This document shows, one piece after another, positions 1 to 64,000 of a DNA stretch of 64,000 nt. This DNA is from Bradyrhizobium sp. ISRA430. Its GTDB lineage: Bacteria > Pseudomonadota > Alphaproteobacteria > Rhizobiales > Xanthobacteraceae. The number at the start of each line of letters is the position of its first letter. Position 1 is the stretch's first letter. The notes beneath the pieces are model-generated. The model searched no databases. It was not told the origin of the DNA and saw nothing but the letters and a program-made list of their open reading frames with translations. The DNA lies in assembly GCF_029909975.1 (NCBI RefSeq), contig NZ_CP094516.1, positions 5,332,001 through 5,396,000 of the forward strand. Direction: 5' to 3'. Both the position numbers and the translations under genes were made by a program.

Positions 1-665
<665 letters not shown>

Positions 666-702
666 TCAGACTTCGGCCTTTACCAGGTAGAAGCACTCTA
701 AG

Positions 703-724
703 CTTCACCTCCCATCAGGTGAAG
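703..724. promoter_or_regulatory. Inverted repeat in the katG-oxyR divergent promoter
   Basis: CTTCACCT-N6-AGGTGAAG is a perfect 8-bp-arm inverted repeat, 9 of 10 when the arms are extended outward. It sits about 60 bp from the katG start and 35 bp from the oxyR start, so it could be an operator serving one or both genes. It does not match the ATAG-N7-CTAT OxyR pattern I remember, so the binding protein is unknown. It has no T-run and is not a convincing terminator. Confidence 0.5.
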
Positions 725-758
725 TTGACTTTAATGATCGCTGCGATAGGATTTTCTG

Positions 759-1685
759 ATGATCAACGTGACGCTGCGCCAGCTCCGATATTTCGACGCG
801 CTGGCACGTCATGGCCATTTCGGGCGCGCGGCGGAGGCCTGCTCCATCTCGCAGCCGGCGCTATCGATGCAGATCAAGGAACTGGAGGAGGCGCTCGGCG
901 GCCTGCTGCTGGAGCGCAGCGCCCGGCAGGTCGCGCTGACCCGGTTTGGCGAAGAGCTGGCGCAGCGCGTCCGCGACATTTTGCGCTCGGTCGATGAGCT
1001 CGGCGACTTCGCGCGGGCCTCGCAGGACCGGTTCGCCGGCCGCCTCCGCATCGGCATGATTCCGACCATCGCGCCCTACCTCCTGCCCAAGATCACCAAG
1101 AATCTCACGCGCATGCATCCCGAGCTCGACATCCGCGTGCGCGAAACTATGACGCCGAGGCTGATCCAGGAACTGGTGGAAGGCCGGCTCGACACCGCGA
1201 TCGTCGCGCTGCCGGTGTCGGAGCCCTCGCTCACCGAAGTCGCACTTTTCGAGGAGAAGTTCCTGCTGGTCCGGCCGGGGGCAGACGAGGGAACACCTGT
1301 CCCCTCGCGGGAGATGATGCGGGAGATGCGGCTCTTGCTGCTCGAGGAGGGACATTGCTTCCGCGATCAGGCGCTATCGTTCTGCAACATGCAATCGGCG
1401 CCACCGCGGGAAATGCTGGATGCGAACTCCCTGTCGACACTGGTCCAGATGGTCAGCGCCGGCATCGGCGTCACCTTGATTCCGGAAATGGCCGTGCCGG
1501 TCGAGACTCGATCGGCCTCCGTCTCGGTCGCGCCGTTCCGCGACCCGCAGCCATCGCGCACCATCGGCATGGTCTGGCGCAAGACCAGTCCGCTGGCACG
1601 TCAATTGCTGCAGATCTCCGAAGTGGTCTGCCTGTCGGCCGGCAAGACGCGCGCGCGACCGCCCGTGCGCATTGCGCGGGCCTGA
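759..1685 (+). CDS. oxyR: LysR-family peroxide sensor OxyR
   Basis: Hydrogen-peroxide-responsive LysR-type activator of 308 residues. The N-terminal winged helix-turn-helix covers about residues 4-63 (FGRAAEACSISQPALSMQI). The substrate-like domain carries the OxyR redox signature HCFRDQALSFC. C200 and C209 match E. coli C199 and C208, which form the activating disulfide. This motif and the divergent katG make the assignment firm. The ATG at 759 gives the standard LysR N-terminus. The C-terminus, with several Arg-Ala residues, ends 7 bp before a GNAT gene that may be co-transcribed. Confidence 0.96.
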   Translation: MINVTLRQLRYFDALARHGHFGRAAEACSISQPALSMQIKELEEALGGLLLERSARQVALTRFGEELAQRVRDILRSVDELGDFARASQDRFAGRLRIGMIPTIAPYLLPKITKNLTRMHPELDIRVRETMTPRLIQELVEGRLDTAIVALPVSEPSLTEVALFEEKFLLVRPGADEGTPVPSREMMREMRLLLLEEGHCFRDQALSFCNMQSAPPREMLDANSLSTLVQMVSAGIGVTLIPEMAVPVETRSASVSVAPFRDPQPSRTIGMVWRKTSPLARQLLQISEVVCLSAGKTRARPPVRIARA

Positions 1686-1692
1686 GCCGCCG

Positions 1693-2157
1693 ATGTCGCA
1701 TCCGATCATCCGCCCCGCCCGCGCCGACGAATATGATGAGATCGGCCGTGTCTGGATGGAGAGCTGGGTCTCGACGGGGCTTGCCGAGGCGAGCAACTTC
1801 CTGCTGGCAAACTTGCGCGCGCGCGTCCGGCGCGAGATCGAAGGTGGCTGGAGCCTGTTTGTTGCCGATGATCACGGCACGATCGCCGCGATGCTGGCGC
1901 TGCATCTGCCCAAACGTTATCTCGACATGCTTTTCGTCGCGCCCGCCTATCAGGGCCGATCGCTCGGCCGGCGATTGCTCGCCTTCACGCGAACGCAAAT
2001 GCCGGATGAAATGTACCTGCGCTGCGTGCGTGAGAACGAGAAAGCCTGGCGCTGGTACGAGCGCGAAGGTTTTGTGTTCGAGAAGGAAGAGATCGAGCCA
2101 TCGAACGGCTTCATGATGAAGTATTACCGGTGGACAAACAAAGGAAACGCACCATGA
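1693..2157 (+). CDS. GNAT-family N-acetyltransferase
   Basis: Predicted 154-residue GNAT acetyltransferase. The acetyl-CoA binding segment is visible as LFVAPAYQGRSLGRRLL (Q/R-x-x-G-x-G/A-like), followed by the C-terminal block ENEKAWRWYEREGFV seen in RimI-like GNATs. The ATG at 1693 gives the natural domain start MSHPIIRPARADEYDEI and lies 7 bp after oxyR. Its last codons overlap the next gene (ATGA), so it is probably co-translated with the glutathione transferase. The substrate cannot be read from sequence. Confidence 0.87.
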   Translation: MSHPIIRPARADEYDEIGRVWMESWVSTGLAEASNFLLANLRARVRREIEGGWSLFVADDHGTIAAMLALHLPKRYLDMLFVAPAYQGRSLGRRLLAFTRTQMPDEMYLRCVRENEKAWRWYEREGFVFEKEEIEPSNGFMMKYYRWTNKGNAP

Positions 2158-2750
2158 TAAAACTCTACTGGTCGCCCCGCTCGCGCTCGTTCTCCACGAT
2201 CTGGCTGATGGAGGAAAGCGGGCTGCCTTACGAGCGCGTGCTGACCGACATTACGACGGGGGCGCAAAAGGCGCCGGATTTCCTCAAGGTCAATCCGATG
2301 GGCAAGGTGCCCGCGCTCGCCGACGGCGATGCCGCGCTCGGCGAAGCCGCCGCGATCTGCGCCTACATTGCCGACCGCTATCCCAACACGAAGCTCGCAC
2401 CCGAGGTGACCGATCCGCGCCGCGCGCGATATCTGCAATGGCTGTTCTTCTCGCCGAGTTGCATCGAGCCGGCCATCATCCAGATATTCACCAAGATCGA
2501 GGTGCCGACCTCGACCGCCGCCTGGGGCAGCGCCACGCAGGTGTTCGATGTGCTGGAAGGCGCGCTAGCCAAGGGGCCATGGATTCTCGGCGAGGACTTT
2601 TCCGCCGCCGACGTCACGATCGGCTCGGGCCTGAACTTCGCCGTGCGCCTGTTCAAGATGGTGCCGTCGCGCCCCGTTTTCGACGCCTATATCGCGCGCT
2701 GCATGGCGCGACCGGCATTCCAGCGCGCCGAGAAGATCGCCGCGGGGTGA
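2154..2750 (+). CDS. Glutathione S-transferase family protein
   Basis: A 198-residue cytosolic GST. The thioredoxin-like N-terminal domain begins MIKLYWSPRSRSFSTIWLMEE, with a Ser-rich active-site region. The glutathione-binding NPMGKVPAL and the E-A-A-AICAYIADRYP block follow, and an all-helical C-terminal domain ends near residue 195. It likely conjugates glutathione to electrophiles or reduces peroxides, which fits the oxyR/katG context. The substrate is unknown. The start ATG overlaps the stop of the upstream GNAT gene. It is convergent with fabI. Confidence 0.9.
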   Translation: MIKLYWSPRSRSFSTIWLMEESGLPYERVLTDITTGAQKAPDFLKVNPMGKVPALADGDAALGEAAAICAYIADRYPNTKLAPEVTDPRRARYLQWLFFSPSCIEPAIIQIFTKIEVPTSTAAWGSATQVFDVLEGALAKGPWILGEDFSAADVTIGSGLNFAVRLFKMVPSRPVFDAYIARCMARPAFQRAEKIAAG

Positions 2751-2773
2751 GGCCGCGAACCCGCAAGAACGCT

Positions 2774-3571
2774 CTATTCCGCCTTCAGATTCTCCGGCTT
2801 CGGCATCAGGATGGTGTTGTAGCCGGAATCGACGTAGTGGATCTCACCGGTCACGCCGCCGGAGAGGTCCGACAGCAGATAGAGCGCCGAGCCGCCGAGC
2901 TCATCGAGCGTCACGCCGCGGCCGAGCGGGGAATGCTTCTGCTGGAATGCGAACATCGCGCGCGCCTCGCCGATGCCGGAGCCGGCGAGCGTCCGCACCG
3001 GGCCGGCGGAAATCGCGTTGACGCGGATACCGCGCGGCCCGAAATCGGCGGCAAGATAGCGCACGGATGCTTCCAGCGCCGCCTTGGCGACGCCCATCAC
3101 GTTGTAGTTCGGCATCGCTCGCATCGAGGCGCCGTAGGTGAGCGTGATCATGCTGCCGCCCTGCGGCATCAGGTCCGCGGCACGCTTTGCGATTTCCGTG
3201 AAAGAGAAGCAGGAGATCACCATGGTACGCGAGAAGTTCTCGCGGCTGGTGTCGGCATAGCGGCCCTTCAGCTCGTTCTTGTCGGCAAAGCCGATCGCAT
3301 GGATCACGAAGTCGAGCTGGCCCCATTTCGCGCGCAGCGCATCGAACGTCGCATCGACGCTGGCGATATCCTCGACGTCGCAAGGCAGCACCACGTCGAC
3401 GCCGAGTGAGTCTGCCAGCGGCTTGACGCGCCTGCCCTGTGCCTCGCCCTGGAAGGTGAAGGCGAGCTCGGCACCGTGGGCATGCAGCGTCTTCGCCATG
3501 CCCCAGGCGATCGAATGATCATTGGCAATGCCCATGATCAGACCGCGCTTGCCCTTCATCAAACCTTCCAT
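2774..3571 (-). CDS. fabI: Enoyl-[acyl-carrier-protein] reductase FabI
   Basis: NADH-dependent enoyl-ACP reductase, the last reductive step of each fatty-acid elongation cycle. The protein has 265 residues and is a short-chain dehydrogenase fold. The nucleotide-binding start GLIMGIANDHSIAWG and the FabI catalytic block are visible with Y146, Y156 and K163 in TYGASMRAMPNYNVMGVAK, the same numbering as E. coli FabI. It is downstream of fabA and fabB on the same strand, separated from fabB by a palindromic repeat. The C-terminal GEIHYVDSGYN is typical of FabI. Confidence 0.97.
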   Translation of the reverse strand: MEGLMKGKRGLIMGIANDHSIAWGMAKTLHAHGAELAFTFQGEAQGRRVKPLADSLGVDVVLPCDVEDIASVDATFDALRAKWGQLDFVIHAIGFADKNELKGRYADTSRENFSRTMVISCFSFTEIAKRAADLMPQGGSMITLTYGASMRAMPNYNVMGVAKAALEASVRYLAADFGPRGIRVNAISAGPVRTLAGSGIGEARAMFAFQQKHSPLGRGVTLDELGGSALYLLSDLSGGVTGEIHYVDSGYNTILMPKPENLKAE

Positions 3572-3595
3572 TGCCTGGCGGCTCCTATCATTCCG

Positions 3596-3705
3596 ACGTC
3601 ATCGCCCGCGCAGGCGGGCGATCCAGTATTCCGAGACAGTCATGGTAATCGCGAGACCGGGGCGTACTGGATGCCCCGCCTTCGCGGGGCATGACAGCGT
3701 CGCTG
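3596..3705. repeat. Intergenic palindromic repeat, family A copy 1
   Basis: Between fabB and fabI lie two GC-rich hairpins. One reads ATCGCCCGC-gca-GGCGGGCGAT. The other reads TGCCCCGCC-ttcg-CGGGGCA. Each is flanked by GTCAT or ATGACAG and by a CCAGTA-type motif (TACTGGATGCC). A related arrangement recurs at 24617-24724. It is non-coding and could give a transcript hairpin between fabB and fabI. Confidence 0.7.
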
Positions 3706-3708
3706 AAA

Positions 3709-4932
3709 TTACGCGTCCAGCCGGCTGAACACCAGCGTGGCATTGGTGCCGCCGAAGCCGAAGGAGTTCGACAGCACGGTGCCGATCTTGGCGTTGTCGA
3801 TGCGTCTGCGCACGATCGGCATGTCGGCGAACACCGGATCGAGCTCCTGGATGTGCGCGCTCTCGCAGATGAAGCCGTTGTTCATCATCAGCAGCGAATA
3901 GATCGCTTCCTGCACGCCGGTTGCGCCCAGCGAATGGCCGGTCAGCGCCTTGGTCGCCGAGATCGGCGGGCACTTTTCGCCGGTGCCGAACACCCTGCGG
4001 AGCGCCTCGATCTCCGGCGGATCGCCGGCCGGCGTCGAAGTGGCGTGCGGATTGATGTAATCGACCTTGGTCTTCACGGTCGACATCGCCATGCGCATGC
4101 AGCGCTCGGCGCCTTCGCCCGAGGGAGCGACCATGTCATAACCGTCCGACGTCGCGCCATAGCCGACGACCTCGCCATAGATGCGTGCGCCGCGCGCCTT
4201 GGCATGCTCGAGCTCTTCCAGCACCAGCACGCCGGCGCCGCCGGCGATGACGAAGCCGTCGCGGTTGACGTCGTAGGGGCGTGAGGCGGTGGCGGGCGTG
4301 TCATTGTACTTGGACGACATCGCGCCCATCGCGTCGAACAGCACCGAGAGCGACCAGTCGAGCTCCTCGCAGCCGCCGGCGAAAATGACGTCCTGCTTGC
4401 CGATCTGGATCGTCTCGTAGGCATTGCCGACGCAGTGGTTCGACGTCGCGCAGGCCGAGGAGATCGAATAGTTCACGCCCTTGATCTTGAACCAGGTCGC
4501 AAGCGTCGCGGAGGCCGTCGACGACATCGCCTTCGGTACCGCAAACGGTCCGACGCGCTTCGGTCCCTTGGTGCGGGTGATGTCGGCGGATTCAACGATG
4601 GTACGGGCAGACGGACCGCCGGAACCCATGATGATGCCGGTGCGGATGTTGGATACTTCGTCAGGCCCAAGCCCGGAATCCTGGATCGCCTGCTCCATCG
4701 CGATGTGGTTCCACGCCGCGCCTTGGCCGAGGAAACGCATCGCACGGCGATCGACAACCGTCGCAGGATCAATCGTCGGCGCTCCCTGCACCTGCGAACG
4801 GAAGCCGAGCTCGGCATATTTCTCCGCCCGCGAGATGCCTGATTTCGCCTCGTGAAGGCTCGCAAGCACTTCCTGGGTGTTGTTTCCGATGGACGAGACG
4901 ATGCCCATCCCGGTGACCACAACCCGCCTCAT
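3709..4932 (-). CDS. fabB: Beta-ketoacyl-ACP synthase I FabB
   Basis: Condensing enzyme that adds malonyl-ACP units to acyl-ACP. Paired with FabA it commits intermediates to unsaturated fatty acids. The 407-residue thiolase fold shows the Cys-His-His triad: C161 in [11 protein letters not shown]296 in [11 protein letters not shown] and H333 in TGHSLGATG. The C-terminal [10 protein letters not shown] glycine loop is present. I prefer FabB to FabF because of its place directly downstream of fabA and the KAS-I-like active-site sequence. It lies 40 bp from fabA on the same strand. Confidence 0.95.
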
Positions 4933-4972
4933 GACAGCCTCGCCTAAATCGTTATCTTCTTCCTGATGTGCC

Positions 4973-5494
4973 TTAGCCCAGTGTCGTGCCCTGCTTGAAC
5001 AGGCCGACCTTCAGATCCTTGGCGCGATAGATAATCGCGTCATCGACCGAAAGCCACCCGTCGGCAATACCGAGCACCAGCTTTGACCGCATCACGCGCT
5101 TGATGTCGACGTTGTACACAACCTTGCGCGCCTCGGTCAGCACCTGACCGCCGAACTTCAGCTCGCTCAGGCCGAGCGCCCGGCCGCGGCCCTCGCCACC
5201 GATCCAGCCGAGATAGAACCCGACCATCTGCCACAGCGCGTCCAGGCCGAGGCAGCCGGGCATGACCGGGTCATTCTTGAAGTGGCAGCCGAAAAACCAG
5301 AGGTCGGGTTTCACGTCGAGCTCGGCGCGCACCAGCCCCTTGCCGAATTCGCCGCCGGTGTCGGTAATTTCCGTGATGCGGTCGAACATCAGCATCGGCG
5401 GCAGCGGCAACTGGGCATTGCCGGGGCCGAACATCTCGCCACGGGCACACGCCAGCAAATCTTCATATTCGTAACCGTTGCGCCTGTTCAGCAT
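4973..5494 (-). CDS. fabA: 3-hydroxydecanoyl-ACP dehydratase/isomerase FabA
   Basis: Dehydrates 3-hydroxyacyl-ACP and isomerises trans-2- to cis-3-decenoyl-ACP, opening the anaerobic unsaturated fatty-acid pathway. The 173-residue hot-dog protein has H71 in [14 protein letters not shown] and D85 in GLDALWQ, matching E. coli H70 and D84. The ATG at 5492-5494 gives [20 protein letters not shown], which aligns end to end with known FabA, and has GAGG upstream. An in-frame TTG 18 bp earlier is less likely. It is first gene of fabA-fabB-fabI and divergent from irr. Confidence 0.96.
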
Positions 5495-5848
5495 GCGGAA
5501 GCCTCTGTTCAAAATGCCGATTGAGCGGCGTTTTTTGGCAAAAATGGGCCCCGTTTTGTTCGGAAAGCAACGTCAATTGCCGTCGTCAGGCGCGAATACC
5601 ACGAGCCCGAATGGACTGCAGGCCGAGCCTCAATGCCCTGGCTGCGCCAATATCGGTTAAGCGGAACCGCGCGCTCTCTAACACACGCCATTTCGGGTAG
5701 CCAAGCATTCTCATGAAGGTAAAATGACGGGGATACGCGCCCGGTTCCCCGGTGACTTAGAACCACTCTAGTTGCGAGAAACTTGCATCTGCATCTATCT
5801 CTCCATATATTGCAGAGACATAGTGTTCACGCGTGCCCGAAATTGGAA
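5495..5848. promoter_or_regulatory. Divergent fabA/irr promoter region with ICE-like dyad
   Basis: This 354-bp gap has no coding sequence I can support. It must carry the promoters for fabA (leftward) and irr (rightward). At 5757-5771 TTAGA-N5-TCTAG is an AT-rich imperfect dyad that resembles the iron control element recognised by Irr/Fur proteins in Bradyrhizobium. The match is short and from memory. Just after it is a small direct repeat of GCATCT. Confidence 0.35.
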
Positions 5849-6337
5849 ATGAGCGAGAATAACGCGCCCCATCACGACGACGCCCATTCCGCGGCGCTTC
5901 TGTCAGGACGCCAGCCGGCCCTGACCGGCTGCCCGTGGCACGATGTCAACGAAATGCTCCAGGCTGCCGGCCTGCGCCCGACCCGCCAGCGCATGGCGCT
6001 GGGCTGGCTGCTGTTCGGCAAGGGTGCACGCCACCTGACGGCTGAAATGCTCTACGAGGAAGCGACGCTGGCGAAGGTCCCGGTGTCGCTCGCGACCGTC
6101 TACAATACGCTGAACCAGCTTACCGATGCCGGCCTGCTCCGGCAGGTCAGCGTCGACGGCACCAAGACCTATTTCGACACTAACGTGACGACGCACCACC
6201 ACTACTACCTCGAGAACAGCCACGAGCTGGTCGACATCGAGGATCCGCATCTGGAGCTGTCCAAGATGCCGGAGGTGCCCGAGGGCTATGAGATATCGCG
6301 CATCGACATGGTGGTGCGACTGCGCAAGAAGCGCTGA
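5849..6337 (+). CDS. irr: Iron response regulator Irr (Fur family)
   Basis: Fur-superfamily regulator that links iron genes to heme status in rhizobia. When heme is scarce Irr accumulates and controls heme biosynthesis and iron uptake. When heme is plentiful it is degraded. The 162-residue protein has the N-terminal heme regulatory motif GCPWH with C28, as in B. japonicum Irr (C29), and a His cluster THHHYY for the second heme site. The winged helix (RPTRQRMALGWLLFGKGARH, ATVYNTLNQLTDAGLL) is intact. I chose the ATG at 5849 (MSENN) because GGAAA precedes it and known Irr starts there. An in-frame ATG 66 bp upstream would add an atypical tail. Confidence 0.96.
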   Translation: MSENNAPHHDDAHSAALLSGRQPALTGCPWHDVNEMLQAAGLRPTRQRMALGWLLFGKGARHLTAEMLYEEATLAKVPVSLATVYNTLNQLTDAGLLRQVSVDGTKTYFDTNVTTHHHYYLENSHELVDIEDPHLELSKMPEVPEGYEISRIDMVVRLRKKR

Positions 6338-6366
6338 GATCGTCCTACACGGCTGATTTAATCGTC

Positions 6367-6393
6367 ATGGCCGGGCTTGTCCCGGCCATTTTC
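6367..6393 (+). terminator. Intrinsic terminator after irr
   Basis: ATGGCCGGG-cttgt-CCCGGCCAT forms a 9-bp GC-rich stem followed by TTTTCGTT. It begins 29 bp after the irr stop. Confidence 0.65.
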
Positions 6394-6406
6394 GTTGGCG
6401 GGCGCC

Positions 6407-6500
6407 GTCATTCCGGGGCGGCGTTAGTACCGAACTATGGTGCGCAGTTGCGCACCTGAGAATCCCGGGTCTGGCGCCTCGCGCCATCCCGGGATGACGG
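6407..6500. repeat. Intergenic composite palindrome
   Basis: GTCATTCCGGGG and CATCCCGGGATGACGG form the outer arms. The inner hairpin is GGTGCGCA-gt-TGCGCACC. It fills the space between irr and the SH3-domain gene and has no coding potential. The layout is like other palindromic repeats in this window, with outer GTCAT/ATGAC ends. Confidence 0.6.
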
Positions 6501-6506
6501 CCTGCG

Positions 6507-7037
6507 TCAGTTCACCTGCTCGTCGGCGTAGACGCCCCAGAGGCGTTCCTGCTGGATCCAACCGTCAAAGCCATTGCCAGTGATGTGGCACCAGTTTGCA
6601 GTGCACTTCTTCACTTGCGCGACGACGCCGACCTGGAGCTTTGCTGCAACCGCGCTGTCGGCATCCGCCCGATCATAGAGCGGCGCGAGCTCGTCCTTGT
6701 GCTTCATGGTGACCACCGCTGTGCGGCGGCCCGACAATAGCGAGTGATAGACCCAGCCCTCTGCGCCTTCGGAGTCGCGCACCCGGCGCCAATTCTCGAA
6801 TTCGGCGGTGATTTCGACCGGCAGGCCGGCCCGGGTGTAGACCCAGGCCACATCATTGTCCTTGGTCGGGCCGGCGCGGACGTTCACATGATCCGACTTG
6901 AGGCTGACATAGCGGGGCACCGGCAGGCCGCTGGCGGTCTGGACATTGTTGTCCTTCGCCGAATGCGAGGGGCTGACCGAGGCGCTCAACCAGCCGCAAA
7001 CGAGCGCCATCACCGAACAAAAACGCCCCAACGCCAT
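6507..7037 (-). CDS. Secreted SH3-like domain protein
   Basis: A 176-residue exported protein. The N-terminal signal-like segment (FCSVMALVCGWLSASVSPSHSA) is followed by two bacterial SH3 (SH3b) repeats. One begins YVSLKSDHVNVRAGPTKDNDVAW near residue 43. The other spans about residues 112-170 and ends in CHITGNGFDGWIQQERLWGVY. SH3b domains usually bind cell-wall peptides, so an envelope role is inferred. No enzyme motif is present. It is divergent from the 2-hydroxyacid dehydrogenase gene. Confidence 0.8.
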   Translation of the reverse strand: MALGRFCSVMALVCGWLSASVSPSHSAKDNNVQTASGLPVPRYVSLKSDHVNVRAGPTKDNDVAWVYTRAGLPVEITAEFENWRRVRDSEGAEGWVYHSLLSGRRTAVVTMKHKDELAPLYDRADADSAVAAKLQVGVVAQVKKCTANWCHITGNGFDGWIQQERLWGVYADEQVN

Positions 7038-7358
7038 TAACCCGTCTCCCGTCGAAGACCCGGCTGAGCCGGGTCCTCACCCCAAAGTCCAAAACCCTGC
7101 CGTGCGCCCTGTCCCGCCCCACGCGGGTGTTCCCGAAGCCTGGTCCGTGGTTCTTGTCTTGGCCCGGCCTTCTGCTAGAGAGGACGGGCACTTGAATAAC
7201 CAGTTTGTCCCGATTTTCCGGCCGGAAATGTCGGGACAGCTTGGAGGAAACGCCGGGGACGACGCGGCAAGGGCAGTGTCGAACAACCGGGTTAATGAGG
7301 CCTGAACGGTCAGCCGCTGACGGCAGAGGCGGGCTGCAATGTCTCATGAGAGCAGGAC
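7038..7358. other. Divergent intergenic region, SH3 gene / dehydrogenase
   Basis: This 321-bp gap has no supported gene. Close to the SH3 gene start is a perfect hairpin GACCCGGC-tga-GCCGGGTC at 7057-7075. It would lie in the leader of that mRNA. The rest should hold both promoters, but I cannot pick clear -35/-10 elements. Confidence 0.5.
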
Positions 7359-8360
7359 ATGTCGGTGAAGAAAAAGCCCCTCGTCGTCGTGACACGCAAG
7401 CTGCCGGACTCGATCGAGACGCGGATGCGCGAACTGTTCGACGCGCGGATCAATCTCGATGACACGCCGATGTCGCCGGAGCAGATCGCGGAAGCGGCGC
7501 GCACGGCCGACGTGCTGGTGCCGACCGTCACCGATCACATCACCGCCGACGTCGTCAATCAGCCCGACTGCAAGCTGCGCCTGATCGCGAATTTCGGCAA
7601 CGGCGTCGACAATATCGATGTCGAGGCCGCCCATGCGCGCGGCATCACCGTCACCAACACGCCGAAAGTTCTGACCGAAGACACCGCCGACATGACCATG
7701 GCGCTAATCCTGGCGGTGCCGCGCCGGCTGATCGAAGGCGCCTCGATTCTGACGGAGGGAAAGCCCTGGGCGGGTTGGTCGCCGACCTGGATGCTCGGCC
7801 ACCGCATCGGGGGCAAACGACTCGGCATCGTCGGCATGGGCCGCATCGGCCAGGCAGTGGCGCGCCGGGCCCGCGCCTTCGGCTTGCAGATCCACTACCA
7901 CAACCGCCGGCCGGTGGCGCCGAAGATCGCCGATGAGTTAGGGGCGACCTATTGGGAAAGCCTCGACCAGATGCTGGCGCGGATGGACATCATCTCGGTG
8001 AACTGTCCGCACACGCCGGCGACGTATCACCTGCTCTCGGCGCGGCGGCTCAAGCTGATCCGCAAGGACGCCTACATCGTCAACACCGCGCGCGGCGAGG
8101 TGACCGACGAGGACACGCTGATCAAGCTGATCGAAGCCGGCGAGATCGGCGGCGCCGGCCTTGACGTCTACGAGCACGAGCCCGCGGTCAATCCAAAACT
8201 GGTGCGGCTCGCCAAGGCCGGCAAGGTGACGCTGCTGCCGCATATGGGCTCGGCCACGATCGAAGGCCGTGTCGAGATGGGCGAGAAGGTGATCATCAAC
8301 ATCCGCACCTTCCTCGACGCGCACAAGCCCCCGGATCGCGTGCTGCCGAGCATGCTCTGA
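7359..8360 (+). CDS. D-isomer-specific 2-hydroxyacid dehydrogenase (glyoxylate reductase-like)
   Basis: NAD(P)H-dependent reductase of 2-keto acids such as glyoxylate or hydroxypyruvate. The 333-residue protein has a catalytic domain and an inserted Rossmann domain with GIVGMGRIG at residues 156-164. The Arg in NTARGE, the Glu in YEHEP and the His in LPHMGSAT give the Arg-Glu-His triad of this family. The ANFGNGVDNID and NTPKVLTEDTADMT blocks fit glyoxylate/hydroxypyruvate reductases (GyaR-like). The exact substrate is inferred only. The start ATG is typical for the fold. Confidence 0.9.
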   Translation: MSVKKKPLVVVTRKLPDSIETRMRELFDARINLDDTPMSPEQIAEAARTADVLVPTVTDHITADVVNQPDCKLRLIANFGNGVDNIDVEAAHARGITVTNTPKVLTEDTADMTMALILAVPRRLIEGASILTEGKPWAGWSPTWMLGHRIGGKRLGIVGMGRIGQAVARRARAFGLQIHYHNRRPVAPKIADELGATYWESLDQMLARMDIISVNCPHTPATYHLLSARRLKLIRKDAYIVNTARGEVTDEDTLIKLIEAGEIGGAGLDVYEHEPAVNPKLVRLAKAGKVTLLPHMGSATIEGRVEMGEKVIINIRTFLDAHKPPDRVLPSML

Positions 8361-8363
8361 GAT

Positions 8364-8467
8364 TTATTTTCTGCGCGTCGCGCGCTTGCGCCAGTTCGCG
8401 ACGAAATCGATGAAGGCGCGTAGCGCCGGCGGCACCTGACGCCGGCGACGACGTAACGGAAGGCAAA
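8364..8467 (-). pseudogene. LysR-type regulator remnant (C-terminal fragment)
   Basis: On the minus strand a short open stretch ends at TAA (8364-8366). It encodes VPPALRAFIDFVANWRK followed by RATRRK, the usual C-terminal helix of LysR-family regulators (PRxRAFIDF). Reading back in frame gives Arg-rich sequence and then the end of the MoeB-like gene, and no regulator body is found upstream. I read it as what is left after most of the gene was lost, with no function expected. Confidence 0.5.
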
Positions 8468-9271
8468 TCACGTGCGATCGGCGCGGAGGTCGGTCATGAC
8501 CGGCCCATCGCCGTTGAGCGGATTGGCCGGATCGCGCGTGTAGCGCAGCGTCTCGAAGCGCATCGCGCGCGCATCGATCATCAGGAGGCGGCCGACAAGG
8601 CCGTCGCCGAAGCCGACGATCTCGCGGATCGCCTCCAGCGCCATCATCGAGCCCAGCACGCCGGCAAGCGCGCCCATCACACCGGCCTCCGCGCAGGCCG
8701 GCACGGTGCCGGGCGGCGGCGCTTCCGGAAACAGGCAGCGGTAGCTCGGGTTGAACTCGCCGGCTTCGTTCCTCTCATGGGCGCGGATGGTGGTGAGCGA
8801 GCCGTCGAAAGTGCCGAGCGCCGCGGTGATCAGCGGCTTCTTCGCGAAGAAGCAGGCGTCCGAGACCAGATAGCGGGTCGAGAAATTATCGGAGCCGTCG
8901 AGCACCAGATCATAGTCGCCGATCAGCGACAGCGCGTTTTCGGCGTTGAGCCAGGTGGCATGCCCGACGAAGCGCACATGCGGATTGAGCGCCGAAATCC
9001 GCTCGGCGGCGCTCTCGACCTTGTGGCGGCCGATGTCAGGCGTCGTATGGATCACCTGGCGCTGAAGGTTGGACAGCGACACCACGTCGTCATCGACCAC
9101 GCCGAGCGTGCCGACGCCGGCCGCAGCCAGATACATCAGGGCCGGCGCACCGAGCCCGCCGGCGCCGATCACCAGCACGGAGGCCCGTTTCAGCGCGGCC
9201 TGGCCCGGCCCGCCGACATCGCGCAGCACGATATGGCGGGCATAGCGTTCGAGTTCGTCCGGGCTCAGCAT
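8468..9271 (-). CDS. MoeB/ThiF-family adenylyltransferase
   Basis: E1-like enzyme that adenylates the C-terminal Gly-Gly of a ubiquitin-like sulfur carrier (MoaD or ThiS) for molybdopterin or thiamine synthesis. The 267 residues include the ATP loop GAGGLG at 36-41, LSNLQRQV at 67-74, the ATP-binding Asp in LDGSDNF and the conserved Cys in PACAEAGVMG (C193). The zinc-binding pairs of E. coli MoeB are mostly missing: only one of the first CxxC remains (SYRC) and there is no C-terminal CxxC. The ATG at 9269-9271 has AGGGA upstream. An in-frame ATG 45 bp earlier is possible. Which carrier it serves cannot be told here. Confidence 0.87.
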   Translation of the reverse strand: MLSPDELERYARHIVLRDVGGPGQAALKRASVLVIGAGGLGAPALMYLAAAGVGTLGVVDDDVVSLSNLQRQVIHTTPDIGRHKVESAAERISALNPHVRFVGHATWLNAENALSLIGDYDLVLDGSDNFSTRYLVSDACFFAKKPLITAALGTFDGSLTTIRAHERNEAGEFNPSYRCLFPEAPPPGTVPACAEAGVMGALAGVLGSMMALEAIREIVGFGDGLVGRLLMIDARAMRFETLRYTRDPANPLNGDGPVMTDLRADRT

Positions 9272-9295
9272 CGTCTTCGTCCCTTCAAGGTGCTT

Positions 9296-9456
9296 CCCCT
9301 CATGGTGAGGAACCATAGGGTCCGCGCAAAGCGCGGCCCGTCAACAAATACTAGGCGCGTCTCCGAACGATGCTTCGCATCGCCGGGTGAACCATGAGGT
9401 CCCACCGGGGCCTTCATCCTTCGAGACGCCGCTTGCGCGGCTCCTCAGGATGAGGC
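9296..9456. repeat. Intergenic palindromic repeat upstream of the MoeB-like gene
   Basis: Two linked imperfect palindromes. The first spans CCTCATGGTGAGGAACC to GTGAACCATGAGG. The second is TCATCCTTCGAGACGCC facing GGCTCCTCAGGATGA. There is no open frame with a start and Shine-Dalgarno. Repeats of this composition are common in Bradyrhizobium intergenic DNA as I recall. Confidence 0.55.
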
Positions 9457-9568
9457 TTGAGGGCGTGGCGTTGCGGCCTCCGTTGCCACCTGAACCACCC
9501 TGAGATTGGTCGCGACCAACGAGATGTGCTTCGATGCCATCACGTTCAATGGGGCGGCTGGATTTGTC

Positions 9569-11284
9569 ATGAGATCGATGCTTGCGGCAACACTGATGTT
9601 CGCGGCGGCCGCGGGCGCGAACGCCCAGATGGCAACGCCACAGATCCCCGGCGCCAAGCCGAAGACGGTCCAGGCCGTGCCGGTCCGCCCGGCGTTGCAG
9701 ACGCCGTCGGAAACGGCGGATGCCATGGCGCAGGCGGAACGGTTGTCGCTCCAGTCCGACCTCGCCTGGATCGGCCAATATAACGGCGCCATCACCGGTG
9801 ACGTCAGCGAGCGCATGGTCAACGCCATCAAGGAATATCAGAAGGCCAAGGGCGGCAAGCCGACCGGGACGCTCAATCCGCAGGAGCGCGCCGCACTCGC
9901 AGAGACTGCGCGCCGCAAGCAGGAGAGCGTCGGCTGGAAGATCGTGATGGAGCCGACCAGCGGCGCGCGGCTCGGCATTCCCGGCAAGCTGGTACCGCAG
10001 CAGGTGACCGATGCCAGCGGCTCGAAATGGACCTCGCCGAGCGGGACGGTGCAGGTGCAGCTCAGCCGTCGCAAGGAGGCGAGCCCGAGCACGGCAAAGC
10101 TCGCCGAGGTGGAGAAGAAGGGGCCGGCAGGACGCAGGGTCGACTACACCGTGGTGAAGCCCGACTTCTTCGTGCTGTCGGGACTCCAGGGGCTGAACAA
10201 GTTTTACGTGCGCGGCACCTTCAAGGGCGATGAAGTCCGCATCATGACGATCCTCTACGACCAGGCCATGGAAAACGCCGTCGAGCCGGTGGTGATCGCG
10301 ATGTCGAGCGCCTTCAATGCATTTCCGTCGGGGCCGCTGGCGGGACCACCGCCACGGAAGACCGTCGAATACGGCACCGGCATCGTCGTCAGCGACGATG
10401 GCGCGATCGTCACCGATCGCCTGGTCACGGATAGCTGCCTGGCGATTACGATCGGCGGCTATGGCAGTGCCGACCTTATCGCCGACGACGAGGAGCATGA
10501 TCTCGCGCTGCTGCACATCTACGGCGCGCGCGGCCTGAAGCCGCTCAATCTTGCAGGCGCCGCGGCGAAGACGAATGTCGATATCATCGGCATCGCGGAT
10601 CCGCAGAACCAGGGCGGGGCGGCCGGCGTATCGAGCCTCAAGGCGGCGCTCGCGCCGGTCACGGTTAGCGAGTTCGCCCTGTCCCCGCCGCCGGCGATCG
10701 GGTTCTCCGGCAGCCCCGCGATCGGCGGCGACGGCAAGTTCGTCGGGATCGCGCTGTTGAAGCCGGCGATGGTCGCCGGACCCGCGACATCGGTGCCGGC
10801 ATCACAAGCCGTGATGGTCTCCGCGGACGCGGTCCGCGATTTCCTGAAGGCCAATGATGGATGTCACGGCGAACGGCACGTCTATGGACGCGAAAGCCGC
10901 CGTCGTGCGCGTGATCTGCGTACGGAAGTAAATCAGCTCAACCTGAACCGTACGCCGCCACGCGCGAGTCCGCCGGATATCCCGACCGGCGTGCCGTCGG
11001 CGCGCCAGCAGGCGGCGCCAGTCATGGTGCCGTCCTCGTGGAAGGCGATGCCGTTCATGCCGCCGGCCACCGTCGCGACGACGTCGATCCTGTGGCCGAG
11101 GCTCGCGAGCTTCGCGCGCACGCTCTCGGGCACTGCCTGCTCGAGCTCCAGCGCATTGCCCTCGGTCCACACGCGCGGCGCCTCGACCGCCTCCTGCAAG
11201 CTCATGCCGTGGTCAATCAGGTTGACCAGCGCCTGCATCGCACTCGGGAAGATGCGCTTGCCGCCGGGCAGGCCGAGCGCATAA
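9569..11284 (+). CDS. Exported trypsin-like (pseudo)protease with frameshifted 3' end
   Basis: The protein has a signal peptide (MRSMLAATLMFAAAAGANAQ), a peptidoglycan-binding-like helical block (~residues 55-110) and a trypsin-like fold (~265-430) seen in GTGIVVSDDGAIVTD, DLALL and GFSGSPAI. The Ser and Asp positions are kept, but the His position reads VTDRLV, so proteolysis is doubtful. The homologous reading stops near residue 430. A (GATG)2 duplication at 10856-10863 shifts the frame, and the original-looking tail VVRVICVRK ends at TAA 10929-10931. As sequenced, the frame runs on to 11284 antisense to ggt and gives a spurious Ser/Pro-rich tail. The start ATG 9569 is chosen for the signal peptide. 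Upstream ATGs exist. Confidence 0.72.
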   Translation: MRSMLAATLMFAAAAGANAQMATPQIPGAKPKTVQAVPVRPALQTPSETADAMAQAERLSLQSDLAWIGQYNGAITGDVSERMVNAIKEYQKAKGGKPTGTLNPQERAALAETARRKQESVGWKIVMEPTSGARLGIPGKLVPQQVTDASGSKWTSPSGTVQVQLSRRKEASPSTAKLAEVEKKGPAGRRVDYTVVKPDFFVLSGLQGLNKFYVRGTFKGDEVRIMTILYDQAMENAVEPVVIAMSSAFNAFPSGPLAGPPPRKTVEYGTGIVVSDDGAIVTDRLVTDSCLAITIGGYGSADLIADDEEHDLALLHIYGARGLKPLNLAGAAAKTNVDIIGIADPQNQGGAAGVSSLKAALAPVTVSEFALSPPPAIGFSGSPAIGGDGKFVGIALLKPAMVAGPATSVPASQAVMVSADAVRDFLKANDGCHGERHVYGRESRRRARDLRTEVNQLNLNRTPPRASPPDIPTGVPSARQQAAPVMVPSSWKAMPFMPPATVATTSILWPRLASFARTLSGTACSSSSALPSVHTRGASTASCKLMPWSIRLTSACIALGKMRLPPGRPSA

Positions 11285-12612
11285 CGCAGCTTGCCATCGT
11301 GCAACGCCATCATCGGCGACATCGAGGTGGTGACGCGCTTGCCCGGCGCCAGCGACAGCGCGTGGCCGGGACGCGGATCGAACAGGTTCATGTAGTTGTT
11401 GGCGATGGCCCCGAGGCCCGGGATCAGGATCTTCGCGCCGAACAGGTTGTTAATGGTCTGCGTGGTCGCGACCACGTTGCCGAACGAGTCCGCCGCCGTC
11501 ATGTGCGTGGTGTGCGCGCCTTCGAGCGGCGACACACCGGCGCCCCACGCCTGCGCCCGCGCCGGATCGATGGCTTGGCGGCGCTCCTCGGCATAGGCCT
11601 TTGACGTGAGCCGCTCCACGGGCACGCCAACATAATCGGGATCGCCGCTGGCCGCGGCGCGATCGGCGAACGCGATCTTCAGGACTTCAGCGAGGTAGTG
11701 AATGGTCTCGGGTGTTCCGAAGCCGAGACCGCCGAGGTCGTAACCCTCCAGGATGTTCAGCATTTGCGCGATATGCACGCCGGAGGCCGCGGGCGGCGGC
11801 GGCCCAAAGATGGCCCAGCCGCGATAATCGGCGCGGATCGGCTGCCGCTCGACGGTCCTGTAATGGGTCAGGTCGGCGCGCCGGATGAAGCCGCCAGCCT
11901 CCTCCATGTAGTCGACGAGGATCTCGCCGAGCGGCCCCTCGTAGAGCGCCTTCTCGCCGTGGTCGGCGATGGTGCGCAGCGTCTCGGCATATTCGGCCTG
12001 CACCACGCGTTCGCCGACTTTCAAGGGCTCACCGTTCGGCAGGAAGATCGCGGCGATCGGCTTGTCCTTGCGCATCTCGGCCGCGCTCTCGCTGATGCAT
12101 TCGTGCAGGTAGGGCGTCGCCGCATAGCCGCGCGCGGCGTGCTTGATCGCGGGCTGCATGACATCGGCGAGCGGCATGGTGCCGAACCGGCGCAGCGTCT
12201 CGCACCAGGCCTTCAGCGAGCCCGGCACCGCAACCGCCTTCGGGCCGTTGAGATTCTCATTGCCGACGGTGTCGAACACATCATGCGCTGAGCCGGGCTT
12301 GGACACGTAGGTGTCTTCGCGCACCGCTAAGGGCACCGTGCTCTGACCGTCGATGAACCGATGGCTGCCGTCGGCGAGGCGAATATGGGCCATGCCGCCG
12401 CCGATGATACCGACCATCATCGGCTCGACCACGGTCAGCGTGAACAGCGTCGCGATCGCGGCATCGATGGCGTTGCCACCGGCAGCCAGCATCTCGGCGC
12501 CGGCGCTGGAGGCCAGCGGATGGTTGCTGACCACCATGCCGCGGCTCGAAACCGCCGGCATTTTCTGGCATTCAAAGGTGGTTGCCGTCCGGTCCCGCCA
12601 ATTGGTGCTCAT
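10933..12612 (-). CDS. ggt: Gamma-glutamyltransferase (Ntn hydrolase)
   Basis: Cleaves gamma-glutamyl bonds of glutathione and related amides. It is an Ntn-hydrolase that self-cleaves before a catalytic Thr. The 559-residue protein has MVVSNHPLASSAGAEMLAAGGNA-type start motifs, and the processing region has GAHTTHMTAADSFGN near residue 366, with the nucleophile Thr in TTHMT. TSMSPMM and GLPGGKRI in the small subunit are also conserved. No clear signal peptide is seen. It may be periplasmic by another route or cytosolic. The ATG at 12610-12612 is preferred. Its 3' end lies 1 bp from the old stop of the protease-like gene. Confidence 0.92.
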   Translation of the reverse strand: MSTNWRDRTATTFECQKMPAVSSRGMVVSNHPLASSAGAEMLAAGGNAIDAAIATLFTLTVVEPMMVGIIGGGMAHIRLADGSHRFIDGQSTVPLAVREDTYVSKPGSAHDVFDTVGNENLNGPKAVAVPGSLKAWCETLRRFGTMPLADVMQPAIKHAARGYAATPYLHECISESAAEMRKDKPIAAIFLPNGEPLKVGERVVQAEYAETLRTIADHGEKALYEGPLGEILVDYMEEAGGFIRRADLTHYRTVERQPIRADYRGWAIFGPPPPAASGVHIAQMLNILEGYDLGGLGFGTPETIHYLAEVLKIAFADRAAASGDPDYVGVPVERLTSKAYAEERRQAIDPARAQAWGAGVSPLEGAHTTHMTAADSFGNVVATTQTINNLFGAKILIPGLGAIANNYMNLFDPRPGHALSLAPGKRVTTSMSPMMALHDGKLRYALGLPGGKRIFPSAMQALVNLIDHGMSLQEAVEAPRVWTEGNALELEQAVPESVRAKLASLGHRIDVVATVAGGMNGIAFHEDGTMTGAACWRADGTPVGISGGLARGGVRFRLS

Positions 12613-12851
12613 GCCGCTCGTCCCTCTTGTTCGCAGCGGCGAGGACATCATACGTGGGACTACGGGTCCAGTATTGGTACGGATTAGCTGGCATTCCCGA
12701 TTCCGTCATCATCGCTGGCGTTGATTCGGACATCCGCGATCCCCTTTGGATCGGGCTGGGCACGTCCTGAGCAAGAAGCGCTCAGCATCGAGAAGCGATG
12801 CACGTTCGCGTGGCGTATCCAGACCCAAGCACTCCAAAGGAAGCAATTTCC

Positions 12852-13595
12852 ATGCACACGATCGTACTGGCCACCCAAAAGGGTGGCAGCGGCAAGAGCA
12901 CGCTTGCCATCGGCCTTGCGCTGGCAGCCAGGCATGCCGGCTTCACCGTCCGCCTGATCGAGACCGACCCGCAGGGCACCCTGTCGAGCTGGCAGCGCCG
13001 CCGCGGCGATGCGGATCCCGTCGTCGAGCCGATCTATCACGCTGCCGACATCGCGCCGCGCCTGCAGATGCTGGCTGGCAGCGGCCTCCAGCTTGCGATC
13101 GTCGATACCGCGGCGGGCCTCAGCGCCGCGACCACCGCCGCGATCCGCCATTGCGATCTCTGCCTGATCCCGGCGCGCCCGAGCGTCGCCGACATCGAGG
13201 CCACCGCCTCGACGCTGAGCGTCGCGCGCGCCTGGAAGCGGCCCTTTGGCTTCGTCCTGAACCAGACCCCGATCCGCGGCCAGCGCATCGACAATGCGGC
13301 CAACAGGCTTGCCGACGAAGCGGCGCTCGACCTCGCCGACGTGCTCGCACGCCCGCTGATCGTGATGCGCAACGACCACCAGGATTCGCTCGCGGCCGGC
13401 CTTGCCGTCAGCGAGTTCGCACCGAACGGCAAGTCGGCGGACGAGATCCGCGGGCTATGGCGCTGGATCGAGACCCGGCTCGAGCTTTCGGCTGCGACCA
13501 ATCCTCTGATCGACCAGGTCATTCCGGAGGCGGACGGAATGCTGCACGTCGCCGTCACCGAGCTCTCATCGAGCGAGACGACACTGGCGTCCTGA
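12852..13595 (+). CDS. Orphan ParA/MinD-family ATPase
   Basis: A 247-residue deviant Walker P-loop ATPase. The motif KGGSGKST covers residues 10-17, with the signature Lys at K10, then ETDPQGTLSSW and DTAAGLS as switch regions. Such ATPases position DNA, chromosomes or protein clusters. No parB, parS or flagellar/chemotaxis partner is adjacent, so the cargo is unknown. The ATG at 12852 has AAGGAAG eight bases upstream. The ggt gene is divergent 239 bp away. Confidence 0.88.
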   Translation: MHTIVLATQKGGSGKSTLAIGLALAARHAGFTVRLIETDPQGTLSSWQRRRGDADPVVEPIYHAADIAPRLQMLAGSGLQLAIVDTAAGLSAATTAAIRHCDLCLIPARPSVADIEATASTLSVARAWKRPFGFVLNQTPIRGQRIDNAANRLADEAALDLADVLARPLIVMRNDHQDSLAAGLAVSEFAPNGKSADEIRGLWRWIETRLELSAATNPLIDQVIPEADGMLHVAVTELSSSETTLAS

Positions 13596-13727
13596 GCGGG
13601 GCGATCGCTCGAGACGCCGGCCGGGCGCGCTTCGCTATCCGGTCGCGAAGCACCCAAGCGGCGAAGCAATCCGGCCACCAGCCCGGCCGGATTACTTCGC
13701 TTCGTTTCTCGGAAGCTCCATCCATCC

Positions 13728-13807
13728 CGTCATTGCGAGCGCAGCGAAGCAATCCAGAATCTTTCCGCGGTGACAGTCTGGATTGTCTCGCTGCGCTCGC
13801 AATGACG
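13728..13807. repeat. Long inverted repeat between parA-like gene and mutM
   Basis: Two 31-bp arms (13728-13758 and 13777-13807) are complementary at 29 of 31 positions around an 18-bp loop. Core motifs are CGTCATTGCGAGCGCAGCGA on the left and its complement on the right. It lies between convergent genes, so the hairpin could end both transcripts. It may also be an interspersed repeat of the genome. Confidence 0.75.
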
Positions 13808-13857
13808 TCCGTGGTGAGCTCGTCACGCTCACGGCCTTTCGGCCGCAAGTCCGATCC

Positions 13858-14739
13858 TCATTTCTGACATTTCGGACACCAGAAGGTCGAACGGCCGTTC
13901 TGGGTGAAACGCTCGACCGTGCCGCCGCAACCGGGCGTCTTGCAGACGCCGCCTTCGCGGTCATAGACCTTGAACGAGTGCTGGAAATAGCCGAGCTCGC
14001 CTGAGGTCTGGCGATGATCGCGCAGCGACGAGCCGCCGGCCTTGATCGCATCGTTCAACACGGTGTGGATCGCGCCGACCAGCCGCTTGGCATGATCGCT
14101 CGGCTCGCCCTTTTTGGTCGCGAGCGTGGCGGCGATCCGCCGCGGCGACAGATGCGAGCGATGCAGCGCCTCGCAGACATAGATGTTGCCGAGTCCCGCC
14201 ACCACGCGCTGGTCGAGCAGCGCAGCCTTCAGGCTCGTGGTCTTGCCTGCGCAGGACCGCGCCAGCATCGCAGCATCGAATTCATTGCCGAGCGGCTCGG
14301 GGCCGAGTCCGCGCAGCAACGGCTCCTCGTCGAGCGCGTTGCGCGCAATCACTTTCATGTAACCGAAGCGGCGCGGATCGTTGAAGACGACGTCGGCGCC
14401 GGAGGACATCCGAAACAGCACGTGGTCGTGCGTGGTGTCCTTGCCGCGCGGATAGTGAAACTCGCCAGGCGCCACGTCGTTGTCGGGCTTGATGACACGG
14501 AATGAGCCCGACATGCCCAGATGCATCAGCAGCACATCGCCGGAGACGAGATCGGCCATGAGATATTTTGCGCGGCGGCCGAGCCCGGTGACGACCTGCC
14601 CTCGGAGCCGGGCCACGAAATCCGGCTGAAAGGGAAAGCGCAAGTCGGCGCGGCGGGCCTCCGCACTCAAGATCTTGGCACCCTCCATGACGGGCTGGAG
14701 GCCGCGGCGGACGGTCTCGACTTCGGGCAATTCAGGCAT
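13858..14739 (-). CDS. mutM: Formamidopyrimidine-DNA glycosylase MutM
   Basis: Base-excision repair enzyme that removes 8-oxoguanine and ring-opened purines and nicks the abasic site. The 293-residue protein begins [14 protein letters not shown], so the catalytic Pro2 and Glu3 are present. A Lys in [11 protein letters not shown] acts in catalysis. The C-terminal zinc finger has CKTPGCGG ... FWCPKCQ with all four Cys. It is divergent from ubiE with 81 bp between. Confidence 0.97.
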
Positions 14740-14820
14740 GGTCAGGCATTCACCTTACGAGGGCAGTGTGATAGCGCCATTGCGGCGGCCGCGCTATGGT
14801 CCGCCTCGCGGAGTAGAGTA

Positions 14821-15582
14821 ATGGATCGGCCGGGCGATACCACGCATTTTGGCTTCAGGGACGTCCCGCTAGGGGACAAGCAGACGCTGGTGAACGATGT
14901 GTTTCACAGCGTGGCGTCGCGTTACGACCTGATGAACGACCTGATGTCGGGCGGCCTGCATCGGGTCTGGAAAGACATCATGATCAACACGCTCGATCCG
15001 CCGAGGGGCGACCGGCCGTTCGCGCTGCTCGACGTCGCCGGCGGCACCGGCGACATTTCCTTCCGCGCCGCCAAGGCGGCGGGCCCCGGCTTCCACGCCA
15101 CCGTCTGCGACATAAACGCCGACATGCTGGCCGTGGGACGCGAGCGCGCCGCCAAGCAGCATCTGGAGACCCAGATCGACTTCGTCGAAGGCAATGCCGA
15201 AGCCCTCGCCTTTGCCGATCGCAACTTCGACGCATATACGATTGCTTTCGGCATCCGCAACGTGCCGCGGATCGATCTCGCCTTGCGCGAGGCCTATCGC
15301 GTGCTGAAGCCCGGCAGCCGTTTTCTGTGCCTGGAGTTTTCCACCGTCGAGGTGCCCGGGCTCGACCGGCTCTATGACCTGTTCTCGTTCAAGGTGATCC
15401 CGCCGCTCGGCCGCATGGTGACGGGCGACGCCGAGTCCTATCGCTATCTCGTCGAATCGATCCGCAAGTTTCCGAAGCCCAACGCCTTCGCCGACATGAT
15501 CCGTGATGCCGGCTTCGCCCGGGTGAGCTGGCAAACCTTGTCCGGCGGCATCGTCGCACTGCATTCGGGCTGGCGTTTGTGA
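14821..15582 (+). CDS. ubiE: Demethylmenaquinone/2-methoxy-6-polyprenyl-1,4-benzoquinol methylase UbiE
   Basis: SAM-dependent C-methyltransferase of ubiquinone synthesis. The 253 residues include the family motif [21 protein letters not shown], the SAM loop [15 protein letters not shown] and the C-terminal [12 protein letters not shown]. The ATG at 14821 with GGAG upstream gives a normal length. The stop overlaps the GTG start of ubiB (GTGA), implying translational coupling in a ubiE-ubiB unit. Confidence 0.97.
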
Positions 15583-17153
15583 TCTCTGCCATCCCCCACA
15601 TTGCGCGCCTGATGCGCGCCGCGTTCGTGTTCGCGCGCGAGGGCGTGTTCGGTTCCGTCGATCCGAGCCTGGTCCCGCCGCCCGGGCAGCTTGCGCTGAA
15701 GCTCGCGCGCCTCATCGAGCGGCGCGGCCCCAAGCACGGGCCGCGCGTGTCGCGCGCGTTGACGCGGATGGGCCCGGCCTATCTCAAGCTCGGGCAATTC
15801 CTGGCAACGCGCCCCGACGTCGTCGGCGTCAACATCGCGCGCGATCTTGAAAGCCTCCAGGATCGCCTGCCGCCGTTTCGGCAAGAGGACGCCGAGGCCG
15901 CCATCGTGACCTCGCTGGAGCGTCCGCTCAAGGATGTGTTCGCAAGCTTCGGTCAGCCGGTCGCGGCCGCCTCGATCGCGCAGGTGCATCGCGGCGAGGT
16001 GTTGCGCGACGGTATCCGCAAGCCGGTCGCGATCAAGGTGCTGCGGCCCAATGTGGCCGGGCGCTTCCGCCGCGACCTCTCCGATTTCTTCTTCGTCGCG
16101 CACAAGGCCGAAGCCTACTCGGCCGAAGCGCGGCGCTTGCGCCTCGTCGAGGTCATCAACACCATGTCCCGCGCGGTCGCCATGGAGATGGACCTGCGGC
16201 TGGAAGCGGCTGCGTTGTCGGAGATGGCGGAGAACACGCGCGACGATCCCGACTTCCGCGTGCCTGCGGTCGACTGGGACCGCACCACGCATAACGTGCT
16301 GACGATGGAGTGGATCGACGGCATCGCGCTGAACGATCACGCCCGCTTGCAGGAGGCACAGGTCGACCTGCCCGATCTCGGCCGCAAGATCATCCAGAGC
16401 TTCCTGCGTCACGCGCTGCGCGACGGCTTCTTCCACGCCGACATGCATCCAGGCAACCTGTTCCTGGACGATACGGGCCGTCTCGTCGCGGTCGATTTCG
16501 GCATCATGGGCCGGCTCGGGCTGAAGGAGCGACGCTTCCTCGCCGAGATCCTGCTCGGCTTCATCACCCGCGACTATCGCCGCGTGGCAGAGGTGCATTT
16601 CGAGGCGGGCTATGTGCCCGCGCATCACTCGGTGGAGAATTTCGCGCAGGCGATCCGTGCCATCGGCGAGCCGATCCACAACCGTACCGCCGAGGAAATC
16701 TCGATGGCGCGGCTGCTTACGCTGCTGCTCGAGGTCACCGGCCTGTTCGACATGCGCACCCGGCCCGAACTGATTCTGCTGCAGAAAACCATGGTGGTGG
16801 TCGAGGGCGTGGCGCGCGGCTTCGATCCCAGGCTCGACATCTGGAAGACCGCCGACCCCGTGGTGCGCGAATGGATCCAGCGCAATCTCGGCCCAATCGG
16901 CCGGGTGCAGGGCGCGCTCGCCGGGACCGGCGACCTCGCCCGTGTGCTGGCGAATCTGCCCGACATCGCCGCCCGCTCGGCCAAAGTGCTGGAGCAGCTC
17001 GAGACCATGACGCGGGAGGGCCTGCGGCTGTCGCCGGAAAGCATCGCGGCGATGGGCCGCAGCGAGGGCCGCAAGAACCGCTGGCGCACTGTGGCGCTCT
17101 GGATCATCGCGGCGACCTTCATCGGCATCCTGATCGCGGTCCGGAATCTATGA
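15579..17153 (+). CDS. ubiB: Ubiquinone biosynthesis protein UbiB (ABC1/ADCK atypical kinase)
   Basis: Atypical protein-kinase-like ATPase required for ubiquinone synthesis, acting at the inner membrane. The 524 residues carry the family KxGQ motif at K70-Q73 ([12 protein letters not shown]), the Ala-rich nucleotide loop [11 protein letters not shown], the catalytic [11 protein letters not shown] and the metal-binding VDFGIMG. A C-terminal membrane segment ([17 protein letters not shown]) ends the protein. GTG at 15579 overlaps the ubiE stop. An ATG 33 bp further in is an alternative. The stop lies in a 17-bp palindrome. Confidence 0.95.
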
Positions 17154-17167
17154 TTGCACTGCAATCA
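17151..17167. promoter_or_regulatory. Palindrome at the ubiB stop, upstream of coaBC
   Basis: TGATTGCA-C-TGCAATCA is a perfect 8+1+8 palindrome. Its first three bases are the ubiB stop codon. It lies just 5' of the tandem repeats at 17171-17216, so it may be an additional protein site or part of the coaBC promoter. It is too AT-rich and has no T-run, so it is not a terminator. Confidence 0.4.
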
Positions 17168-17170
17168 TGT

Positions 17171-17216
17171 GGGTGATAGCATCGCTATCATTCGGGTGAT
17201 AGCATCGCTATCATTC
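17171..17216. promoter_or_regulatory. Tandem operator-like repeats before coaBC
   Basis: Two identical 23-bp repeats (17171-17193 and 17194-17216) stand head to tail. Each contains the 17-bp palindrome TGATAGC-ATC-GCTATCA, centred at 17182 and 17205, 23 bp (about two helical turns) apart. They end 7 bp before the GGAGGG Shine-Dalgarno of coaBC, ideal for a repressor. TGATAGCA-type half-sites are what I recall for the FitAB antitoxin complex of Neisseria, and coaBC itself starts with a FitA-like domain. Autoregulation is inferred. Confidence 0.7.
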
Positions 17217-17232
17217 CGTGCTGGAGGGCGTC

Positions 17233-18672
17233 ATGGCAAGCCTGACCATCCGCAAGCTCGACGAGAACGTCAAAACCTATTTGCGCCTGCGCTCGGCCAA
17301 GAACCGCAGATCGGTCGAGGAAGAGGTCCGGGTTATCCTGCGCGAGCTGATCGAGGGCCGCGAGGAGCCGCTGACGCCATTGGCGGCACCACCCGATGCC
17401 GCTCCAGCCCCGGCATCCCAGCGCACCAGCGCGCTTCCCGAGGCCAGCGTCACCCTGATCATCGGCGGCGGGATCGCGGCCTATAAATCGCTCGATCTGA
17501 TCCGCCGGCTTAAGGAGCGGCGCATCGAGGTCCGGTGCGTGCTCACGAAGGCGGCGCAGCAGTTCGTGACGCCGCTTGCGGTGGGCGCGCTCTCGCATGA
17601 GCGCGTCTACACCGACCTGTTCGACCCGCAGAGCGAGTTCGATGCCGGCCATATCCGGCTGGCGCGCGATTGCGATCTGATCGTGGTGGCACCGGCCACG
17701 GCCGATCTGATGGCCAAGATGGCAGGCGGCCATGCCGATGATCTTGCCAGCGCCATCCTGCTCGCCACCAACCGGAAGATTCTGCTCGCGCCGGCGATGA
17801 ATCCGTTGATGTGGAACAACGCGGCGACGCGGCGCAACGTCGCGCAGCTCCAGCGCGACGGCGTGGTGCTGATCGGGCCGAATTCCGGCGAGATGGCCGA
17901 AGCCGGCGAAGCCGGCGTCGGCCGCATGTCGGAGGCGATCGAGATCGCATCCGCCGTCGAGCGCATGCTGCGTCCGCCGGTGCCACGCCCGCTCGCCGGC
18001 AAGCGCGTGCTGATTACCGCCGGTCCCACGCATGAGCCGATCGATCCGGTGCGCTACATCGCCAACCGCTCCTCCGGCAAGCAGGGCTTTGCCATCGCGG
18101 CGGCCGCACAGGCTGCGGGCGCCGAGGTCATTTTGGTGAGCGGCCCGGTCGACCTCGACGATCCCGACGGAGTTGCGGTCAAGCATGTCGAATCGGCGCG
18201 GCAGATGCTGGAGCATGTCCAGGCCTCGCTTCCGGTCGACATCGCGATCTTCGCGGCGGCCGTCGCCGACTGGCGGGTTGCCAATGAAGGCGAGCAGAAG
18301 CTGAAGAAGACACCGGCAGGCATGCCGCCGCTCCAGCTCGTCGAGAACCCCGACATCCTCGCCACGATTTCGAAACTGACAGACAAGCGCCCGCCGCTCG
18401 TCATCGGCTTTGCCGCCGAAACCGAGCATCTCATCGATAACGCCAAGAGCAAGCTCGAGCGCAAGGGCTGCGACTGGATCGTGGCCAACGACGTCTCGCC
18501 TGCGACCGGCGTGATGGGAGGCGATCGCAACACCGTTCACCTCATCAGCCGCAAAGACGGCGAGATCGCAGTTGATTCCTGGCCGGTGATGACCAAGGAA
18601 CAAGTCGCCACCGAATTGATCGCACATGTCGCAAAGAGCGTGGCCGACAAATCCCTGGAGCCCGCGTCTTGA
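17233..18672 (+). CDS. coaBC: CoaBC with N-terminal FitA-like ribbon-helix-helix domain
   Basis: Bifunctional coenzyme A enzyme: CoaB joins 4'-phosphopantothenate to cysteine with CTP and CoaC decarboxylates the product with FMN. Residues 1-45 ([20 protein letters not shown] then [14 protein letters not shown]) are not part of CoaBC but match FitA-type ribbon-helix-helix antitoxins. A Pro/Ala linker follows (~46-72). CoaC (~75-250) keeps the His in GHIRLAR and PAMNPLMW, but the substrate clamp reads [15 protein letters not shown] and lacks the usual Cys. CoaB (~255-470) has [12 protein letters not shown], the KLKKT lysines and VANDVS. ATG 17233 is chosen for the GGAGGG before it. The stop overlaps dut. 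Confidence 0.93.
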
Positions 18673-19127
18673 GCACGAAAATCACAGTCGAACTGCAACG
18701 CTTGGCCCATGCCGACGGCCTGCCGCTGCCGGCCTATCAGACCCCTGAAGCCGCCGGCCTCGACCTGATGGCGGCGGTTCCCGAGGATGGGCCCCTGACG
18801 CTGGCACCCGGCAAACATGCGCTGGTGCCGACGGGACTGGCGATCGCCTTGCCGCCCGGACACGAGGCCCAGGTGCGGCCGCGCTCCGGGCTCGCCGCCA
18901 AGCACGGCGTCACCGTGCTGAACTCGCCGGGAACGATCGACGCGGACTATCGCGGCGAGATCAAGGTTATCCTGATCAACCACGGCGACGCGCCCTTCGT
19001 GGTCAAACGCGGCGAGCGCATCGCGCAAATGGTGATCGCACCCGTGGTGCAGGCCGCACTGGTTCCTGTCGCTGCGCTGTCGGCGACCGATCGCGGCGCC
19101 GGTGGTTTCGGCTCGACCGGCCGCTAA
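18669..19127 (+). CDS. dut: Deoxyuridine 5'-triphosphate nucleotidohydrolase (dUTPase)
   Basis: Hydrolyses dUTP to dUMP, keeping uracil out of DNA and feeding dTMP synthesis. The 152-residue trimeric enzyme shows the five family motifs: [44 protein letters not shown] and the C-terminal [10 protein letters not shown]. The start is a TTG at 18669 that overlaps the coaBC stop (TTGA), the same coaBC-dut coupling seen in many Proteobacteria. Confidence 0.96.
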
Positions 19128-19320
19128 CGTACGGCAATTCCAGCCGAACCACCGCAGAATGACATGGGCTGGAACCGCCTGACCGGCATTTTTGTGGGGC
19201 CGCCCTTGCGTTCACGATCTGGACTCTTACCGGTCGAGTCACGATGAGGATATTGTCGTTTGATTCGCGTGCGGCGGGGGAAAGTCGTCGCGCGTAAATT
19301 CGTGCGGTCTTGGGGCAATT

Positions 19321-21825
19321 ATGTCAGGCGTGATCGTGTCGATGCGTCGGACGCTGTTGTCGTGCACATCGCTGGCGCGCAACGGCCTTATGGGAAGTGC
19401 GCTGGCGGCGTTGCTGCCGGCAGCGCCTGCTCAGGCCGCCGACCTCGTCGACGCCCTCTCTACGTTGCTCGACTTCAACCGGCAGGAAGTCGCGGTGCTG
19501 ACCACCGCGCTGTCTCTGCTCGGCTTCTCGGTCGTGGCCGCGATCCTGTTGATGCGCACGCGCGTGCGCACGGCAAAGAACGAGGCGCGGCTGCGCGCGC
19601 GAATCGGCGAACTGCAGCTCCAGGCCGACCGCTTGAGTGCGTTGCTGTTTGCCGAGCCGCAGATCCTGATCTCCTGGCCGGCCGGCGACAGCCGCGCGCA
19701 AATCTCGGGCGACATCTCCATGGTGATGCCGCGCGACGCCTCGCCGCAGCGCGTGCTCGCTTTCGGAACCTGGCTGCCGCCAGAACCGGCGCTGTGGATG
19801 GACCGTGCGGTCGACGCGCTGCGCGACCATGGCGACGGGTTCCAGCTCACTCTGACCACCGCCAACGGTCACACGCTCGAGGCCATCGGCCGCGCCATCG
19901 GCGGCCAGGCCATTGTCAGGATTCGTGAACTGTCGGGCCTGCGACGCGAACTGGCCGAGACCAGCCTGCGCCACAAGGCGCTGCTCGACGAGACCGAGAT
20001 GCTGCGCGGCTTCGCCGCGGCGGCCCCGTGGCCGATCTGGGCCAAAGCCGAGAACGGCGCGCTGGCCTACGCCAATGCTGCCTATGTGCGCGCGACAGAG
20101 GCGACGAGCATCATCGACGCCCAGGCGCGCAAGCTCGAGCTGCTCGACAGCGCCGACCGCACCGCCATGGAGCGGAGCCTGAAGGAGGCCGCTCACTTCG
20201 CCTCGCGGCTGCCGATCGTGATCGGCGGTGAGCGCCGCATCTACGACGTGCACGCCGTCAATGTCGGCGGCGGCAGTGTCGGGGTTGCTATAGACGCCAG
20301 CGAAGCGGATGCGCTGAGCTCGGCGCTGGTCCGGATGGCGGAAGCGCATCGCCGCACGCTCAATCAGCTCTCCTCGGGCGTTGCCGTGTTCGACGGCCAG
20401 CGACGCCTCGCCTTCTACAATGACTCCTATCGGCGCCTGTGGGACCTCGACCGCACGTTCCTCGACAGCAATCCCGACGATTCCAGCGTGCTCGACCAGC
20501 TTCGTGCCGCGCGCAAATTGCCGGAGCAGCCGGACTTCCGCGCCTGGAAGGCCAAGCTGCACGAGGCTTATCGCGCGGTCGAAACCGCAAAGGACACCTG
20601 GTTCCTGCCTGACGGGCGCGCGCTGTCCGTCGTCACCACGCCGAACCCGGAAGGCGGGGTCACTTATCTGTTCGACGACGTCACCGAGAGCCTCGATCTC
20701 GCCCGCCGCTTCGATGGCCTGATCCGCGTCCAGCGCGAGACGCTGGACAGCCTCGCCGAGGGCGTGGCGGTGTTCGGCAGCAACGGCAAGGCGCAGCTAT
20801 TCAACCCGGCCTTTGCCAGGATGTGGAAGCTGTCGAGCGAGGCGCTGCGCGAGGCGCCGCATATCCAGACGGTCGAAGGCTGGTGCCACCAATTATTCGA
20901 CGACCCCTTCGTCTGGCGGCAGATCCGCGAGGCCATCACCTCGATCGAGAACCGCCTCGACGTACCGCTGAAGCTGGAGCGAAAGGACGGCAGCGTGCTG
21001 GACGGCATGATCCGGCCGCTGCCGGACGGGGCGACCATGCTGACCTTCCAGGACATCACCGACACCGAGAACGTCGAGCGTGCCCTGCGCGAACGCAACG
21101 AGGCGCTGGAGGCGGCCGACCAGATGAAGGTGGATTTCGTCCACCACGTCTCCTACGAGCTGCGGGCGCCGCTCACCACCATCATCGGCTTCGCGCATTT
21201 CCTCAGCGATCCCTCGACCGGGCCGCTGACGCCGAAACAGGCCGAATATCTCGACTACGTCACCAAATCGACCAACGCGCTGCTCGCGCTGACCAACAAC
21301 ATCCTCGATCTTGCCACCATCGACGCCGGCGCCATGAAGCTGGAGCTCGGCCCGGTGGACGTCAGCAAGACCATTGAGCTAGCCGCCGAAGGCATCCAGG
21401 ACCGGCTCGCCACCGACCGCATCCGCCTCAAGGTCGAGATCGCGCCCGATATCGGCAGCTTTATCGGCGACGAGAAGCGCGTGGTGCAGGTGCTCTATAA
21501 CCTGCTCGCCAACGCCGTCGGGTTTTCTCCCCAGGATTCGGCCGTCGGCATCAGCGCGCGACGCACCGAGCGCAGCGTGGTCTTCACTGTGACAGATTCT
21601 GGGCCTGGAATACCTGCCGACATGAAGGACAAGGTGTTCAACTGGTTCGAAAGCCGCTCGCAGGGCTCGCGTCACCGCGGCGCCGGGCTGGGGCTGTCAC
21701 TGGTGCGCTCCTTCGTCGAGCTGCATGGCGGCAAGGTGCGGGTGGATTCGATCGTCGGCAAGGGCACGGTCGTGATCTGCGACTTCCCGACCGACCAGGC
21801 GGCGCATCGCGACGCCGCCGAATGA
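19321..21825 (+). CDS. divL: DivL-type PAS sensor (tyrosine in place of the kinase histidine)
   Basis: An 834-residue membrane-anchored sensor related to Caulobacter DivL, which binds DivK~P and controls CckA-CtrA cell-cycle signalling. A signal/TM segment is followed by TM residues ~57-79 (VAVLTTALSLLGFSVVAAIL), then two or more PAS domains (ANAAYVRATEA, LAFYNDSYRRLWDLD, AQLFNPAFARMW). The dimerisation box reads FVHHVSYELRAPLTTIIGF: Y612 replaces the phospho-accepting His of SHELRTPL, as in DivL. The ATPase keeps LYNLLANAVGF, DSGPGIP and GAGLGLSLVRSF. Start ATG 19321 follows GGGG. The stop overlaps tsaE. Confidence 0.88.
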   Translation: MSGVIVSMRRTLLSCTSLARNGLMGSALAALLPAAPAQAADLVDALSTLLDFNRQEVAVLTTALSLLGFSVVAAILLMRTRVRTAKNEARLRARIGELQLQADRLSALLFAEPQILISWPAGDSRAQISGDISMVMPRDASPQRVLAFGTWLPPEPALWMDRAVDALRDHGDGFQLTLTTANGHTLEAIGRAIGGQAIVRIRELSGLRRELAETSLRHKALLDETEMLRGFAAAAPWPIWAKAENGALAYANAAYVRATEATSIIDAQARKLELLDSADRTAMERSLKEAAHFASRLPIVIGGERRIYDVHAVNVGGGSVGVAIDASEADALSSALVRMAEAHRRTLNQLSSGVAVFDGQRRLAFYNDSYRRLWDLDRTFLDSNPDDSSVLDQLRAARKLPEQPDFRAWKAKLHEAYRAVETAKDTWFLPDGRALSVVTTPNPEGGVTYLFDDVTESLDLARRFDGLIRVQRETLDSLAEGVAVFGSNGKAQLFNPAFARMWKLSSEALREAPHIQTVEGWCHQLFDDPFVWRQIREAITSIENRLDVPLKLERKDGSVLDGMIRPLPDGATMLTFQDITDTENVERALRERNEALEAADQMKVDFVHHVSYELRAPLTTIIGFAHFLSDPSTGPLTPKQAEYLDYVTKSTNALLALTNNILDLATIDAGAMKLELGPVDVSKTIELAAEGIQDRLATDRIRLKVEIAPDIGSFIGDEKRVVQVLYNLLANAVGFSPQDSAVGISARRTERSVVFTVTDSGPGIPADMKDKVFNWFESRSQGSRHRGAGLGLSLVRSFVELHGGKVRVDSIVGKGTVVICDFPTDQAAHRDAAE

Positions 21826-23345
21826 CCGCGCCGACCACATTCTCCGTCGCGCTTGCCAACGAGGCGGCCACCGCAAAGCTGATGGCCGATCTCGCGCTGC
21901 TGGTTGGTCCGGGCGACCTCATCGCGCTCTACGGCGATCTCGGCGCCGGCAAGACCGCGGCCGCGCGCGCCATGATCCGCTATCTCGCCGACGACGAAGC
22001 GCTGGAAGTGCCGAGCCCGACCTTCACACTGGTGCAGAGCTATGAGCTGTCGCCTTTCCCGGTGCTCCATGCCGATCTCTATCGCGTGGAGGACGAGAGC
22101 GAGCTCGAGGAAATCGGGCTGTCGCCGCTGCCGGAAGGCACGCTCGTGCTGATCGAGTGGCCGGAGCGCGCGCCCTCGGCGATGCCTGAGGATCGCATCG
22201 AGATAGTGCTGACGCACCGGCCGGCGCTGGGCTCGACCGCCCGCGCCGCCGACATCACCGGCTACGGCAAGGGCTCAGCCCAAGTCGCGCGGCTGAAGGC
22301 GCTGCGCGAATTCCTCGACGCGTCCGGCTATATCGACGCGACGCGACGGCGGATGGCCGGCGACGCCTCGACCCGCTCCTACGCGCGGCTGCTGCGCGAC
22401 GACGGAATCGTCATCCTCATGAACTTTCCGCAGCGGCCGGATGGTGCCGCGATCTACAACGGAAAGTCCTATAGCGCTGCGGTGCATCTCGCCGAGAACG
22501 TCAAGCCCTTCGTTGCCATCGACGAGGGCCTGCGCGCGCAGGGCATCTCCGCGCCCGCAATCCACCACGCCGACCTCGACCACGGCTTCCTGATCACCGA
22601 AGATTTTGGCAGCAAGGGCGTGATCGAAGGCGATCCGCCGCGGCCGATCGTTGAGCGGTACGAAGTCGCGACCGACCTGCTGGCTGTGCTGCATGCCAAG
22701 ATTCTGCCGGAGACGCTGCCGCTAGCAGGAGATACGACCTACGCCATTCCGGTCTTCGATACCGACGCGCTGCTGATCGAAATCGGATTGATGCCGGAAT
22801 GGTATCTGCCCGACCGCAACGCTCCGCTCAGTGACGAGGCTCGCGCCGAATTCGTCGCGATGTGGCGCGAGCTGCTGCAGAAGCCGATGGCCGCGCCGAA
22901 GACCTGGGTGCTGCGCGACTTCCATTCGCCCAACATGATCTGGCTTGCCGACCGCGACGGCATCGCGCGCGTCGGGGTGATCGATTTCCAGGACACCGTG
23001 CTGGGACCGCAGTCCTACGATGTCGTGTCGCTGCTTCAGGACGCCCGGATCGACGTGCCCGAAAGCCTCGAGCTGACGCTGCTGTCGCGCTACATCAAGG
23101 CGCGCCGCACCCAGGATACGAGCTTCGATCCCGCCGGCTTCGCCGAACTCTACGCCATCATGTCGGCGCAGCGGAACACGCGCCTGCTCGGCACCTTTGC
23201 GCGGCTCAACCGCCGCGACGGCAAGCCGCATTACCTGCGTCACCAGCCGCGGATCTGGACCTACCTGCAGCGCTCGCTGGCCCATCCCGCGCTGGCGCAT
23301 TTGCGCGACTGGTACCTCGCCAACGTCCCGCCTCCCCAATCCTGA
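21822..23345 (+). CDS. TsaE-AmgK fusion: t6A ATPase subunit plus sugar kinase
   Basis: Two-domain protein of 507 residues. Residues 1-150 are TsaE, the ATPase that drives the TsaBD complex making N6-threonylcarbamoyladenosine in tRNA: Walker A GDLGAGKT at 38-45 and PSPTFTLVQSY. Residues ~165-505 are an aminoglycoside phosphotransferase-like kinase with LRDFHSPNM (catalytic D366) and VIDFQDTVLGP (metal). This half resembles AmgK, which phosphorylates MurNAc/GlcNAc at C1. The murU-like gene downstream supports this. Start ATG overlaps the divL stop (ATGA). Confidence 0.92.
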   Translation: MTAPTTFSVALANEAATAKLMADLALLVGPGDLIALYGDLGAGKTAAARAMIRYLADDEALEVPSPTFTLVQSYELSPFPVLHADLYRVEDESELEEIGLSPLPEGTLVLIEWPERAPSAMPEDRIEIVLTHRPALGSTARAADITGYGKGSAQVARLKALREFLDASGYIDATRRRMAGDASTRSYARLLRDDGIVILMNFPQRPDGAAIYNGKSYSAAVHLAENVKPFVAIDEGLRAQGISAPAIHHADLDHGFLITEDFGSKGVIEGDPPRPIVERYEVATDLLAVLHAKILPETLPLAGDTTYAIPVFDTDALLIEIGLMPEWYLPDRNAPLSDEARAEFVAMWRELLQKPMAAPKTWVLRDFHSPNMIWLADRDGIARVGVIDFQDTVLGPQSYDVVSLLQDARIDVPESLELTLLSRYIKARRTQDTSFDPAGFAELYAIMSAQRNTRLLGTFARLNRRDGKPHYLRHQPRIWTYLQRSLAHPALAHLRDWYLANVPPPQS

Positions 23346-23434
23346 CGCGGGGTCCCGATTTACCGGCTGTTAGCCAAGACGCCAGTATTGTGGCGGCGAG
23401 GCAGCCGGATAACCACGGGGCTGGAGCAGGATAG

Positions 23435-23755
23435 ATGGCGGTGAAGACGGATCAGCGCGGGAACAACAACCGGGTTGTTTTCGAGCGCGGGATTCCGGCC
23501 CACATGATGGGTATCGACGGCACCTGGCGGCGTGACTGCACCATGGAGGACGTCTCCGAGACCGGCGCCAAGCTGACCATCGAGGGCTCCGTCGAAGGCT
23601 TGCACCTCAAGGAATTCTTTCTGCTGTTATCGTCCACCGGACTTGCATACCGACGCTGCGAACTTGCTTGGGTGAATGGCGATCAGATCGGCGTCAATTT
23701 CCTCAAATTGGGCGACAAGAAGAAAAGGGCACGTTCCACATCCGTCGGCGCGTGA
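23435..23755 (+). CDS. PilZ-domain protein
   Basis: A 106-residue single-domain protein. The PilZ signature DVSETGAKL (DxSxxG) is visible near residue 39, and an Arg pair lies upstream (NRVVFERGIP). PilZ domains commonly bind cyclic di-GMP, but the RxxxR half is weak here, so binding is uncertain. Role unknown. It sits between tsaE-amgK and murU without overlap. Confidence 0.75.
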   Translation: MAVKTDQRGNNNRVVFERGIPAHMMGIDGTWRRDCTMEDVSETGAKLTIEGSVEGLHLKEFFLLLSSTGLAYRRCELAWVNGDQIGVNFLKLGDKKKRARSTSVGA

Positions 23756-23879
23756 CGGCAACACTCGTCGTACAAACGTCACGTCGGGTGATTAAGGCGG
23801 TCGATGAACCATACGGTCGGCTACGCTCCGTGATAGGATTGCTGCGACCGCGAATTTCGAGAGTCTGGGAAAGCCAGGA

Positions 23880-24602
23880 ATGTCCGTCAAACCGACCAAA
23901 GCCATGGTGCTCGCCGCAGGGCTTGGCCTGCGCATGCGCCCCCTGACGGACAGGATGCCGAAGCCGCTAGTGTCGGTGGCCGGACAGCCCCTGCTCGATC
24001 ATGTGCTCGACAAGCTCGATCAGGCCGGCGTGGCCGAGGCGGTGGTCAACGTGCACTATTTGCCGGACCAGATCGTCAACCACGTCGCGGGCCGCCAGCA
24101 TCCGCGCGTGACCATTTCCGACGAACGCGACCAGGTGCTCGGCACCGGCGGCGGCGTGGTCAAGGCGCTGCCGCTGCTCGGTGATGCGCCGTTTTTCCAC
24201 GTCAATTCCGACACGCTGTGGATCGACGGCGTGCGCTCGAACCTGGCGCGGCTTGCCGAAAACTTCGATCCCGCAAGGATGGACATCCTGCTCTTGATGG
24301 CGCCGACCGCCACCAGCATCGGTTACAGCGGCCGCGGCGACTACGGCATGCTGCCCGACGGCGCCCTGCGCAAGCGCAAGGAAAAAGAGGTCGTTCCGTT
24401 CGTCTATGCGGGCGCAGCGATCCTGTCGCCGTCGATCTTCGCCGGCGCGCCGAAGGGCGAATTCTCGCTGACGAAAATGTTCGATCGTGCCAACGAGCAG
24501 GAGCGGCTGTTCGGACTGCGGCTCGACGGCGTCTGGATGCATGTCGGCACGCCCGACGCCGTGCACGCCGCGGAAGAGGCGTTTCTGGAGAGCGTGGCGT
24601 AG
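23880..24602 (+). CDS. murU: Nucleotidyltransferase, MurNAc-1-phosphate uridylyltransferase MurU-like
   Basis: A 240-residue sugar-1-phosphate nucleotidyltransferase. The N-terminus VLAAGLGLRMRPLTDRMPKPL is the pyrophosphorylase signature, and HVNSDTLW holds the metal-binding Asp. MurU makes UDP-MurNAc from MurNAc-1-P. With the AmgK domain of the preceding gene this forms a two-step salvage route that bypasses de novo UDP-MurNAc synthesis (the route known in Pseudomonas and Caulobacter). It could also serve GlcNAc-1-P. ATG 23880 has CCAGGA upstream. Confidence 0.85.
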   Translation: MSVKPTKAMVLAAGLGLRMRPLTDRMPKPLVSVAGQPLLDHVLDKLDQAGVAEAVVNVHYLPDQIVNHVAGRQHPRVTISDERDQVLGTGGGVVKALPLLGDAPFFHVNSDTLWIDGVRSNLARLAENFDPARMDILLLMAPTATSIGYSGRGDYGMLPDGALRKRKEKEVVPFVYAGAAILSPSIFAGAPKGEFSLTKMFDRANEQERLFGLRLDGVWMHVGTPDAVHAAEEAFLESVA

Positions 24603-24616
24603 GCCACCATCACGGA

Positions 24617-24724
24617 CGTTGTCATGCCCCGCGCAGGCGGGGCATCCAGGTACGCCGCGGCCTCTCCATGGAATCTCCGGCGTCTCTGGAACACTTCATC
24701 ATCCGCTTTCGCGGATGATGACAG
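24617..24724. repeat. Intergenic palindromic repeat, family A copy 2
   Basis: The left hairpin GTCATGCCCCGC-gca-GGCGGGGCATCCAGGTACG resembles the repeat at 3596-3705, and a second hairpin is CATCATCCGC-tttc-GCGGATGATG. It fills most of the gap between murU and addB and has no coding potential. Confidence 0.65.
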
Positions 24725-24852
24725 CGGTGAGAAAGGCGCCAGAGTCGCCCATCCTACGAGATGCTGCGAACAACGGGGAACACCTCGCCCGCACGCATGA
24801 CCATTTGAGGCTCTCTCCCTATATTGGCGCCTGATTCCGAATCAGGCAGCTC

Positions 24853-27800
24853 ATGCGCGTTTTCAGTGTCCCCGTCTCAGTTCCATTCCTGCGCACGGTC
24901 GTGTCAGCTCTGCTCGACGGCCGGCTGGTCGAGGGATTCGAGGCGCGGAAGCAGCCGGCGCGGCTTGCGGACGCCACGCTGTACCTGCCGACCCGGCGCG
25001 CGATGCGCGTCGTCCGCGAGATCTTCCTCGACGAGATGACGGCTGACGCGGCGGTGCTGCCGCGCATCGTCGCGCTCGGCGATATCGACGAGGATGAGCT
25101 CGCCTTCGCCGACGAAGCCGAGCAGTTTTCGGCCGCGGCGCCGCTCGACATTCCGCCGCGACTGGGCGAGCTCGAACGGCGGCTGACGCTGGCGCGGCTG
25201 GTCGCGGCCTGGGCCAAGGGCCCGGTGCTGGCTCCGCTGGTGGTCGGAGGTCCGGCTTCGACGCTTGCGCTCGCCGGCGATCTGGCGCGCTTGATCGACG
25301 ACATGGTGACGCGCGGCGTCGACTGGAGCGCGCTCGACGGACTCGTGCCGGACCAGCTCGACCAATATTGGCAGCACTCGCTCGAATTCCTGCGCATCGC
25401 GCGCATCGCCTGGCCAAGTCACCTCGCTGAAATCAACAGGATCGAACCCGCGGCGCGGCGCGATCTTCTGATCGCCGCGGAAGCGAAGCGGCTGACCGCG
25501 CATCCGCGCGGGCCCGTAATCGCAGCCGGCTCGACGGGCTCGATGCCGGCCACCGCAAAATTCCTGCATGCCGTCGCTTCGCTGCCGCATGGCGCAGTGG
25601 TATTGCCCGGACTCGACACTGATCTCGACGAGGACGCCTGGCGGACCATTGGTGGCGTCCGCGATGCACTCGGCAAGTTCGCTGAGCATCCGGCGTCGAA
25701 CCATCCGCAATATGCCATGCACGCCTTGTTGCAGCGGTTCGGCATCAAGCGCAGCGATGTCGACATCCTCCGGCCGGCAGCGGAAGGCGGCCGCGATCTC
25801 CTGGCATCCGAATCGATGCGGCCATCCGCCAAGACCGAGATCTGGCACGACCGGTTAAAACAGCCCGATGTCGCCGCAAAAATCGCCGCCGGCATGACGA
25901 ACGTCGCCGTCGTCGAGGCGCCCAACCCCGAGATGGAAGCGCTCGCGATCGCCATCGCGATGCGCGAGGCGCGCCACCTCGGCAAGTCGGCGGCGCTGGT
26001 GACGCCGGACCGCGCGCTGGCACGGCGGGTGATGGCCGCACTCACCCGGTGGGATCTCGCCTTTGATGATTCCGGCGGCGATGTGCTGATGGAAACCTCT
26101 GCCGGCATATTTGCGCGCCTCGCGGCCGAAGCGACCACGAAGGGATTGGAGCCGCCGACGCTGCTGGCGCTGCTCAAGCATCCGCTGTGCCGGCTTGGCC
26201 GTGCACCGGGCCAGTGGAAGGCGGCCATCGAGGGCCTGGAGCTTGCGGCGCTGCGCGGGACGCGACCGCCAGCGGGAACGGCGGGCCTAACCCGCGAATT
26301 CAACCGCTTTCGCGAGGAGCTCGCAAAGCTGTGGCAGAGCGAGGTCTCGTCGCTGCACCCCGCGGAACTCCGGGCGCGTCTCAAGGCCGAGGATCTCGAT
26401 CGCATCCAGGCGCTGATCGCGGCCCTGCAAACTGCGTTGGCGCCGATCGAAAGTCTGGTACCAGCAAGGCCGTACGACTTCGCCGAGCTGGCGCATCGGC
26501 ATCGCGAGATCCTGATCGGGCTGTCGCGCGACGAGCAGGGCATTCCGCTCGCCTTCGAGGAGCGCGACGGTTTCGCGCTCGCCGCCGCCTTCGATGATCT
26601 GCTGCGCGGCGGAACGACGAGTGGATTGATGGTGCCTATGCCGGACTATGCGGATGTGTTCCAGACCGCGTTCGGCGACCGCGCGGTACGCCGTCCGGAC
26701 AAGCCGGGCGCGCGACTCCAGATTTACGGCCCGCTGGAATCGCGCTTGATGCAGGCTGATCGCGTCATCATCGGCGGACTGATCGAGGGCGTCTGGCCGC
26801 CGGCGCCACGTATCGATCCCTGGCTGAGCCGGCCGATGCGGCACGAGCTCGGCCTCGATCTTCCGGAGCGGCGCATCGGCCTCTCCGCCCATGACTTTGC
26901 GCAGCTACTCGGCGCGGACGAAGTCATCCTCACCCATTCCGCCAAGACCGGTGGCGCGCCGGCGGTGGCCTCGCGCTTCCTGCACCGGCTGGAAGCCGTC
27001 GCGGGCGATGCGCACTGGAAGGTCGCGAAACGCGCCGGCGAGAAGTACGTGCAGTTCGCGGGCGCGCTGGACCAACCCGAAATGGTCAAGCCGATCAAGC
27101 AGCCGGAGCCGCGGCCGCCGCGCGCCGCGCGGCCGCTCAAACTGTCGGTCACCGCGATCGAAGACTGGCTGCGCGACCCCTACACGATCTACGCCAGACA
27201 CATTCTGCGGCTCGACGCGCTCGATCCCGTCGACATGCCGCTCTCGGCCGCCGACCGCGGCTCGGCGATCCACGATGCGCTCGGCGAGTTCACCGAAACC
27301 TATGCAGCACACCTGCCCGACGACCCCGCCCGCGTGCTGCACGCGATCGGCGAAAAGCATTTTGCGCCGTTGATGGAGCGACCCGAAGCGCGCGCGCTGT
27401 GGTGGCCGCGCTTCCAGCGCATCGCGCGCTGGTTCGGCGAATGGGAGACCGCGCGCCGCAATGTGATCGAGGCGATCACCGCGGAGACCCATGGTGAGAT
27501 CTCGATTCTCCTCGACAATGAACGCAGCTTCCGCCTCTCCGCCCGCGCCGACCGCATCGAGCGGCGGCAAGGCGGCAGCTATGCTATCCTCGACTACAAG
27601 ACCGGCCAGCCGCCGACCGCAAAGCAGGTCCGCATGGGCCTGTCGCCGCAGCTCACGCTGGAAGCGGCGATCCTGCGGGAGGGCGGCTTCCCCGACATCG
27701 ACGCGGGCGCCTCGGTGAGCCAACTCGTCTATGTCCGCCTCAGCGGCAACAATCCACCGGGCGAGGAGCGCATCCTCGAGCTCAAGATCAAGCAAAGCGA

Positions 27801-27999
27801 CACGCCGCAGCCACCGGACACCGCGGCCGCCGAGGCGAGGGTGAAGCTCGAGGCGCTGATCCGCGCCTTCGAGGACGAGAACCAGCCCTACACCTCGCTG
27901 AACCTGCCGATGTGGACCAACCGCTACGGCGCTTATGACGACCTCGCCCGGATCAAGGAATGGTCGGCGGCCGGCGGATTGGGAATCGAAGAATGGTGA
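24853..27999 (+). CDS. addB: AddB, helicase-nuclease subunit of AddAB
   Basis: Partner of AddA in the RecBCD-like complex that resects double-strand ends for RecA. The 1048-residue alphaproteobacterial form starts MRVFSVPVSVPFLRTVV. It lacks an evident Walker A, as in this clade. The C-terminal RecB-type nuclease domain contains YAILDYKTGQPP near residue 910 (D-x-K), preceded by helical segments with LKLSVTAIEDWLRDPYTIYARHI. The stop overlaps addA (ATGGTGA), so the two subunits are translationally coupled. Confidence 0.95.
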   Translation: MRVFSVPVSVPFLRTVVSALLDGRLVEGFEARKQPARLADATLYLPTRRAMRVVREIFLDEMTADAAVLPRIVALGDIDEDELAFADEAEQFSAAAPLDIPPRLGELERRLTLARLVAAWAKGPVLAPLVVGGPASTLALAGDLARLIDDMVTRGVDWSALDGLVPDQLDQYWQHSLEFLRIARIAWPSHLAEINRIEPAARRDLLIAAEAKRLTAHPRGPVIAAGSTGSMPATAKFLHAVASLPHGAVVLPGLDTDLDEDAWRTIGGVRDALGKFAEHPASNHPQYAMHALLQRFGIKRSDVDILRPAAEGGRDLLASESMRPSAKTEIWHDRLKQPDVAAKIAAGMTNVAVVEAPNPEMEALAIAIAMREARHLGKSAALVTPDRALARRVMAALTRWDLAFDDSGGDVLMETSAGIFARLAAEATTKGLEPPTLLALLKHPLCRLGRAPGQWKAAIEGLELAALRGTRPPAGTAGLTREFNRFREELAKLWQSEVSSLHPAELRARLKAEDLDRIQALIAALQTALAPIESLVPARPYDFAELAHRHREILIGLSRDEQGIPLAFEERDGFALAAAFDDLLRGGTTSGLMVPMPDYADVFQTAFGDRAVRRPDKPGARLQIYGPLESRLMQADRVIIGGLIEGVWPPAPRIDPWLSRPMRHELGLDLPERRIGLSAHDFAQLLGADEVILTHSAKTGGAPAVASRFLHRLEAVAGDAHWKVAKRAGEKYVQFAGALDQPEMVKPIKQPEPRPPRAARPLKLSVTAIEDWLRDPYTIYARHILRLDALDPVDMPLSAADRGSAIHDALGEFTETYAAHLPDDPARVLHAIGEKHFAPLMERPEARALWWPRFQRIARWFGEWETARRNVIEAITAETHGEISILLDNERSFRLSARADRIERRQGGSYAILDYKTGQPPTAKQVRMGLSPQLTLEAAILREGGFPDIDAGASVSQLVYVRLSGNNPPGEERILELKIKQSDTPQPPDTAAAEARVKLEALIRAFEDENQPYTSLNLPMWTNRYGAYDDLARIKEWSAAGGLGIEEW

Positions 28000-30900
28000 A
28001 GGCGCCGCGTCCCATTCCCGACGCGGTGCGCGCGACGCAAGCACGCGCGTCGGACCCGACCGCCTCGGCCTTCGTGTCGGCCAATGCCGGTTCTGGCAAG
28101 ACACATGTGCTGGTCCAGCGTGTGATCCGCCTGTTGCTGTCGGGCGTGCCGCCGGAAAAGATCCTCTGCATCACCTTCACCAAGGCGGCTGCCGCCAACA
28201 TGGCCGAGCGCGTGTTCACCACGCTCGGCCATTGGGTGACGCTGGACGATGCCGCGCTCGACGAGGCAATCCGCGCGGCCGGCATCCCCTACCCCAACGC
28301 GAAGCTGCGCCGCGAAGCGCGAAAGCTGTTCGCCTGCGCACTGGAGACGCCGGGCGGGCTGAAGGTGCAGACCATCCACGCGCTGTGCACGCGCCTGCTC
28401 CAGCAGTTTCCGTTCGAGGCCAATGTGCCGGCGCGCTTCGCCGTGATCGATGAGCGCGACCAGACCGACATGATGGAGCGTGCCAATCTGAAGGTGCTGC
28501 TGGAGGCCGCGCGCGATCCGGAGAGCGTCACCGGCCGCGCGCTGCTGACCGCGATGGCGAACGCCGCCGATGTCACCTTCAAGGAGGTCGTGCGCGAAGC
28601 CTGTCTCAGCCGCGACCATTTCATGGCCTGGACCGACGAAGCCGGCAGCGCCCAAGCCGCGGCCGCGCAGATGGCGGCGGCGCTCGGCGTCGGTGCCGCC
28701 GACCGCATCGAGGACATCGAGCAGGAGATTCTCGATGGTCCGTTCCTGCCGCGATCGCGCTGGGACGACATCGCGTTTGCGCTGGAGGACGGCAGCAAAT
28801 CCGACAACGATCAAGCCGGCCGTCTTCGCGAGGCAAAGGTATTCTCCGGCAGCACGCAGGTCGACGCCTATCTCGGCGTGTTCCTCACCGACGACAAGTT
28901 GCCGCGCAAGGCGGTGTTGACCAAGAAGTTTTGCGATCACAATCCCTCCGTCGCGCGCCTGTTCGAGGCCGAGGCGCAACGCCTTGGCGGGCTGATCGAG
29001 AAGCGCCGCGCGGTCACCGTCCGCGATCGCACCGAGGCCCTCTTGCACATCGCGACCGCTGCTGCAGCGAACTACCGGCGCGAGAAGCAGGAGCGCGGGC
29101 TGCTCGACTATGACGACCTGATCGACAAGACGCTGGCCATGCTGAACCGCGTCACCTCGGGTTGGGTGCATTACAAGCTCGACCGCGGCGTCGACCATGT
29201 GCTGATCGACGAGGCCCAGGACACGAGCCCGCGGCAATGGGACATCGTCGCGCACATTATCTCCGAGTTCACCGCCGGCGAAGGCGCGCGCGAAGGTCTG
29301 AACCGCACCATCTTCGCCGTCGGCGACGAGAAGCAGTCGATCTTTTCGTTCCAGGGGGCCGCACCCCACGAATTTGATGCGCGCCGGCGCGAGCTGCACC
29401 GCAAGTTCACCGCCGCGGGGCTGAAGTTCGATCCGGTCGCCTTCACCTATTCGTTCCGCTCGGGTGCAACGATCCTCCACTCGGTCGACCACGTCTTCCG
29501 CGCGCCGGAGATCTACAAGAGCATCCATGCGCTCGAGATCGGCCATCCCCTGCACAATGCGCTCGCCGATGCAGGTCCGAGCGTGATCGAGCTCTGGGAC
29601 CTCGCCGAGGCCGACGACCGCCAGGATATCGAAGGCTGGCGCGCGCCGTTCGATGGCGTCTCCGTCACCAGTCCCGAAGTCAAGCTCGCCCGCCGCATCC
29701 AGGCCGAGATCAAGCGACTGGTCGAGAGCGGCACGCTGACCGGACACGAAGGCGAACGCCGGCCGCTGCGCTATGGCGATATGCTGATCCTGGTGCGCCG
29801 ACGCGGCAACGCTTTCGACGCCGTCATCCAGGCATTGAAGCACGCCAATATTCCAGTCGCCGGCGCCGACCGGCTCAAGCTCACCGAGCACATCGCGATC
29901 ATCGATTTGATGAACCTCGCCGATGCGCTGCTGCTGCCGCAGGACGATCTCGCGCTCGCGGTGGCGCTCAAGAGCCCGCTGTTCGGGCTCGACGAGGACG
30001 ACCTCTTTACGCTCGCCTGGGAGCGCAAGGGATCGTTGCGCCGCGCACTCGGCGAGCACGCTGCAACACATGACAAGTTCAACGCGGCGCTGCGGCGCTT
30101 GGAAGCCTGCGAGGCGCGCGCGCGCGACGAGACGCCGTTCGCCTTCTATGCCTGGCTGCTCGGCGGCGACGGCGGCCGCGCGCGCATCCTGCGGCGGCTC
30201 GGCCACGAGGCCAACGACGCGCTCGACGAATTTCTGGAGCTCGCGCTGAACTATGAGCGCAAGGCGCCGGCCTCGCTGCAGGGCTTCATGGCCTGGCTGC
30301 GCTCGGCCGATACCGAGGTGAAGCGCGACATGGAGATCTCGCGCGACGAGGTGCGGGTGATGACCGTGCACGGCGCCAAGGGCCTGGAGGCCTCGGTCGT
30401 GTTCATGGTCGACACGACGTCCTCGCCCGCGGACACGCAGCGCCTGCGTCTGATCCATGTGCCGCGCGGAAATGGCCGCGAGGTGGTGGTTTGGGCCGGC
30501 CGCAAGGCGGATGATCCGGAGCCGGTCGTCGATGCGCGCAAAGCCATGCTCGAGGAGACCGAGGACGAATATCGCCGCCTGCTCTATGTCGCGATGACGC
30601 GAGCGGCCGACCGGCTGATCGTCGGCGGCTGCATGCCCGGCAACATGAAAACGGTCCGCAAGCTGAGTTGGTACGACCTGATCGACACGGGGCTCACCGG
30701 CTCCGGCCTGGAGAAGCAAACGGTCGAGACGCCGCTAGGCAAGGTGACCCGCTTCGCCCGGCCTGAAGATGTCGCGGCGCTGGGAACGCCCGCGACCTCG
30801 GTGGACCAGGCGATCGCGCTGCCGGCGTGGCTACAGACGCCGGCGCCGCGCGAAATCCTCGACGACGATGCGGTGCGCCCGTCCGGGCAGGCCGCCGACG

Positions 30901-31502
30901 AAGGCCGCGCGGTTCGGACCGGCGAATCGGTCCAGTCCCGTGCGCTGGCGCTGCAGCGCGGCACGCTGGTGCACCGTCTCTTGCAATCCCTCCCCGACAT
31001 CGCCACTGAGCGCCGGCGCGAAGCCGCGCTTGGCTTCATGACACGGAACGCGGCGGATTGGACGGAGGCTGACCGCGCCGCACTGGCCGACAAGGTGCTC
31101 GCCTTGATTGCCGAGCCGCGCTTCGCACCGGTCTTTGCCGCCGGCAGCCGGGCGGAGGTGGCCATCGCCGGCCGGCTGGAGCGGCCCGGCCGGCCGCCGG
31201 CGCTGGTGTCCGGGCAAATCGACCGGCTTGTCGTCGGCCCGAACGAGGTTCTGATCGTCGATTTCAAGACCAATCAAGCGGCGCCCAAGAGCGCCGCTGA
31301 GGCGCCGGCGGCCTATGTCCGGCAGCTCGCGCTGTACCGGGCGGTGCTCGCCCGGCTTTATCCCCAGACGCCGATCCGTGCCGTCCTGCTCTGGACCGAG
31401 GCTCTTGAATACATGGAGATTTCAGCCCCCGCGCTGGACGCGGCGCTGGCATCCCTTCATGTCGGCGTGAGCATCCTTGACCCGGCAAGGGGCCGTTCAT
31501 AG
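27993..31502 (+). CDS. addA: AddA, UvrD-type helicase/nuclease subunit
   Basis: Motor and nuclease subunit of AddAB. The 1169-residue protein has UvrD helicase motifs: Walker A NAGSGKT at ~31-37, ITFTKAAAANMAERV, DEAQDTSPRQW near 406 and QSIFSFQGA. A C-terminal nuclease motif LIVDFKTNQAAP lies near 1089. The ATG at 27993 fits the family start and overlaps the addB stop. Upstream in-frame starts would run far into addB. trxA follows 69 bp later. Confidence 0.95.
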   Translation: MVKAPRPIPDAVRATQARASDPTASAFVSANAGSGKTHVLVQRVIRLLLSGVPPEKILCITFTKAAAANMAERVFTTLGHWVTLDDAALDEAIRAAGIPYPNAKLRREARKLFACALETPGGLKVQTIHALCTRLLQQFPFEANVPARFAVIDERDQTDMMERANLKVLLEAARDPESVTGRALLTAMANAADVTFKEVVREACLSRDHFMAWTDEAGSAQAAAAQMAAALGVGAADRIEDIEQEILDGPFLPRSRWDDIAFALEDGSKSDNDQAGRLREAKVFSGSTQVDAYLGVFLTDDKLPRKAVLTKKFCDHNPSVARLFEAEAQRLGGLIEKRRAVTVRDRTEALLHIATAAAANYRREKQERGLLDYDDLIDKTLAMLNRVTSGWVHYKLDRGVDHVLIDEAQDTSPRQWDIVAHIISEFTAGEGAREGLNRTIFAVGDEKQSIFSFQGAAPHEFDARRRELHRKFTAAGLKFDPVAFTYSFRSGATILHSVDHVFRAPEIYKSIHALEIGHPLHNALADAGPSVIELWDLAEADDRQDIEGWRAPFDGVSVTSPEVKLARRIQAEIKRLVESGTLTGHEGERRPLRYGDMLILVRRRGNAFDAVIQALKHANIPVAGADRLKLTEHIAIIDLMNLADALLLPQDDLALAVALKSPLFGLDEDDLFTLAWERKGSLRRALGEHAATHDKFNAALRRLEACEARARDETPFAFYAWLLGGDGGRARILRRLGHEANDALDEFLELALNYERKAPASLQGFMAWLRSADTEVKRDMEISRDEVRVMTVHGAKGLEASVVFMVDTTSSPADTQRLRLIHVPRGNGREVVVWAGRKADDPEPVVDARKAMLEETEDEYRRLLYVAMTRAADRLIVGGCMPGNMKTVRKLSWYDLIDTGLTGSGLEKQTVETPLGKVTRFARPEDVAALGTPATSVDQAIALPAWLQTPAPREILDDDAVRPSGQAADEGRAVRTGESVQSRALALQRGTLVHRLLQSLPDIATERRREAALGFMTRNAADWTEADRAALADKVLALIAEPRFAPVFAAGSRAEVAIAGRLERPGRPPALVSGQIDRLVVGPNEVLIVDFKTNQAAPKSAAEAPAAYVRQLALYRAVLARLYPQTPIRAVLLWTEALEYMEISAPALDAALASLHVGVSILDPARGRS

Positions 31503-31571
31503 GTTGACGCCATGATCCCGGGCGCGATTCCACGTCGCGCCGATTCTCTTTCAACCGAGTGAGGTACTCCA

Positions 31572-31892
31572 ATGGCCGTTAGCAAGGTTTCCGACGCCGA
31601 TTTCGAAGCCGAGGTGCTCAAGGCGAACGGCCCTGTGGTCGTCGATTTCTGGGCCGAATGGTGCGGCCCCTGTCGCATGATCGCCCCCGCGCTCGACGAG
31701 ATCGCCGGCGCGATGGGCGACAAGGTCAAGATCGTCAAGCTCAACGTCGACGAGAGCCCGAAGACCGCGTCGAAGTACGGCGTGATGTCGATTCCGACCC
31801 TGATGATCTTCAAGGGCGGCGAGATGGCCTCCCGCCAGGTCGGCGCGGCGCCGAAGGCGAAGCTGCAGCAGTGGATCACCTCCGCGGTCTGA
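31572..31892 (+). CDS. trxA: Thioredoxin TrxA
   Basis: Cytosolic thiol-disulfide reductant of 106 residues with the WCGPC active site (C31, C34) in [15 protein letters not shown] and the cis-Pro loop SIPTLMIF. Downstream of addA as in other Rhizobiales, probably with its own promoter as well. GAGG precedes the ATG. Confidence 0.97.
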
Positions 31893-31921
31893 TCGTTTCG
31901 CGAGATACGATTATTTTCGAG

Positions 31922-31947
31922 AACGGCCGGCGAAATGCCGGCCGTTT
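31922..31947 (+). terminator. Intrinsic terminator after trxA
   Basis: AACGGCCGGC-gaaat-GCCGGCCGTT is a 10-bp stem followed by a short T-rich run, 29 bp after the trxA stop. Confidence 0.7.
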
Positions 31948-31998
31948 GCGTTGAAGGGGCATGTCCTGCGCTGACGCGTTGATTCACGAGTCTCGCCC

Positions 31999-33060
31999 TT
32001 GCCCGCCACTCCCGCAAAACGCGTGCGAAAATCCAACCCCCTGGTTGCGATGGAGGCGCGGTCGGTCGATGCAATCCCGCGCGGCAAGGAATGGCAGTAC
32101 GAACCCAAATGGGACGGCTTTCGCTGCCTGCTCTCGCGTGATGGCAGCCACGTCGATCTCCGCTCGAAATCCGGCGAGGATCTCGCGCGCTATTTTCCTG
32201 AAATTGTCGCCGCCGCTCTGGCGCTCAAGCCGCGGCGTTTCACGCTGGACGGCGAGATCGTCGTGCCGCAAGGCAAGGCCTTCTCCTTTGACGCGCTGCT
32301 GCAACGCATTCATCCCGCTGCAAGCCGCGTGAAAAAACTCTCACAGGAAACGCCGGCGCTTTATCTGACCTTCGACCTGCTCGCGACGGCCGGGCAGAAG
32401 CAGCTTGCCGAGAAGCCGCTGAGCGAACGAAGGCCGGCGCTGGAAGCTTTTGCGAAAGCCAACCTCCAAAGCAGCCCAGTCTTCCGCCTGTCGTCGACCA
32501 CGACGAGCTATGCTACGGCCAAAAAGTGGCTGGCGCAGTCAGGCGGCGGCTCGGACGGCATCATCGCCAAGCGCATCGATCTGCCCTATCAGGCCGGCAA
32601 TCGCGATGGCATGCAGAAGATCAAGAAATCCCGCAGCGCCGATTGCGTGGTCGGCGGCTTCCGCTATGCGACCAGCAGGATTGCGAACCGGAGAGTGGTC
32701 GGCTCGCTGCTGCTCGGGCTCTATGACGACAAGGGTCTCCTGAACCATGTCGGTTTCACCTCGGCGATCAAGGCGGAGGAGAAGCCGGCACTGACCGACC
32801 GTTTGGAGGCGCTGATCGCAAAACCCGGCTTCACCGGCAACGCGCCGGGCGGCCCGAGCCGATGGTCGACCGAACGTTCGGCGAAATGGTGCCCGCTCAA
32901 GCCGAAGCTCGTGATCGAGGTCTGCTACGATCATTTCAGCGGCGAGCGCTTCCGCCACGGCACCTCAATTCTGCGCTGGCGTCCCGACAAGGCGCCGCGG
33001 CAATGCACCTTCGAGCAGCTCAAGCAGAAGGTTGCCAATCCGATGAAGATGCTTGAGTGA
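31999..33060 (+). CDS. ATP-dependent DNA ligase (LigC/LigD-ligase type)
   Basis: A 353-residue single-polypeptide ATP-dependent DNA ligase. The adenylation Lys is K37 in YEPKWDGFR, followed by LDGEIV and SDGIIAKRIDLPY, and the OB-fold part has VVGGFRYA and RHGTSILRWRPDK. Bacterial ligases of this class serve end-joining or base-excision repair. No ku, polymerase or phosphoesterase domain is adjacent, so it is LigC-like rather than full LigD. TTG 31999 gives the expected N-terminus. An ATG 51 bp later is possible. Convergent with folC. Confidence 0.87.
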   Translation: MPATPAKRVRKSNPLVAMEARSVDAIPRGKEWQYEPKWDGFRCLLSRDGSHVDLRSKSGEDLARYFPEIVAAALALKPRRFTLDGEIVVPQGKAFSFDALLQRIHPAASRVKKLSQETPALYLTFDLLATAGQKQLAEKPLSERRPALEAFAKANLQSSPVFRLSSTTTSYATAKKWLAQSGGGSDGIIAKRIDLPYQAGNRDGMQKIKKSRSADCVVGGFRYATSRIANRRVVGSLLLGLYDDKGLLNHVGFTSAIKAEEKPALTDRLEALIAKPGFTGNAPGGPSRWSTERSAKWCPLKPKLVIEVCYDHFSGERFRHGTSILRWRPDKAPRQCTFEQLKQKVANPMKMLE

Positions 33061-33069
33061 AATTCGCGC

Positions 33070-34413
33070 TTACGCAGGAGGCGTGCCGTTGATCCCGAGC
33101 ACATGGCCAGCCAGATAGAGCGAGCCGGTGATCAGGATGCGCGGCGGCACCTCGTAGGCGAGGATGGACAGCGCGCGTAGGGCGGCTTCGATGCCGGGAG
33201 CGATCTCGACGCGCATGCCGAAGCTGCGCGCGGCATCCGCGAGGCGGTCGACCGGCATGGCATTTTCGGTGTCCGGGATCGGCACCGCTATGATGTGACG
33301 GGTGAGGCCGGCAAAGTTGGCAAGGAAGCCTCGCGCGTCCTTGTTGGCCATCATGCCGGCGATGACGACGAGCGGCCGCGACACCCGCTCCTCGAGGTCG
33401 CCGAGCGCGGCCGCCGCGACGCGGCCGCCCTCGGCGTTGTGTCCGCCATCGAGCCAGATCTCGGAGCCCTGGGGTCCCCAGCCGAGCAGCTCGCCCGAAG
33501 TGATGCGCTGCATCCGCGCCGGCCATTCGGCGCCGACGATGCCGGCTTCGAACGCCGCATGATTGATCTTGAACGCGTTCGTCGCACGCAGCGTCGCGAT
33601 CGCAAGGCCGGCGTTGTCGAACTGGTGGCGGCCGAACAGGCGCGGCGCCGCCAGATCCATCAGGCCGCGATCGTCGGAATAGACCAGCCGCCCGTGCTCG
33701 ACATTGACGTGCCAGCTCTCGCCTGCAGCGAACAGCGGCGCGCGCATGCGCCTGGCCTGGGCCTCGATCACGGCCATCGCCTCCGGCGCCTGCTCGGCAC
33801 AAACCACGGGCACGCCGCGTTTGATGATGGCGGCCTTCTCCGCGGCGATCGACGCCAACGTTTCGCCGAGGAAATCCGTGTGATCCATGCTGATCGGCGT
33901 GATGACGCACGCGAGCGGTGCATCGACGACATTGGTCGAATCGAGCCGGCCACCGAGACCAACTTCGAGCAGCACCACATCGGCCGGATTTTGCGCGAAC
34001 AGATGGAACGCCGCGGCGGTCTTCAGCTCGAACACGGTCGCAGGCTCGCCTTCATTGACGCGCTCGACCTCCTGGAGCGCGTCACGCAATTCGTCGTCGC
34101 CAACGAGCACACCGCCGCCGATACGGCCAAGCCGAAAGCATTCGTTGATGCGCACGAGATAGGGCGAGGTATAGGCGTGAACGCGCAGGCTAGCCGCCTC
34201 CAGCGTCGCCCGCAGATACGCGAGCGTCGAGCCCTTGCCGTTGGTGCCGGCAATATGGATCACCGGCGGCAGCTTGCGCTCGGGATGGCCGAGCCGGTCG
34301 AGCAGACGGTGCATCCGCTCGAGCCCGAGATCGATGCGCTTTTGATGCAGGGCCGATAGCCGCCCGATCAGGTCGTCGAGCGACGGCTTTGCACTGGGTA
34401 CAGAGGCGTTCAC
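33070..34413 (-). CDS. folC: Bifunctional dihydrofolate/folylpolyglutamate synthase FolC
   Basis: Adds glutamate to dihydropteroate and then polyglutamate tails to folates. The 447-residue Mur-ligase-like protein has the P-loop [10 protein letters not shown] at 53-62, [24 protein letters not shown], and the metal/ATP motif [10 protein letters not shown]. The start is GTG at 34411-34413, overlapping the accD stop (GTGA). This accD-folC coupling is standard in Proteobacteria. Confidence 0.96.
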
Positions 34414-35351
34414 GCGTGCGGCGCGGCCGGCGCCACCTCGGGGGCCGATACGATCTGGGCCGGGCTGGCCACCGGCTGCGTCGGCTTCGATGCGCCCTCA
34501 AGCGCCGGCGACTTGGTCAGCAGGCGGCAGAGCCGCGCCAGGGTCGGACGGAGATCATGGCGATGCACGACCATGTCGACCATGCCATGTTCCTTCAGGT
34601 ATTCGGCGCGCTGAAAGCCCTCGGGGAGTTTTTCGCGGATGGTCTGCTCGATGACGCGCGCCCCGGCGAAGCCGATCAGCGCGCCGGGCTCGGCAATCTG
34701 CACGTCGCCGAGCATCGCATAGGACGCCGTAACGCCGCCGGTGGTCGGGTTGGTCAGGACGACGATGTAGGGCTGCTTTGCCTCGCGCAGCATCTGCACC
34801 GCCACCGTCGTGCGCGGCATCTGCATCAGCGACAAGATGCCTTCCTGCATGCGCGCGCCGCCGCTCGCGGCGAATACGATGAAGGGCGACTTCTTCTCGA
34901 CCGCGAGCTCGAGCCCGCGCACGATGGCTTCGCCTGCGGCCATGCCGAGCGAGCCGCCCATGAAATCGAAATCCTGCACGGCGACGACGACGGCGGCGCC
35001 CTCGAGCTTGCCGTACCCGACCTTGATCGCATCGTTCAAATTGGTGCGCGCGCGGGCATCCTTGATGCGGTCGACGTATTTCTTCTCGTCGCGGAACTTG
35101 AGCGGATCAGGGGTGACTTCGGGCAGCGCGACGTCGAACCAGGTCTCGTTGTCGAAGATCGATTTCAGACGCGCCACCGCGCCCATGCGCATGTGGTAGT
35201 TCGAGCCGGGGATGACGAACTGGTTGGCCTCGACGTCCTTGTAGAACACGAGCTGCCCGGAATCCGGACACTTGATCCACAGGTTCTCCGGCGTCTCCCG
35301 CCGCAGCATGTTGCGGATCTTCGGCCGGACCACATTGGTAAGCCAGTTCAT
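34410..35351 (-). CDS. accD: Acetyl-CoA carboxylase carboxyltransferase subunit beta AccD
   Basis: Transfers the carboxyl group from carboxybiotin to acetyl-CoA, with AccA, to make malonyl-CoA. The 313-residue crotonase-like protein keeps SGGARMQEG and [10 protein letters not shown]. The N-terminal zinc finger of E. coli AccD (two CxxC pairs) is degenerate: [10 protein letters not shown] keeps C28 only, and the second pair is VIPGSNYH. As I recall other Rhizobiales AccD also lack these Cys, so it is a clade trait. Pro/Ala-rich C-terminal tail. Last genes of the trp-accD-folC group. Confidence 0.96.
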
Positions 35352-35462
35352 GGTTTGCTCCGATTAGCGATCCCGCGCCGGGATCGCCTGAAGGGATATA
35401 TGGCCGCCGGAACTTGGCCCGGCAAGCCGCCGTGTCGTCCGCCTTGGCAGCGGAATTATGGC

Positions 35463-36295
35463 CTACTCCGCGGCCTGCTGTGCGCCCCTGACACCCTGGG
35501 CCAGGGATGCCGTCAGCGCGGCCACGGCGCTAACGGTTTTGCCAGTCGCCCGTCCCTCGGCGTCGAGGCTGTTTTTGAGCGCATCGACCAGCGCGGTGCC
35601 GACCACCGCGCCGCTGGCATGCGAGGCGATGGCGCGGGCGGCCTCCGGCGTGCGGATGCCGAAGCCGACACAGACCGGCAGCTTGGTGTGCCGCTTGATC
35701 CGCGCGACGGCCTCGCTGACAGCCGTGCTGTCGGCAGCCGCCGCACCCGTGATGCCGGTGATCGAGACGTAGTAGACGAAGCCCGAGGTGTTGGCGAGCA
35801 CGGCCGGCAGGCGCTTGTCGTCGGTCGTCGGTGTCGCCAGGCGAATGAAGTTGAGGCCGGCCTTCATCGCTGGCAGGCAGAGCTCGTCGTCTTCCTCCGG
35901 CGGCAGGTCGACGATGATGAGGCCGTCGATGCCGGCGGTCTTGGCGTCAGTGAGGAACTTGTCGACGCCGTAGATGTAGATCGGGTTATAGTAACCCATC
36001 AGCACGATCGGCGTCGCATTGTCGTCCTTGCGGAAGCCGCGCACCAGCTCGAGCGTCTTCTTCAGCGTCATGCCGGCCTTCAGCGCGCGCAGGCCCGCGG
36101 CCTGGATCGACGGCCCGTCGGCCATCGGATCGGTGAAGGGCATGCCGATCTCGATCACGTCGGCGCCCGCCTTCGGCAGCGCCTTGATGATCTCGAGCGA
36201 GGTCGCCGGATCGGGATCGCCGGCCATCAGGAAGGTGACGAAGGCCGAGCGGCCCGCTTTCTTCAGCTCGGCAAAACGGGTGTCGATACGCGTGC

Positions 36296-36299
<4 letters not shown>
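35463..36299 (-). CDS. trpA: Tryptophan synthase alpha chain TrpA
   Basis: Cleaves indole-3-glycerol phosphate to indole for the beta subunit. The 278-residue TIM barrel has the catalytic pair E50 and D61 in [17 protein letters not shown], and GVRGAQQ at the end. GTG start at 36297-36299 overlaps the trpB stop (GTGA), so the two synthase subunits are coupled. Confidence 0.97.
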
Positions 36300-37521
<1,222 letters not shown>

Positions 37522-37525
<4 letters not shown>

Positions 37526-38181
37526 CGAACGCTCAACTCTTGGCTAGCGCGCGCCGCGCGAATGAAGGCCTCGATCAGCTCCGGATCCTTGACGCCGGGG
37601 GCGCTCTCGACGCCGGAGGAAACATCGACGCCGCCGGCGCGGGTGATGCGCAGGGCGTCCGCGACGTTCTGGGCATGCAGGCCGCCCGAGACCATGTAAG
37701 GCAGCGCGAGCTGGAGGTTTTCAAGTAGATGCCAGTCGAAGGGCGCACCCAGTCCGCCCGGCCGCGTGGCATCCTTCGGCGCGCGCGCATCGAACAGGAT
37801 ACGATCCGCAACCGCGGCGTAGCCGGCCAGCGCCGCGAGATCCGCGGATGTCTCGACGGGAACGGCTTTCATCACCGGGCGGCCGAACCGCTGCTTGATG
37901 TCGCGCAGTCGCGCGACGCTCTCCTTGCCGTGGAGCTGGAGAATGTCAGGAGACAGCGCGTCCATGATGTTGTCGAGCGTCGCGTCATCGGCATCGACCG
38001 TAAGCGCCACCTTCAGCGCACGCTGCTTCACCTGCCGGCCGAGCTCGCGCCCCAATTCCAGCGAGAGGTGCCGCGGCGACGGCGGGAAGAACACGAACCC
38101 CACCATGTCGGCGCCCGCGTCGAGCGCCGTTTGAAGCGTCTCGCGCGTAGACAGGCCGCAGATCTTGACGAGCAGGGACAT
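37522..38181 (-). CDS. trpF: Phosphoribosylanthranilate isomerase TrpF
   Basis: Amadori rearrangement of phosphoribosylanthranilate in tryptophan synthesis. The 219-residue barrel starts [15 protein letters not shown] with catalytic C8, and the general acid D131 is in [10 protein letters not shown]. Stop overlaps the trpB start. A hairpin GGCCGCG-N4-CGCGGCC lies 19 bp upstream of the start, between lapA-like and trpF, with no T-run. Confidence 0.96.
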
Positions 38182-38247
38182 GGTCTCAAAGCAAATCGAG
38201 GCCGCGCATCCGCGGCCGGAAAACGGGGTTTTCGGTTGCGGCCGCTT

Positions 38248-38652
38248 CTACAACGTCGCGCGCTGCTTGTCTCGCCCGATGGGGCCATAGAGGCCGGCCC
38301 CGGAGGGGATCGGAAGGCGCTGCGGATCTTTACCCCGATCTTGCCGCGCCGCGGCGGCCTGGGCCCGCAGATCGGCCAGTTCGGCCCTGGCGGACCGCGC
38401 CTCAGCCTCGTTCCGGCGCGCCGCACGCCGCCAGCGCCCCTGGCCGAGCCAAACCGCGCAACCGCCCGCCAGCACACCCAGCACAGCGACGACGATCAGG
38501 AGCAGGAACAGCGGCAGTGTGACCGACAATGACGGGTCGGCCGAAATGAAGGGATCGAAGGAGACCGTGACGAAGTGCCGGTTGGCGACGGCGAAGTCGA
38601 CCAGGATCAGGCCCAGCGGAATCACGATCAGCGCGGTCAGGAATTTTCGCAT
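38248..38652 (-). CDS. LapA/DUF1049-domain membrane protein
   Basis: A 134-residue inner-membrane protein with the LapA (DUF1049) pattern: TM1 at residues ~3-20 (FLTALIVIPLGLILVDFAVA), the short periplasmic NRHFVTVSFDPF, TM2 at ~45-67 (LPLFLLLIVVAVLGVLAG) and a basic coiled-coil tail RRAARRNEAEARSARAELADL. E. coli LapA works with LapB to set LpxC levels in LPS synthesis, but that role is not shown here. The ATG 38650-38652 is preferred over one 24 bp upstream. Usual place between ihfB and trpF. Confidence 0.82.
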   Translation of the reverse strand: MRKFLTALIVIPLGLILVDFAVANRHFVTVSFDPFISADPSLSVTLPLFLLLIVVAVLGVLAGGCAVWLGQGRWRRAARRNEAEARSARAELADLRAQAAAARQDRGKDPQRLPIPSGAGLYGPIGRDKQRATL

Positions 38653-38722
38653 CACGCTTCGCTTGCCTTGAATCAAGAGCCCGGCCGCATCGCTGCGACC
38701 GCTGAAAACCCTGACGCCGGCC

Positions 38723-39028
38723 TCAGTCTGCCGCGCCAGGATCCGGACTGTCGCGGTTCAGCCGCTCGCGCATTTCCTTGCCGGTCTTGAAGAACGGAAC
38801 GCTCTTCTGATCGACGGGCACATGGGCGCCGGTGCGTGGATTGCGGCCGGCGCGTGCCGGTCGATGTTTCACCGAGAATGCGCCGAAACCGCGCAGCTCG
38901 ACGCGATCACCGCGCGCAAGGGCCGCGACGATCTCCTCGAGAATCGCATTCACAATGTTCTCGACATCCCGCTGGTAAAGATGCGGGTTGTGCTCGGCGA
39001 TACGCTGAACAAGTTCGGATTTGATCAT
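38723..39028 (-). CDS. ihfB: Integration host factor subunit beta IhfB
   Basis: DNA-bending nucleoid protein, partner of IhfA. The 101-residue HU/IHF fold starts [17 protein letters not shown] and has [26 protein letters not shown], the DNA-contacting beta-arm with the Pro. Upstream (minus strand) of sppA as in many Proteobacteria. The C-terminal [12 protein letters not shown] is a short acidic tail. Confidence 0.96.
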
Positions 39029-39200
39029 CGAGAGATAGGACCCGGGAGCGTGCGGACAACCATTTCCGTGAAAATACGTTGAACTGTCAAGACGCTAAAT
39101 GAAGTTTGACGGACGTGAAAGTGCGTGACAAATGCCAAAAAAGCGGGCTGCCACGGCACTCGCGGAGCGGGTACATCCCAGAGAACACGCCTGGTTCCCG

Positions 39201-40181
39201 TCAATTCGACGCCGCCGGCTGCCAAAGGGCCAGCATTCCATCCATTCCGAACCGATCGACCGCCTGGACAACGCCAGTTTGCCCGATCTGGTGCGCAATC
39301 GAGCTGAATCCGAGGGCTTCGAGCGTGACAGCCGCCGTCGCCTTGAAGATCGACAGATCGCCAAAGCGCGGCTGCAGCTTATAGTCGCGGACCGGAAGGC
39401 CCTTCTTGACGCCCTTCTGCTCGACGAGCCAGTCCACGGCGGTCTTTTCGTCGCCGAGCTGATCGATGAGCTTGAGATCGATCGCCTGCCGACCGGTGAA
39501 GACCCGGCCATCGGCGACTTTCTCGAGTTGCGTGTCGTCCATGCCACGCCGTTCCTTCACCAATCCCCTAAACCAGGCGTAGGAGTCCTTCACCAGCGCA
39601 TCGAGCGCGGCGCGCGCCTCGGGGCTGGTCGGCTCGAAGCCGTTGGGTGCGGCCTTCAACGGCGAGGATTTTACCTCCTCCACCTTGACGCCAAGGGTCT
39701 TCAACAGCTCGGCGACATTCGGATACTGGAACAGCACGCCGATCGATCCGACCAACGAGCTCTGCTGGGCAACGATGTGATCGCTCGCGATCGCCGTGAT
39801 GTAGCCCCCGGAGGCCGCAAGGCCTTCGACCACCACAACCAGCGGCTTCTTGGCTTTCAGTCGCGTCAGGGCATCATAGAGCTGCTCGGAGCCGGCAGTG
39901 GTGCCGCCCGGCGAGTTGACATGCACAATGACGGCCGCGGCCTGCGAGTTCTCCAGCCGCTCGAGTGCGCGCGTGCGCTCGGAATCGCTGCGGATGAGAC
40001 CATCGATCTGCACCCGCGCAATCGAGCCTGCGGATGCGAAGGTGCCACGCGCGCCGGGCGTCGCAATCAGCGCAAAGCCCGCAATCGACGCGATCGCGAT
40101 CAGCGCGGCCAGGACGCGCCAGAACGTCAGCTTGCGGCGGATCCTGCGGCGATCGACGATGATGTCCGAATCGAGCGACAT
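39201..40181 (-). CDS. sppA: Signal peptide peptidase SppA
   Basis: Membrane-bound Ser-Lys protease that degrades cleaved signal peptides. The 326-residue short form has an N-terminal TM at ~20-40 (VLAALIAIASIAGFALIA). The catalytic Ser S124 is in LAASGGYITA, with NSPGGTTAGSEQL before it, and the general-base Lys is likely in VKSSPLK (~171-177). Between ihfB and rpsA on the same strand. Confidence 0.93.
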   Translation of the reverse strand: MSLDSDIIVDRRRIRRKLTFWRVLAALIAIASIAGFALIATPGARGTFASAGSIARVQIDGLIRSDSERTRALERLENSQAAAVIVHVNSPGGTTAGSEQLYDALTRLKAKKPLVVVVEGLAASGGYITAIASDHIVAQQSSLVGSIGVLFQYPNVAELLKTLGVKVEEVKSSPLKAAPNGFEPTSPEARAALDALVKDSYAWFRGLVKERRGMDDTQLEKVADGRVFTGRQAIDLKLIDQLGDEKTAVDWLVEQKGVKKGLPVRDYKLQPRFGDLSIFKATAAVTLEALGFSSIAHQIGQTGVVQAVDRFGMDGMLALWQPAASN

Positions 40182-40320
40182 CGAAAAATCTCCAAATAAA
40201 GGTCAGGCGCGTTGTGCCGTCACAGCGTGACCATTTCATTATCTGGATACATCAATTGCGGCGCAATTTGAAGAAATGAAGGCTTGTCCCGGCGCAGACC
40301 AGGACCTGTCACACGCACTG

Positions 40321-40443
40321 TGTCGTCCCCGCGAAGGCCGGGACCCATACCCACAGGATGCAGTTGTGGCGCGAGATACTGGTTAGCAATGTTCGTCAAA
40401 CCACTCCCTGGGGTTATGGGTCCCGGCCTTCGCCGGGACGACA
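40321..40443. repeat. Inverted repeat between rpsA and sppA
   Basis: Arms at 40321-40352 and 40411-40443 are near-perfect complements (TCGTCCCCGCGAAGGCCGGG facing CCCGGCCTTCGCCGGGACGA) around a ~58-bp centre. It takes up much of the 334-bp gap between sppA and rpsA. The rest of the gap (40182-40320) shows no gene. Confidence 0.7.
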
Positions 40444-40460
40444 GGTGATTAGACGCAAAC

Positions 40461-40488
40461 AAAAAAGCCCCGGCGGATCGCCGGGGCT
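40461..40488 (-). terminator. Intrinsic terminator of rpsA
   Basis: On the minus strand, AGCCCCGGCG-atc-CGCCGGGGCT is a 10-bp stem followed by TTTTTTG. It lies 27 bp past the rpsA stop and would separate rpsA from sppA. Confidence 0.9.
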
Positions 40489-40515
40489 TTGATGCATGCG
40501 TAAGCGGTAGTCGGC

Positions 40516-42225
40516 TTACTTGTTCTCGCCGCGGTTCTTGAGCGCGGTGCCGAGGATGTCGCCGAGCGTCGCCCCCGAATCGGAGGAGCCGTACTGTGCG
40601 ATGGCTTCCTTTTCTTCGGCGACTTCGAGCGCCTTGATCGACACCTGGACCTTGCGGGCCTTCTTGTCGAACTGGATCACGCGGGCATCGACCTTCTCGC
40701 CGACGGCGAAGCGTTCGGCGCGCTGGTCGTTGCGGTCACGGGCGAGCTCCGAGCGCTTGATGAAGGTGGTGAAGTCGGTACCGGCGATCTTCACCTCGAT
40801 GCCGCTCTCCTTCACTTCGAGCACTTCGCAGGTCACGACCGCGCCCTTCTTGACATCGCCCGGCTCAGCGAACGGGTCGCCTTCGAGCTGCTTGATGCCG
40901 AGCGAGATACGCTCCTTCTCGACGTCCACATCGAGCACCACGGCCTTCACCATGTCGCCCTTCTTGTAGTTGTCGATCACCTGCTCGCCCGGAAGCTTCC
41001 AGTCGAGGTCGGAGAGATGGACCATGCCGTCGACGTCGCCCTCGAGACCGAGGAACAGACCGAACTCGGTCTTGTTCTTGACCTCGCCCTCGACCACCGA
41101 ACCGGTCGGGTGACCTTCCACGAAGACCTCCCATGGGTTGCGCATGGTCTGCTTGAGGCCGAGCGAGATGCGGCGCTTGACGGAATCGACTTCCAGCACC
41201 TGCACTTCGACTTCCTGCGAGGTCGAAACGATCTTGCCGGGGTGCATGTTCTTCTTGGTCCACGACATCTCGGAGACGTGGATCAGGCCTTCGATGCCCG
41301 GCTCGAGCTCGACGAAAGCACCGTAGTCGGTGATGTTGGTGACGCGGCCGGTGAAGCGGGCACCCAGCGGGTACTTGGCTTCGATGCCCTGCCACGGATC
41401 GTCCAGGAGCTGCTTCATGCCCAGCGAGATGCGGTGCGTCTCGTGGTTGATCTTGATGATCTTGACCTTCACGGTCTGGCCGATCGAGAGCACCTCGGTC
41501 GGGTGGTTGACGCGACGCCAGGCGATATCTGTGACGTGCAGCAGGCCGTCGATGCCGCCGAGATCAACGAACGCACCGTAATCGGTGATGTTCTTGACCA
41601 CGCCGTCGATGACCTGACCCTCTTCGAGGTTCTGCACCAGCTCCTGGCGCTGCTCGGCGCGAGTCTCTTCCAGCACCGTGCGGCGGGAGACGACGATGTT
41701 GCCGCGGCGGCGGTCCATCTTGAGGATCTGGAACGGCTGCGCGTTGTTCATCAACGGCGCGACGTCGCGGATCGGACGGATGTCGACCTGCGAGCGCGGC
41801 AGGAACGCCACGGCGCCGTCGAGGTCGACGGTGAAGCCGCCCTTGACCTGGTTGAAGATGACGCCCGTGACCTTTTCGTTGTTCTGGAACGCCTTCTCCA
41901 GCTTGCCCCAGCTCTCTTCGCGGCGCGCCTTGTCGCGCGACAGCACGGCTTCACCGAGGGCGTTTTCGATGCGATCGAGGAACACTTCCACCTCGTCGCC
42001 GACCTTGAGATCGCTTTCACGGCCTGGGCCCGAAAATTCGCGCAGCGCGACGCGGCCCTCGGTCTTCAGGCCGACATCGATGACGGCCATGTCCTTTTCA
42101 ATTGCAACCACCTTGCCCTTGACGACGGAGCTTTCCTGCAAATTGCCGCCGGCAAAGGACTCGTCGAGCATCGCGGCGAAATCATCGCGCGAGGGGCTAT
42201 AGGTATCAGCAGAAATCGAAGCCAT
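40516..42225 (-). CDS. rpsA: 30S ribosomal protein S1
   Basis: S1 helps mRNA bind to the 30S subunit. The 569-residue protein contains six S1/OB-fold repeats. Typical segments are KGKVVAIEKDMAVIDVGLKTEG, ITDYGAFVDLGGIDGLLHVTDI, ITDYGAFVELEPGIEGLIHVSEM and GEVKNKTEFGLFLG. The start ATG 42223-42225 has GGAG upstream and gives MASISADTYSPSRDDF. A longer in-frame open stretch of 111 bp before it is likely untranslated leader. cmk is 263 bp upstream. Confidence 0.97.
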   Translation of the reverse strand: MASISADTYSPSRDDFAAMLDESFAGGNLQESSVVKGKVVAIEKDMAVIDVGLKTEGRVALREFSGPGRESDLKVGDEVEVFLDRIENALGEAVLSRDKARREESWGKLEKAFQNNEKVTGVIFNQVKGGFTVDLDGAVAFLPRSQVDIRPIRDVAPLMNNAQPFQILKMDRRRGNIVVSRRTVLEETRAEQRQELVQNLEEGQVIDGVVKNITDYGAFVDLGGIDGLLHVTDIAWRRVNHPTEVLSIGQTVKVKIIKINHETHRISLGMKQLLDDPWQGIEAKYPLGARFTGRVTNITDYGAFVELEPGIEGLIHVSEMSWTKKNMHPGKIVSTSQEVEVQVLEVDSVKRRISLGLKQTMRNPWEVFVEGHPTGSVVEGEVKNKTEFGLFLGLEGDVDGMVHLSDLDWKLPGEQVIDNYKKGDMVKAVVLDVDVEKERISLGIKQLEGDPFAEPGDVKKGAVVTCEVLEVKESGIEVKIAGTDFTTFIKRSELARDRNDQRAERFAVGEKVDARVIQFDKKARKVQVSIKALEVAEEKEAIAQYGSSDSGATLGDILGTALKNRGENK

Positions 42226-42488
42226 TTGTTCTCCAGTTGCGGACGTCTCGCCGGCCAGCGGGTTTAAGGGCGTATCGTGCGTGCAGTGTCGGAAGGTCCG
42301 CAAAACCTTCAAGCGACCGCTCGTCGCCTCGGACATTCACCGAGAACAGCAAGAGCGGGCCGGCCAGGCCTGCACGTTCGATACGTGGAAAATCTTGATC
42401 CGGAGCCTGGATGTCGGTCCCAAACAGGGAACCGAGACATCGACCTCAAAGAGCGGGAGCGGGCGCTTCCTCCAATGACGGCCGCGGC

Positions 42489-43127
42489 TTAACCCCGCGG
42501 ACGGCCCGCTCGGACGGCCTCGATAATGTCGATGGCGGCCCGGACGCCGCCTTCTATATCGAGTTGGGAGTTGTCTAGCAAGTAAGCATCCGGAGCCGGC
42601 CTTAAAGGCGCAATGGGGCGGTTCTTGTCGCGCTCGTCGCGCTGGATGATGTCGGCCAGCACCGCGGCCTCATCCGCCTCCTCGCCCCGTGCCTTCGCCT
42701 CCATGGTGCGGCGGCGGGCGCGGACCTTGGGGTCGGCGACGACGAAAATCTTCACATCGGCGTCCGGGCAGATCACCGTTCCGATGTCGCGGCCGTCAAG
42801 CACAGCACCCGGCGGATCGGCGGCAAATTGCCGCTGGAAGTTGACCAAGACCTCGCGGACCCTGGGGATAGCGGAGACGACGGACGCGCCCTCGCCAACC
42901 TTCTGGGTCTTCAGGACGGGATTGCCGAAATTCTCGGGATCGAGCTCCAGGGCGGCGGCAACTGCGGCCGCCTCGTCGCGAAGGTCATGGCCTGACTGCA
43001 TCAGGGCATAGGCAACCGCGCGATAAATCACGCCGGTATCGAGGTGACGATAGCCGTAATGGTGGGCGAGGCGCTTGCCGAGCGTGCCCTTGCCCGAGGC
43101 CGCGGGTCCGTCGATGGCGATAATCAT
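42489..43127 (-). CDS. cmk: Cytidylate kinase Cmk
   Basis: Phosphorylates CMP and dCMP to the diphosphates using ATP. 212 residues with P-loop [15 protein letters not shown] at ~6-20, [17 protein letters not shown] and the LID/NMP parts. The start ATG overlaps the aroA stop (ATGA). aroA-cmk-rpsA is the classical order. The space 42226-42488 to rpsA is non-coding, probably leader and promoter of rpsA. Confidence 0.97.
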
Positions 43128-44461
43128 GAAAACTCCGCGCCAATCGAACGCATCATCGGAATGAAATCCGGGAAGCTGGTGGCAATGAAGGCGGTGTCAT
43201 CGACCTTCACCGGTTGGTCTGAAGCGCAGCCCATCACCAGCGCCGACATCGCGATGCGATGGTCCATATGGGTGGCGACGAGGCCGCCGCCAGGGACATG
43301 GCCGCGGCCCTCGACGACCAGATCGTCGCCGGAAATCTCGACCTTCACGCCGTTGACGCGCAGCATGTCGGCCGTGGCCGCCAGACGGTCGGATTCCTTG
43401 ACGCGCAGCTCGTGCAGGCCGCGCATAATCGTGGTGCCCTCGGCGAAGGATGCCGCCACCGCGAGCACCAGATATTCGTCGATCATCGAAGGCGCGCGCT
43501 CCGGCGGCACCTCGACGCCGCGCAGCTTCGATGCGCGCACGCGCAAGCGCGCCATCGGCTCACCGGCATCGCCCCGCACCTCGCTCTCCTCGATCGAAGC
43601 GCCCATTTCGCGCAGCGTCGTGAAGAGACCGGTGCGCAGCGGATTGGTCATGACGTCGGTCAGGATGAGATCGGACCCATCGGCGATCAGCGCAGCAACA
43701 ATCGGAAAAGCGGCCGAGGACGGATCGGCGGGCACCACGACCTCGGCACCGTGCAGCTCGGGTTGCCCGACGAGGGTGATGCGGCGGCCATGCGTGCCTT
43801 CGACCGCCGAAGTGATGTCGGCACCGAAATGCTTCAGCATCAGTTCGGTATGGTCGCGGCTCGCCTCGGTCTCGATCACGGTCGTCGTGCCGGGCGCGGC
43901 CAGGCCTGCCAGCAGCACGGCCGATTTGATCTGCGCGGAGGCGACGGGGGTCCGGTAGGTGATCGGCAGGGGATCGCGCGCGCCCTGGATCGTCAATGGC
44001 AGACGTCCGCCCTCACCGCCGGAGATGACCTTGGCACCCATCTTTTCGAGCGGATCCAGGATCCGGCGCATGGGACGGCTGCGGAGCGAGGCGTCGCCGT
44101 CGAACACCGCGGAAATCGGACATCCGGCCACCGCGCCCATCACCAGCCGGCATCCGGTGCCGGAGTTCCCGAAATCGAGGGGCGCCTTGGGCTGGGCGAA
44201 GCCGGCGACGCCGACTCCATGCACCTTCCAGGCAAAATCGCCGGTGCGCTCGACCTTGGCGCCGAGGGCCTGCATGGATTTGGCGGTGTTGAGGACGTCT
44301 TCCCCCTCCAAGAGGCCGGAAATCCGGGTTTCGCCGACCGCGAGTGCGCCCAGGATCAGGGCACGATGGGAGATCGACTTGTCCCCGGGCACCCGTAGTT
44401 TCCCGGTCAGGACGCCGCTGGCGCGAGACTGGAGCGGCCTCGGTTGGTCGGAATGGGTCAA
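43124..44461 (-). CDS. aroA: 3-phosphoshikimate 1-carboxyvinyltransferase AroA (EPSP synthase)
   Basis: Sixth step of the shikimate pathway: shikimate-3-phosphate plus PEP to EPSP. The 445-residue protein has [45 protein letters not shown] and [18 protein letters not shown]. Its sequence is close to the Agrobacterium CP4 group, but the residue at the glyphosate-determining position is G101, not the Ala of CP4. The start is a TTG at 44459-44461 ([10 protein letters not shown]) with AGGA upstream. An in-frame ATG 51 bp earlier gives an atypical tail. Confidence 0.95.
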
Positions 44462-44622
44462 GATTGTGTCCTTGGATGTGCCCCTCGGGGGACAGGGGCG
44501 CAGGTACCACATGGCCCGCGCCCCGTCACGGGCATGTCTTTCTTCCGTAATGCGCTATTGACAGCGGGCCGCCAACTAGCCAAGTGAAGCACCGCTTTTC
44601 AGACATTCCCAGGATTCCTGCC

Positions 44623-45030
44623 GTGGCCAAGTCCGAACTCGGAACCAAACGCATTTGCCCGACCACGGGCAAGAAGTTCTATGACCTCAACAAGAATCCG
44701 GTGATCTCGCCCTATACTGGCGAGGTGGTGCCGATTGCCCCGGTCGCGCCGGTGCGTGCGACCCGCGGCGCCGAAGCGCGCAGCATGGCCCAGGACACCA
44801 CGCCGGAGCCGGCGGAGACCGAAGAGATGGTCTCGCTCGAGGAGGCCGATGCCGAGGAGAACACCGGCAAGGTCAAGGCCGTCGTGCCCGAATCGGAGGA
44901 CGATATCGAGGTCGATGAGACCCTTGACGACGACGATGACGACGATTCGACCTTCATCGCCGACGAGGAAGAGGGCGATGAGGACGTGACCGACATCATT
45001 GGTGATGTCGGAGGTGATGAAGAGACTTGA
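44623..45030 (+). CDS. TIGR02300 family protein (acidic C-terminus)
   Basis: A 135-residue conserved alphaproteobacterial protein of unknown function. The N-terminus AKSELGTKRICPTTGKKFYDL has a short Cys-containing motif and NPVISPYTGE, and residues ~70-135 are very acidic with runs of Asp and Glu (DDDDDDDSTF). Start is GTG 44623, which gives the family N-terminus. A GTG 39 bp earlier is also open. Divergent from aroA and just upstream of tRNA-Ala. The acidic tail suggests interaction with basic partners, but that is inference only. Confidence 0.83.
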   Translation: MAKSELGTKRICPTTGKKFYDLNKNPVISPYTGEVVPIAPVAPVRATRGAEARSMAQDTTPEPAETEEMVSLEEADAEENTGKVKAVVPESEDDIEVDETLDDDDDDDSTFIADEEEGDEDVTDIIGDVGGDEET

Positions 45031-45096
45031 GATAATTCCAGAACTGTGGTTCTGGGTCTCTCCCGACGCGTCGCCCAAGGCGCGTCGGATGGTTAA

Positions 45097-45170
<74 letters not shown>

Positions 45171-45172
<2 letters not shown>

Positions 45173-45245
45173 GCCTTCGCTCGCTTCGCGAGCTTCGGCT
45201 GGGCAAGCCAGTTCCGCTCCATCATAGCGAAGCTAGCGAAGGCTG
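45171..45245. repeat. Inverted repeat after tRNA-Ala
   Basis: CAGCCTTCGCTCGCTTCGC (45171-45189) faces its near-complement at 45227-45245 (one mismatch). It starts inside the last bases of the tRNA CCA end. It could help end the tRNA transcript. There is no integrase or att duplication nearby. Confidence 0.55.
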
Positions 45246-45290
45246 CCGCGGCGTAGCCCGAAGGGCGAAGCCGGGCTCTGACGAAACTCC

Positions 45291-45752
45291 CTACTCCCCG
45301 ATCACCGCATTGAGCCTGTCGCGCAGGGCGACGATCTCGTTCTTCATGCCGGTCAGCGCTGACACCGAGCAGTCGGACGCAGCGAGGATCGACTGCGGGA
45401 CGCTGCGCGCCTTGTCCTTCAATGCGTGCCCCTGCGGCGTCAGGGCAATCAGCACCTGACGTTCATCCTCGCTCGAGCGCGTACGCCGGACCAGATGGGC
45501 CGCCTCGAGCCGCTTCAGGAGCGGCGTCAGGGTGCCGGAATCCAAGAACAGCTTCTCGCCGATGTCCTTCACCGGCACGTCGTCCTGCTCCCACAGCACC
45601 AACATCACCAGATACTGCGGGTAGGTCAGGCCGAGTCGGTCGAGCAGCGGCTTGTAGACGCGGTTGAAGGCATGGGCGGCCGAATAGACCGCAAAGCAGA
45701 TCTGGTTATCGAGCCGCAGCGGCTGATCGGCCGCCAATTGTTTCCGGACCAT
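45291..45752 (-). CDS. ohrR: Organic hydroperoxide sensor OhrR (MarR family)
   Basis: MarR-type repressor that releases ohr when oxidised by organic peroxides. 153 residues with [37 protein letters not shown] at the start. The sensing Cys is C19. A second Cys at C128 (SDCSVSAL) matches the two-Cys OhrR of Xanthomonas (C22, C127), so it likely forms an intersubunit disulfide. The winged helix is [23 protein letters not shown]. The ATG 45750-45752 with GAGG upstream is preferred over in-frame ATG 66 bp earlier. Divergent from ohr. Confidence 0.94.
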
Positions 45753-45807
45753 GGAGAGCCTCAAGGGATTCGTCTTGGCATTGTGGGACGCGGCAGCCTC
45801 CGATTCA

Positions 45808-45870
45808 ATTGCGAACAATTAAATGTGAGGCTGCTTAATTTCAATTGCACGCAATCTAATTGTTTGCAAT
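45808..45870. promoter_or_regulatory. OhrR operator array: three ATTG-N4-CAAT dyads
   Basis: ATTG-N4-CAAT occurs three times in the ohrR-ohr gap: 45808-45819 (ATTGcgaaCAAT), 45844-45855 (ATTGcacgCAAT) and 45859-45870 (ATTGtttgCAAT). The outer two extend as 14-bp inverted copies (13 of 14 match). The region is AT-rich within GC-rich DNA and 38 bp from the ohr start. Binding by OhrR is inferred from location. Confidence 0.7.
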
Positions 45871-45907
45871 AAAGATCGCGTCCCAACCGGAACCCCAGGA
45901 GACGAAG

Positions 45908-46333
45908 ATGTCCGTGAATGTCCTCTACAAGACCAGCGCGAAGGCCACCGGCGGCCGCGATGGCCATGCCGCAACCCTCGACGGCGCCCTCGACGTCAAG
46001 CTCACCACGCCGAAGGAGCTCGGCGGCGGAGGCGGCGCCGGCAACAATCCCGAACAGCTCTTTGCGGCCGGATATGCCGCCTGCTTCATCGGCGCGATGA
46101 AATTCGTGGCCTCGCAGGGCGGCCCGAAGGTCCCCGCTGACACCTCCGTCACCTCAACGGTCGGCATCGGCCCGCGTTCCGAGGGCGGCTTCGGGCTCGA
46201 CATCGATCTGGCCATCTCGCTGCCCGGCGTGCCGCGCGCGGAGGCCGAGGCGCTGGTCGAAAAGGCCCACCAGGTCTGCCCCTATTCCAACGCCACCCGC
46301 GGCAATGTCGACGTCCGCCTGAAGGTCGTCTGA
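45908..46333 (+). CDS. ohr: Organic hydroperoxide resistance protein Ohr
   Basis: Thiol peroxidase that reduces organic hydroperoxides using lipoyl or other dithiols. 141 residues with the two catalytic Cys: C59 in AAGYAACF and C124 in [13 protein letters not shown]. OsmC/Ohr fold start [19 protein letters not shown]. Start ATG 45908 after AGGAG. Paired with OhrR across the operator region. Confidence 0.97.
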
Positions 46334-46345
46334 TCGACGTGGATC

Positions 46346-46375
46346 GGCCGGCCCGAGATCCCCCTCGGGCCGGCC
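46346..46375 (+). terminator. Stem-loop terminator after ohr
   Basis: GGCCGGCCCGAG-N6-CTCGGGCCGGCC is a perfect 12-bp stem beginning 13 bp after the ohr stop. The following bases (ATTCGCTCGATTT) hold only a weak T-run. Confidence 0.6.
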
Positions 46376-46515
46376 ATTCGCTCGATTTGCCACGCCGCGG
46401 GATTGGCGAGCGGCGGCGCATACGCCCCTACGCGGGACGCCATTGCTGGCGTGGGCGAACCTCGCTAGGCCTGTGCTCAACGATCGACACAGGGTTGAAG
46501 CGAAGGTTTGCTGCC

Positions 46516-47721
46516 ATGACTTCCGAAGCCGCTAACGGCGCAATGAGCGGACTGCGCGTCATCGACCTCACGCGCGTGCTCGGCGGCCCCTACTGCACGC
46601 AGATCCTCGCCGATCATGGCGCCGACGTGATCAAGGTCGAGCCGCCGGCAGGCGACGAGGTGCGCGAGTGGGGCCCTCCCTTCCACGAGGAGGACGCGGC
46701 CTATTTCGTCGGCATCAACCGCAACAAGCGCTCGATCGGCCTCGACCTCGCCTCCGAGGGCGGCCGCGCCGTGCTGCTCAAGATGCTGGAGACGGCCGAC
46801 GTCCTGATCGAGAATTTCAAGCCGGGCACGCTGGAGAAATGGGGCATCGGCAACGAGGTTCTGCGCGAAAAATTTCCGCGGCTCGTGCACTGCCGGATCT
46901 GCGGTTTCGGCGCCGACGGTCCGCGCGGCGGCAATCCCGGCTATGACGCCATCATCCAGGCCATGACCGGCATGATCGCGGCGACCGGCTCGCCGGAAAG
47001 CGGCCCGATGCGGATCGGCGTGCCGCTGGTCGACATCACCACCGGCCTCTATGCGGCGATCGGCATCCTGATGGCGCTGTCGGAACGGCAGCGCTCAGGG
47101 CTTGGCCAGTTCCTCGAGACCACGCTATACGAGACCGGCCTTGCCATCATGCATCCGCACACCGCGAACTATTTCATGCATGGCAAGCCGCCGGGCCTCA
47201 CCGGCAACGAGCACCCCAATCTCGTGCCTTACGCGATCTTCCCGACCAAGACCGACGACATCTTCATCGGCGTCGGCAACGACGGAACCTTCCGCAAGTT
47301 GTGCAAGGAGATCGGCAAGGTGGAGCTCGGCACCGATCCGCGCTTTGCCCGCAACAAGGACCGCATCGCCAATCGCGAGGCGCTGCGCGCAGAGCTTGCC
47401 GCGGTGTTCAGCCAGCACGAGGCCGAGCCGCTCTGCAATCGCCTGCTCGCCGCGGGCCTTCCCGCCGGCCCGGTGCAGAAGATCGACCAGGCGCTGACCA
47501 ACCCGCATACGATCTACCGCGGCGATGTCATCGAGAAGGACTGGTACAAGGGCGTCGCCTCGCCGATCCGGCTCGACCGCAGCAAGCCGAGCCTGCGCCG
47601 GCTGCCGCCGAAATTCAGCCAGCATTCCGCCGAGGTGCTCGGCGAGTTCGGATACTCCAGGGCCGAGATCGACGCGATGCTCGCCAAGGGCGTGGTCTGC
47701 GGCCCCGAGCGCAAGCGCTGA
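46516..47721 (+). CDS. CaiB/BaiF family (type III) CoA transferase
   Basis: Predicted family III CoA transferase of 401 residues, moving CoA between carboxylic acids through an aspartyl-CoA thioester. LRVIDLTRVLGGPYCTQILADHGADVIKVE, the NRNKRSIGLDL block and GNPGYDAIIQAMTG with the catalytic Asp are visible. The substrates cannot be read from sequence. Nothing next to it (ohr, ugp) names a pathway. ATG 46516 with GAAGG upstream gives the natural start. Confidence 0.88.
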   Translation: MTSEAANGAMSGLRVIDLTRVLGGPYCTQILADHGADVIKVEPPAGDEVREWGPPFHEEDAAYFVGINRNKRSIGLDLASEGGRAVLLKMLETADVLIENFKPGTLEKWGIGNEVLREKFPRLVHCRICGFGADGPRGGNPGYDAIIQAMTGMIAATGSPESGPMRIGVPLVDITTGLYAAIGILMALSERQRSGLGQFLETTLYETGLAIMHPHTANYFMHGKPPGLTGNEHPNLVPYAIFPTKTDDIFIGVGNDGTFRKLCKEIGKVELGTDPRFARNKDRIANREALRAELAAVFSQHEAEPLCNRLLAAGLPAGPVQKIDQALTNPHTIYRGDVIEKDWYKGVASPIRLDRSKPSLRRLPPKFSQHSAEVLGEFGYSRAEIDAMLAKGVVCGPERKR

Positions 47722-47873
47722 GGCCCGCACACCTCGCATCCGACAGCCGATGCCGCACTGCGGCGCGAGCACGATAGTGCGGCGCGAACGGCTGCGGCTG
47801 CCCCGGACGCGCATTCGCCTATTTGACAGCTTCCCTTTTCCAGCGCTTGCCGCTTTCGTTTCGGCCGCTTACA

Positions 47874-47891
47874 CAGTCATGTGAACGTCAT
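47874..47891 (+). promoter_or_regulatory. PHO-box-like site before ugpB
   Basis: CAGTCAT-gtga-ACGTCAT has the 7-4-7 spacing of the PhoB box (CTGTCAT-N4-CTGTCAT), with 6/7 and 5/7 matches. It lies 55 bp before the ugpB start. E. coli ugp is in the Pho regulon, so phosphate-starvation induction is plausible. Confidence 0.5.
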
Positions 47892-47945
47892 ATGGCGCTG
47901 CTAGCGCAAGCGATCATTTTTGACGGCCCAAGGGAGGTTTTCTTG

Positions 47946-49262
47946 ATGGCTCTTCGACCATTTGCTGCGGCTGCCGCTTTTGCGGTCACGTTCGGCTTTG
48001 CCGCCTCGCCGGCCTTGGCCGCGACCGAAATCCAGTGGTGGCACGCGATGACCGGCGCGAACAACGACGTCATCGTCAAGCTCGCCAACGACTTCAACGC
48101 GTCGCAGAGCGATTACAAGGTCATCCCGACCTACAAGGGCAACTACCCCGACACCATGAACGCCGGCATCGCGGCCTTCCGTGCCGGCAACGCGCCCCAC
48201 ATCATGCAGGTGTTCGAAGTCGGAACCGCGACCATGATGGCCGCGACCGGCGCAGTCAAACCGGTCTACAAGCTGATGGCCGAGACCGGCGAGAAGTTCG
48301 ATCCGAAGGCCTATCTGCCTGCGATCACCGGCTACTACTCGACCTCGAAGGGCGAAATGCTGTCCTTCCCCTTCAACTCGTCGTCCACGGTCATGTGGGT
48401 CAACCTCGACGAGCTGAAGAAGGCGAACGTCGAGATTCCGAAGACCTGGCCCGAGGTGTTCGACGCCGCCAAGAAGCTCCACGCCAACGGCCATCCCACC
48501 TGCGGCTTCTCGAACTCCTGGGTCACATGGGTCAATCTCGAGCAGCTCTCGGCCTGGCACAACGTGCCGCTGTCCACGAAAGCCAACGGGCTCGACGGCT
48601 TCGACACCGTGCTGGAGTTCAACGGACCGCTCCAGGTCAAGCATCTCGAGAAACTGGTCGAGCTCCAGAAGGATAAGACCTACGATTATGCCGGCCGCAC
48701 CAACACCGGCGAAGGCCGTTTCACCTCCGGCGAATGCCCGCTCTACCTGACCTCGTCGGCCTTCTTCGGCAACGTCAAGGCGCAGGCCAAGTTCAACTTC
48801 ACCGCCGTGCCGATGCCCTATTATCCGGACGTCAAGGGCGCGCCGCAGAACTCGATCATCGGCGGCGCCTCGCTCTGGGTCATGGGCGGCAAGTCGGCCG
48901 AAGAATATAAGGGCGTCGCGAAATTCCTGGCCTTCCTCTCGGACACCGATCGCCAGGTGTATATCCACAAGGCTTCCGGCTACCTGCCGATCACCAAGGC
49001 GGCCTATGAGAAGGCCAAGGCCGAGGGCTTCTACAAGGATCAGCCCTATCTCGAGACCCCGCTGCTCGAACTGACCAATAAGGAGCCGACCGAGAATTCG
49101 CGCGGCCTGCGCCTCGGCAACATGGTTCAGCTCCGTGATGTCTGGTCGGAAGAGATTGAGCAGGCGCTCGCCGGCAAGAAGACCGCCAAGCAGGCGCTGG
49201 ATGCCGCCGTCGAACGCGGCAACCAGATGCTGCGGCAGTTCGAAAAGACCGCGGTCAAGTGA
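47946..49262 (+). CDS. ugpB: sn-glycerol-3-phosphate ABC transporter substrate-binding protein UgpB
   Basis: Periplasmic binding protein of 438 residues. Signal peptide FAAAAAFAVTFGFAASPALA, then IQWWHAMTGANNDVIVKLANDFNAS and PTYKGNYPDTMNAG, typical of UgpB. SWVTWVNLEQLSAWHN and YDYAGRTNTGEGRF follow. It brings G3P or glycerophosphodiesters to UgpAE for phosphorus supply. ATG 47946 follows GGGAGG. First gene of ugpBAEC. Confidence 0.95.
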   Translation: MALRPFAAAAAFAVTFGFAASPALAATEIQWWHAMTGANNDVIVKLANDFNASQSDYKVIPTYKGNYPDTMNAGIAAFRAGNAPHIMQVFEVGTATMMAATGAVKPVYKLMAETGEKFDPKAYLPAITGYYSTSKGEMLSFPFNSSSTVMWVNLDELKKANVEIPKTWPEVFDAAKKLHANGHPTCGFSNSWVTWVNLEQLSAWHNVPLSTKANGLDGFDTVLEFNGPLQVKHLEKLVELQKDKTYDYAGRTNTGEGRFTSGECPLYLTSSAFFGNVKAQAKFNFTAVPMPYYPDVKGAPQNSIIGGASLWVMGGKSAEEYKGVAKFLAFLSDTDRQVYIHKASGYLPITKAAYEKAKAEGFYKDQPYLETPLLELTNKEPTENSRGLRLGNMVQLRDVWSEEIEQALAGKKTAKQALDAAVERGNQMLRQFEKTAVK

Positions 49263-49313
49263 GGCAATGAGCGGCAGGCCGCGGATGCGTGGCCTGCCGC
49301 TTCTGCTGACATC

Positions 49314-50195
49314 ATGCAAAAGCAGGCCATCTTCCAGTCAAAGCTGTTGCCCTACGCGCTGGTTGCGCCGCAACTCGCGATTGTCCTGATCTTTTTCTAC
49401 TGGCCGGCCGCGCAGGCGGTGATCCAATCGTTCCTGCTGCAGGATGCTTTCGGTCTGTCGACCAGCTTCGTCTGGGTCGACAACTACCTCGACCTGTTTC
49501 GGGAGCCCGCCTATTTCGAGGCGATCGTCCGGACGTTCTTCTTCTCGTTCGCCATCGCCGTCTCTTCGCTGTCCCTCGCGCTGCTGCTCGCCGTGATGGC
49601 GGACAAGCCGTTGCGCGGCGGCACGATCTACCGCACGCTGCTGATCTGGCCCTACGCGGTCGCCCCGCCCGTGGTCGGCGTGCTCTGGATCTTCATGCTG
49701 CACCCCTCGCTCGGCGTGCTCTCGCGCTATCTTCGCGCCGCCGGCATCGACTGGAATCCGCTGCTCGACGGCAACCAGGCAGCAACGCTGATCATCCTCG
49801 CCGCGGCCTGGAAGCAGATCTCCTACAACTTCCTGTTCTTCCTCGCCGGCCTGCAGAGCATACCGAGGAGCGTGATCGAGGCAGCCGCCATCGACGGTGC
49901 GCGCCCGATGCGGCGGTTCTGGACCGTGACGTTCCCGCTGCTGTCGCCGACCATCTTCTTCCTCCTGGTCGTCAACATCGTCTACGCCTTCTTCGACACC
50001 TTCGGCATCATCGACACCATGACCCGCGGCGGTCCCGGCAAGTCGACGGAAACGCTGGTCTACAAGGTCTATACCGACGGACTCCTGGGCGGAAACCTCG
50101 GCGGCTCCGCGGCGCAATCGGTCATCCTGATGGGCATCGTCATCGTGCTGACGGGGATTCAGTTCCGCTTCGTCGAACGCAAGGTGACCTACTGA
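49314..50195 (+). CDS. ugpA: Glycerol-3-phosphate ABC transporter permease UgpA
   Basis: Membrane permease of 293 residues with about six TM segments, the first at ~14-34 ([23 protein letters not shown]). The EAA loop for ATPase contact reads [25 protein letters not shown]. Next to ugpB (51 bp) and overlapping ugpE by one base. Confidence 0.94.
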
Positions 50196-51043
50196 TGGTC
50201 GAGCAAGAGGGCTTTCGGCGCTATATCGCCCACATCATCCTCTGGATCGGGATCGCGATCGTCGCGTTCCCCGTCTATCTCGCCATCATCGCCTCCACCC
50301 AGGACAACGCGCTGATCGCGAACGGACAGATGTCGCTGCTGCCGGGCGGGCATTTCCTCGAGGTCTACTACCAGACGATCTTCATCGGCACGAGCGGCTC
50401 GACCCGCGAGCCGGTCGGCAACATGATGCTGAACTCGCTGGTGATGGCGATGCTGATCGCGGTCGGCAAGATCGCGATCTCGATCATCTCGGCCTATGCG
50501 ATCGTCTATTTCCGCTTTCCGTTCCGGATGCCGATCTTCTGGATCATCTTCATCACGTTGATGCTGCCGGTCGAGGTGCGCATCTATCCGACCTACAAGA
50601 TCGTCGCCGACCTGCACATGCTCGACAGCTATGCCGGCCTGTCGCTGCCGCTGATCGCGTCGGCCACCGCGACGCTGCTGTTCCGCCAGTTCTTCATGAC
50701 CGTGCCGGACGAGCTTCTCGAGGCCTCCCGCATCGACGGCGCTGGCCCGTTCCGCTTCTTCTGGGATACGCTGCTGCCGCTGTCGCGCACCAACATGGCC
50801 GCGCTGTTCGTGATCCTCTTCATTCTCGGCTGGAATCAATATCTCTGGCCGCTTCTGATCACCACCCGCGACGACATGCAGACCATCCAGATCGGCATCC
50901 GCAAGATGATCACAACCACCGACGCGCTCACCGAATGGCCGGTCGTGATGGCGACGGCCGTGCTGGCGATGCTGCCGCCGGTGTTCGTCGTCGTCGCCAT
51001 GCAGAAATTGTTCGTGCGCGGCCTGGTCGAGACGGAAAAGTGA
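50195..51043 (+). CDS. ugpE: Glycerol-3-phosphate ABC transporter permease UgpE
   Basis: Second permease subunit of 282 residues with six predicted TM segments. The EAA motif is LLEASRIDGAGPFRFFWDTLLPLSR. Starts with ATG that shares its first base with the ugpA stop. A 108-bp gap with an inverted repeat separates it from ugpC. Confidence 0.94.
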   Translation: MVEQEGFRRYIAHIILWIGIAIVAFPVYLAIIASTQDNALIANGQMSLLPGGHFLEVYYQTIFIGTSGSTREPVGNMMLNSLVMAMLIAVGKIAISIISAYAIVYFRFPFRMPIFWIIFITLMLPVEVRIYPTYKIVADLHMLDSYAGLSLPLIASATATLLFRQFFMTVPDELLEASRIDGAGPFRFFWDTLLPLSRTNMAALFVILFILGWNQYLWPLLITTRDDMQTIQIGIRKMITTTDALTEWPVVMATAVLAMLPPVFVVVAMQKLFVRGLVETEK

Positions 51044-51045
51044 CG

Positions 51046-51141
51046 ATGGCGAATTGCGAAGGGCGAGTAGCGAATGGGGTCGCTGCGTCTGCCTTGCGTG
51101 CTAACCATTCCCCATTCGCCATTCCCTACCCGCTATTCGCC
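51046..51141. repeat. Inverted repeat within the ugp operon
   Basis: Imperfect arms of about 32 bp, 51046-51079 and 51110-51141, are rich in GCGAATGG / CCATTCGC motifs. They fill the gap between the ugpE stop and ugpC start. As RNA this would be a long hairpin between the permease and ATPase parts of one operon. Confidence 0.65.
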
Positions 51142-51151
51142 GGTGCAACCC

Positions 51152-52240
51152 ATGGCTAACGTCACCCTGCGCAATGTCCGCAAGACCTATCCCGGCGGCT
51201 TCGAGGCGATCAAAGGCGTCGACGTCGATGTCGCCGACGGTCAGTTCTGCGTGCTGGTCGGCCCCTCCGGTTGCGGCAAGTCGACGCTGCTCCGCATGGT
51301 CGCGGGGCTCGAGACCGTCACCGGCGGCGAGATCGACATCGGCGGACGCATCGTCAACCAGGTCGAGCCTGCCGATCGCGACATCGCGATGGTGTTCCAG
51401 AACTACGCGCTCTATCCGCATATGAGCGTCTACAACAACATGGCTTACGGCCTGCGCAACCGCGGCATGCCGGAAGCCGAGATCAAGACCCGCGTCGAGG
51501 AAGCTGCACGCATCCTCGAGCTTGCGCCGATGCTGGAACGCAAGCCGCGGCAGCTCTCCGGCGGCCAGCGCCAGCGCGTCGCCATGGGCCGCGCCATCGT
51601 GCGCCAGCCGAAGGTGTTCCTGTTCGACGAGCCGCTCTCCAATCTCGATGCCAAGCTGCGCATCGCTATGCGGGTCGAGATCCGCAAGCTGCAGCGCCGG
51701 CTAAGTACGACTTCGATCTACGTCACCCACGACCAGTTAGAGGCGATGACGCTCGCCGACGTCCTGGTCGTGATGAATGGCGGACAGGTCGAGCAGGTCG
51801 GCAATCCCCTGGCGATCTACGAGAAGCCGGCGACGACATTCGTCGCCTCGTTCATCGGCGCCCCGCCGATGAACCTTATGTCGACGCGGCCCGACGCGAT
51901 CAAAGCTCAGCTCGGCAACGGCCGTGCGGCGGAAGCCGGCATCCTCGGCATCCGCCCCGAAGATTTCGCCATCACCGACCAAACGCCGGCCGGCGGCGTC
52001 GCGCTTCCGCTGACGGTGGAAGCGATCGAGCGCGTCGGCGCCGAAACCTTCGTCTATGGTTCGCGGCAGCAGGAGGAGCAGCGCGTGGCCGCCAATCCCG
52101 GCGAGCTGCCGCCCGGCGAGGTCATCGTCCGCATTCCCGGAACCGAGGCCCCCGCGATCGGCCAGAAAATCCGTGTCGCCGCGGTCCGCGAGAAGCTGCA
52201 TCTGTTCAGCGGCGACGGCCGGAAGCGGGTCGAGGCCTGA
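51152..52240 (+). CDS. ugpC: Glycerol-3-phosphate ABC transporter ATPase UgpC
   Basis: ATPase subunit of 362 residues. Walker [10 protein letters not shown] at 37-45, signature [16 protein letters not shown] at ~133-148, Walker [17 protein letters not shown] and the switch His in YVTHDQLEA. The C-terminal OB/regulatory part includes GIRPEDF, as in MalK/UgpC. ATG 51152 gives [16 protein letters not shown]. Last gene of the operon. Confidence 0.95.
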
Positions 52241-52355
52241 AACTTCAGGGGCCGGTCGATAAAAAATCGAAAACAACCCCATGCAAAGTAGCCAAGGTGG
52301 GCTTTCCACCCGCGCGGGCCGCGAAATGACGGCTGTGCACGGTCCCTGCCAGGTG

Positions 52356-52384
52356 CTTGAACCTGCACGGGGATATGACCATAT
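52356..52384 (+). promoter_or_regulatory. RpoH (sigma-32)-type promoter for the hsp20 unit
   Basis: CTTGAA (52356-52361), a 17-bp spacer and CCATAT (52379-52384) match the alphaproteobacterial heat-shock consensus as I remember it (CTTG near -35 and CCATAT-like near -10). The expected start at about 52391 would leave a leader of about 64 nt that contains the hairpin at 52423-52448. Confidence 0.6.
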
Positions 52385-52422
52385 TGTTGACCAAGGGGTG
52401 CCGCTTTCGGGCCCTGAAACGT

Positions 52423-52448
52423 CAAAGTCGCTTTCCGCGAGGACTTTG
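52423..52448 (+). promoter_or_regulatory. ROSE-like RNA thermometer hairpin before hsp20
   Basis: In the RNA leader CAAAG pairs with CUUUG, and UCGCU pairs with the Shine-Dalgarno AGGA with the middle G bulged, around the loop UUCCGCG. U(U/C)GCU facing AGGA/GGAG is the conserved core of ROSE elements, known from Bradyrhizobium small heat-shock genes. At low temperature the ribosome site would be hidden. It lies 6 bp before the ATG. Confidence 0.72.
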
Positions 52449-52454
52449 TAAACT

Positions 52455-52880
52455 ATGTCTCGTGTTCCCACGCTTTCCAGTCCGTTCCTACTGGGCTTCG
52501 ACGAGATTGAGCGCGTGCTCGATCGCGTCGTTAAAGGCGCCGACGGTTACCCTCCCTACAATATCGAGAGGTGCGAACGGTCGGACGGCCAGCCCGAACG
52601 CTTGCGCATCACGCTGGCGGTCGCCGGATTCACCCGCGACCAACTCGATGTAACCATTGAGGAAAACCAGCTCGTGATCCGCGGGCGGCAGCAGGACGAC
52701 AAGACCCGGCAATACATCCATCGCGGCATTGCCGCGCGCCACTTCCAGCGCACCTTCGTGCTGGCGGAGGGGATGCTGGTGCTGGGTGCGGATCTGAAGA
52801 ACGGGCTGTTGTCGATCGATCTTGCCCGGCCGGAACCGGAAAGGATCGTTAAGACAATCGCTATCAATGAGCACGAATAA
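52455..52880 (+). CDS. Small heat-shock protein Hsp20 (IbpA-like)
   Basis: ATP-independent holdase of 141 residues. The alpha-crystallin domain (~36-125) shows PERLRITLAVAGFTRDQLDVTIEENQLVIRG and the closing NGLLSIDL (G-x-L). The N-terminus MSRVPTLSSPFLLGFDEIERVLDR fits the class A rhizobial Hsp20s. It follows an RpoH-type promoter and a ROSE-like hairpin, and a DUF1150 gene follows 50 bp later. Confidence 0.94.
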   Translation: MSRVPTLSSPFLLGFDEIERVLDRVVKGADGYPPYNIERCERSDGQPERLRITLAVAGFTRDQLDVTIEENQLVIRGRQQDDKTRQYIHRGIAARHFQRTFVLAEGMLVLGADLKNGLLSIDLARPEPERIVKTIAINEHE

Positions 52881-52930
52881 TGGAACGAGTAGCGGACTCG
52901 ACCGCTTAGTTTCCCAGAGGAGTCGAGACC

Positions 52931-53203
52931 ATGAGTGAAGGTCACGTTGCGTTCGAATACGAAGCCAAGAACGTCTCGCCCGAGACGCTGGCGACCCTCG
53001 GCGAAGGCCATATCGCCTATGTGAAGCAGATCCGCTCCGAGGATGTGCCGGATTTGTTTCCCGAAGCCCCGAAGATTGCGCCGGGCTTGAAACTCTTCGC
53101 GCTCCATGCCGCCGACGGTACACCGATCATGCTGACCGACAGCCGTGAAGCCGCGATCGCGAATGCCTGGAGCAACGAACTGCAGGCGGTGAGCGTGCAC
53201 TGA
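52931..53203 (+). CDS. DUF1150 family protein
   Basis: A 90-residue alphaproteobacterial protein of unknown function (DUF1150). The family pattern VSPETLATLGEGHIAYVKQIRSEDV and LFALHAADGTPIMLTDSREAAIANA is visible. It lies downstream of hsp20 before a strong terminator, so it is probably heat-induced with it. AGAGGAG precedes the ATG. Confidence 0.85.
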   Translation: MSEGHVAFEYEAKNVSPETLATLGEGHIAYVKQIRSEDVPDLFPEAPKIAPGLKLFALHAADGTPIMLTDSREAAIANAWSNELQAVSVH

Positions 53204-53233
53204 GCGCCACGCGCTTCGTAGCACACGGAATTC

Positions 53234-53270
53234 AAATGGGCCTGCCCTCAAGCGAGGGCAGGCCCATTTT
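53234..53270. terminator. Strong intrinsic terminator after the hsp20 unit
   Basis: A 16-bp perfect stem (AAATGGGCCTGCCCTC facing GAGGGCAGGCCCATTT) with an AAGC loop, ending in TTTT. It lies 31 bp past the DUF1150 stop and could also work on the other strand (AAA side). Confidence 0.93.
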
Positions 53271-53302
53271 ACTATGTGCCTCGCGGTTGGTAGATCGTCG
53301 GC

Positions 53303-53809
53303 ATGAACACGATGGCGCCCATCCCGGTCACCAGCTTCGAGATCTCGCCGGGCGAGCCGCTTTGCGACGCCCTCCTCTCGCTCAACAACAGCCACGCGGA
53401 GGAGTTGTCATGGCTTGAGCCCGAGCGGATGAAACATCTCGTCGCGCAAGCCTTCTACGCCCGGAGGATCGGCGACCTCGACGCGTTCCTGATCGCGCTC
53501 GATCAGGACGGACAATACGACAGTCCAAACTTTCTATGGTTTCGATCCCGCTACGCGCGCTTTGTCTATGTCGACCGAATCGTTGTCGCGCCATCCGCAC
53601 GTGGCAACGGATGTGCGCGGCGGCTCTATGCCGACCTGTTCAATCGTGCAGCCGAGGCCGGACACGATCGCATCGTTTGTGAGGTCAACCTGCAACCGCC
53701 AAATCCGTCGTCGGATGCTTTTCATGCCGCGTTGGGATTTGTCGAGGTCGGCAGCGCCAGCATCCATGACGGACGCAAGACAGTGCGCTACCTGTCGCAC
53801 TCGCTGTAG
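53303..53809 (+). CDS. GNAT-family N-acetyltransferase
   Basis: A 168-residue acetyltransferase-like protein. FVYVDRIVVAPSARGNGCARRLYADLF holds the acetyl-CoA loop (V-x-P-x-x-R-G-x-G), followed by CEVNLQPPNPSSDAFHAALGFVEVG. The substrate is unknown. It is preceded by a terminator and convergent with ptsN. Confidence 0.82.
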   Translation: MNTMAPIPVTSFEISPGEPLCDALLSLNNSHAEELSWLEPERMKHLVAQAFYARRIGDLDAFLIALDQDGQYDSPNFLWFRSRYARFVYVDRIVVAPSARGNGCARRLYADLFNRAAEAGHDRIVCEVNLQPPNPSSDAFHAALGFVEVGSASIHDGRKTVRYLSHSL

Positions 53810-53826
53810 TGGGTGCTGCGGTCGAC

Positions 53827-54288
53827 CTAAGCCGCGGTCGCGGGCGGCAGCGCGAGCACGGAATAGATCGCCTGCGCATCGCGCGAGGCGCGCAGCTTCT
53901 TGGCGATGTCCTGGTCGCGCAGCAGACGTGCGATGCGGGCCAGCGCCTTGAGATGATCGGCGCCGGCGCCTTCCGGCGCGAGCAGGAGAAAAACGAGATC
54001 GACGGGCTGGCCGTCCATCGCCTCGAAATCGATCGGGCGATCGAGCCGCGCGAACAGGCCGAAGATCTTCTCGAGCTTGGGCAGCTTGCCGTGCGGAATG
54101 GCAACGCCATATCCGACCGCGGTGGTGCCGAGCTTCTCACGCTGCAACAGCACTTCGAAAACCGCGCGCTCGTTCTGCCCGGTCAGTTCCGCGGCCTTGG
54201 CTGCGAGCTCCTGCAAGGCCTGCTTCTTGCTGTTGACCTTCAATGCCGGGAGAATCGCCTCGGGCGCGACCAGATCGGTAATCGGCAT
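53827..54288 (-). CDS. ptsN: Nitrogen PTS protein EIIA-Ntr (PtsN)
   Basis: Regulatory PTS protein of 153 residues phosphorylated on H66 (VAIPHGKLPKL) by NPr. It influences potassium transport, nitrogen and sigma-54-linked functions. It begins MPITDLVAPEAILPAL. Last gene of the rpoN-hpf-ptsN block, 214 bp after hpf. That gap shows no gene. Confidence 0.95.
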   Translation of the reverse strand: MPITDLVAPEAILPALKVNSKKQALQELAAKAAELTGQNERAVFEVLLQREKLGTTAVGYGVAIPHGKLPKLEKIFGLFARLDRPIDFEAMDGQPVDLVFLLLAPEGAGADHLKALARIARLLRDQDIAKKLRASRDAQAIYSVLALPPATAA

Positions 54289-54502
54289 GAAAGTCTTCCG
54301 AGGTGAATTAAACCGTCAGGTTCCGAATTGGCCAGCTTAGCGAGAACCGAGCCGGGCCGGCGTCAAGAAGGTGAAGCAGGAGGCGGACTTAGCCCCAGTC
54401 CTGATGTGGGGCGCTTCTACTCCAACGCAATCCCGGTGCCAACTCCCGCGTGCGGCTTTGTCCCGGTCATTGTTAAGGGCGGCGGGGGGCGGGCCCGGGC
54501 CA

Positions 54503-55096
54503 TCACTTGCCATCCGTCTTGCCCGCCGGCGGGTCGATCCAGCCCACATTGCCGTCTGCGCGGCGGTAAATGATGTTCACCCGGCCCGAGGAGCCGTGCT
54601 GGAATACCAGACAGGGGGCCCCGCTCAGGTCGAGTTCCATGACCGCCTCGCTCACCGACAGGACTTTCAGCGAGGTGCTGACCTCTGCGATGATTACGGG
54701 GTTGTACCCGGTCACCTCGTCCTCGCCCTCGCCCGGCGCCTCGAGGACGTAGCTCGTGGCATCGAGCGCTTCGAGCACAGCGGCGGCATGGGCCTTGCGG
54801 GCGGAACGGTCCTTGAGCCGGCTCTTGTAGCGGCGCAGCCGCTTCTCGATCATCAGCAACGCCTGATCGGCGCTGGCATAGGCGTCCGGCGCGTTCGAAT
54901 CGGCCTCCAGCGTAATCCCCGAATCAAGATGCAGCGCACAGTCGGTGCGGAAGCCGAAGCCGTCCTTGCTCAGCGTAATATGGCCGGAATAATTGCCGTC
55001 GAAATACTTGCGCAAGACCTCGTCGGTGCGGTCGGCAACGCGGCCGCGCAAGGCTTCGCCGACGCTGATGCTTTTTCCCGAAATCCGGAGGGTCAT
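54503..55096 (-). CDS. hpf: Ribosome hibernation promoting factor, long form
   Basis: Long HPF (197 residues): N-terminal S30AE domain (~1-100; MTLRISGKSISVGEALRGRV, then a KFDG-like FDGNYSGHITLSKDG) and C-terminal dimerisation domain (~130-190; APCLVFQHGSSGRVNIIYRRADGNVGWIDPP). It makes 100S ribosomes in resting cells. Downstream of rpoN as in most Proteobacteria. Confidence 0.95.
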   Translation of the reverse strand: MTLRISGKSISVGEALRGRVADRTDEVLRKYFDGNYSGHITLSKDGFGFRTDCALHLDSGITLEADSNAPDAYASADQALLMIEKRLRRYKSRLKDRSARKAHAAAVLEALDATSYVLEAPGEGEDEVTGYNPVIIAEVSTSLKVLSVSEAVMELDLSGAPCLVFQHGSSGRVNIIYRRADGNVGWIDPPAGKTDGK

Positions 55097-55178
55097 GTGA
55101 TGCCTCGCTTGGTTGGGGGCCTAGCTTGGACCGGTCTCGATGGAAGATTGAGAGTAGCGCGATTTGGCGCCGACGCAA

Positions 55179-56795
55179 TCAGGCCGGCTCGGTGTTGCGC
55201 GAGCGATCGGACAATGCGGTGGAGAGGACGTTACCAAGAGCACTCTGCTTGTCGCGGCGGCGTTGCACCGAGGAGGGAATGCGCATGGCTTCGCGGTACT
55301 TCGCGACCGTGCGGCGGGCAATATCAATGCCCGAAGCGCGCAACCGTTCCACGATCGTGTCATCGGACAGGATCGCGGAAGGATCTTCCGAATCGATGAG
55401 CTGCTTGATGTGGTGACGGACGGCTTCGGCAGAATGCGCCTCGCCGCCGTCGGCGGACGCGATCGAGGCGGTGAAGAAATATTTCAGCTCGAACGTGCCG
55501 CGGTTGGTCGCCATGTACTTGTTGGCGGTCACGCGCGACACCGTGGATTCATGCATCTGGATCGCGTCAGCAACCGCCTTGAGATTGAGCGGCCTCAAGT
55601 GCGCCACGCCATGGGTGAAGAAGCCGTCCTGCTGGCGCACGATCTCGGTTGCAACCTTCAGGATGGTGCGGGCCCGCTGGTCGAGCGCGCGCACCAGCCA
55701 GGTCGCGTTCTGCAAGGCGTCGGTGAAATAGGATTTGTCGCCGTCCTTGCCGATCTTCTTCGACAGCTCAGAATAGTAAGTCTGGTTCACCAGCACGCGC
55801 GGCAAGGTGTCGCTGTTGAGCTCGACATGCCAACCACCATCGGGGCCCGGACGAACATAGACGTCGGGCACCATGGTCTGCAGGCGCGACGAGCCGAACT
55901 TCATGCCGGGCTTGGGATCCAGTCTGCGGATCTCGCCGATCATGTCGGCGATGTCCTCGTCGTCGACGCCGCAGAGCTTGCGCAGCCCCGCAATATCGCG
56001 CTTGGCGAGGAGGTCGAGATGCTCGACAAGCGCTTGCATCGCCGGATCGTAGCGGTCGAGCTCGCGGAGCTGGATCGCGAGACATTCACTCAGATTGCGC
56101 GCGCAGACGCCGGGCGGATCGAATTTTTGCAGCACGGCGAGAACGTCCTCGACATCCTGCTGCGATGCGCCAAGCCGCTCGGCAGCCTGGCCGAGATCCG
56201 GCGGCAGATATCCGGCCTCGTCGACGAGATCGATCAGATACTGCCCGATCATGCGCTGCGCGGGCGCGGAGAAGGCCACCGCAAGCTGCTCGGCGAGATG
56301 ATCGGCGAGCGTAATCTCCGCCGCGACGAAGGCCTCGAGATTGTAGTCCTCGTCGCCGGACGCGCCGCCGCCCCATTCGGTATAGACGCTTGGCGCCGCA
56401 TCCTGGGCGTTGCGCGCGGCGGCCTCGGCCGGCTCCTCGGAAAAGACGTTGTCGAGGCCGGTGTCCAGAGTCTGCTCGATCTCGGCGCGGGTTCCGAGAT
56501 CACGGCTCATCCATTCTTCCTGGCCGGGCTCGAAGGCCTCGGCGGTGCCCGTCTCGTCACCAAGACTGCCACCGGATTCATCGGAATCGCTGAACTCACC
56601 GGCCTCGGCTGGGGCTTCGCCGCCGGCCGGCTCGTCACTGGCCCGTTCCAGCAGCGGATTGCGCTCGAGTTCTTCCTCGACGAACGTCGTGAGATCGAGA
56701 TTGGACAATTGCAGCAGCTTGATCGCCTGCATCAACTGCGGCGTCATCACCAGCGACTGCGATTGCCGAAACTCTAACCTCTGCGTCAGCGCCAT
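55179..56795 (-). CDS. rpoN: RNA polymerase sigma-54 factor RpoN
   Basis: Sigma-54 of 538 residues. Region I is Gln/Leu-rich (LTQRLEFRQSQSLVMTPQLMQAIKLLQLS), an acidic region II follows (~50-110), and the core-binding and HTH parts include ESTVSRVTANKYMATNRGTFELKYFF. The RpoN box ARRTVAKYREAM is at ~493-504. It directs nitrogen-fixation, C4-dicarboxylate and other NtrC/NifA-type promoters. Placed between lptB and hpf, like a rhizobial rpoN2. Confidence 0.97.
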   Translation of the reverse strand: MALTQRLEFRQSQSLVMTPQLMQAIKLLQLSNLDLTTFVEEELERNPLLERASDEPAGGEAPAEAGEFSDSDESGGSLGDETGTAEAFEPGQEEWMSRDLGTRAEIEQTLDTGLDNVFSEEPAEAAARNAQDAAPSVYTEWGGGASGDEDYNLEAFVAAEITLADHLAEQLAVAFSAPAQRMIGQYLIDLVDEAGYLPPDLGQAAERLGASQQDVEDVLAVLQKFDPPGVCARNLSECLAIQLRELDRYDPAMQALVEHLDLLAKRDIAGLRKLCGVDDEDIADMIGEIRRLDPKPGMKFGSSRLQTMVPDVYVRPGPDGGWHVELNSDTLPRVLVNQTYYSELSKKIGKDGDKSYFTDALQNATWLVRALDQRARTILKVATEIVRQQDGFFTHGVAHLRPLNLKAVADAIQMHESTVSRVTANKYMATNRGTFELKYFFTASIASADGGEAHSAEAVRHHIKQLIDSEDPSAILSDDTIVERLRASGIDIARRTVAKYREAMRIPSSVQRRRDKQSALGNVLSTALSDRSRNTEPA

Positions 56796-56884
56796 GAAGC
56801 AAGAACCGTTCCCAAAATTGGTCCGATTTTTGCTTATCCTACTCCAGGCCTGATGTACACGCCTTGACGAATGGGAAATTCGGG

Positions 56885-57877
<993 letters not shown>

Positions 57878-58112
57878 CCCCGCCTTCTAGCCTTTCACGG
57901 TGATCCCGCACGGTGATCCCGCGACCTGCCGCCTCGGCCTTGCGATCCGCCGGCGCAGCATGAGTGAAAGGATGCCCCCTGCCCAGTGAGACACCCTCGA
58001 TAAGCGGCGGATCCCGCCTCGAAGCCCGTTGCGGTAAATACAGTCTTGTCGGGCCAGCTTCAACCTCGGATCGCCTGCGCCCGGTTTAAGTCATTGAATT
58101 TACATTCTGAAT

Positions 58113-58859
58113 TTACTTTTGTTTACCTACGCCGGGCAATTGCAGGGGCGGACCAGCCCCGGGCTTGCCTTGGCCGCCGCAATCGCTGCCGCCGCCCTGC
58201 GGCAGGAGGGCCTGAACCCTGCCGCTGTCGGATTCGACGCGGGACACACCGGTGGTCATGTCGACCATCAGCCGGTCGCCGCGCAGCACGTTCTTGCACT
58301 GCGTCAGGACCACGCCGCCGAGCATGGTGATCAGGTTGGTCTTGGTGTCGAAGATGGCGGTCTCGCCGGTCACCACCTGATCCTTCTGGGTGACGACGAC
58401 ATTGCCGCGCGCCTCCAGCCGCTTGATCGAGGAACTGCCGCCCGGACCCGGCGTCGCCGACTGCATCGGCGCCGACTGTGTTGGCGCGGACTTGGCGCCT
58501 TTCGCAGCCGCAGGCTGCGGCGCTGATCCCGCTGATGAACCTTGGCCGCCGCTCGATTCGTAGAACACCACCAGCGTCTTCGAGGTCATGGTGGTGTCGC
58601 CCTGCACGACCTTCACATTGCCGGCGAAGGTCGCCTCCTTCTTCTTGTCGCGCATCTCGAGCGAGGCGGCTTCGATCTGGATCGGCTGATCGCGATTCTG
58701 CGAAAAGCCCTGCATCGCGTTGGGCACGCCCTGCATGCTGCTCTGCGCCTGCGCCGCACCCGCGGCGAGCAGCGCGACAGCGACGACGCGTGCGGCCGCG
58801 CCGGCCGTCACGCCAGCCTTGCCGTCCCTGCGCGGAAAAAACTTCGCCCTGGCAATCAT
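58113..58859 (-). CDS. lptA: LPS transport periplasmic protein LptA
   Basis: OstA-like periplasmic bridge protein of 248 residues. Signal peptide ARVVAVALLAAGAAQAQS, then PIQIEAASLEMRDKKKEATFAGNVKVVQGDTTM and a second block RLEARGNVVVTQKDQVVTGETAIFDTKTN. An Ala/Pro/Gly-Ser-rich insert lies between (GGQGSSAGSAPQPAAAKG). 13 bp from the lptC end. The order lptC-lptA-lptB is standard. The 235-bp gap to lptB (57878-58112) has no gene. Confidence 0.93.
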   Translation of the reverse strand: MIARAKFFPRRDGKAGVTAGAAARVVAVALLAAGAAQAQSSMQGVPNAMQGFSQNRDQPIQIEAASLEMRDKKKEATFAGNVKVVQGDTTMTSKTLVVFYESSGGQGSSAGSAPQPAAAKGAKSAPTQSAPMQSATPGPGGSSSIKRLEARGNVVVTQKDQVVTGETAIFDTKTNLITMLGGVVLTQCKNVLRGDRLMVDMTTGVSRVESDSGRVQALLPQGGGSDCGGQGKPGAGPPLQLPGVGKQK

Positions 58860-58872
58860 CTTGAATCGGCAA

Positions 58873-59616
58873 TCATCTTGAATTGGCAGACTTGTTCTGC
58901 GGCGTACGCGTTTTCGCCGGCGGCGCGGGCTCGACCGGCGCGGGCGGAGCCGCGGCCGGTTCGTCCGTGCTCAGCTTGTCCAGGTTCATGACGACATTGC
59001 CCTCGAAGCGGACGACGTCGCCGCCCTCGGTGATGCGCAGCCGGTCGGCGGACAGCGTTCCGTTGGTGAGCTTGACGTCGACATGGTCATCCGAGGAGAC
59101 CGTGCCCTTGCCCATGTCGACGAAGGCCGAGTTCAGCCGCGCCTCATAGCCGGTCGAGGTGCGCAGGAAGATGTCCTTGTGCAGATCAAGCTGCTGCTGC
59201 TTGTTGTCGAACACGCCGGTGCGGGCATCGAGGAACAGGGTCGATTGATCTTCCATCAGGACCTTTGCGCGCAAGGTCGATAGCTCGACATGATCGGGAT
59301 CGGTGATGTCCTGCGTTGCGGTTTTGGCCCAGAGCTCGTAGGGCCGCTGGTCCGGCGTGTAGCCGGCCAGATGCGGCGATTCCATGGTGATCTTGGTGCC
59401 CGACACCACCAGGTTTCCGGAATCGATCGGCAGCTTCGGCATCAGCATGCGAAACGGATTGAAGATCGATACGCCGACGATCGCGGCCATGGAGAGCAGC
59501 ACCGCGCCCGGCACCGCGATGCGCAGAATCCGGACCAGGCGGCTGTGCCGTGCCGCGCTGGCAAACTTCGCCGCAAGCGCGGCGTCATAGGTTGGATTCT
59601 GGGCCGAGTTCACCAA
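58873..59616 (-). CDS. lptC: LPS export system protein LptC
   Basis: Bitopic inner-membrane protein of 247 residues that passes LPS to LptA. TM at ~27-50 (VRILRIAVPGAVLLSMAAIVGVSIF). Then the LptC fold: ITMESPHLAGYTPDQRPYELWAKTATQDI and VRFEGNVVMNLD. A Pro/Ala-rich C-terminal tail (~216-247) is unusual. First of lptC-lptA-lptB. Preceded by rnd, 165 bp away. Confidence 0.92.
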   Translation of the reverse strand: MVNSAQNPTYDAALAAKFASAARHSRLVRILRIAVPGAVLLSMAAIVGVSIFNPFRMLMPKLPIDSGNLVVSGTKITMESPHLAGYTPDQRPYELWAKTATQDITDPDHVELSTLRAKVLMEDQSTLFLDARTGVFDNKQQQLDLHKDIFLRTSTGYEARLNSAFVDMGKGTVSSDDHVDVKLTNGTLSADRLRITEGGDVVRFEGNVVMNLDKLSTDEPAAAPPAPVEPAPPAKTRTPQNKSANSR

Positions 59617-59781
59617 TGCTCCGGGACGTCGCTAGCCTTGTCCTGTCCAAGCCTTGTCCAGTAAGGCTCCAATCGAGGACGCCCATTGTATCCGCTAGCT
59701 TCGGAATATGCAGCCTGCGACAGGCCGCTACGACTGTGTCCGAAACGGGGCGGCTGGCCGGCCTGACGGCCGGACCGGGCC

Positions 59782-60396
59782 TTAGGAATGCGCGAAAATG
59801 TCCTCGGCCTCCCAGCCCTCGAGGTCGAGCCGGGCGCGCGTCGGCAGGAAATCGAAGCAGGCCTGGGCCAGCGTCGTGCGGCCCTCCCGCACCAGCATGG
59901 CGTCGAGCCGCTCGCGCAAGCCATGCAGATGCAGCACGTCAGAGGCGGCATAAGCGAGCTGCGGCTCGGTCAGGCTGTCGGAGCCCCAGTCGCTGGATTG
60001 CTGCTGCTTGGAGAGGTCGACATTGAGCACCTCGCGCACGAGGTCCTTGAGGCCGTGGCGGTCGGTATAGGTGCGCGCCAGGCGGGAGGCGATCTTGGTA
60101 CAGTAGAGCGGCTGCGCCATCACGCCGAAGGCCTGGTACAGCACCGCGATGTCAAATCGCGCGTAGTGGAAGATCTTGGTGATCGCGGGATTGGCGAGCA
60201 GCGTCTTCAGGTTCGGCGCATCGGTGTGGCCCTTCGGGATCTGCACCACGTCGGCGCTGCCGTCGCCGGGCGAGAGCTGCACCACGCAGAGCCGGTCGCG
60301 ATGCGGATTGAGCCCCATGGTCTCGGTGTCGATCGCCACCGCTCCGGTGTAGCGGGACAGGTCGGGCAGATCGCCGCGATGCAGGCGTACGGTCAT
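59782..60396 (-). CDS. Ribonuclease D-like 3'-5' exonuclease
   Basis: DEDD exonuclease domain protein of 204 residues. Exo I AIDTETMGLN, Exo II FHYARFDIAVL and Exo III QLAYAASDVLHL supply the Asp/Glu residues and the Tyr of the DEDDy class. It is short and has no HRDC domain, so it is an Rnd-domain protein rather than full RNase D. It sits upstream of lptC in the minus-strand block, as in other Rhizobiales. Confidence 0.9.
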   Translation of the reverse strand: MTVRLHRGDLPDLSRYTGAVAIDTETMGLNPHRDRLCVVQLSPGDGSADVVQIPKGHTDAPNLKTLLANPAITKIFHYARFDIAVLYQAFGVMAQPLYCTKIASRLARTYTDRHGLKDLVREVLNVDLSKQQQSSDWGSDSLTEPQLAYAASDVLHLHGLRERLDAMLVREGRTTLAQACFDFLPTRARLDLEGWEAEDIFAHS

Positions 60397-60732
60397 GGCG
60401 TTTTCAAAACCTCACTCGAATCGGTGCCGGATGAAATTAAGGCCGGGAACGGGAACTGGCGAGGGCCGGCCGGACCGAATGCACCGCTCACAGGCTGCGG
60501 CCGATCGGCCGGGCTGTGGCCCGCGATGTACCCGCTGGGCAGGACCGGCGCAAGTACGGCCGCAGCCGGATGTCGAACTTTAACAGAGGCTTAAGCCGGG
60601 TATTCGGAAGAAACAGGGGCCCAATGCCCATGGTGGACGTCTATAGTCCGTTCTGCTTGACCCTGGCCGATGCAAGCCGGCCAGCCGATCAGGCCGATCC
60701 CATCGAGACGGAGCCTTCGCGCTGGAGCGACG
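60397..60732. other. Intergenic region between rnd and the UbiA gene
   Basis: In this 336-bp gap I see no gene with a Shine-Dalgarno and family pattern. On the plus strand short open stretches begin near 60516 and 60624, but they lack recognisable motifs. It should carry the rnd promoter. Confidence 0.4.
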
Positions 60733-62070
60733 TCAGATCGCCGCCAGCATGATGCAGATCATCGCCGCCACCGTGATGCGGCTGGCGCCATCGCGGAAGG
60801 TGTAGATGATGGGATCGTCGGGCATCTCGCGGCGATGCGCCATCATGAGGGCGCGGCCGAACCAGTAGAGCAGCAACGGATTCAAGAGCCACAGCATCCA
60901 GGGCCGGCTGTACAGCGGCGTCACCGCCGAGGACGACACGTACAGCGAGAAGACCGTCACTGCGTTCATGGCGCTCGCGGCCGCCATGGCAGCGATGACG
61001 TGCAGGTCGGTGATCCTGTAGTCGCGGTTGGAGGGATCGGCGAGCCCTGCGCCCTGACGCATGCTGAGCTCGCTGAAGCGCTTGATCAGCGCGAGCGAGG
61101 TGAACACGAACAGCGAGAAGATCAGCAGCCATTCCGACAGCACGACGCCGACGCCGACGGCGCCCGCGATGATGCGCAAGCTGTAGAGGCCGGCGAGCGT
61201 CACCACGTCAACCAGCATCTTGCGCTTGAGCACCAGCGAATAGGCGATCGTGGTGGCGAGATAGGCGCCGAGCACGCCTAGGAAAACGGCGGAGATGCAG
61301 AGGCTGGCGGCGACCGCGAAGCCCCACAGCGCGGGGATTGCGAGCAGCGCGGACGAGATCGGCAAATCACCCGCCGCGAGCGCGCGATGGCGCTTGGTCG
61401 GGTGCTGCCGGTCCGCGGCGAGGTCGAGCAGGTCGTTCATCAGATAGGCGCCCGACGCGCAGGCCGAGAACGCCAGAAACGCCAGCAGCGCGTAGCTCAG
61501 CGTCGCGAAATTCATCTGATGCGCGGTGATCGCCGGCACGAACACCAGCGTGTTCTTGGCGTATTGATACACGCGCAGCGCCTTCGTCCAAGTCTTCAAA
61601 CTGGATGTCTTTAGGCTGGCACGACGGCTAGCGCGGTCGCTGATCCGCTCGATCGAGGCGCGATCGAACGGCACGGCGCCCGAGGCGAGATCGGCGGGCG
61701 CCACGACGCCATCGAATCCGAGATGCGCGGCGATGCCCCCGGCATGATGGGCCAAGCGGCCAGCGACGAGATAGATCTTCTCGCCGCGCGCCCGCGCCGC
61801 CAGAGCCTGGTTCAGCACATCGGCATCATAGGGCAGATGGCCGTAGTCGATCTCGGCCCGCGCCAGCACGTCCCCAAGCGCCGCCGGGCTCAGCGATCCC
61901 TTCGCGCGCAGGCGGGCGAGCGACCCACCGACATCGGCGAAAAGCGCCTCATAGGCCAGCTCCGAGCGCAGCAGCGCGCCTTCGAGATCAATGACAAGGG
62001 TGCGCGCAGGCGCCGGGGTCACCGACGGCCCGGCCATGCCAGACTCGTACTGCCAGACAGGCTGCTCCAT
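60733..62070 (-). CDS. UbiA-family prenyltransferase with HAD-like N-terminal domain
   Basis: A 445-residue membrane protein. Residues ~15-140 look like a HAD hydrolase: LVIDLEGALLRSEL is motif I, with DLE in place of DxD. Residues ~160-445 are UbiA-like with about nine TM segments. The first Asp-rich motif is NDLLDLAADRQHPTKRHRAL and the second is DPSNRDYRITDLHV-like. NDxxD with HPxKxxR resembles decaprenyl-phosphate phosphoribosyltransferases. The exact substrate is unknown. ATG 62068-62070 is preferred. An in-frame ATG at 62107-62109 is also open. Confidence 0.83.
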   Translation of the reverse strand: MEQPVWQYESGMAGPSVTPAPARTLVIDLEGALLRSELAYEALFADVGGSLARLRAKGSLSPAALGDVLARAEIDYGHLPYDADVLNQALAARARGEKIYLVAGRLAHHAGGIAAHLGFDGVVAPADLASGAVPFDRASIERISDRASRRASLKTSSLKTWTKALRVYQYAKNTLVFVPAITAHQMNFATLSYALLAFLAFSACASGAYLMNDLLDLAADRQHPTKRHRALAAGDLPISSALLAIPALWGFAVAASLCISAVFLGVLGAYLATTIAYSLVLKRKMLVDVVTLAGLYSLRIIAGAVGVGVVLSEWLLIFSLFVFTSLALIKRFSELSMRQGAGLADPSNRDYRITDLHVIAAMAAASAMNAVTVFSLYVSSSAVTPLYSRPWMLWLLNPLLLYWFGRALMMAHRREMPDDPIIYTFRDGASRITVAAMICIMLAAI

Positions 62071-62278
62071 ACGAAAACGCTCGATTGAACCGCGACATGA
62101 CCGGCCCATGGCCGGGGAGCAGGGAAATGGACAGTCAGACTCTAGGGATCATTCGCTAAGGGCGGCTTAATTCGAGCGGAGAGGGCGGGCGGCAGCCGTG
62201 CGATATCCGGAGCGACCGCCGCGAAATGGCAGCGAATTCGGACCGATTCGACGTCTCACACAGGCGCGGAGGCTCCGG

Positions 62279-63736
62279 CTATGATCGGTCCAAAACCGGT
62301 TGATCGACAAATATCCGAACGCGGCCGATGGTTTCAACTTCACGATAGTGTCTTAACTCCATTTGAACCTCGGGATCTAAATTGGCCCATGCCAGCCAAT
62401 CGAACCGAAACATGCTCAGCAGGTAGGTATCCACCAGAATTACGTCCGGGCGACCGTTCCGCAGGTCCGCCAGCAACTGCCGTCGCTCGAAATGTATGAT
62501 GCCATCCAGTTTTGCCTGTTCATCTTGAGTTGGATGCGAGGTTTGCTCGCGCAAAATTGCGCCGCCGGCTAAGAGTTGCGCGCAAGAGCTGCCCACCCAA
62601 GATCCATCGAGTTGACGGACGAGCGGATGCCCCAGACCGATGTGATCGGTAATCGTGAGCAGCCGCGGGTGCTTCACAAGCGCTTGGACACTCCGCTCGA
62701 GCGGCGGAAAGCCGGGCGCCGGTGACGATAAATAGAGGCCGATGAACGCAAGGACGGCGACGCCGGCGAGGACAATCGGCGGCCGCAGTGTCTTTGTGCA
62801 AAGATGCAGCAGTGGCGCGGCCATCGCAAACAGACAGAGAGCGAAAGCCGTGTATGGCCACCCCTTGCCTTGGACAAGGAAGGTCGCGGCTCCGCCGACC
62901 GATGCGGCCAACCAAGGGGTTGCGTCGCTCCACATTTTGAAACTCTCGGGAGCGACGAGGCGCAGGAACACGACAGAAGCGCCTATCACGGCGATTGGAA
63001 TAGGAATTAAGCTAAGAAGCTCCTGCCTGATTGGTAGGTAGGCCTCGGCGACCATCGGGGCATAGACAAGGAGATAAGCAGGAAAGATGGCAACAAGGAT
63101 CGCCCCGTAACTGATCGTGGTAGCGGCGGCTGTGAATGCTTCGGAAGTGAACAAAGGCCTAAGAGAACGTTGGCGGATGACGCGCAGGACGATCGGGAGA
63201 CCAGCCACCAGAACAAAGAAGGGCTTGATGCACATAGCCAGCCCCGCGCCCAGTCCTGCGAGGATCGCGACTGGCCCCGGATCAAGGTCGCGCCAACGTA
63301 TTGCGGTGATGGCGACAAAGGGCGTCAGGGCAATGACGGCTATGTGTTCACGTTGTCCGAATACGGCACCGGGAAGAATTGCGAGCAAGAGTGCGAGAGA
63401 CCACGTTGAAACATCACGTTCTCTAACTCCCAGGTTTGCCGCCGCAGCCGCGCGATCGATGACAAAAAGCACGCCAACGATCTCGATAATCACCAAGATT
63501 ATCACGATGAATTCGGGTGCAACGCCCGTTTCTCGCGCCAGCATCGCTGCCGGCATGTACATGTAGACCGATAAAGGCGGATTGGACTCGAAGAGGTCTA
63601 CTCCGAGCTTTCGGCCGTCTAGAATCTTCTCATTTGCGGTGAGCAGCCAGCCCAAGTCGGCGTTGAGAACAATGGGTATCTGGACAAGCAAGGCCGTCAC
63701 AAGGATGGCGGCCACAATGATCCAACGTTGCTTCAT
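62279..63736 (-). CDS. Multi-pass membrane protein, glycosyltransferase-like
   Basis: A 485-residue protein with roughly 10 TM segments (first at ~5-25, IIVAAILVTALLVQIPIVL). A short soluble C-terminus carries DVILVDTYLLSMFRFDW. DLGWLLTANEKILDGRKLGVDLFE and NPPLSVYMYMPA (first loop) resemble the start of GT39/PMT-like glycosyltransferases that use lipid-linked sugars (W-x-L/x-G-x-x-Y-DxxE-x-NPP). Substrate is unknown. The base composition looks less GC-rich than in neighbours. The next upstream gene has a similar C-terminus. Confidence 0.6.
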   Translation of the reverse strand: MKQRWIIVAAILVTALLVQIPIVLNADLGWLLTANEKILDGRKLGVDLFESNPPLSVYMYMPAAMLARETGVAPEFIVIILVIIEIVGVLFVIDRAAAAANLGVRERDVSTWSLALLLAILPGAVFGQREHIAVIALTPFVAITAIRWRDLDPGPVAILAGLGAGLAMCIKPFFVLVAGLPIVLRVIRQRSLRPLFTSEAFTAAATTISYGAILVAIFPAYLLVYAPMVAEAYLPIRQELLSLIPIPIAVIGASVVFLRLVAPESFKMWSDATPWLAASVGGAATFLVQGKGWPYTAFALCLFAMAAPLLHLCTKTLRPPIVLAGVAVLAFIGLYLSSPAPGFPPLERSVQALVKHPRLLTITDHIGLGHPLVRQLDGSWVGSSCAQLLAGGAILREQTSHPTQDEQAKLDGIIHFERRQLLADLRNGRPDVILVDTYLLSMFRFDWLAWANLDPEVQMELRHYREVETIGRVRIFVDQPVLDRS

Positions 63737-63778
63737 GCTGGAGTCGTTTCCAAATATGCGGGCCCGGTTGCTCGGAGC

Positions 63779-64000
63779 CTATGATCTCGCAGGAACCACG
63801 CACAGACGTTTCGTCCGGAACAGAACCTCGCCGCTCGTCGCAGCCGTCTGACAAAGATCGATCACGTAGTCGATCCCGTTACGCGACGCATAGGCCTTTC
63901 GCTCGGCAAGCGAGCTCAACTGCTCCGTATCGGCAAAGCGGCTCCACCAAATCTCGTAGTAGGATGATGTCCACATAGTAGCCGCCCCCCGCTTGAAATC
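63779..64000 (-). CDS. C-terminal part of a membrane glycosyltransferase-like gene (cut by window end)
   Basis: The frame is open without interruption from the stop at 63779 to the window end and starts DFKRGAATMWTSSYYEIWWS. It is therefore the 3' end of a larger gene, not a 65-residue ORF with its own start. Its placement next to the other GT-like gene and its tail (NGIDYVIDLCQTAATSGEVL) suggest a related protein, but I cannot name it. The gap to the next gene is 42 bp. Confidence 0.6.
   Translation of the reverse strand, partial: DFKRGAATMWTSSYYEIWWSRFADTEQLSSLAERKAYASRNGIDYVIDLCQTAATSGEVLFRTKRLCVVPARS

Follow-up and report, generated by a model that had tools for sequence, protein, structure and literature searches.

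A FitA-like ribbon-helix-helix domain fused to CoaBC co-occurs with repeated 8-bp boxes upstream of its gene

Described relatives and the coaBC locus of Bradyrhizobium sp. ISRA430

PutA is a proline dehydrogenase with an N-terminal ribbon-helix-helix (RHH) repressor domain and known ligand control. The RHH-CoaBC protein analysed here is likewise a flavoenzyme with an N-terminal RHH domain which is predicted to repress its own gene, and it differs from PutA in the enzyme, the pathway, the operator and the RHH family. With the VapBC-type module FitAB of Neisseria gonorrhoeae (2h1o, 2bsq) it has in common the RHH family PF22513 and the 8-bp sequence TGATAGCA, which we take to be the half-site of the Neisseria FitAB operator. 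Unlike FitAB, the coaBC locus has no PIN toxin partner, and the C-terminal part of the antitoxin is replaced by CoaBC; its half-sites also lack the N12 spacing of the fitA-fitB pair in the window genome. Mycobacterium smegmatis CoaBC (6TGV) is described as a dodecamer with CoaC at its core; it shares the two catalytic domains, and its CoaC is given as residues 1-179, hence without an RHH domain, and the M. tuberculosis enzyme is reported to be inhibited by CoA thioesters (PMC7794376). The recruitment of antitoxins as host transcription factors is the subject of a review (PMC8987985). At coaBC, in contrast to such regulators, the RHH domain forms part of a housekeeping enzyme, on whose gene it seems to have retained its operator. 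Our literature search, which covered open-licence papers, returned no description of RHH-CoaBC or of its operator.

We analysed 64,000 nucleotides of Bradyrhizobium sp. ISRA430 DNA (contig NZ_CP094516.1, positions 5,332,001 to 5,396,000), called the window in the following. The features of the locus are collected in Table 1. The reading frames on both sides of coaBC are, as we presume from their sequences, ubiB and dut. The coaBC product scores 389.2 bits with the equivalog model TIGR00521 (cut-off 219.7), which identifies it as CoaBC. A reading made from the sequence alone had proposed that the gene begins with a FitA-like domain, and indeed PF22513 matches the N-terminus with 49.4 bits at a cut-off of 27. 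In a sequence search of the PDB the sole matches were the FitA entries 2h1o and 2bsq, both weak (E = 0.27 and 0.28).

Table 1. Features at the coaBC locus (positions in the window)
Feature	Position	Strand	Basis and remarks
ubiB, upstream neighbour (name presumed from its sequence)	15579..17153	+	open reading frame; TGA stop at 17151-17153
Distal putative operator TGATTGCACTGCAATCA	17151..17167		two 8-bp boxes 9 bp apart; kept in relatives; overlooked in the sequence-only reading
Putative -35 element TTGCAC inside the distal operator	17154..17159	+	TTGCNN-N17-TAKCAW pattern; absent from the calls of the stricter scan
First perfect 23-mer copy, putative operator TGATAGCATCGCTATCA at 17174-17190	17171..17193		sequence and genome pattern search
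Putative -10 element TAGCAT inside the middle operator	17177..17182	+	TTGCNN-N17-TAKCAW pattern
Second perfect 23-mer copy, putative operator TGATAGCATCGCTATCA at 17197-17213	17194..17216		duplication found in this genome only
Ribosome-binding site GGAGGG of coaBC	17223..17228	+	sequence
RHH-coaBC, FitA-like RHH and phosphopantothenoylcysteine decarboxylase / phosphopantothenate-cysteine ligase, 479 aa	17233..18672	+	open reading frame; PF22513; TIGR00521
RHH domain, residues 2-38	17236..17346	+	PF22513
Linker, residues 42-69	17356..17439	+	pLDDT below 50 in the full-length model
CoaC flavoprotein domain, residues 73-241	17449..17955	+	PF02441
CoaB domain, residues 254-438	17992..18546	+	PF04127
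dut, downstream neighbour (name presumed from its sequence)	18669..19127	+	open reading frame; overlaps the end of coaBC

In RHH domains residues of the strand face the bases. Thr5 and Arg7, taken to be such residues in the fused domain, are invariant in all 121 fused proteins, and Ser3 is found in 113 of them. A strand position which is usually hydrophilic is a Val in FitA (PMC3325190). The monomer models contain the two helices without the strand, namely helices 6-23 and 28-40 for the domain alone (pLDDT 64.7) and helices 11-24 and 28-41 for the full-length protein (pLDDT 70.1). We judged the confidence of both models too low to base a fold search on them.

The fusion is found in many root-nodule bacteria and relatives of theirs. 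Residues 1-60 were compared with 5.8 billion proteins, and 1698 of 1876 candidates pass E = 0.001. Among the best 120 of these 1698 matches all have PF22513 and PF02441 and all but two PF04127; their source names are mostly those of an ordinary CoaBC, and one is called "plasmid stability protein". In a sample of the order a CoaBC match was obtained in 191 of 199 genomes. Among the places listed, fused genes stand side by side with plain CoaBC in two families, the one to which the window belongs (f1) and a further large one of the order (f24). In the sample of the class (285 of 385 genomes matched) none of the places listed outside the order aligns to query residues 1-17. Among the best 80 of 547 matches we find, as named holders of the fusion, many records of Bradyrhizobium, Rhodopseudomonas, Nitrobacter winogradskyi, Afipia and Pseudolabrys.

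Elsewhere in the window we noted a large sensor-kinase-like reading frame (19321-21825) with the motif VSYELRAPL, in which a tyrosine stands in place of the expected phospho-accepting histidine; it presumably resembles DivL. Two short stretches at 13555-14051, whose translations share LRAQR(S/D)NP and LDC(L/F)AALAMT, are perhaps a dispersed intergenic repeat.

The boxes upstream of coaBC and their link to the fused domain

The sequence-only reading rested on two perfect tandem palindromic repeats in front of coaBC. These are present, as the identical 23-mers GGGTGATAGCATCGCTATCATTC, each enclosing the palindrome TGATAGCATCGCTATCA. The distance to the ribosome-binding site had been given as 7 bp; the gap is 6 bases from the second 23-mer and 9 from the palindrome. 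In the genome of 8,564,906 bases the exact palindrome is confined to this tandem, and exact TGATAGCNNNGCTATCA occurs twice, both times at coaBC in the window. When up to three mismatches to TGATAGCNNNGCTATCA are allowed, the window contains 6 matches against 1.6 expected, a number which none of 100 shuffles reached. A third related site, TGATTGCACTGCAATCA, lies one 23-bp step upstream of the tandem, its first three bases being the stop codon of ubiB. The pattern TGATNGCANYGCNATCA finds these three sites and no others in the genome.

Comparison across loci shows that the conserved unit is not the palindrome. It is an 8-bp box, TGATNGCA, which occurs in either orientation and recurs most frequently at a 9-bp step. 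There are 263 exact boxes in the 200 bp upstream of 121 fused genes and 4 in the 300 bp upstream of 106 non-fused genes. Among the distances between exact boxes in the fused set 9 bp is the commonest (77 pairs), followed by 23 (25), 14 (15), 18 (13) and 32 bp (12). The best pairs of 118 loci are inverted in 65 (61 and 4 by orientation) and direct in 53 (48 and 5), and the palindrome is thus not what is conserved. The peak at 9 bp and the mixture of inverted and direct pairs suggest that the binding unit is best read as one box per RHH dimer. The earlier proposal that two dimers sit on nearly the same face with centres 23 bp apart needs correction, as each palindrome consists of two adjacent boxes 9 bp apart. 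The window therefore holds six boxes, with spacings of 9, 14 and 23 bp.

The perfect tandem, on which much weight had been placed, is a peculiarity of this genome among the 80 named loci and 60 genomes of the genus. Counted as non-overlapping box pairs, two operators are present in 55 of the 80 named loci, one in 23, none in two and three in none. Since two operators are commonest, the tandem is a duplication of the proximal operator. In the genus at least three exact palindromic matches on one strand are found only in the window genome and in one other (G1092), where the third match sits on a different contig. In 18 of the 60 genomes there is no exact palindromic match, with a pattern that leaves out variants and direct repeats; the same pattern written backwards has no match in any of the 60.

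We then scored the upstream sequences for two boxes (TGATNGCA or TGCNATCA) one base apart, that is 14 specified bases, and took 12 of 14 as threshold, over 200 bp for fused and 300 bp for non-fused genes. A box pair is present upstream of 118 of 121 fused genes (70/72 in f1, 48/49 in f24) and of 1 of 106 non-fused genes (f1 1/26, f24 0/29, others 0/51, one of these f1). Dinucleotide shuffles reached the threshold in 3 of 605 cases for the fused and 2 of 530 for the non-fused upstreams. The motif had been spotted by eye on loci among L041-L100; of the loci fetched after its discovery (L161-L220) 55 of 58 reach the threshold, 2 of the 60 being unscored. In the named loci 78 of 80 fused genes have box pairs, in genomes which overlap in part with the earlier set. 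The sequence-only reading had let its case depend on strains that keep the fusion and lose the repeats. Such misses are just 3 of 121 (L166, L169, L220) and 2 of 80, one of the latter being Rhodopseudomonas palustris JSC-3b (L326), whose matches are the same as those of L169. Thus, at the level of sequence, the link drawn there between protein domain and DNA motif is right and much stronger than it had been stated.

The loci are related, with 27 of the 121 fused genes from one genus. The CoaBC tree of 171 rows needs at least 13 changes between fused and non-fused, and 12 are needed on the 169 rows with upstream DNA; the states of domain and operator are discordant in 3 of these 169. In a phylogenetic sign test all five well-supported independent pairs are concordant (p = 0.0625 with n = 5 only).

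The upstream sequences below threshold (L166, L169/L326, L220 and L354, the last from Nitrobacter winogradskyi) belong to fused genes and are candidates for secondary losses or drifted operators. In Rhodopseudomonas pentothenatexigens (L351), a species whose name hints at a need for pantothenate, the fusion is retained together with an operator of 12 of 14.

The boxes also lie where a promoter might be. In 19 of 27 loci of the same genus the pattern TTGCNN-N17-TAKCAW extends across the two operators, and of the 59 promoter-like elements with a score of 9 or more 52 share bases with a box. TTGCA belongs to the box itself, so that the overlap with the -35 element is partly built in and suggestive only. 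A stricter promoter scan of 17050-17260 returned none on the forward strand and one on the reverse strand (9 of 12); terminator-like sites were not found at the locus.

Toxin-antitoxin modules between ubiB and coaBC

The larger finding is that a toxin-antitoxin module occupies the same slot in relatives. A FitA-like gene immediately precedes coaBC in 18 of the 108 loci without the fusion, 14 of them in f24, 3 in f1 and 1 in another family (L132, L133, L135, L141, L145-L147, L150-L152, L156, L158-L160, L122, L127, L104, L033). All 18 have a PIN gene or a remnant of one between the FitA-like gene and coaBC (12 by one PIN profile, 6 by another), and all 18 have ubiB upstream. In 11 of the 18 a box pair scoring 12 or more out of 14 precedes fitA, at most 900 bp from coaBC; a twelfth locus, L133, has a pair elsewhere, and the loci lacking such a pair include L033 and all three from f1. 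Of the 88 non-fused loci without an upstream RHH gene 4 have a box pair, and the relics L038 and L131 are two of these.

Several stages of decay are represented. In L104 fitA remains beside a PIN gene reduced to 32 codons, L038 has a truncated PIN gene and a perfect box pair with the antitoxin absent, L131 a truncated antitoxin and L143 a PIN fragment. Among the 61 fused loci with enough upstream DNA L091 retains fitA and PIN, and L137 retains a fitA. Neither PIN profile matches the 1500 bp upstream in the window locus (L041), where the neighbours are ubiB and dut. FitA-PIN modules or remnants of them stand in the ubiB-coaBC slot in several families.

As FitA-PIN modules occur in this slot in non-fused loci, we suggest that the domain and the operator probably derive from a toxin-antitoxin module, most likely a FitAB/VapBC module like those between ubiB and coaBC, after loss of the PIN toxin. 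Positions 24-27 are mostly N-G-R-S in the fused RHH domains, and most neighbouring antitoxins differ from this. On a tree of 44 residues three label changes suffice between fused domains and toxin-antitoxin antitoxins. The present neighbouring modules thus need not be the direct donors, and both observations together put a single ancient fusion, followed by losses or transfers, on a par with several fusions. Many independent fusions from present-day neighbouring modules find no support in the RHH tree, which has too few columns to settle the question.

The window genome also encodes a fitA-fitB pair (PF22513 and the PIN family PF01850). Its upstream region carries TGCTATCA-N12-TGATAGCA, with a half-site spacing of 20 bp, whereas the boxes at coaBC are mostly 9, 14 and 23 bp apart; in the fused set the 20-bp spacing is found once with exact boxes and 20 times with one mismatch, versus 77 and 232 times for 9 bp. 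TGATAGCATTACAATCA ends 19 nt before the fitA ATG, at the same distance as the last site before the coaBC ATG. At a second standalone FitA-like gene (C1:4272791, L009) we noted TGATATCATCGCAGTTA and, upstream, the half-site ACTATCA.

Our search, which covered palindromic sites, gives no support to a broader regulon: exact sites occur in this genome at coaBC only. Besides fitAB there are six places with a single mismatch, of which L250, L251, L253 and L254 fall inside one of the four longest open reading frames of their locus and L252 and L003 do not. In the 60 genomes of the genus other exact palindromic matches are few and varied in sequence.

Proposed autorepression and its alternatives

From the computed features, that is the boxes, the domain, their co-occurrence, the box spacing, the promoter-like overlap and the toxin-antitoxin modules and relics in the slot, we infer binding, repression, ligand control and a direction of evolutionary change. 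The repeats are very likely the operator of coaBC, to which RHH-CoaBC would bind and so repress its own promoter. RHH dimers formed by the N-terminal domains of a CoaBC oligomer would sit on the 8-bp boxes in either orientation. The boxes, packed at 9 bp and often accompanied by a second pair 22-23 bp away, would lie over the likely -35 element and, within the genus of the window, over the likely -10 element as well. Because promoter elements are covered, the bound enzyme should block its own transcription and keep CoaBC at a set level. Binding could plausibly be tuned by a ligand of CoaBC, such as CoA thioesters, CTP, phosphopantothenate or FMN. In its anatomy and co-occurrence the locus resembles that of an autoregulating, PutA-like trigger enzyme, with a predicted DNA-binding domain on the enzyme and boxes on its own promoter. 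If the dodecamer is kept, one may speculate that its twelve RHH domains pair up as six dimers, which would contact several boxes simultaneously and could couple binding to the CoA state; the window contains six boxes as well.

A separate FitA-like antitoxin, encoded elsewhere, could instead bind the boxes and control coaBC in trans, in which case the domain on CoaBC would be a passenger or have another role. The window genome does encode a fitA-fitB pair with the same box, and FitA-like proteins elsewhere in these genomes could share the boxes. Yet the boxes follow the fused domain on the same gene (118/121 versus 1/106), and 14 of 24 non-fused genomes of the family have FitA-like proteins, each with at least one copy away from coaBC, while all their coaBC upstreams stay below 12; the other 10 have no FitA-like protein and are therefore uninformative on regulation in trans. 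The invariance of Thr5 and Arg7 in the fused domain also speaks against it. In our view a trans-acting antitoxin is thus improbable. That the fused protein activates coaBC, or that the boxes mainly dock the enzyme on DNA, is quite improbable. RHH proteins such as AmrZ are described as both activating and repressing (PMC3325190), but the boxes overlap the -35-like and -10-like elements rather than standing upstream of them, which speaks against activation.

The palindromes might also work as RNA, as leader hairpins which affect translation or the stability of the transcript. The repeats of the window fold as two hairpins (-26.3 kcal/mol, z = -2.93, equalled by 1 of 200 shuffles), and the last of them is close to the coaBC ribosome-binding site. 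Against this reading speak the conservation of the box letters and the 53 direct repeats among the 118 best pairs. Two direct sites were folded: L079 gives no hairpin confined to its site, but L078 forms one, since the box is near-palindromic, which leaves the direct-repeat argument for DNA weak. The comparison with Rfam gave a single match, which stays below the gathering score of its family (22.6 bits versus 50), and the distal site overlaps a promoter-like -35 element. A role as RNA is thus extremely unlikely. The overlap of boxes and promoter, the invariant strand residues, operators restricted to one gene and the precedent of antitoxins together make autorepression by RHH-CoaBC the most economical reading.

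It is conceivable, though we put this forward with considerable reserve, that a toxin-antitoxin module beside an essential gene of coenzyme A synthesis has become a feedback circuit in this way: the toxin was lost, the DNA-binding domain of the antitoxin was taken into the enzyme, and the enzyme would read the CoA status, for instance by binding of a CoA thioester to CoaB, and set its own transcription. The rule of 8-bp boxes at a 9-bp step is a testable binding code for FitA-like RHH domains. The plain, module-adjacent, relic-bearing and fused loci form a natural series for the passage from a selfish toxin-antitoxin module to host regulation. CoA synthesis is described as controlled by feedback on enzyme activity (PMC7794376). 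If CoaBC indeed controls its own transcription, then Bradyrhizobium, Rhodopseudomonas, Nitrobacter, Afipia and others, as well as the family f24, would have a further level of control.
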